Positions 1 to 22,244 of a DNA stretch of 22,244 bases are shown one piece after another (the stretch's first letter is position 1; every line of letters begins with the position of its first letter). Source of the stretch: a virus. Below the pieces are notes generated by a model. The model saw nothing but the letters and a program-made list of their open reading frames with translations. It had not been told where the DNA came from and made no database searches. The translations under genes and the position numbers were made by a program. The stretch lies in IMG/VR virus record IMGVR_UViG_3300048102_000063, positions 1 through 22,244 of that record; one strand, written 5' to 3'.

Positions 1-761
1 TGCAAACTGCACGAACTATTAACGGTGTGTCCTTTAACGGCTCTGCCAACATCACCGTTGCAGACAGCACTAAGGTTCCAACCTCGCGGACTGTGAGTGC
101 GGGTAGCGGCATATCTGGTGGTGGTGCTTTATCTGGCAACATCACGATCAGCCACGCTGATACATCTTCTCAAGGGTCGGTCAACAACTCCGGTGCGACA
201 GTCATCCAAGACGTTACGCTTGATACATACGGCCACGTTACGGGGCTGGGCTCGCACACGCTGACGCTGGCAAATTTGGGATACACTGGGGCGACCAACG
301 CCAACTACATCACAAACAATAACCAGCTCACGAATGGGGCGGGATATACCACTAATGTGGGCGACATCACTAACGTGTCCGCTGGCACAAATTTGACTGG
401 CGGCGGCTCAAGTGGGTCCGTCACACTCAACGTGACGGCAAGTCCGACCTTCACCACAGTCACCGCAACCACATTCAACACCACGTCCGACCGCAACACT
501 AAGACGGACATCGAGCCGATCTCGGACGCGCTGGGCAAGGTGCAGCAGCTTGGCGGCTACAGCTTCACGTTCAAAGATAGTGGCGAAAAGTCGTCAGGTG
601 TGATAGCACAGGAGGTGCAGGCGGTGCTGCCAGAGCTGGTTCAAGAAAGCGACGCGGGCAATTTGACCGTCCAATACGGCAACATGGTGGGCCTCCTGAT
701 CGAGGCAATTAAAGAACAGCAGGCGCAGATCGACGCGCTGACGGCAAAACTCAACGGCTAA
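1..761 (+). CDS. tail fibre/spike protein, C-terminal part with peptidase S74 intramolecular chaperone (5' partial)
   Basis: The reading frame is open from base 3, so the gene starts upstream of the window; the GTG at 27 is internal. The visible part begins with a Q-T-A-R-T-I-N-G-V-S-F-N-G motif that is widespread in phage fibres. Gly/Ser/Thr/Asn-rich beta-repeats follow, with SAGSGISGGG and SAGTNLTGGG turns. The end is a peptidase S74 (endosialidase chaperone) domain. That family trimerises the fibre and then cuts itself off, using a Ser and a Lys five residues later. Here these are in SDRNTK (Ser codon at 486, Lys codon at 501), followed by DIEP, SGVIAQEVQ and a C-terminal coiled coil (LIEAIKEQQAQIDAL). 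All hallmark segments are present, so the domain is probably active. The role is host receptor binding at the tail tip. GC content is high, unlike the next three genes. Confidence 0.9.
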   Translation, partial: QTARTINGVSFNGSANITVADSTKVPTSRTVSAGSGISGGGALSGNITISHADTSSQGSVNNSGATVIQDVTLDTYGHVTGLGSHTLTLANLGYTGATNANYITNNNQLTNGAGYTTNVGDITNVSAGTNLTGGGSSGSVTLNVTASPTFTTVTATTFNTTSDRNTKTDIEPISDALGKVQQLGGYSFTFKDSGEKSSGVIAQEVQAVLPELVQESDAGNLTVQYGNMVGLLIEAIKEQQAQIDALTAKLNG

Positions 762-779
762 TAGTGGAAGGACACGAAG

Positions 780-1250
780 ATGGCTATTCAAGTAAACGGC
801 ACGACTGTTATTGATGACAGTCGAAACTTACAGAATGTAGGCGGTTTAAAGACGGTAGGTGGTAATTCCATTCTTGGGAGCGGAAATATTACCACTGGAG
901 CTAGTACAGCCGTTAACGGAGTGGGAACGTACACCGTTGCACATGACACTTCGCAATCAAATACTGTAGGGGTAGGCTATAAAGAGGGTAGGACTACCGC
1001 AGGTAGCAATTTAGAATCCCGTGGCATAGAGGGGGGAGCGCTTGCTGTCACAAACCAAACAACCTCTACCTCTGGCACGACAGGTCTGACTAGCGCGGTA
1101 AACAACAGCTTTGCTTCCAATACCTCCCTACAAAGTAACCAGACTTATTCGGGAAGTTGGCGGTTAATGACTCCAGCAATGAGAGCACCGCAAGAAGCTA
1201 GTCCAAACTGGGGTCCAACATTTCCCGGTCTTTGGGTGAGGTACGCTTAA
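780..1250 (+). CDS. small tail fibre-like protein
   Basis: This 156-residue protein has an N-terminus (VNGTTVIDDSRNLQN, then GNSILGSGNI) typical of short marine phage fibre or collar proteins. The middle is low-complexity and rich in Thr, Ser, Asn and Gly. The end (GSWRLMTP followed by GLWVRYA) matches the common G-x-W-R ... L-W-x-R fibre terminus. A Shine-Dalgarno GGAAGG lies at 766-771, and the stop overlaps the next start by one base. It is probably a minor adhesin acting with the S74 fibre. No enzyme motif is visible. It opens the AT-rich stretch that runs through the halogenase gene. The fibre assignment rests on composition and terminal motifs only. Confidence 0.7.
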   Translation: MAIQVNGTTVIDDSRNLQNVGGLKTVGGNSILGSGNITTGASTAVNGVGTYTVAHDTSQSNTVGVGYKEGRTTAGSNLESRGIEGGALAVTNQTTSTSGTTGLTSAVNNSFASNTSLQSNQTYSGSWRLMTPAMRAPQEASPNWGPTFPGLWVRYA

Positions 1251-1690
1251 TGACATATGTTTACAAAGAAGCGGTTTATATTGACGACACAGGCAATCGT
1301 ATTGACTGCTTTCTTAATCTGCCTGAGTATGAAGGTTGGACGCCGTATACCCTAGATGTAAATGACGCCGACATGACTATCGACAACACTGCACTGCTTG
1401 CCCAGATGCAGGCAGACGGTGCGATTGGGGCATACATTGCCCCAACACCCCCCACTCAGGCGGAAATAGATGCTGCTAACGCTGCTGAAATTAGGCTTTT
1501 AAGAGACAGCCAATTACGGGCGTTTGTTGACCCTGTGGTTTCAAATCCTATGCGATGGAGTGGGTTAACTTCTGATGAACAAACGGAAGTCACACAGTAC
1601 CGAACAGATTTGTTGGATATTACGGCTCAAGCTACGTTCCCAACTTCTGTGGTCTGGCCAACGCTTCCTTCTGTTTTGGACATATCGTGA
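1250..1690 (+). CDS. phage tail assembly chaperone-like protein
   Basis: The ATG at 1250 was preferred over the in-frame TTG at 1232 because it sits in a TAATG junction with the upstream stop and has a GGGTGAGG ribosome site at 1234-1241. The product is 146 residues. The N-terminal half (YVYKEAVYIDDTGNRIDCF, LPEYEGWTPY) has no assigned function. The C-terminal half has the pattern RLLRDSQLRAF, then MRWSGLT, YRTDLLDI, FPTSVVWPTLP. This matches the phage tail assembly chaperone family (Phage_tail_APC type), which usually reads as a charged helix, then W-x-x-Y-R-x-x-L-R-D and F-P-x-x-x-x-W-P. It lies directly after fibre genes, as expected for a fibre assembly helper. Its GTGA stop overlaps the halogenase start. 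Confidence 0.6.
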   Translation: MTYVYKEAVYIDDTGNRIDCFLNLPEYEGWTPYTLDVNDADMTIDNTALLAQMQADGAIGAYIAPTPPTQAEIDAANAAEIRLLRDSQLRAFVDPVVSNPMRWSGLTSDEQTEVTQYRTDLLDITAQATFPTSVVWPTLPSVLDIS

Positions 1691-2910
1691 AGAAGTACGC
1701 GGTCATAGGTCGTGGAACTGTTGGGTGCATGTCGGCGTTGCAAATGAAACTTAGCTTTCCAGAAGCAAAAGTTGAGTGGCACTACGATCCTAACATTAAA
1801 CCGCAGGCGGTAGGCGAGGGGACAACTCTCGTACTCCCTTCCCTTCTGCATCGAACCTTGGGGTTTGGTCCCAAAGACTTTGATCTTGTGGATGGCTACG
1901 TAAAAACGGGTATCTTCAAGCGGGGTTGGTCTGCCACTGAAGAAGAGTTTCTCCATGAGTTTCCCTCACCAACAGTGGCCTTGCACTTTAACGCAAACAA
2001 GATGCAGGACTACGTGTATGGAAGACTAAAAGACCATGTTGACTTGTTTGAACATAATGTAAAACCAGATGACATTGATGCTGATTACATCATTGACTGT
2101 TCTGGTCGCCCCAAGGATTACAGTAAGCACTCGCAGTCTGCTTACATCCCTGTCAACGCTGTTCACGTTAACCAGTGTTACTGGGACGCTCCCAAGTTTT
2201 CTCACACGCTTACAATTGCTCGCCCATATGGTTGGGTCTTTGGAATACCCCTCCAAAACAGATGTTCCATTGGGTATCTGTATAACAGTGACATCAACAC
2301 CCTTGAAGAAGTAAAAGAAGACGTCAAGGCAATCTTTAGTGACTTTGATTTGACCCCAAGCGAAGAGACTAACTCGTTTGGCTTCAACAACTACTCAAAG
2401 AACCGTAACTTTACGGATAGAGTAGCGAGCAATGGTAATGCGTCATTCTTCTTAGAGCCTCTGGAAGCTATGTCTTTTGGTATGGCCAGCACTGTTATAG
2501 ACAACGCAATTAACTACCTTCAGGGTCTTGTGCCTGTAGAACAGGCCAACATGGAATATGTAGGTTTGGTAAGAAACGTAGAGCGCATAATCATGATGCA
2601 CTACTTTGCTGGGTCTAAATACAACACACCCTTCTGGGATTATGCAAAAGAACGTGGGGAGCTTTGCATGCAGAGTGGTAAGTATGACCCTGCTTTTTGT
2701 GACATGATAAAACACGCTTACCCCGCAGGCGCATTTGGATCAGCACCGCAAACAATAATGGATAGTGGTCAGGCTTCTATGGACTACCTACACTTGAGTA
2801 ACTTGTGGTGGTCCCCATCTTTTGCACAGAACCTTGATGGCCTTGGTATTCGCAGTAAGCTCGAAGGCGTCCTAGGAGTAAATCAAGCCTCGTCGGTGGC
2901 CGCAGAGTGA
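1687..2910 (+). CDS. flavin-dependent (tryptophan-type) halogenase
   Basis: The 407-residue protein starts at a GTG in a GTGA overlap. This start is forced because the FAD-binding strand begins at residue 4. Family members use FADH2, O2 and halide to make a hypohalous acid that halogenates an electron-rich substrate through a catalytic lysine. Visible landmarks are the dinucleotide fold GRGTVG (Gly8, Gly10, Gly13), VGEGTT (42-47), Lys73 in the GYVKTGIFKRGW block that aligns with the PrnA Lys79 block, DCSG at 137-140, W-V-F-G-I-P at 183-188 (canonical W-x-W-x-I-P), FFLEPLEA at 254-261, and HYF plus TPFW at 305-317. It is about 100 residues shorter than many bacterial enzymes. Halogenases are known in marine cyanophages (VirX1 of Syn10). 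It sits among fibre genes in an AT-rich island. The substrate is unknown. Confidence 0.92.
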   Translation: MKKYAVIGRGTVGCMSALQMKLSFPEAKVEWHYDPNIKPQAVGEGTTLVLPSLLHRTLGFGPKDFDLVDGYVKTGIFKRGWSATEEEFLHEFPSPTVALHFNANKMQDYVYGRLKDHVDLFEHNVKPDDIDADYIIDCSGRPKDYSKHSQSAYIPVNAVHVNQCYWDAPKFSHTLTIARPYGWVFGIPLQNRCSIGYLYNSDINTLEEVKEDVKAIFSDFDLTPSEETNSFGFNNYSKNRNFTDRVASNGNASFFLEPLEAMSFGMASTVIDNAINYLQGLVPVEQANMEYVGLVRNVERIIMMHYFAGSKYNTPFWDYAKERGELCMQSGKYDPAFCDMIKHAYPAGAFGSAPQTIMDSGQASMDYLHLSNLWWSPSFAQNLDGLGIRSKLEGVLGVNQASSVAAE

Positions 2911-2931
2911 CCCAAGGAGGGGTAACATAAA

Positions 2932-3570
2932 ATGTTAGGTTTCTCACCGTATTCAGCCACAGCTTTTGCCGATTTAGGTAGCGGCGAACAACTGTTTGTT
3001 GTTACAGGGCTTGCTGCGTCGGGGGCAATTGGCAACGTATCGGTTACGGGCGACCAGATTGGCCTACTTCTAGGTTCTGTAGAAGGCACGGCGTCTAGCA
3101 ACGGCGTTACTGTAGATGCGGGCGCAACCGCTGCGGTTAGCGAAGAAACAGGCCTAATTGGTAACGTCGGCTCCGTAATAGCTTCAGCAGCGGCGGGTGT
3201 TGATGTAACTGGGGTGGAGGCTACGGGTTCCCCGGGCAGTGTTACTGTTATCAACGCTTCGGTTATTAGCCCGACAGGTGTCGAAGGCACCGGGGCGCTT
3301 GGCGACGTTACCGTAACAGGTAATCAGAGCGGGCTGACGCTAACAGGCGTAGCTGGAACCATGGCTGTTGGCACTGCGGAAGGCCAAGCTGGTGCAGGTG
3401 CGGATGTAACTGGAGTTTTTGCTACAGGTAGTGTAGGCTCGGTGACAATAACAGGCACGGCTACAATAACGCCCGTAGGGGTGTTTGCGACTGGGCAAGT
3501 TGGTCAAGCCCTTGTATGGGGTAAGATCGTCCCCGATCCGGGTACAGTTTGGACACGAATAGCAGCGTAA
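2932..3570 (+). CDS. repeat-built structural protein, probable beta-solenoid adhesin
   Basis: The 212-residue protein has a strong AAGGAGGGG ribosome site at 2914-2922. After a short leader (LGFSPYSATAF) it consists of about eight copies of a roughly 22-residue unit reading G-V-x-A-T-G-x-x-G-x-V-T-V-x-G. Copies begin near residues 26, 49, 71, 94, 116, 139, 161 and 183. The last runs into an aromatic cap (VWGKIVPDP, VWTRIAA). Composition is Gly, Val, Thr and Ala with almost no charge, which fits a stacked beta-strand rod. Similar repeat proteins sit beside tail genes in marine phages, so a virion or fibre role is inferred. No enzymatic motif was seen. GC content returns to the high level of the first gene. 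Confidence 0.6.
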   Translation: MLGFSPYSATAFADLGSGEQLFVVTGLAASGAIGNVSVTGDQIGLLLGSVEGTASSNGVTVDAGATAAVSEETGLIGNVGSVIASAAAGVDVTGVEATGSPGSVTVINASVISPTGVEGTGALGDVTVTGNQSGLTLTGVAGTMAVGTAEGQAGAGADVTGVFATGSVGSVTITGTATITPVGVFATGQVGQALVWGKIVPDPGTVWTRIAA

Positions 3571-3579
3571 AGGTGGAAA

Positions 3580-4422
3580 ATGCCTAGTACATATACAACG
3601 AACGGCGGCATAGAGCTACCCGCGAACGGTGAGCAGTCTGCTACATGGGGCAACACCGTAAACGAGAATATGAATATTCTCGACCGTCTAACCAACGGCG
3701 TCGGTTCTATAACGCTTACGGGTATTACGCATACACTTACTACGTCCAACGGTTCCGTTTCGGATGGGCACTACAAGGTGCTTCTTTTGGGCGGTTCGCC
3801 TTCCGGTACAAACACCATTACTGTTTCGCCGAACGACGCTCAACACATCTACATCGTTAAAAACAACACCGGCGAGACTGCTACGTTTACCCAAGGCTCC
3901 GGAAGCACTCTTAATGTTGTGGCGGGTAGCACCAAGATTATTTACTGTGACGGCGCAGGCTCCGGGGCAGGTGTTGTAGATATCACAGGCTCCCTCGACA
4001 TCGGCGCTTTGGTCATTGACGGCACAGCACTTACGGCCACAGGCGCAGAGCTGAACACCCTTGATGGAATTACCGCTACTACTGCGGAGCTGAACATCCT
4101 TGACGGTGTTACGGCTACAACTGCAGAGCTGAATATCCTTGACGGCGTCACAGCCACGACTGCTGAGTTAAATTACGTTGACGGAGTTACGTCCGCTATT
4201 CAAACGCAGATCGACACTAAAGCGCCCTCTGCAAGCCCCACGCTTACTACCCCCACGTTTACTTCTGCCGTCACTATTACCGGTGGAACCGAGAGTTGGA
4301 CCGCGGTAGCATCGGGCACTAACCTGACATTTGCGTACAACGGCACCAATGTAATGCGCGTCGATAGTTCAGGGAATTTATCCGTAATTGGTAACGTAAA
4401 TACCAATGGGACCATCTCGTAA
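3580..4422 (+). CDS. tail fibre-like protein with TAELN repeats
   Basis: The 280-residue protein is preceded by AGGTGG at 3571-3576. The N-terminus (NGGIELPANGEQSATWGNT followed by NENMNILD) is the standard opening of many marine phage fibre proteins. Residues of about 45-140 look like a beta-rich head (TLTGITHTLTTSNG, IYIVKNNTG). Four tandem 13-residue units, T-A-E-L-N-I-L-D-G-V-T-A-T with variations, follow at bases 4042-4197. A linker and a beta-rich C-terminus (NLTFAYNGTNVMRVDSSGN) complete it. TAELN repeats are typical of trimeric fibre shafts. The role is probably host attachment. There is no S74 domain in this protein, unlike the fibre at the window start. Confidence 0.8.
   Translation: MPSTYTTNGGIELPANGEQSATWGNTVNENMNILDRLTNGVGSITLTGITHTLTTSNGSVSDGHYKVLLLGGSPSGTNTITVSPNDAQHIYIVKNNTGETATFTQGSGSTLNVVAGSTKIIYCDGAGSGAGVVDITGSLDIGALVIDGTALTATGAELNTLDGITATTAELNILDGVTATTAELNILDGVTATTAELNYVDGVTSAIQTQIDTKAPSASPTLTTPTFTSAVTITGGTESWTAVASGTNLTFAYNGTNVMRVDSSGNLSVIGNVNTNGTIS
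4042..4197 (+). repeat. four tandem 39-bp units encoding the TAELN fibre repeat
   Basis: Units lie at 4042-4080, 4081-4119, 4120-4158 and 4159-4197. Each encodes 13 residues around A-E-L-N-x-x-D-G-x-T. The two middle units encode the identical peptide while differing at many third codon positions. That means the array is old and held at protein level rather than freshly duplicated. Confidence 0.9.
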
Positions 4423-4443
4423 CAATGCCGTCGGAGGTTTATA

Positions 4444-6300
4444 ATGCCGCTACAAAAGCTCCAGTTTCGTCCCGGGATTGTACGGGATACGACCGACTAC
4501 ACTAACGAAGGTGGGTGGAGAGACGGCGATAAAATACGTTTCCGTATGGGTTTCCCCGAAACTATAGGCGGCTGGACTAGGTTAACCTCTGAGGCGCTGG
4601 ACGGCGCTTGCCGATTCTTGCATAGTTGGACTTCCTTAGCTGGTACGACGTACATCGGCGCAGGTACAAATATGAAGCTGTACGTGGTAGAGGGTTCGGA
4701 GCCATCTGACATCACGCCGATTAGAGCGACCACTTCTGCGGGGGATGTAACCTTTGCAGCTACAAACGGCTCTACAACGATCACTGTTTCGGACACTTCT
4801 AACGGGGTAGTACTGAACGACTTCGTTACATTCTCAGGCGCAGTAGGTTTGGGCGGAAACATCACCGCAGCGGTACTCAACCAAGAGTATCAAGTTACTT
4901 CTGTTGTGGACGCCAACTCTTACACGATTGAATCTGCGGTGGCCGCAAACGCTTCGGACACTGGTAATGGCGGTGCAGCGGTTGTAGGTGCGTATCAGAT
5001 TAACGTAGGTCTGGACTCATCCGCTGCTGGTAGTGGTTGGAGTGCTGGCTCTTGGAGCCGGGGTACTTGGGGTTCAGCGGCTGACGTTTCTGTTCCTAGT
5101 ACGAGTTTACGTCTGTGGTCCATGGACAATTTCGGGGAAGACTTACTGGCCAACGTACGTGGTGGCGGTATATATTATTGGGACTCTTCTTCAGGTACGG
5201 GTACACGCGCCGTAGATATAACTACTCTAAGTGGAAACAACCAACCTCAAGTTGCTAATATTGTTCTTGTCTCTGAACGCGATCGACACGTTATTGCATT
5301 TGGCTGCGACCCAGAGGCCGATCCCGGCGTCTTAGACCCACTAACGATCCGCTTTTCTAGCCAAGAGAGCTTTACAGATTGGGCCGCTACAGACGTTAAC
5401 ACCGCTGGTGAGTTGCGAGTCGGTACAGGTTCTGAGATAATCGCTGCAGTACAAACTAAACAACAAGTGATAGTGTTTACAGACCGATCCGTATCTTCAA
5501 TGCAGTTTATTGGTGCGCCGTTTACCTTCGGCCTATCTGAAGTCTCTACAAACACTTCGATCGTGGGACAGAACGCCGCCGTTGCTTTTGGTGATGCCGT
5601 GTACTGGATGGGCGACGACGTATTCTACAAATACGATGGTAACGTGCAGCTTATCCCCTGTCCTGTAGAAGAGTACATATTTGCGGATATGAACATCGCG
5701 CAGAGGGCTAAAGTTACCGCGGCGAGTAACAGCAAGTTTAACGAGATTTGGTGGTTTTACCCTTCCGCTGATAGCACCACTAACGACAGCTACGTCGTGT
5801 TCAACTACGCCGAAAACGTATGGTATTATGGCACTATGGCGCGCACTGCTTGGGACGAAGGCGGCGTGTCAGGGTATTCGATCGCTGCGTCTACTGATGG
5901 ATATGTCTATTTCCACGAGAACGGCGTATCTGACGGCAGCACAAATCCACCGAGCGCTATAAGCAGCTACATAGAGTCCAGCGCCATCGACATCGGGGAC
6001 GGCGATCAGTTTATGTTCGTAAGCCGTATTTTGCCTGATCTGACGTTCCGCAACTCTCCGGGCAACCCAGTGGCTACCTTTTCGGTAAGCGCGCGTAACT
6101 TCCCCGGTGCCAACTTTGACCAGACTAATTCTGGTACTGCGGTCCGCACGGCTACCGCACCTGTGGAGCAGTTTACAGATCAGTTGTTCTTCCGACTGCG
6201 AGGGCGCTCTATGTCGTTAAAAGTTGAGTCGAACGACGTCAATACCGAGTGGCGGCTAGGCACACCGCGCGCAGATATGCGTACGGATGGGAGGCGTTAA
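4444..6300 (+). CDS. packaged DNA stabilisation / tail hub protein (P22 gp10-like)
   Basis: The 618-residue protein has a GGAGGT ribosome site at 4433-4438. Its start (LQFRPGIVRDTTDYTNEGGW, then DGDKIRFRMGFPETIGGW) is the signature of podovirus stabilisation proteins related to P22 gp10, which plug the portal after packaging and form part of the tail hub. The rest is beta-rich with repeated Trp/Tyr motifs, consistent with a propeller-like fold (for example SLRLWSMDNFGEDLL, IYYWDSSSG, VIVFTDRSVSSMQFIG, IWWFYPSA, VWYYGTMARTAW). Length is somewhat above P22 gp10. It overlaps the next start in a TAATG. It would act in the virion at the head-tail junction. The homology is recognised from motifs, so a general tail-tube or hub label is the fallback. 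Confidence 0.72.
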   Translation: MPLQKLQFRPGIVRDTTDYTNEGGWRDGDKIRFRMGFPETIGGWTRLTSEALDGACRFLHSWTSLAGTTYIGAGTNMKLYVVEGSEPSDITPIRATTSAGDVTFAATNGSTTITVSDTSNGVVLNDFVTFSGAVGLGGNITAAVLNQEYQVTSVVDANSYTIESAVAANASDTGNGGAAVVGAYQINVGLDSSAAGSGWSAGSWSRGTWGSAADVSVPSTSLRLWSMDNFGEDLLANVRGGGIYYWDSSSGTGTRAVDITTLSGNNQPQVANIVLVSERDRHVIAFGCDPEADPGVLDPLTIRFSSQESFTDWAATDVNTAGELRVGTGSEIIAAVQTKQQVIVFTDRSVSSMQFIGAPFTFGLSEVSTNTSIVGQNAAVAFGDAVYWMGDDVFYKYDGNVQLIPCPVEEYIFADMNIAQRAKVTAASNSKFNEIWWFYPSADSTTNDSYVVFNYAENVWYYGTMARTAWDEGGVSGYSIAASTDGYVYFHENGVSDGSTNPPSAISSYIESSAIDIGDGDQFMFVSRILPDLTFRNSPGNPVATFSVSARNFPGANFDQTNSGTAVRTATAPVEQFTDQLFFRLRGRSMSLKVESNDVNTEWRLGTPRADMRTDGRR

Positions 6301-6551
6301 TGTCTCAACCAACAACTATCCCGTTTTTTGCCGCTGCACCTGCAGAGTACCAACAGAGCTACATGGCGCAGATAACCCGTGCGTTTGCGCTATATGCACA
6401 GCAGCAGCAGAACCCCGGGGCTGTTCGTGGTAGTACCTTGAACTTATCGAATTTAAGCGTGTACGCTAATAATGCAGCTGCCGTAGCTGGTGGGCTTGCT
6501 GTAGATGATGTGTATAAAACCGCAACTGGCGAACTGAGGATAGTAGTATGA
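6300..6551 (+). CDS. small phage protein of unknown function
   Basis: The 83-residue protein starts at the ATG of a TAATG junction, with GGGAGG at 6289-6294 as ribosome site; the upstream in-frame ATG at 6249 would add residues inside the previous gene. The middle is Gln-rich (YAQQQQNPGAV). The end (NNAAAVAGGLAVDDVYKTA, then GELRIVV) matches a short terminal motif often seen at the end of phage structural or fibre-associated proteins: A-x-A-G-G-L-x-V-x-D-x-Y. No signal peptide or membrane segment is present. Position suggests a minor virion or assembly factor. Function is not known to me. Confidence 0.7.
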   Translation: MSQPTTIPFFAAAPAEYQQSYMAQITRAFALYAQQQQNPGAVRGSTLNLSNLSVYANNAAAVAGGLAVDDVYKTATGELRIVV

Positions 6552-6631
6552 CTGATAAGGCAACGCCTGAACGCAAAGATGTATCGGTGCCGATCACAGC
6601 GCCAAAACCTGCTGGCGGCGGCGTATTCTAA
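6548..6631 (+). CDS. 27-residue micro-protein, translationally coupled on both sides
   Basis: The ATG at 6548 overlaps the upstream stop (ATGA), and its own stop TAA shares a base with the next start (TAATG at 6629-6633). The peptide begins MTDKATPERKDVSVPI and ends PAGGGVF. It is charged at the start, proline/glycine-rich at the end, and has no hydrophobic segment. Without it there would be an 80-base gap in a region with no other gaps, which supports it being a real gene. It could also serve mainly to carry ribosomes to the next cistron. Function unknown. Confidence 0.6.
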   Translation: MTDKATPERKDVSVPITAPKPAGGGVF

Positions 6632-6864
6632 TGGAGATGGCCGCTCTTTGGAATGTTGGACTTACCGCTGGAGTAGGGTTTATTGCTTGGTGGGCTAAGT
6701 CCCAACACGACGAGCTGCGCCGTGTGCAGATACTACTTAACCGAACTCGTGAAGAGATGGCTAAAGAGTATGTTACTAAAGCCGATAGTTCAGCGGTAAT
6801 GAGTCAGATCGTAGCGCGTTTCGACCGACTCGAAGAAAAGATAGATAGATTGATGGAAAAATGA
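6631..6864 (+). CDS. small single-pass membrane protein with coiled coil
   Basis: The 77-residue protein has an N-terminal membrane segment (residues of about 4-21, AALWNVGLTAGVGFIAWW). A charged helix follows (QHDELRRVQILLNRTREEM), then a short heptad-like C-terminus (ARFDRLEEKIDRLMEK). This layout is common for small phage inner-membrane proteins near lysis genes, such as spanin-like or holin-associated proteins. No family signature was recognised. It starts in a TAATG overlap and its stop overlaps the next start (ATGA), so all products in this stretch are probably made from one message. It may be an accessory lysis or envelope protein. That is inference. Confidence 0.65.
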   Translation: MEMAALWNVGLTAGVGFIAWWAKSQHDELRRVQILLNRTREEMAKEYVTKADSSAVMSQIVARFDRLEEKIDRLMEK

Positions 6865-7409
6865 AACGTCTCGTACTTACACTTCTACTGATCGGAAGCG
6901 CAGCCGCAGCGCAAGACAGTGATGTCGTAAAAAGCGAAAGCACGGTCACAAGTAGCGGAACAATGGACACAACGGTCAACTCTCCGCCGCCCTCTGCTAT
7001 CTCTCCGCAAATATCTGCAAGCAATAGCGATCTTTGCACGGTTGGCGTAGCTGGGGCTGTACAGACGCAGATACTTGGTATTTCCGCTGGCCGCACTGTG
7101 CGCGATATGAACTGCGAGAAGCTAAAGAACGCAAAGACCATGTATGATATGGGCATGAAAGTGGCGGCGGTGTCTGTGATGTGCCAAGATGAGCGCGTAT
7201 TCGATGCAATGATGAACGCTGGAACCCCGTGCCCCAAGGATGGATTGATTGGCGATGCGGCGAAAACCGCTTGGGAGATGGAAGCCAACAAAGACCCTGC
7301 GCCAGAAATGCAGCGTGGGGCTATAGAAGGGTTGATTGATGCACAAGACTCCAAAACTATTGGGATCGGCGCTGTGTTGGGCGCTCTGGGCCTCCTCCTG
7401 CTACTCTGA
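6861..7409 (+). CDS. secreted four-cysteine protein of marine phages
   Basis: The 182-residue product begins with a Sec signal peptide (MKRLVLTLLLIGSAAAA, cleavage probably before Gln18). A Ser/Thr/Pro linker leads to a conserved-looking domain: SDLCTVGVAGAVQTQILGIS, DMNCEKLKNAKTMYDMG, VMCQDERVFDAMMNAGTPCP. Cys59, Cys85, Cys108 and Cys124 could form two disulfides in the periplasm. The C-terminus (IGIGAVLGALGLLLLL) is a hydrophobic tail that could anchor the protein in a membrane. I recognise the domain as recurrent in marine and other phages but know no function for it. Its last 71 bases also encode the signal peptide of the next gene in another frame. Confidence 0.75.
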   Translation: MKRLVLTLLLIGSAAAAQDSDVVKSESTVTSSGTMDTTVNSPPPSAISPQISASNSDLCTVGVAGAVQTQILGISAGRTVRDMNCEKLKNAKTMYDMGMKVAAVSVMCQDERVFDAMMNAGTPCPKDGLIGDAAKTAWEMEANKDPAPEMQRGAIEGLIDAQDSKTIGIGAVLGALGLLLLL

Positions 7410-8211
7410 TCCCTATGTGTTTGGGGTCACAGGCAATGCCGCAGCAAACGGTCTGTCTTGGTCGATGGGATCGGTGCTTCCTTCACAAGATGGCCTAGAC
7501 GTAAACGGCCTGATTTACAGATACAGCACGGTTAAAAACGCCGACGATGCAATGAAGGTGCATATCCGCAACGGCAATGCCGATGGCACGGGTTACACGT
7601 TTAGCGAGACTGATGATTGGTCAGGTGTCCCCGGCAACACAATCACCAAACAGTTTTCGTTGCCTTACGTCCCGGCGGCTCTCTGGGGCGATGGCTCAAT
7701 TGATGTCGAAGGTACAGGCGAAGTGATCGACCCTGTTGTGATTTACAGTTACCGCTTCGATCCGTGCTACGATCCTCAGATCGACCCAAACTGTCCGGGC
7801 TACGTCAAACCTGCGCCGCCTGTCATTGAAGTTGAGGTATATGATGCGCTGGAAGATGAAGCGGTAGCTGAGATTTTAGAAGACGAAACCGAATTTAAAT
7901 ATGATGCGGATGGTAATCTGATTATCGAAGAAGCTGAGGAAGAAGAGGAGACGCGCTTGGAGATGGGCCTCATGGCCTCGGCCAATGCACTGACTCTTAC
8001 TCAAGCCCAAGGTCAATCTGCTCTGATTAACCAGATCAATTTGCAAACCAACCTTGCTATGTATTACAATGCAAATATCTCAGGGGGAGCTTACGGAGAT
8101 GTCAATATTTTGACGGACGTTGACCTCCCTGATAATAAGAAGGCACTGAGGAACAACTTGGCACAACAATTGCTACACGAGCAAATGGTCCAAAGCCAAT
8201 ATGGAGATTGA
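7339..8211 (+). CDS. secreted protein with acidic central segment, function unknown
   Basis: The ATG at 7339 follows a GAAGGG at 7326-7331; a TTG one codon earlier is possible. The 290-residue product has a signal peptide (HKTPKLLGSALCWALWASSC); Cys near its end could also be a weak lipobox, but the -3 residue is Ala. Next comes a domain with DPYVFGVTGNA, WSMGSVLPSQDGLDVNGLIY, YTFSETDDWSGVPGNT, LWGDGSIDVEGTGEV and CYDPQIDPNCPGY. A very acidic segment (EILEDETEF to EEAEEEEE) separates it from an Ala/Gln/Asn-rich helical tail. The N-terminal domain resembles proteins seen in marine T4-like and other oceanic phages, with no known role. It overlaps the previous gene by 71 bases. It is probably exported together with its neighbours. 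Confidence 0.7.
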   Translation: MHKTPKLLGSALCWALWASSCYSDPYVFGVTGNAAANGLSWSMGSVLPSQDGLDVNGLIYRYSTVKNADDAMKVHIRNGNADGTGYTFSETDDWSGVPGNTITKQFSLPYVPAALWGDGSIDVEGTGEVIDPVVIYSYRFDPCYDPQIDPNCPGYVKPAPPVIEVEVYDALEDEAVAEILEDETEFKYDADGNLIIEEAEEEEETRLEMGLMASANALTLTQAQGQSALINQINLQTNLAMYYNANISGGAYGDVNILTDVDLPDNKKALRNNLAQQLLHEQMVQSQYGD

Positions 8212-8212
8212 C

Positions 8213-8704
8213 ATGAAATATCTAGCCCTTGTCATGTGTTGTACAGCCGTGCCTGCACTTGCAAACAACGTGAATATCAACGGCACGGTTGAGGCTCGCT
8301 GCGTTATCACAACGGATACTGTCGGCGTCTACGGCAACCCCACGGCGGACAAGCTGACCACAGCCTCTGCCAGTGCAGGCGTTGTGCCTGTTGTTCGATA
8401 TGATGTGGCGTTGGCCAACTACTACACCGCAAAGATTACGCACCCTACCTCGTTTAGCTCATCGCCCTCACTAAACGACACGGTGACTTGGACCGGGTCA
8501 ACATCCGTACACAATACAAGCGATGCTGGCATGTCTGGTTACGATGCAGCGAAGGTGACTTACGGATCAACCACAGAGTTTGCACTAACCGTTGCGGGAT
8601 CAACGTGGTTCAAGACAGAAAGCGAAGCGGTGTATGGCGTCAGCAAACCATTCCCCGGCGGGACGTATACCGCCCTTGTTGTGGCAGAGTGCATTGCTAA
8701 TTAG
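8213..8704 (+). CDS. secreted beta-sandwich protein, fimbrial/SCPU-like
   Basis: The ATG at 8213 was chosen over that at 8201 because it directly begins a clean signal peptide (MKYLALVMCCTAVPALA, cut before Asn-Asn) and has GGAG at 8203-8206. The mature part opens VNINGTVEARC and closes GGTYTALVVAEC, so two cysteines at opposite ends could bond. It is beta-rich with Thr, Ser and Val between them. A Cys soon after the N-terminus plus a G-x-Y-T-x-x-V end is the layout of spore-coat-U or type 1 fimbrial subunits. The next gene looks like a pilus-chaperone Ig domain, which supports this reading. Homology is not certain; an unrelated secreted beta protein is the alternative. Confidence 0.6.
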   Translation: MKYLALVMCCTAVPALANNVNINGTVEARCVITTDTVGVYGNPTADKLTTASASAGVVPVVRYDVALANYYTAKITHPTSFSSSPSLNDTVTWTGSTSVHNTSDAGMSGYDAAKVTYGSTTEFALTVAGSTWFKTESEAVYGVSKPFPGGTYTALVVAECIAN

Positions 8705-9077
8705 AGCCTGCATATTCTCCTGCCTTGCTGCGCCAGTGGCAGCGCATGACATGACCCCTGCCTATCCAGAGGTGCGACCGTCACATGTTGCTGGCGTGGT
8801 TCGCGCCGATATGTCTTTGTTTAACGCTCGTAGTGATGTGAAGTATTATCAGGTCGAGGTGTTTGACGAGGCTTGGGGAAACATAAAATTCTCGTCACCA
8901 AACCGCATAATGAAGGTAGATCACGAAGAACGTAAAGACTTTGCAGTTTACATTCGCAAGGCTGATTTGGATCGGGCGGTTTACCTTTGTACTACGTCAA
9001 AGATCGTAAAAGATCGTGGTGACAAGCCAATGGTCGCAAGCAAGATATGTTCGAGGCTTGACGGTGGCAGACCATGA
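8694..9077 (+). CDS. secreted single Ig-like domain protein, pilus-chaperone-like
   Basis: The frame is open far upstream, but a signal peptide (LIRACIFSCLAAPVAA, cut before His-Asp) begins only at the TTG at 8694. TTG codons at 8676 and 8679 are alternatives, and no ATG is placed well. From 8694 the protein has 127 residues and overlaps the previous gene by 11 bases. The mature part reads VAGVVRADMSLFNARSD, YYQVEVFDEAWG, SSPNRIMKV, ERKDFAVYIRKADL. This resembles the first domain of PapD-type chaperones, which holds pilus subunits. The second chaperone domain is missing. Gene order after a fimbrial-like protein supports the reading. Confidence in the chaperone role is modest. Confidence 0.55.
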   Translation: MLIRACIFSCLAAPVAAHDMTPAYPEVRPSHVAGVVRADMSLFNARSDVKYYQVEVFDEAWGNIKFSSPNRIMKVDHEERKDFAVYIRKADLDRAVYLCTTSKIVKDRGDKPMVASKICSRLDGGRP

Positions 9078-9517
9078 GGCTGCTTTGGGCTGCATACGGT
9101 GTCTTCTGCATTGCGGTTTCAATTTGGTTTATTTCCGCGATCCAAGCTAGATCGGATAGTAGCTCCCTCGCTGTGCAGCTTCCAAGTCCACCCATGAACT
9201 ATCAGTCAGATAGGTTCCGTGCAGGCAACTTAGATTGCAGCAACGCCATTGGCGGCGGCACGACCTTAGAGTGGGGCGTTACAGGTGTGGTCAATAACGA
9301 TGGCAATGTCGGACAGGGCAAGGACATCGGGCTTTATGCTCGTATTGTTATCCCGCTGGACAAGCCGCGCAGTCGTATAAACTGCGATGATCTATATCAG
9401 CTTGAGTTGACGCAGCGCAGGCTTGAGGTGCAGATGCTTCGCGCTGAATTGCAGGCACTGCAAGACTTGCAAAACAGCCAGACCAACTCCGATGGCGATA
9501 TGGAGTTTGAGAATTGA
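9074..9517 (+). CDS. exported protein with two cysteines and C-terminal coiled coil
   Basis: The 147-residue product starts in an ATGA overlap and carries an N-terminal hydrophobic segment (LLWAAYGVFCIAVSIWFISA) that is either a signal peptide or an anchor. A Pro-rich stretch (LPSPPMN) precedes a beta-rich core with LDCSNAIGGGTTLEWGVTG, IGLYARIVIPLDKP and RINCDDLYQLEL, where Cys55 and Cys104 may pair. The end (RRLEVQMLRAELQALQDL) is a coiled coil. The pattern of Pro linker, D/L-C, then N-C-[ED]-x-L followed by a helix is similar to the four-cysteine protein at 6861-7409. Function unknown; the context puts it in the exported cassette. Confidence 0.7.
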   Translation: MRLLWAAYGVFCIAVSIWFISAIQARSDSSSLAVQLPSPPMNYQSDRFRAGNLDCSNAIGGGTTLEWGVTGVVNNDGNVGQGKDIGLYARIVIPLDKPRSRINCDDLYQLELTQRRLEVQMLRAELQALQDLQNSQTNSDGDMEFEN

Positions 9518-10092
9518 CTGACCTAACAAAAGTGGCCGATGACATAGATGGCCTCGCTGACCGCGAGATCAAGGCTGGCGGCTTTAAGTTTACCTTTGCC
9601 TCCGTGGCTGCAATTTTTGCATTTATATCCACCGTTGTCGGCGGCTTGTATGGTGGCTTTGTTCTCTATCAAAAGATCGAAGAGGTCGCTGGCCTAGACC
9701 TTGGCGCATATCAGCAACAGATGGAGGTGATGGATGCAAAGGTTTCCGGGATGGCTGAGAAAGTCGAAGAGGCTGTCGAATATTCCCGCGACATCAAGAA
9801 CGGTCTTAAAGATGACATACTGCGAATTGAGCAACAAAGCGACCGCGTTGAAGACACGGTTAGGGCTATTGAAGACCGGGTTGACGGTTCGATCCGATCA
9901 AACGAAGCAGAGGTCCGGCGGCTCATAGATGAAGCTATAGCCGACATTCGCGCTATGATAGACGCCGCTGACGTTAGGTTTGAAAATCAGCGAGAACGTG
10001 TTAGAAGTAGCCAAGACGCGGACATGAAAGAACTTGAAGAGCGCTTGACAAATAAGTTGCAACGGGCGCTCGACAACCCTTTAGCCGACTAG
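9514..10092 (+). CDS. membrane protein with long coiled coil
   Basis: The start is TTG within a TTGA overlap with the upstream stop, with GGAG at 9502-9505; no in-frame ATG comes before the membrane segment. The 192-residue product has a short N-terminal region, one membrane segment (residues of about 27-50: FTFASVAAIFAFISTVVGG), then a highly charged helix running almost to the end (IEQQSDRVEDTVRAIEDRVD, EVRRLIDEAIADIRAMI). Such anchor-plus-coiled-coil proteins are frequent just upstream of holins in marine phages. No enzymatic motif. It may organise the membrane before lysis or be an envelope factor. Function unknown. Confidence 0.65.
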   Translation: MTDLTKVADDIDGLADREIKAGGFKFTFASVAAIFAFISTVVGGLYGGFVLYQKIEEVAGLDLGAYQQQMEVMDAKVSGMAEKVEEAVEYSRDIKNGLKDDILRIEQQSDRVEDTVRAIEDRVDGSIRSNEAEVRRLIDEAIADIRAMIDAADVRFENQRERVRSSQDADMKELEERLTNKLQRALDNPLAD

Positions 10093-10101
10093 GAGGCACT
10101 C

Positions 10102-10401
10102 ATGGAAGAATATGATCTTAATGGGAATGGTAAGCTAGACCCGGAAGAAAAGGCAATCATGCTTGAAGACCGCCGCCGCAAGATGGAAGATGCAGACGCC
10201 AAGCGCGATGCACAACGCAAGATGGCGTGGTTCTCTTTGACGGGTATGTTGGTCTTCCCGTTTGGCGTGGTGCTGACAGAATACATGGAGCTTCCACAGG
10301 CTAGTGAGATGTTGGCAAGCATGAGCAACATTTACTATGTGTCTATTGCCGCAATCGTGGCGGCGTACTACGGCTTTACAAATATGGGCAAAGGCGGATG
10401 A
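10102..10401 (+). CDS. small membrane protein with N-terminal EF-hand loop
   Basis: The 99-residue protein has a strong AGGAGG at 10091-10096. Residues 5-16 (DLNGNGKLDPEE) form a canonical 12-position EF-hand loop: Asp1, Asn3, Asn5, Gly6, hydrophobic 8, Asp9, Glu12. A charged helix (KAIMLEDRRRKMEDADAKRD) follows, then two membrane segments (residues of about 43-60, WFSLTGMLVFPFGVVLTEY, and about 77-92, YYVSIAAIVAAYYGF). The entering helix of the EF-hand is essentially absent because the loop begins at residue 5. It lies two genes ahead of the holin, so a calcium-sensitive lysis or holin-partner role is a reasonable guess, not established. Confidence 0.72.
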   Translation: MEEYDLNGNGKLDPEEKAIMLEDRRRKMEDADAKRDAQRKMAWFSLTGMLVFPFGVVLTEYMELPQASEMLASMSNIYYVSIAAIVAAYYGFTNMGKGG

Positions 10402-10402
10402 G

Positions 10403-10510
10403 ATGCGAGCTGCAATTGAGGCCACGGTTATGGCTCTAATTTTGGCGGCGTTTCTATATGGGTTTTTACACAGCGATGGTGTTTTTACTATGCTAGGGAA
10501 TTTAAAATGA
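10403..10510 (+). CDS. 35-residue single-pass membrane peptide
   Basis: The ATG at 10403 lies just past the upstream stop, with AGGCGG at 10392-10397 as ribosome site. The peptide (MRAAIEATVMALILAAFLYG, then FLHSDGVFTMLGNLK) is one hydrophobic helix with a short tail. Its stop overlaps the holin start as ATGA at 10507-10510. Another ATG at 10398 reads only 13 codons. The tight coupling and membrane character support a real gene, perhaps an antiholin or holin partner. Function is inferred from position only. Confidence 0.6.
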   Translation: MRAAIEATVMALILAAFLYGFLHSDGVFTMLGNLK

Positions 10511-10893
10511 TCGGTCAACTTTTAGGTCCAGTAACCAGCATTGTCGGTGGCATTGTCCAAGGCAAGATGGAACAGAAGGCCGCTGAAACAAAAGCCAAGG
10601 TCGCCAAGGCGGAAGCCCAAGCGCAGATAATGCTGTCACAGGCTACGTCAGAGGCCGACTGGGAAAAGGTCATGGCCGAAGGTTCGCGCGATAGCTGGAA
10701 AGATGAATGGCTTACGATCCTGTTCTCGGTGCCGCTGGTGCTTGCCTTTTGCGGTGAGTGGGGTCGTGATATAGTCGCCGATGGTTTCACTGCACTCAAT
10801 GCCATGCCCGATTACTATCGCTACACCTTGGGAGCCATCGTCAGCGCCAGCTTCGGTATCCGGGGTGCAACTAAATTCTTTGGGAAGAAGTGA
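10507..10893 (+). CDS. holin, GTA-type 3TM family
   Basis: The 128-residue protein begins with a short hydrophobic segment (IGQLLGPVTSIVGGIV), continues with an Ala/Lys/Glu helix (KAAETKAKVAKAEAQAQIM), and then has a conserved-looking block SRDSWKDEWLTILFSVPLVL. A last membrane segment (YRYTLGAIVSASFGIRGA) ends in a basic tail (TKFFGKK). The S-x-K-D-E-x-x-T before a membrane helix and the Y-x-Y-x-L-G-x-I-V-x-x-x-F-G-x-R end are typical of the holins associated with gene-transfer-agent release and marine phages. It would make inner-membrane holes that let the endolysin out. It stands one gene ahead of the endolysin, as usual. Confidence 0.75.
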   Translation: MIGQLLGPVTSIVGGIVQGKMEQKAAETKAKVAKAEAQAQIMLSQATSEADWEKVMAEGSRDSWKDEWLTILFSVPLVLAFCGEWGRDIVADGFTALNAMPDYYRYTLGAIVSASFGIRGATKFFGKK

Positions 10894-10894
10894 T

Positions 10895-11734
10895 ATGACA
10901 ATTACACCTGATGAACTACGGGCAATGATCCCGACAAATGACGAAGTAGATACTTGGTGCGAGGAACTGAACAAGGCACTGCCTAAGTACGGCATCAACA
11001 CGCCTCAGCGCATTGCAAGTTTTATCTCGCAGTGTGCGCACGAGAGCCGGGACTTTACCGCGCTTGAAGAGAACCTCAACTACTCTGAGGGTGCGCTGAA
11101 CCGCGTGTTTGGGCGTTATTTTGGTGAAGGTAAGCGCAACGCTGCCGAATATGCCCGCAACCCAGAGAAGATCGCCAACTATGTATACATGGACGAGTAC
11201 CGTTCCAAGCGCGGTGCATTAGGGAATACGCAGCCGGGTGATGGTTGGCGCTTCCGGGGCAAAGGGCTCAAGCAACTTACTGGGCGTAACAACGTCACGG
11301 GTTTTGCCAACGATTACGACATGACACCAGAAGAAGCATCTGAGTGGTTGGAGACAAAAGAAGGTGCATTGGCATCGGCTTTGTGGTTCTGGGATACAAA
11401 CAACCTAAATGCTATTGCTGATACCGGTGACGTAAAGGCTACAACCAAGCGAATTAACGGCGGTGATATCGGTCTGGCAGATCGACAATCACGATACAAC
11501 GTGGCAATGCAGGCTCTTACTGGCGATATACCACCCCGTGCCGCCGTATCCAAAACCCTGCGTGTTGGCAGCAAGGGAAGCGACGTTAAACAGATGCAGG
11601 CTAAACTTGGCATTGTCGCTGACGGTGTATTCGGTCCGGGTACAGCCAAGGCGGTTAAAGCGTGGCAGGGAGCAAATGGCCTGACCCCTGACGGAGTTAT
11701 TGGCCCTAAGAGCCTAGCGATTATGTTTGCCTGA
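10895..11734 (+). CDS. endolysin: glycoside hydrolase family 19 with C-terminal peptidoglycan-binding domain
   Basis: The ATG at 10895 was chosen because it starts a normal GH19 N-terminus; an in-frame start at 10781 would run through the holin gene. The 279-residue enzyme cuts the peptidoglycan sugar chain. The GH19 part (about 1-205) shows FISQCAHESRDF with Glu50 and EENLNYS with Glu59, the usual pair of catalytic acids in phage GH19 lysins. It also shows FRGKGLKQLTGRNN and ALWFWDTNNLN. The C-terminus (LRVGSKGSDVKQMQAKLG, DGVFGPGTAKAVKAWQ, DGVIGPKSL) is a PG_binding_1 domain. No signal peptide is seen, so release would depend on the holin. Its stop overlaps the next start as TGATG. Confidence 0.93.
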   Translation: MTITPDELRAMIPTNDEVDTWCEELNKALPKYGINTPQRIASFISQCAHESRDFTALEENLNYSEGALNRVFGRYFGEGKRNAAEYARNPEKIANYVYMDEYRSKRGALGNTQPGDGWRFRGKGLKQLTGRNNVTGFANDYDMTPEEASEWLETKEGALASALWFWDTNNLNAIADTGDVKATTKRINGGDIGLADRQSRYNVAMQALTGDIPPRAAVSKTLRVGSKGSDVKQMQAKLGIVADGVFGPGTAKAVKAWQGANGLTPDGVIGPKSLAIMFA

Positions 11735-12192
11735 TGCCGATACGCCCCATAGAACCTAAAGACGTACCGGGAGTTATCGACCTCGGGTTCTGGATGCACC
11801 AAGAGAGTGTATATCGGCATTTTAACTACGACCCAAACAAGTGTGGTCGGATGGTCTACCACTTTATGACTAACCCCGACACACACTTCGCCTACGTCGG
11901 CACCCATAACGGTACCCTTAATAGTGTACTTCTTGGGTCTATCGGCGAGCATTATTTTGGTACGGACTTGATAGCCTCCGACACACTGTGGTATGTCTCC
12001 CCACAAAGCAGAGGTTCCCGAGTAGGACTGCAGCTGTTACGAGCCTTCGAAAAGTGGGCAAAAGAGCGTAACGCTGCGGAGATTTACATGGGCATTTCGA
12101 GTGGTCTGAGCGCCGATAAGACCGGAGCCATGCTACAGAAGCTAGGGTATGATGTTGTGGGTGGAAATTATAAGCAACGTGTAGTACAATAG
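11734..12192 (+). CDS. GNAT-family N-acetyltransferase
   Basis: The 152-residue protein starts in a TGATG overlap with the endolysin. It opens with the usual GNAT strand (MPIRPIEPKDVPGVIDLG). Its acetyl-CoA loop reads WYVSPQSRGSRVGLQLLRAF, followed by the EKWAKERNAAEIYMG helix-strand and a late KLGYDVVGGNYKQ. In the canonical Q/R-x-x-G-x-G/A loop, one Gly is replaced by Arg here; this variant is common in phage GNATs. Such enzymes acetylate a small molecule or protein amine. Substrate is unknown; candidates are a host protein or a cell-wall-linked amine, given the position after lysis genes. It would act in the cytoplasm. Confidence 0.82.
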   Translation: MPIRPIEPKDVPGVIDLGFWMHQESVYRHFNYDPNKCGRMVYHFMTNPDTHFAYVGTHNGTLNSVLLGSIGEHYFGTDLIASDTLWYVSPQSRGSRVGLQLLRAFEKWAKERNAAEIYMGISSGLSADKTGAMLQKLGYDVVGGNYKQRVVQ

Positions 12193-12193
12193 T

Positions 12194-12205
12194 TTAACCG
12201 GTTAA
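12194..12205. repeat. 12-bp perfect palindrome ahead of the ejection-protein block
   Basis: TTAACCGGTTAA is a perfect inverted repeat in one of the few intergenic gaps (12193-12221). It lies about 16 bases before the start at 12222. It could be an operator-like site or a weak hairpin, or simply chance. No clear -35/-10 pair was seen nearby. Confidence 0.4.
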
Positions 12206-12221
12206 CGAGAAGGGTCTTCAT

Positions 12222-13433
12222 ATGTGTGGTGGCGGTGTAGGATCAGCAAACGATTCCAGCAATGATGACGAACAAGGCTCTGGCAACAGCTTCCAAGAGA
12301 CCATGGCAAACATCTTTACACCGGGTGACGGCATGTCTTACGTGGACGGCGTGCTGACAGAGGACAGGTCTGCTACAGACCCTAGCCGTGCAAAGTTTTA
12401 CGACTATAGCGCCGGTAATGACACCGCTGACGGCCCCGGTTATGCTAACATCATGGTAGGCGGAGAGCCGCGGAAAATCCGTAGGGACGCTAACGACTCG
12501 TATAAACAGAACTACGCCTCCGCTCTTCTCGGTGCCGCTACCGGCGGACTTCCCGGCCTTATCGGAAGTATAGTTACAAATAAGATAACCGGCGGTGCGC
12601 AGGGTCAAGCACTATTGAACACTGTGGACACTGCAGGAAACGCGGTTAGTGGTATTAAAGGCCTGTTCGCCGAACCAGAGTTTGCCAACGCTGAAGAAGA
12701 AGCGGCATACCGCGAAAAGCAAAAAGCGCGCCTAGACGCGATGATGGCGTCGGCGTCAAGCAACAAAAGTGACGATGATGCTCCTGCACAGACAGTATCA
12801 TTGGCACCTACACCCGCTCCTACTACTGGACTTCCAGCGGCATCGGACATGAGCCAAGCGGCAGCGCAGGGCGCTTTTCAGTCTATTCCTAACCCTGATT
12901 ATGACCCTAGCGACCCATTATCCCCACGCTTCTTACTTAACCCGACCTACGAACAGCTGCTTGCTTATCAACAGAGCCAGTCGGTGGCTATGGGTATGGC
13001 CGAAGGCGGTGAAGTGGGCGGTAACGAGAAGACTATGATCGCTGATGCAGTCAGCGCCGTAAAAGGTGAGATGTCTCAAGAGGAGTCAGCGGTTGTATTG
13101 GGGCAGTTTTTAGCCGCTTATGGCGAAGATGCTCTTCGGGACTTGGTAGACAAGGTGCAGTCTGGTGAGCTGGACGACACAGTAGATCGTTTTGCAAACG
13201 GTGAAGCGGGTGAAGTCAACGGACCCGGCGATGGTTCCGGCGTAGACGATAAAGTCCCTGCATCCCTTGAAGGTCAGCAAGACGTATTACTTGCCGATGG
13301 AGAGTTTGTACTGCGCAAGAAGACCGCAGATGCACTAGAAAAGAAGTACGGTGGTGGTTTCCTAGATGCCGTAAACGAAGCCGAAAACGATGCACCGCGC
13401 ACTATGCGTGAGTACATGGCGAAGACAGCGTAA
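12222..13433 (+). CDS. putative virion/ejection protein with N-terminal MCGG and GGE-V motif
   Basis: The 403-residue protein has AAGGG at 12210-12214. It starts MCGGG; a Met-Cys start also occurs in T7 gp14 and related internal virion proteins. A small hydrophobic stretch (SALLGAATGGLPGLIGSIV) is followed by a charged helix (EEEAAYREKQKARLDAMMA), a Pro/Ala linker, MAEGGEV at 259-265, and a C-terminal module GPGDGSGVDDKVPASLEG, LLADGEFVLRKKTADAL. That last module (G-x-G-x-x-D-x-x-P-A-x-L-x-x-G-E-F-V) is recurrent in marine phage virion proteins. It is probably a packaged or head-associated protein. Function is inferred from motifs and neighbours. Confidence 0.65.
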   Translation: MCGGGVGSANDSSNDDEQGSGNSFQETMANIFTPGDGMSYVDGVLTEDRSATDPSRAKFYDYSAGNDTADGPGYANIMVGGEPRKIRRDANDSYKQNYASALLGAATGGLPGLIGSIVTNKITGGAQGQALLNTVDTAGNAVSGIKGLFAEPEFANAEEEAAYREKQKARLDAMMASASSNKSDDDAPAQTVSLAPTPAPTTGLPAASDMSQAAAQGAFQSIPNPDYDPSDPLSPRFLLNPTYEQLLAYQQSQSVAMGMAEGGEVGGNEKTMIADAVSAVKGEMSQEESAVVLGQFLAAYGEDALRDLVDKVQSGELDDTVDRFANGEAGEVNGPGDGSGVDDKVPASLEGQQDVLLADGEFVLRKKTADALEKKYGGGFLDAVNEAENDAPRTMREYMAKTA

Positions 13434-13444
13434 GGAGCTAATCC

Positions 13445-14500
13445 ATGTGTGGTGGTAGCAAGACAGTAAACAATACGACGACGCAGCAGAGTGCAGCTCA
13501 GGCTGACTTACCTGCATGGGCGAAGCCGTATTTCGAGCGGAACATTGCACGAGCAGAGGCGGAGTTTGGTAAGCCTTACGAAGCCTACACTGGTGAGCGC
13601 CTTGCAGGGACCGACCCTAATGTAGCTAGATCGCGCGAGATGGTAGAAGGCCTTGTTGGCACCGGCACCCCCGGACTGGGTACAGCGCAAGATTACGTTA
13701 CTGCAGGTATGGATCGGGCCACTGAGCTTGGACAATACGGCGGAGGTGATTTCTCTACATTTGGATACTCCGATCCGGCAATGTTTACTGGTGAAAACGT
13801 ATCTCAATACATGTCTCCGTATCAGCAGTTGGTTACAGAGCAGGAGAAACAGGCGGCGATTACAGACTTTAACCGTCTGCAGGGCGCTCGTGACACTAAG
13901 GCAGTTCAAGCCGGTGCGTTTGGCGGTTCGCGCCAAGCAGTGCAGCAAGGTCTCGCGGAAGAACAGCTGCTAGGTCAGCTGGCAGGAATCCAAGCCAAAG
14001 GCTCCCAGAGCGCATTTGAAGCCGCCGCCAAACAGTTCGGTGCCGATAGAGCCGCACAGATGACTGCAGAGCAGCGCCGCGCCGCTGAACTTGGACGAGT
14101 ACAAACAGGCCAAGAAGCAGCCAGCCAGTTCGGAGCAGGTCAAGGACTTGCAGCCCTCAAAACTGGGACCGCGCTTGGTACCGAGCTATCTCGCTTGGGT
14201 CAGTTGGAACGGCAGACGGGTATCCAAGACACCCAGCTGCTTGAAGGCGTTGGCAGAGCTGCACAGGCTGAAGAGCAGGCCAGACTCGATCTGGATTACC
14301 AGAACTTCCTTGAGCAGCAGGGTTACACCCGCGAGCAAATCGGTAACATGACAGGTATTCTCTCGGGCATGCCTATTGCTGCAACCGGTACAACGACTAC
14401 TCAGGGTACGACTACCACCCCGACACAGCAGCCCGGTGCGTTCCAACAAGCGGTTGGTGCCGGACTTTCTGGACTATCTCTATATAAGGCGTTCAGCTGA
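13445..14500 (+). CDS. putative internal virion protein, T7 gp14-like by position
   Basis: The 351-residue protein has AAGGAGC at 13432-13438 and starts MCGGSKT, echoing the previous gene. Residues of about 20-60 (LPAWAKPYFERNIARAEAEF, YTGERLAG) are followed by long Ala/Gln/Gly-rich helices (GAFGGSRQAVQQGLAEEQLL, AAKQFGADRAAQMTAEQRR). A Thr-rich linker (TTTTQGTTTTPTQQ) and a short hydrophobic end (GAGLSGLSLYKAF) close it. The composition, Met-Cys start and position before two much larger proteins match the internal core proteins that T7-like phages eject to form a channel. It is longer than T7 gp14 (196 residues). No enzyme motif. Homology is not proved from sequence reading. Confidence 0.65.
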   Translation: MCGGSKTVNNTTTQQSAAQADLPAWAKPYFERNIARAEAEFGKPYEAYTGERLAGTDPNVARSREMVEGLVGTGTPGLGTAQDYVTAGMDRATELGQYGGGDFSTFGYSDPAMFTGENVSQYMSPYQQLVTEQEKQAAITDFNRLQGARDTKAVQAGAFGGSRQAVQQGLAEEQLLGQLAGIQAKGSQSAFEAAAKQFGADRAAQMTAEQRRAAELGRVQTGQEAASQFGAGQGLAALKTGTALGTELSRLGQLERQTGIQDTQLLEGVGRAAQAEEQARLDLDYQNFLEQQGYTREQIGNMTGILSGMPIAATGTTTTQGTTTTPTQQPGAFQQAVGAGLSGLSLYKAFS

Positions 14501-16773
14501 TGCTTAATATGATCGACACCCAAGACAAGCTCAAAAACTTTTCTGAGCAACAACTTATCCAAGAGATGCAGCAGCCTTCTGGGTCCGCACCGCAGTTCAT
14601 GGTTTTGGGTGAGATCGAGCGCCGCAAGCGTATGCGCGCAGATATGCAAAAACAAGAAGGCCTGATGCAGCCTACGGTCGCTCAGGAAGCTGTCTCGGCG
14701 GCGGGTGTACCCCAGCAGGGTATCGCACAAGTTGCGCAGTCCCTCGCGCCAAAGACTGACATGACACAGAACACCGGGGTACCTAACACTCAGGCAGCAG
14801 GTCTACCTGCACAGCCGAATCAGCCACAGCGTATGGCCGACGGTGGTGTTTTACGCCTCGCCCCCGGTGGTGGCCTGTCCGGCGGGACTATCAGTGCTAT
14901 CGCAAACTTGAAGGTAAAGCGTCCTGACATTTACGAAGAATATAAAGACGACCCAGAAGCGCTGGCGATGGCCGCAGAATACTTTCAAAACGTAGCCGAT
15001 ACCCCGGAAAGAACTGGGCTAGAGTCCTTAGAGGCTCCATATGTAGACCCTTACGGGCCTCAAGGGCTGGCGCAGCGTACCGCAGCGGCGGAAGTAAGAA
15101 ATCAGGCTCGTATGGCATCTGAAGTCGCACAGCAAAGAGAAATCGACCGCATGTTGGAGATCAACGCTCCTTTAGGTAGTGGACGACGCGGTGCACCACT
15201 AGACGCGGCAGCTCGCCGCCGTATAGCCGAAGAAGACATGGCTATGGGTATGCCTGTGCCTAGAGATGATTTCCGCACGTTCCCCGTTACTGTGCCGCAG
15301 GCAAAAGCTGATCCAACCTACGCAGAAGATGAGTTCTTTTTTAACGCCGGGATGTTCGATAGGGTTGCTCCAGAAAATGTAGCAGTGCAGCCTCGTAGAT
15401 CGGAGTTGTCAGCGATATCCGCTGCAGAGGACTTAGGTCAGCGTATTGCTCAAGAAGACGCAGCGATGGCGATGCCTATCCCACAGAGTGACGCTGCAGC
15501 AGCTAGAGTTAATCGTCGCGGGGCAGACGCTCCAGCGGCTCAAGGTTTAGCGCAGTTTATAGAAGAAAATAGGTCTGCTATTCCCGGCTATAACCTCCCC
15601 GGCCCTTCAACACCTTATGTAATAGACCCTGATGCAGCTGTAAGAGCCGGTCGGTCCTTGTCATTGCAAGACCAACTGCTAGGCTTAGGCTTCACGGGCG
15701 GAGATATTGATCCGTCACCATTTGGTATAGCAGCGACAGCTGCATCTAAACCCTTGTCCTATGATGCCTTAGTAGCTAAGGCTAAGGCCGGATCGCCAGT
15801 AACTGAATCGGATTTAGTTGCTTCGGTAGAAGCAGGACTTTTAAATGACAATCAAGCGGCGGACATAAACGCCATGATTGACGACTCTAGCTATATCCCA
15901 AGCGCCCAAGAACAACGTATCTCTAACCTTGAGCGCACAAACAGGATGCCTCCAAGCGGGCCTACAAACCCAGACCTTCTAGGTCCAAAAATTATTCGCA
16001 ATGTTGGAGACTACGCCGCAGGAGTGTTTGGTGGTCGTACAATAGCAGAGCAAGATGCCGTAGATGCTGAACGTGCAGAAGAGACGGCGGCGTTTGCCCG
16101 AGCAAAGGCATTAGAGGTTCCAGTAGGCTCTATGGTAGAGCGCACATCTGATGCACAGGAAGAGTTTGACCAGCGCCCCGATACACAGGACGTAAAGCCC
16201 GCAGCGGAGCAGAAAAAGATCGCTGCCGCCATGAAAACCGTTACTGACCCAGCTGCGATGCCTCCTGCAGTAAAACCGCGTACTGGTACGCGTACTGGCA
16301 AGAAGAGCGGTATTTCGGCTGAAAAGAGCAAGATGGACCAAGACAAGTGGTTGGCTCTGGCGCAGGCTGGCTTTACGTTGATGAGCACTGGTGATTTCGG
16401 CAAAGCAGGGTCAGCGGGCCTAGCGGCGCTTCGAGAGTCTGAAAAAGCCGATCGTGAAGAGCGTAAGCTGGGTGCTGAATTGATGCTTAGAGAAGCACAG
16501 CTGGCTGCGGCCAATCGTGCGCCTGCGGCGAAAGCCATACCTGCGGCGTACCTTACAAGTTTGCAAAGGGATAAAGAAGACATACAATCGAAGTTGGCAA
16601 GCCTTAGACCGCCAGAAGAAGGCGGTCTTTTCAGCAGCGGGTCCGACCCCGATGCGGCGGCACGTACACGGCTCCAAGCTGAGTTGGAGGTAGTTAACGC
16701 GCGGATAAATCGAATGTATAGTCAATATGGTCTTGGTGCTCCTGCTCCTAGTAGCCGCCGCAAGGTAATCTAA
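14500..16773 (+). CDS. putative internal virion protein, T7 gp15-like by position and size
   Basis: The 757-residue protein starts in a TGATG overlap and is close in length to T7 gp15 (747). It opens with a helix (DKLKNFSEQQLIQEMQ, LGEIERRKRMRADMQ) and has MADGGVLRLAPGGGLSGG at 112-129, a motif common in marine phage ejection proteins. A duplicated block, RIAEEDMAMGMPVP at 241-254 and RIAQEDAAMAMPIP at 315-328, is 74 residues apart. The C-terminal third carries LALAQAGFTLMSTG, GSAGLAALRESEKADREERK and a final coiled coil (QRDKEDIQSKLASLR). It is Ala, Gln and Pro rich and has no membrane segment or catalytic motif. It is probably packaged in the head. Confidence 0.65.
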   Translation: MLNMIDTQDKLKNFSEQQLIQEMQQPSGSAPQFMVLGEIERRKRMRADMQKQEGLMQPTVAQEAVSAAGVPQQGIAQVAQSLAPKTDMTQNTGVPNTQAAGLPAQPNQPQRMADGGVLRLAPGGGLSGGTISAIANLKVKRPDIYEEYKDDPEALAMAAEYFQNVADTPERTGLESLEAPYVDPYGPQGLAQRTAAAEVRNQARMASEVAQQREIDRMLEINAPLGSGRRGAPLDAAARRRIAEEDMAMGMPVPRDDFRTFPVTVPQAKADPTYAEDEFFFNAGMFDRVAPENVAVQPRRSELSAISAAEDLGQRIAQEDAAMAMPIPQSDAAAARVNRRGADAPAAQGLAQFIEENRSAIPGYNLPGPSTPYVIDPDAAVRAGRSLSLQDQLLGLGFTGGDIDPSPFGIAATAASKPLSYDALVAKAKAGSPVTESDLVASVEAGLLNDNQAADINAMIDDSSYIPSAQEQRISNLERTNRMPPSGPTNPDLLGPKIIRNVGDYAAGVFGGRTIAEQDAVDAERAEETAAFARAKALEVPVGSMVERTSDAQEEFDQRPDTQDVKPAAEQKKIAAAMKTVTDPAAMPPAVKPRTGTRTGKKSGISAEKSKMDQDKWLALAQAGFTLMSTGDFGKAGSAGLAALRESEKADREERKLGAELMLREAQLAAANRAPAAKAIPAAYLTSLQRDKEDIQSKLASLRPPEEGGLFSSGSDPDAAARTRLQAELEVVNARINRMYSQYGLGAPAPSSRRKVI

Positions 16774-16791
16774 TTTACAAGAAGGTGATTC

Positions 16792-19700
16792 ATGGGCGTT
16801 TATCAATACGACGATCCTAAAACCGGGCAAGGATATGACCTGCGTATTGTTGGAGACGTTCCAACAGAGGAAGAGTTTGCTAGACTAGAGGGCCAAATCC
16901 GGCAGGATAGAACCGCGTTTCTTGAAGACTACGAGAAACGGTTCGGTACCGAGATAGAGTTTGACGATGGCACTGCTCTTGGTCGTGGTTTTGGTCGTGG
17001 TACGCAGCAAATCAAGCAAGCTGTCGGTGAAACAGTCGGCACTATTGGGGAGCAGACTGGTCTTGGGTTCCTTGCGAATTATGGTCAAGGTGTAGAAGAA
17101 CGCGCCGGGCAAGAGCTAGGGCGCTTATCTTTAACCCAACCTGAACGCATGCAGTCTACTGATGTCGATAGTATTGGCTCGGCGTTGACTTACGCGGGTG
17201 AACTTGTTGGTGAGCAAATACCACAACTCGGTCTGGGTCTCGGCGCTGCTGTCACTGCTCCTGTTCTAGCCGGTGCTACAGGTGTAGCTGCTCCGTTCCT
17301 TATTGGTGCTGGCGCTGCCGGTGTCGTAACTGCGCCGATCCTGTTTGGTAACAACATCCAACGGCAGGAAGACGAAGTCGCAGCGGGCAAAAAAGATCGA
17401 GTTGATGTGAGCGATGCGCTCGTCGCTACTTTCGGCCAAGCGACACTCGAAGGTGTAGCTGACAAGTTGTTGCTAGGTGGTGTTCTTAAACCCATCGGCA
17501 AGTCCATATTTACCCGCACAATATCCCGTGCCGGTGGCGGTGCTACTTCTGAAGGACTAACTGAAGTCGGTCAGCAAATGCTGGAGCGGTCACAAGCTGG
17601 CCTGCCTATCGACAGCGAAGACGCTATTGCGGAATATCGTGAAGCTGCCATTGCAGGTGGTCTGATCGGTGGTGGTACACGCTCTACTATTGGCGCATTT
17701 GGCGACAGCCCTGCGGATGTTACGCCCACTACCACGAAAGCGAAAGAAGAAGCTACTGTTGAACCTACCACGAAAGCGAAAGAAGAAACTACGGTTGAAC
17801 CTACTCCGGTGGCAGATGAAACTACGGTTGAACCTACTCCGGTGGCAGATGAAACTACTGTTGAACCTACTCCGGTGGCGGAAGAAGCTGCTGCACCTGC
17901 CCAGACGGCAGAAGAGATTGCTGTCGAGGCCGAAACCGCTGCAGAGCCCGAGGTTGAAGCTGCAAAGCCCACCACCGGGCAGGGCACCCAACAAAAGTTC
18001 GATCAGGCTGCAGCCGAGTTCCGTGCAAAACGAACAGTCACTAAAGAGATGCTCGACGAGATCGGCGTTTCTAGGACAGCGGCGTTACGTAAACGGATCA
18101 CTGGGTTAGACGTTACTGATGATGCGGTGAAAACCGATCTTCTCAAATATGCAGATAACCCGAACCCGAAAGTGAAGGCAAAAGCGGACAAGATAAAAGC
18201 GGGTATCTCGGCGTTGCTAGGAGACACTGATGCTACAGGATTGGGAACAGGAACTGAAACTGAACTTACCGCAGTTGGAACAGGCGCTGAAGGTAGTGGA
18301 CTTAGCGTGGAGCAGCTCGAACGAGTTAGAAGTGCAGCTAGAGATACCCGAGAGCCTGCAACACCTGACGAGGTTCCAGTGGGAGGAAGTGTGCCACCTG
18401 TTGTCGTACCTGCAGTATCAGCAGGAGCGGAGCCCGATACACTAGAAGATGTATCCCCGGAAGCAGTTGCAGATCTCACGCAAGAAGTCGATGCAATCGT
18501 CGCCGAGCCGGTCACACCAGTACAAGTCCCTGCTATGGAGCAAAACGCGATACCCGGCCAAGTCACAGGTGTAGCGCAACAAGTTATTCCTGCACCCGTA
18601 GCCCCTGCACCGCGCGCTGCACCATTAATCGGCGCGTCTCTACCACAAGCCGATTTGCAAGCTGTCGAGGCTCAACGAGACGCCGCTGCACAAGCACAAA
18701 TCGAGCGTACGTTTGAGAGCAATCGAGGTAAACAGCCTGAAGTACGTGAGTATCACGACACGCAGTTGGACCCGCGGTCTGCTCCTGAAGTAACCACTGC
18801 AGTGGACAAGGAAGGCGTTGTCGAGCTACTCAACACAAAAGACGCTGACCTCGACGATACTGGAAAAGCTGCCAAGCTGTACTTCAAACGCTTCCGTCGC
18901 CCTGTAGATGCCCTCGCCGAAATCGGCATGATTGCGGTTAACGGCCCTACGCAAAGCGTCAAGAAAAACTACACACCCAAAGAGTTCGCTTTCTACAAGG
19001 GCATGACACAGCCTTCGGCGATGAACGCACGTCGTTGGGTACACGCCAACATGTCTGACAGCGCCATCCAAGAGATGATCCGTGCGCGCCGTGTAGCTAA
19101 CCGCGACACTAGCAAGTTTAACCCGTCCGATGCCTACATTGGTGTGGTTAAGGCCGCTAAGTCCATTCAGCAAAAAGAGGATAACGCCCTCAAGAACCAG
19201 CTGAACCGCTTCCTTGCGTCTCCAGAAGTAAACTATCAAGCCCCTGCGGAGCCGGATCAATCTTTACGCGCTGAAGCTACAGGACAACTTGTTGGCGAGC
19301 GCATCACTGGGCCTGTGACTAAGTCGTTTAAGCCGATAAAGGGTCAGACTGCGCTCGAGTCTTTTTTAGCGGGAATAGATTTTAAACGGCGTAAAGTCCG
19401 CAGTAACGAAACGGTTGCGGACGACACATATACCTATACTGACAAAGAAGGTAACGTGTATGCCTACGAGGATACGCGAGCCGAGGGGAAACTACTTACA
19501 AAAGTAGACGCACAAGAGTTCTACGACGACCTATTGTACAGCCAGAATGAGCTAGGCTTCTTGCTCATCGACCCCGTGCATGGTCTGGACATGGCTATAC
19601 TGCCTAGTATCCGCAACGCTCTACAACGTGGCGACTTGCAGTTTGCTCTCAACGCTATTGCGGCCACAAGCCAAGTAGACCGTATCCGAGAGATTGCTGC

Positions 19701-22244
19701 CAAGCTGGCCAGAGTTGTCGGCACTACTAAAGTGCAGGTGATGGACGATATCTCCCCCGTAGCAGGGCGCACTGCTGCTGGCTTATTCGAGCCCGATACA
19801 AATACGATTTACCTTGACGCTAACAACGGCATGAACGTGCATACTGTTTTGCACGAGATGGCCCACGCAGCTACCTCGGCGTCTTTGGCAAACCCAGCCT
19901 CACCGCAAACCAAACAGTTACAAGGCTTGTTGAACGCAGTGCGCGCTCAATTCGGCGAAGTATACGGCACTCGCAATCTCGACGAGTTTGTTGCCGAAGC
20001 CTTTAGTAATCCGCAGTTCCAGAGTGCGTTAGCGTTCCTCAAGACTGATGGTGGTAGGGTATCTGGCTGGGACAAATTTACTACGGCGGTGCGCAACATT
20101 GTGCGCAAGATTATGGGTATGCAGCCGAAAAAGCTAAACAGCGCGCTTGACGAGGTAGACCGTATTGTCAACGGCATGCTAACGCCGTCCCCCGCTACAC
20201 GAGCAGCACCTTCGATGATGCTACTGTCTGCCACTAAAGCCGGAGCAAACAAACTAGCCCAGAGCGCCGCTAATCTTGCTCCAGAGACCTCGGCTAAAGT
20301 CGCGGACCTAGCGGATGTTGTTTACAATGAAGGCGTATCGCCGAAAGCTAGAAGTTTTGCGCTGGACACGCTGCCTGTAAACATCTTGACTGATATGGCC
20401 AAAAGCAAAATCCCGTTTGCGGAAGAGCTTAACCTACTTATCAAACAGCAGAGCGGTGCGCTTCGTAAAAAGTCTGACGTGCTCGACTCCATCTTGCGGA
20501 ACTTCCATAAGTGGCAACGCAAGAACCCTGAGATGACTGCTATCCTCAACAACATAATCCCGCAAAGTACCTACCTGAAGGTTGACCCGTCGAGAACGGA
20601 TGCTGCGTACCTGAAAACTATTCGGGACGATGCAGAACGCTCCCCGGAGTATGATAAGTTGCGGGCGGAATTCCTAAAACTGGATGAGAAGGGACAAGAC
20701 TTCTACAAGCAGATGCGGAACTACTTTCAAGATACGTATGACGATATCATCGCTGCGTTAGAGGCCCGTTTGGAAGCCACGATTTCAGACCCAGCACTGC
20801 GGCAGAACGCTTTTGAATCGCTCAGAAAGATTTTGCAGAAGGATTCTGGGGTTATCCGTCCGTACTTCCCACTTATGCGTAAGGGTAAATATCGACTGGC
20901 GTACAACTTTATCGACGAAGACGGGCGTTCTGAGCGGGCTGTAGAGTATTTCCCTACATTGCGTAAGGCAGAGCAGGCCAGCGAGATGGTGCTTGAGTAC
21001 AACAAACCTCAAGGCGATACGTTTGACTCTGGCATAGAGCTTACAACATCTTCGCAAACTATGAGCTTCGATAAAGTGCCTAGCAGTGGGTTCATCCGTG
21101 ATATTCTGAAGTCGGTCGAGTTTAACGAACAGGAGTTCAAGACTAACGAGGGCTACAAGAAGGTAATGCAAGACCTTGTTGACTTGTCATTAGACGCAAT
21201 GCCCGAGCGTTCGTTCCTGCAGAACCTACGCCGTCGTAAGGGTGTTCGAGGGTTTATTGGGGATGTAACGCCAACAGGCATGGGGGGCATGGAATTCGAT
21301 GCCTACACTATGATGAAAGAAAAGGGGCGTGATCTTAACAGGCAGCTGGTGCAAATGAAGTCTGCAGCGGAGATCGAGAAGTTCCGAGCAAAGCTGAAAC
21401 CGTACAAAGAGAACCCAAGCACCGCTATGATGGCCAACAAGCTGGATAAAATTTCTGGCTTTGCCTCTAGCCCTAATGTGCCGCAATACTCGCAAGTCGT
21501 GAACAGCTTGGGTTTCGGGTTTACAATGGGTCTAAACTTCTCGTCCGCAGCGATCACCTTTTTCGACGTTGCCATGAGTGCCATGCCCGTACTCGCGGGT
21601 TCACACGGTATTCGTAATACTGGCAAAGCATTTGGGTCCGCTACTAAATTGTTTGCGGGAGCGCCTAGCAAACGCACGGTTATGGTCACAGGCCCAGAAG
21701 GTCAGCCGGTAGAGCAAGAAATAGACATGGGTGTAGCTGGAAAATCTATCTCCAATTACGACCTAAACAACTTGCCAGAGATGTTGCGCAATGTCCGTGC
21801 AGATATACTTATCTCTATGGGTATCGACCAAGGACAGTTCAATCAGTCCATGGTGCAGGAAGACTTAGAAGTTGGGCGTAGCGCCCCCATGGAGACGGTA
21901 AACAAGTACTCCAGCTTCATGTTCCACCACTCGGAACGGTTCAACCGTGAGACAACGCTCACAGCTGCCTACATGCTAGAGGTTCAAAATCTGCAGCGTA
22001 AGAAAGGTCAGCTATCCGAGCAGGATTATCGCGCAGCGGCGCAGAAAGCGATTGACAGCACGGAGTTTACTCTAGGCTCTACCGCAGCGGCGGGGCGTCC
22101 GATTGTAGCTCAAAGTGGTATTGGTAACATCCTGTTCCTCTTCAAACGCTTCGCGGTCAGTAAATACTACATGATGGCCAAGCTGGCGAAAGAGGCGGCT
22201 AACGACCCAGACCCAGAAGTAAGGAAAGCAGCTCGTAAGGGCGG
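16792..22244 (+). CDS. giant virion protein with zinc metallopeptidase motif (3' partial)
   Basis: The ATG at 16792 follows AAGGTG at 16782-16787. The frame stays open for 1,817 codons to the window edge, so the C-terminus is missing. The N-terminal part includes a Gly/Ala-rich hydrophobic stretch (about 144-185) that could insert in a membrane. A repetitive Thr/Glu/Pro linker lies near 314-365. Residues 1021-1025 (HEMAH in TVLHEMAHAAT) are a zinc-protease site, with the likely third ligand in DEFVAEAFSNPQF (1064 onward; Glu1069). Then come a charged helical region, RPYFPLMRKGKYRLAY, and hydrophobic helices (GFGFTMGLNFSSAAITFFD). This layout fits phage polyvalent/ejection megaproteins. It occupies the position of T7 gp16, whose enzyme is a transglycosylase. 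The peptidase target is unknown. Confidence 0.85.
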   Translation, partial: MGVYQYDDPKTGQGYDLRIVGDVPTEEEFARLEGQIRQDRTAFLEDYEKRFGTEIEFDDGTALGRGFGRGTQQIKQAVGETVGTIGEQTGLGFLANYGQGVEERAGQELGRLSLTQPERMQSTDVDSIGSALTYAGELVGEQIPQLGLGLGAAVTAPVLAGATGVAAPFLIGAGAAGVVTAPILFGNNIQRQEDEVAAGKKDRVDVSDALVATFGQATLEGVADKLLLGGVLKPIGKSIFTRTISRAGGGATSEGLTEVGQQMLERSQAGLPIDSEDAIAEYREAAIAGGLIGGGTRSTIGAFGDSPADVTPTTTKAKEEATVEPTTKAKEETTVEPTPVADETTVEPTPVADETTVEPTPVAEEAAAPAQTAEEIAVEAETAAEPEVEAAKPTTGQGTQQKFDQAAAEFRAKRTVTKEMLDEIGVSRTAALRKRITGLDVTDDAVKTDLLKYADNPNPKVKAKADKIKAGISALLGDTDATGLGTGTETELTAVGTGAEGSGLSVEQLERVRSAARDTREPATPDEVPVGGSVPPVVVPAVSAGAEPDTLEDVSPEAVADLTQEVDAIVAEPVTPVQVPAMEQNAIPGQVTGVAQQVIPAPVAPAPRAAPLIGASLPQADLQAVEAQRDAAAQAQIERTFESNRGKQPEVREYHDTQLDPRSAPEVTTAVDKEGVVELLNTKDADLDDTGKAAKLYFKRFRRPVDALAEIGMIAVNGPTQSVKKNYTPKEFAFYKGMTQPSAMNARRWVHANMSDSAIQEMIRARRVANRDTSKFNPSDAYIGVVKAAKSIQQKEDNALKNQLNRFLASPEVNYQAPAEPDQSLRAEATGQLVGERITGPVTKSFKPIKGQTALESFLAGIDFKRRKVRSNETVADDTYTYTDKEGNVYAYEDTRAEGKLLTKVDAQEFYDDLLYSQNELGFLLIDPVHGLDMAILPSIRNALQRGDLQFALNAIAATSQVDRIREIAAKLARVVGTTKVQVMDDISPVAGRTAAGLFEPDTNTIYLDANNGMNVHTVLHEMAHAATSASLANPASPQTKQLQGLLNAVRAQFGEVYGTRNLDEFVAEAFSNPQFQSALAFLKTDGGRVSGWDKFTTAVRNIVRKIMGMQPKKLNSALDEVDRIVNGMLTPSPATRAAPSMMLLSATKAGANKLAQSAANLAPETSAKVADLADVVYNEGVSPKARSFALDTLPVNILTDMAKSKIPFAEELNLLIKQQSGALRKKSDVLDSILRNFHKWQRKNPEMTAILNNIIPQSTYLKVDPSRTDAAYLKTIRDDAERSPEYDKLRAEFLKLDEKGQDFYKQMRNYFQDTYDDIIAALEARLEATISDPALRQNAFESLRKILQKDSGVIRPYFPLMRKGKYRLAYNFIDEDGRSERAVEYFPTLRKAEQASEMVLEYNKPQGDTFDSGIELTTSSQTMSFDKVPSSGFIRDILKSVEFNEQEFKTNEGYKKVMQDLVDLSLDAMPERSFLQNLRRRKGVRGFIGDVTPTGMGGMEFDAYTMMKEKGRDLNRQLVQMKSAAEIEKFRAKLKPYKENPSTAMMANKLDKISGFASSPNVPQYSQVVNSLGFGFTMGLNFSSAAITFFDVAMSAMPVLAGSHGIRNTGKAFGSATKLFAGAPSKRTVMVTGPEGQPVEQEIDMGVAGKSISNYDLNNLPEMLRNVRADILISMGIDQGQFNQSMVQEDLEVGRSAPMETVNKYSSFMFHHSERFNRETTLTAAYMLEVQNLQRKKGQLSEQDYRAAAQKAIDSTEFTLGSTAAAGRPIVAQSGIGNILFLFKRFAVSKYYMMAKLAKEAANDPDPEVRKAARKG
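17731..17886 (+). repeat. tandem repeats in the linker of the giant protein (36-bp then 33-bp period)
   Basis: A 21-base block encoding TTKAKEE occurs at 17731-17751 and 17767-17787, a 36-base period. Then a 33-base unit encoding TTVEPTPVADE occurs at 17788-17820 and 17821-17853 with identical bases, and a third at 17854-17886 that differs slightly. The unit encodes an acidic, proline-containing hinge. Perfect identity of two units suggests recent slippage duplication, so copy number may vary between relatives. Confidence 0.9.

Follow-up and report, generated by a model that had tools for sequence, protein, structure and literature searches.

Chaperone-usher pili such as those of the FimC/FimA, Caf1M/Caf1 and CsuC/CsuAB systems are encoded with a subunit gene followed by the gene for a periplasmic chaperone. 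Among marine phages, pelagiphages of the HTVC008M-like and HTVC023P types carry a curli or type VIII secretion operon (CsgG, CsgF, CsgA/B), for which a role as adhesive fibers on infected cells has been proposed (PMC7029224, PMC9599517). Two-component spanins (Rz/Rz1) pair an inner-membrane protein, the i-spanin, which has an N-terminal membrane helix and a periplasmic coiled coil, with an outer-membrane lipoprotein. Phage proteins are also sent to the host envelope for exclusion; exported exclusion proteins encoded by a single gene are well established, and Llp of phage T5 is a single small lipoprotein. Here, we describe a set of genes in a 22,244-nt stretch of viral DNA (IMG/VR record IMGVR_UViG_3300048102_000063, hereafter the window) that looks like a real but uncharacterized envelope-acting module.

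The core of the locus consists of five consecutive, overlapping or nearly abutting genes, g1 to g5, all on the + strand between positions 6861 and 9517, as the initial annotation had described. The first, g1 (6861-7409), encodes 182 aa with a signal peptide, a four-cysteine domain and a hydrophobic C-terminus predicted to act as a membrane anchor, and overlaps by 71 nt with g2 (ATG at 7339; 7339-8211), whose product has a signal peptide, an N-terminal domain with one invariant cysteine pair, an acidic spacer and a conserved C-terminal segment. A signal peptide and an Ig-like beta-sandwich subunit, possibly pilin-like, are predicted for g3 (8213-8704), which overlaps by 11 nt with g4 (8694-9077), a gene for a signal peptide and a single, chaperone-like PapD/MSP-type Ig domain whose TTG start at 8694 is kept in relatives. 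A 4-nt overlap leads to g5 (9074-9517), with a signal peptide or anchor, a small two-cysteine domain and a C-terminal coiled coil. The same annotation had limited the set to these five genes; all five were confirmed, but the unit extends into a sixth, g6 (9514-10092, +), whose reading frame overlaps that of g5 and which encodes an N-terminal transmembrane helix and a long coiled coil ending in NPLAD. The proposed position between virion and lysis genes was likewise borne out: a virion gene (phrog_3287, 4444-6300) lies upstream and an endolysin gene (phrog_181, 9e-68; 10781-11734, +) downstream. Immediately 5′ of the cassette, g0b (6631..6864, +) encodes a small inner-membrane protein with a coiled coil. 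On the other side lie g7 (10102..10401, +), a frequent yet variable neighbor with an EF-hand-like motif and two hydrophobic stretches, and, outside the unit like the endolysin, the holin-like g8 (10507..10893, +; phrog_2524, 1.6e-28; PF11351, GTA_holin_3TM, weak at E 0.25).

Export is indicated for every product of g1 to g5. Scored for signal peptides by a home-made measure, the proteins of the window reached 5.96, 3.71, 4.61, 4.14 and 4.83, all above the 95th percentile (3.39) of 559 unrelated ORFs, whose median was 1.29; on the same score, the medians of their relatives were 4.3-5.5. Each gene thus has, as first supposed, its own signal peptide or N-terminal anchor; in the window, the N-terminal hydrophobic stretch of g5 is longer than in its relatives, whose signal peptides are of the ordinary cleavable type. 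The suggestion that most of the proteins carry paired cysteines suited to the periplasm also held, as the mature parts of g1 to g5 have 4, 2, 2, 2 and 2 cysteines, even-numbered and invariant across 115 distinct cassettes, with positions kept in at least 98% of them (ORF numbering: g1 59/85/108/124; g2 144/153; g3 34/164; g4 133/153; g5 55/104). The pair of g3 would join the first strand to the last. The remaining recurrent cysteines of the cassette proteins fall inside signal peptides, and g6 has no conserved cysteine in the same 115 cassettes. A lipoprotein assignment for g2 was dismissed, the cysteine near the end of its signal peptide not being conserved. The view of g1 to g5 as a co-inherited cassette of exported, putatively disulfide-bonded proteins is supported.

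In related viral loci that span the whole set, all six genes are invariably present and identically ordered (50/50, 40/40, 45/45 and 38/38 in four overlapping searches), and independent scattering of the genes across genomes, which would have spoken against a unit, was not found. Distances within g1 to g5 co-vary (r 0.69-0.87), as compared with r 0.23-0.41 against g7 and g8; those of g6 correlate with the cassette at 0.41-0.56 only, and those of the endolysin likewise do so, at about 0.6. The cassette is found across differing phage backgrounds and, to judge from these sequence comparisons, has moved between unlike phages. No described function was found for the set, in agreement with the initial annotation: PHROG families 20531, 25895, 25455 and 37374, of unknown function, were matched by g1, g3, g4 (weakly, E 0.03) and g5, g2 and g6 had no convincing PHROG match, and sequence queries against Pfam and the PDB, whether of single proteins or as g2, g3 and g4 profiles, retrieved matches at chance level only. 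Only g1 and g5 of the window bridged the cassette to cultured phages in sequence searches; g2, g3, g4 and g6 of the window matched none as queries.

By sequence, the cassette is a composite of two parts, each known elsewhere without the other: a frame (g1, g2 and g6) and a triad (g3, g4 and g5). The frame also occurs in pelagiphages and roseophages, with another exported protein, X, in place of g2; the arrangement g1-X-g6 was present in 52 of the 52 pelagiphage-type loci. In pelagiphages, X has a C-terminus like that of g2, whereas no homology was detectable between their N-terminal parts. An exported domain that differs between phage groups on a retained C-terminus is a feature that would suit superinfection exclusion or receptor masking, in which surface receptors are coated or blocked by the exported complex and adsorption of sibling or rival phages is prevented, with this replaceable domain of g2/X and g3 as effectors. 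The export of all products, the tail-fiber genes that adjoin the cassette in several backgrounds and the precedent of the single-gene exclusion proteins also favor this reading, which we nevertheless consider rather unlikely: known exclusion proteins, Llp included, are usually the product of one small gene and not of a multi-gene cassette, and the genes of the cassette are located among late genes.

The frame also invites comparison with two-component spanins, since g6 has, by sequence, the layout of an i-spanin and lies near holin and endolysin genes; g0b has this layout too, and no family-level match was found for g6. Weak similarity of g0b to i-spanin and lipoprotein families (phrog_462, 1.9e-9; phrog_214, Rz-like spanin, E 0.02) was found, together with homologs in the Roseobacter phages CRP-901 and CRP-810. 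The label “OmpA family protein” of CRP-810 gp53 is unsupported by Pfam. The cassette has far more genes than a spanin pair. No outer-membrane lipoprotein partner was found in the window, a genome fragment in which a crude rule detected no lipobox ORF. Homology of g6 to the pelagiphage coiled-coil proteins of Mosig, HTVC202P, Baldr and HTVC023P was set aside, its basis being layout and the NPL ending only.

The order g3-g4-g5 of the triad is kept in Vibrio phages, in an alphaproteobacterial contig and on a Mesorhizobium plasmid; in bacteria it forms a small operon. Bacterial relatives adjoin EAL-domain genes on two plasmids, and a 262-aa protein that adjoins g5 on a V. nigripulchritudo plasmid had no Pfam match. 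Bacteria retain the triad in the absence of lysis genes, so that lysis need not be its core function. Vibrio phage K251 g3 carries it between head and connector genes, and in Vibrio phages it adjoins large fiber-like proteins; the large neighbor was considered as an usher and dismissed, being fiber-like (phrog_10818), with no signal peptide and no PF00577. These positions would fit the periplasmic assembly of a virion decoration, with exported proteins binding virions at lysis, for instance as head or tail fibers. We regard this as very improbable, given that tailed phages assemble in the cytoplasm, that the envelope is the destination indicated by signal peptides and cysteine pairs, and that bacteria retain the triad outside recognizable phages.

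Structure prediction suggests what g3 and g4 may be. The model of g4 (pLDDT 84.6) gave VIA Z scores of 10.5 to Caf1M, 10.4 to FimC and 9.7 to PapD over 102-107 residues of their N-terminal domain (rmsd 3.4-3.8), although eukaryotic MSP domains (Z 9.9 to MOSPD2 MSP) and one unrelated hydrolase domain match equally well. The predicted fold of g4 is that of the N-terminal domain in pilus chaperones (PapD/MSP fold), a statement about fold only. Its mature part of about 110 aa aligns with FimC 1-116, and the second chaperone domain is absent. No Pfam match to PapD_N (PF00345) was obtained, a g4 profile did not reach PapD_N when compared with 15 PapD_N sequences (hhalign probability 9.9%, controls 0.1%), and a viral structure library gave no informative neighbor for g4. 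For g3, Foldseek matches were rich in FimG, the PapG pilin domain, CsuE, Caf1 and CfaB, with pilins at E 4e-3 to 0.1, and the N-terminus (V-x-I/F-x-G-x-V...C) resembles pilin strand A as judged by eye; VIA Z scores stayed below 8 and were led by non-pilin Ig proteins, and a profile comparison with SCPU pilins was null. On the modeled structure, g3 is predicted to be Ig-like and possibly pilin-like.

The cassette hence recalls chaperone-usher pili in its subunit-then-chaperone order, the predicted chaperone fold of g4 and the Ig-like g3; it differs in that no usher gene was found, in having one chaperone domain only and in having no sequence match to the PapD_N, SCPU or Fimbrial families. With pelagiphage curli it shares the character of a multi-gene exported module of marine phages that has moved between phage families and is absent from the usual host, but its parts are unrelated by sequence and comprise a subunit and a PapD-type chaperone, not an amyloid pore. 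The outer-membrane usher (PF00577; E. coli control positive) and the CsgG pore (PF03783; controls positive) were each found in 0 of 18 whole records, complete cultured phages included, which gives no support to a known pilus or curli system; an usher may nevertheless be supplied by the host. The exported fiber-like structure that had been proposed from the window alone, in which g3, polymerized with the help of g4, would be secreted by way of a host usher or some other pore and form adhesive fibers on infected cells for “sibling capture” as in phage curli, retains in its favor the predicted fold of g4, the tentative pilin-like features of g3, the precedent of the curli and the EAL-domain neighbors; the missing usher and CsgG genes, the single domain of g4 and the weak pilin signal of g3 make it unlikely. 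It is possible, though still doubtful, that the triad is a hitherto undescribed assembly system of the surface or periplasm that works without an usher, with g3 as the Ig subunit, g4 as its PapD-type chaperone of one domain and g5 as a partner. This unit is common to a few bacteria and unrelated phages; on this view, marine phages have placed it on a second membrane frame specific to phages (g1, g2/X and g6), to act on the host envelope as infection ends.

For the cassette as a whole, our leading but tentative proposal, in which our confidence falls somewhat short of even, is a single exported, chaperone-assembled multi-protein complex, made late in infection in the host envelope. In such a complex, g4 would serve as a one-domain periplasmic chaperone for the adjoining Ig-like subunit g3, and g5 as a partner or anchor of both. 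The triad would be mounted on a membrane frame in which g6 sits in the inner membrane with its coiled coil in the periplasm, g1 is membrane-tethered, and g2 forms an exported stalk with a conserved docking C-terminus and a replaceable N-terminal domain. Least certain are the last steps, by which the complex may remodel the envelope as infection closes, aiding holin and endolysin in the release of progeny from marine Gram-negative hosts, and/or may mask the surface against further adsorption. Because the cassette recurs beside lysis genes, we somewhat favor an envelope role at the lysis stage over superinfection exclusion alone. A recognized endolysin lay at most 4 kb away in 23 of the 42 loci, with more recognized by PHROGs, and an M15 peptidase or holin adjoins in HTVC023P, pVp-1 and Ceto; the 19 loci with no lysis gene recognized within 4 kb count against this role, as does the place of the triad among head and connector genes in K251 g3. 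The nearby holin-like gene could also suggest antiholin-like lysis control, with periplasmic disulfide-bonded proteins setting holin timing in the manner of T4 RI, which is described as a periplasmic protein whose signal peptide is cleavable (PMC8385771). This is improbable, as six genes with an Ig subunit and a chaperone far exceed the needs of a sensor and no similarity to RI was found.

That six envelope genes are kept together in marine phages of several backgrounds points to some host-envelope step worth about 3 kb. The bacterial triad shared with these phages points to a small chaperone-subunit system apparently without an usher. As cultured Vibrio phages carry the triad, and cultured pelagiphages and roseophages the frame, the function of the module is testable in isolates, beyond metagenomes.

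This 22.2-kb virus fragment (GC content 52%; the sole cellular match lies in a Rhodobacteraceae bin and is itself a phage-like contig) has P22-like virion genes. Its five genes for exported proteins sit, as the initial annotation had placed them, between virion and lysis genes, flanked by a virion gene (4444-6300; nearest proteins those of DSL-LC04, HTVC027P and Roseobacter phage CRP-901, 35-41% identity) and the endolysin gene (10781-11734). Gene boundaries, set by comparing relatives, are 6861-7409 for g1, 7339-8211 for g2, 8213-8704 for g3, 8694-9077 for g4, with a TTG start kept across relatives, and 9074-9517 for g5; a sixth member, g6 (9514-10092), encoding an N-terminal transmembrane helix and a long coiled coil ending in NPLAD, follows g5 directly without a gap. 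Elsewhere in the window, the tail-fibre region carries an auxiliary metabolic gene, a flavin-dependent tryptophan halogenase (1687-2910; phrog_2928, 9e-70) shared with just two related loci (84% identity). A very large protein (16792-22242) runs off the end of the window after >1817 aa; judged by position alone, it probably belongs inside the virion or serves in ejection.

The predicted export of all five products stood: by a simple signal-peptide score, each ranks higher than 95% of 559 unrelated ORFs; g2 was the least clear (3.71 vs. 3.39 at the 95th percentile), and relatives agree for all five. The paired cysteines also held up, being invariant and even-numbered in mature g1-g5 (4, 2, 2, 2, and 2) across 115 distinct full cassettes, in which g6 has none. 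Co-conservation, the check proposed for the set, was complete: the six genes occurred in order at 50/50, 40/40, 45/45, and 38/38 loci drawn with g5, g4, g2, or a relative's g1 as query, respectively, the four sets overlapping in contigs. Pairwise protein distances correlate at 0.69-0.87 within g1-g5, at 0.41-0.56 between g6 and g1-g5, at about 0.6 for the endolysin and, seen from g1-g5, at 0.23-0.41 for g7 (10102-10401) and the holin-like g8 (10507-10893). Together, this pattern of export signals, invariant cysteines, in-order presence and correlated distances supports one functional unit. Downstream, g7 joins an EF-hand-like DxNGNG motif to two hydrophobic stretches, may encode a lysis-region membrane protein with a link to calcium, and has a relative immediately after g6 in the Roseobacter phage CRP-207.

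The cassette is a composite of a frame and a triad. On the one hand, pelagiphages carry g1 and g6 without g2-g5 at 52/52 loci, with an exported protein X (roughly 430-610 aa) placed between them; X and g1 commonly have an overlap of about 70 nt, as do g2 and g1, and one C-terminal segment is common to X and g2 (hhalign 87.7%, E 3.4e-6; ≤3% for control pairs), their N-terminal parts showing no likeness in that comparison. The frame recurs in the Roseobacter phages CRP-207 and CRP-810, there around a third type of middle protein, and their "lysozyme" genes (L433 3292-3873 and L434 6162-6584) are probably misannotated, since they match the g6 family in membrane helix, coiled coil and NPL ending; the apparent g6 homology among distant phages rests partly on coiled-coil sequence and this common ending. 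On the other hand, Vibrio phages carry g3-g4-g5 and no frame; the triad adjoins holin and M15 peptidase genes in the T5-like pVp-1 and Ceto and lies between head and connector genes in Vibrio phage K251 g3; g3 relatives occur in 179 Vibrio phage records. The gene after g5 in Vibrio phages (L084 6287-6445, L153 6287-6430, L437 5870-6271) encodes a small protein that in D93 shows a lipobox-like signal (LVSSC-TINLQIDTDYAAQ) and is a candidate outer-membrane lipoprotein. The triad also keeps its order on bacterial contig G239, where a sensor kinase and a sigma-54 regulator are encoded nearby, and recurs close to an EAL gene on a Mesorhizobium plasmid that has one more g3-like gene; bacterial and phage profiles compare at 93.2% (g4) and 97.5% (g3) over nearly full length, and g5 matches directly. 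On bacterial contigs and plasmids, g5 and its neighbours (L444 7074-8622, minus strand; L435 4026-5853; L436 3309-6048) adjoin genes for EAL-domain proteins or two-component regulation, and no usher was seen flanking g5 or these neighbours.

The AlphaFold2 model of g4 (mean pLDDT 84.6, core >90) shows a predicted PapD/MSP-type fold, a statement on fold and not on chaperone activity: its top-scoring structural neighbours include Caf1M (Z 10.5, rmsd 3.7, 107 residues), FimC (Z 10.4, 3.8, 102), SafB, DraB, SfaE, PapD (Z 9.7), and CsuC (Z 9.3), aligned chiefly over the N-terminal domain of these pilus chaperones, tied with a CsxA domain (Z 10.6) and MSP domains (Z 9.9). The g3 model (pLDDT 74) is Ig-like and only possibly pilin-like, since the Foldseek matches to FimG, the PapG pilin domain, CsuE, CfaB, and Caf1, though among the best, have weak E-values, and VIA Z stays <8 throughout, led by integrin and Sdr domains. 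While g3 and g4 may work like a subunit-chaperone pair, neither the usher (PF00577) nor CsgG (PF03783) was present in any of the 18 records searched, so that neither a chaperone-usher pilus nor the pelagiphage curli operon (PMC7029224, PMC9599517, PMC9004378) is supported. The literature searched, of incomplete coverage, gave no account of the cassette, in keeping with the initial view of a set without described function.

The cassette moves between phages. Its flanks vary, one background having the phrog_3287 virion protein of the window, another a phrog_1216 portal protein, and further ones giant tail-fibre genes; some locus pairs have cassettes 75-78% identical and zero flanking ORFs in common. 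Two phage contigs from a metagenome bin (L445 and L446; 71 and 45 kb) have a complete but divergent cassette and, after it, a class-3 lipase gene (PF01764, 3.5e-23 for L445), whose predicted product could be envelope-acting too.

Beyond the export signals, cysteine pairing, co-inheritance and g4 fold, we infer interactions and late timing from operon layout and neighbours. The proteins would be exported by Sec late in infection, oxidised in the periplasm and then assembled, with g4 escorting g3, g5 joining both, and the g1-g2-g6 frame tethering this assembly. Of this explanation, the biological role is the least secure part; superinfection exclusion ranks second, and a lysis-stage envelope role is favoured because a recognised endolysin lies ≤4 kb from the cassette in 23/42 loci (the probes miss some, e.g., L031) and lysis genes adjoin in pVp-1, Ceto, and HTVC023P too.

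Follow-up and report, generated by a model that had tools for sequence, protein, structure and literature searches.

We found that the largest protein encoded in the analyzed window, a giant standing last in a predicted three-gene ejection cassette, carries a domain that sequence comparison and structure modeling support as a genuine zincin-type metallopeptidase, with putative catalysis and zinc binding. With moderate confidence we regard this giant as an ejected protein of the gp16/N4-vRNAP type whose zincin would cut proteins at or after entry. The window is a linear IMG/VR virus record of 22,244 bases, likely a fragment. Its features are compiled in Table 1.

Table 1. Features of the window that bear on the cassette and on its giant third protein
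Feature	Position in window	Strand	Basis or remark
618-aa protein	4444-6300		PHROG 3287
First cassette protein, 351 aa	13445..14500	+	PHROG 4287 'DNA ejection protein', E 1.4e-21
Second cassette protein, 757 aa	14500..16773	+	without known family
Third cassette protein (giant), 1,817 aa or more	16792..22244	+	open at contig end
Conserved N-terminal region of giant, aa 1-305	16792..17706	+	PHROG 6958 virion structural protein, 1.9e-10 at aa 52-341; alignment
Hydrophobic Gly/Ala-rich segment, aa 142-189	17215..17358	+	Kyte-Doolittle scan; possible membrane segment
Variable Ala/Thr/Glu/Pro-rich linker, aa 306-590	17707..18561	+	composition; identity 0.19-0.46 per 50-residue bin
Conserved helical region, aa 640-800	18709..19191	+	conservation; helices in AF2 model
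Zincin-like metallopeptidase domain (predicted), aa about 929-1129	19576..20178	+	AF2, VIA-align, BFVD, hhalign
HEMAH zinc site (putative), aa 1021-1025	19852..19866	+	occurs once in giant
E1065, probable third zinc ligand	19984..19986	+	family-invariant; same aligned position in 19 other-phage domains
LPD39 (PF18858), aa 1185-1333	20344..20790	+	5.5e-15, 56 bits, cut-off 27
PLxRFG/tail-700 (NF032893), aa 1357-1816, cut by contig end	20860..22239	+	5.7e-44, 150.6 bits, cut-off 100

The cassette and its genomic surroundings

An earlier note on this DNA had described three ORFs of these places and sizes as an ejection-type layout. All three are present, and from the PHROG 4287 family of the first protein together with synteny we infer that they encode a podovirus ejection cassette, as the note had proposed; the three proteins are probably injected along with the phage DNA. 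The phages MinM2, DSL-LC04 and HTVC027P have the cassette at the corresponding place and likewise end it with the giant, and hhalign paired the first protein with its counterparts there at 99.8%, 98.8% and 95.9%, respectively, while it showed no similarity to T7 gp14, P22 gp7, phiKMV gp35 or N4 gp52. The second protein sits in the position of T7 gp15 and N4 gp51. No family was found for it among the Pfam, PHROG and NCBIfam models, and with the MinM2 counterpart it has its N-terminal 59 columns in common (86%) and no further shared stretch. In MinM2, a Synechococcus phage, the third cassette gene (L018:15886-24297) encodes a protein of 2,803 aa that is annotated RelA/SpoT and contains LPD38, a weak partial ART-PolyVal match and two HExxH sites; the contents of the third slot thus vary among related cassettes.

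The earlier note had drawn a parallel to T7 by gene order and protein size. The order, with the largest protein last, is indeed that of T7 gp14-gp15-gp16, but the agreement in size is loose: the proteins range from 275 to 682, from 609 to 1,027 and from 2,069 to 2,465 aa within the family, the last range being that of complete giants, and the window copy lacks the C-terminal end. T7 as the closest model was not supported. No direct sequence similarity was found between the cassette proteins and T7 gp14/15/16 or P22 gp7/20/16 (direct hhalign of the giant against T7 gp16 gave 0.1-0.2%), and the cassette layout resembles that of N4 (gp52-gp51-gp50) more than that of T7. The 618-aa protein upstream of the cassette belongs to the stabilisation type known from P22 gp10 and LUZ24, and among its relatives are the 'stabilization' proteins of phage DSL-LC04 and of phages of the LUZ24 type. 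A related contig of 59.6 kb (G002) encodes a terminase, a portal (PHROG 1216), a capsid protein, an SU10-type adaptor, tail proteins and a GH19 endolysin, followed by the same three cassette genes. Because of the PHROG 3287 protein and the SU10-type adaptor in this relative, we read the gene content as suggesting a short-tailed phage close in kind to P22, LUZ24 and SU10 and not a T7 relative. In relatives extending past the giant the next gene lies on the opposite strand, from which it follows that the giant closes the structural gene block.

Several other genes of the window were recognized as well. At its beginning (3-758, +) part of a tail fibre is encoded, which carries an S74 intramolecular chaperone (PF13884, 1.9e-16) in its C-terminal region. 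A tryptophan-halogenase-like protein of 407 aa (1687-2910, +; PF04820, 8.4e-27) is encoded amid tail genes, with a counterpart at a similar place in a related contig (L096:7948-9153, 1.7e-34). The endolysin (10781-11734, +; PHROG 181, 9.2e-68) has a C-terminal peptidoglycan-binding domain (7e-12), and directly downstream of it a small GNAT acetyltransferase (11734-12192) was found, which stays beside the ejection cassette in close relatives.

The giant protein and its zincin-like domain

From N- to C-terminus the giant consists of a hydrophobic N-terminus, the variable linker, the helical region, the zincin, LPD39 and the PLxRFG 'tail-700' region, which scores 263-296 bits in complete relatives. 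Its BLAST relatives in known phages are large 'DarB-like' polyvalent proteins, which are marked by LPD39 and PLxRFG, and the giant itself has one trait of polyvalent proteins, an LPD-type domain in a large late-region protein that is the last of the structural block. Polyvalent proteins also combine at least two disparate activities; in the giant the zincin is the one recognized enzyme, LPD39 having been described as 'potentially enzymatic' at most (PMC5512222). At E<=1 we found no RNA polymerase match in the giant (PHROG 2206 or other polymerase family), and searching the PDB with a profile of the N-terminal region returned nothing. Weak Pfam matches to DUF6782 (0.006, below cut-off), HEAT and YscX were not used.

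The HExxH zinc site that the earlier note had reported in the largest protein has a chance expectation of 0.004 in the giant. Across 45 relatives, whose zincin regions go down to 36% identity, the residues H1021, E1022, H1025, E1065 and E1069 are invariant; the domain was carried by 55 loci in our scans, and HExxH is kept in 47 of the 47 non-redundant family members bearing the site. All of these residues except E1069, which is not widely shared outside the family, are also common to 19 further domains of other phages. The signature across families reads LHExxHAxT, followed by an E(F/L) pair 40-81 residues downstream, and for this reason E1065 is the probable third zinc ligand. No bacterial relatives of the zincin appeared in the genome-contig scan.

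In zincins of this kind HExxH lies on a helix and a conserved Glu on the next C-terminal helix, preceded by an N-terminal helix and a three-stranded sheet (PMC5512222). Structure prediction, which the earlier note had named as a check, reproduced this arrangement: AlphaFold2, run with the 45-row family alignment, gave the element order of zincins (helix, three-strand sheet, HExxH helix, Glu-bearing helix) with pLDDT values mostly of 70-88 across the domain, HExxH being placed on model helix 377-392 and E1065 on model helix 424-433. The best VIA-align match of the predicted domain was the C1 region of the N4 vRNAP (gp50, residues 2124-2367; 171 aligned, with a Z of 6.5 that is within the tool's warning range), and the top 25 rows were all zincins. 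Among predicted viral structures (BFVD, searched with Foldseek) it matched a phiKMV-like core protein of 1,337 aa (3.8e-6), an 'Internal protein D' (7e-5), a vRNAP (1e-3), several polyvalent proteins and an LT_GEWL protein. In a plain Foldseek search of the PDB, neither the zincin model nor the C-terminal model had a significant hit. For the latter, VIA-align gave T7 gp16 (9jyy chain I, Z 5.6) and PhiM1 (Z 4.7), matches that are only suggestive; N4 C2 was absent from the list, and membrane-transporter and other helical rows were treated as noise.

Relationship to N4, phiKMV-type, T7 and polyvalent proteins

In hhalign comparisons the zincin matched phiKMV-type gp37 (99.1%, 8e-19), polyvalent proteins (98.9%) and N4-type C1 (95.1%, 3e-8), but neither T7 gp16 nor P22 gp16. 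A bare HExxH was not counted as evidence of kinship: the HERLH at residue 559 of T7 gp16 (L076:6596-10552) does not align with the zincin family, misses the flanking signature and is probably due to chance. The zincin profile also reached the PDB chain 9sfn_G, 'Internal virion protein' (9.6e-4, alignment A5), which has the same motif and the same length as phiKMV gp37 (1,337 aa). We observed the zincin to be conserved in phiKMV-type gp16 proteins (phiKMV gp37 at L077:7567-11580, as well as L072, L073, L090 and L092). Their annotation is frequently 'internal virion protein with endolysin domain'; of the three tested, from phiKMV, ErraM and Axy09, none was matched by a murein-hydrolase model of Pfam.

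Downstream of the zincin the comparison with gp37 scored 47.2, compared to a maximum of 27.5 in 60 column shuffles and 24.1 for the reversed profile, and the C-terminal half reached 46% hhalign probability to the gp37 type. The alignment of phiKMV-type gp37 with T7 gp16 (96.7%) in turn runs the length of the protein and sets the zincin against a gap. Judged from these profiles, the giant may be distantly related to the gp16 type, though indirectly, through the phiKMV-type gp37 bridge. Like the giant, gp37 is the third of three internal virion proteins; it differs in its length of 1,280-1,525 aa (five examined) and in having no LPD39 or PLxRFG match. T7 gp16 has a transglycosylase but no zincin homologue, and the window giant shows the reverse.

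The N4 proteins gp52, gp51 and gp50 (Schitoviridae) have been shown to be ejection proteins, and the structure paper names the C1 region and notes its HExxH (PMC12633501). As here, the third protein of the N4 cassette is a giant with a hydrophobic N-terminal part, whose C1 domain is homologous to the zincin in profile. The window giant differs in showing no RNA polymerase match and in having LPD39 and PLxRFG instead. The tail-700 and LPD39 region is shared with the 'DarB-like' polyvalent proteins of Serratia phage Parlo, Klebsiella phage SopranoGao, Erwinia phage PEp14 and Rhizobium phage RHph_TM29, of which those of Parlo and RHph_TM29 also have a zincin belonging to this family. The Parlo protein has in addition SLT, helicase and methyltransferase domains that the window giant lacks. 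No profile similarity was found between the C-terminal half of the giant and N4 C2.

Zincins in polyvalent proteins and in the N4 vRNAP are already known (PMC5512222, PMC8472413, PMC12633501). For the zincin of phiKMV-type gp37 we found no earlier report in the open-access literature, and the main text of PMC5512222 mentions neither phiKMV nor internal virion proteins. This link is the most useful by-product of our analysis.

Possible roles of the zincin

We infer the packaging, topology, activity and substrate of the giant in the following way. The first two proteins would help to form a path through the envelope. The giant would be packaged, ejected last and threaded domain by domain through the tail, with its N-terminus holding it at the inner membrane. 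The zincin, which stands between the hydrophobic N-terminal region and the LPD39-PLxRFG region, would then come to lie on the cytoplasmic side and cut either the giant and its partners, which would release domains, or a host protein. Self, partner and host targets have all been raised for polyvalent proteins (Iyer et al., PMC5512222); for none of the domains of this zincin family, that of N4 included, did we find proteolysis demonstrated. The processing of partners and the attack on host proteins, both named by the earlier note, are live options, whereas the cutting of cross-links, its other suggestion, fared worst.

Self- or partner-processing, in which functional pieces would be freed from the giant or from its two partners by zincin cuts made either in the head or once entry has taken place, has in our estimate somewhat less than an even chance. 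Such processing has been proposed for polyvalent proteins generally, DdrB of phage P1 is processed before packaging (PMC5512222), and the long variable linkers could hold cut sites. However, the N4 vRNAP, whose domain is homologous, enters the virion unprocessed (PMC5512222), and this speaks against a cut before packaging. Recombinant gp50 was not degraded (PMC12633501), and no part of the giant is less conserved than the linker; an unsystematic look showed no conserved cut site. We consider it a comparably serious possibility, again a little short of even, that the zincin is an injected effector and cuts a host protein, such as a defence, transcription or membrane factor, in the first minutes. 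The domain is retained in third ejection proteins of otherwise different content (vRNAP, gp37, polyvalent), and its position C-terminal to the hydrophobic segment would be on the cytoplasmic side by the T7 topology (PMC8954989). The zincin was not found in T7 and P22 gp16 and should therefore be dispensable for ejection itself, which is in line with an effector. On the other side, PADLOC gave no match, and the ART or RNase partner domains of other polyvalent proteins were not detected in the giant.

It is improbable that the domain is catalytically dead and retained for structure or packaging. The N4 region holding it is needed for encapsidation (PMC5512222), but the catalytic and ligand positions are all invariant across remote families. 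Dead enzymes usually lose some catalytic positions.

The earlier note had seen no transglycosylase motif in the largest protein. Murein-hydrolase models of Pfam, PHROG and NCBIfam matched none of the three cassette proteins at E<=1, and neither the giant nor the related contigs that we searched showed an SLT or phage-lysozyme domain. The endolysin was the sole murein hydrolase recognized among the proteins tested. These results would fit a wall peptidase that cuts peptide cross-links, but the note's wording of a metallopeptidase 'instead of' a transglycosylase is misleading. Both occur in the single chain of Parlo (SLT at 44-150, HExxH at 1195), and in the phiKMV record a lysozyme motif, which Pfam did not confirm, is annotated in gp36 beside the zincin-bearing gp37. 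In T7 gp16 the transglycosylase (residues 1-156) precedes the first membrane region, and the core behind it is assigned to the cytoplasm (PMC8954989), whereas the zincin is C-terminal to the hydrophobic segment here (at a distance of about 740 residues), in gp37 and in N4 gp50. Zincin and transglycosylase occupy different slots, and we take the zincin as an addition to a familiar theme and not as a substitute for T7's wall-cutting enzyme. Given this co-occurrence and the gap in T7 gp16, and with an LT_GEWL protein matched by fold and N4 ejection proteins that likewise have no murein hydrolase (PMC12633501), a wall peptidase in place of the T7 transglycosylase is the least likely role and highly improbable.

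For the HExxH domain of the N4 vRNAP we found no assigned role. In the uncultured family described here the giant has neither a polymerase match nor a murein hydrolase, yet its zincin is strictly conserved, and the peptidase is therefore separable from polymerase and murein-hydrolase functions. The target of an ejected zincin thereby becomes a question that is testable in laboratory phages, and a connection of 'polyvalent' proteins to the ejection protein of the gp16 type is suggested. A more far-reaching and rather unlikely reading is that N4-type, phiKMV-type and window-family podoviruses, which are otherwise unrelated, have retained one ejected effector peptidase in their third ejection proteins, directed at a single class of host or membrane proteins in the first moments of infection. 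If it were true, 'internal core' proteins that are annotated solely as murein hydrolases would also be injected proteases.
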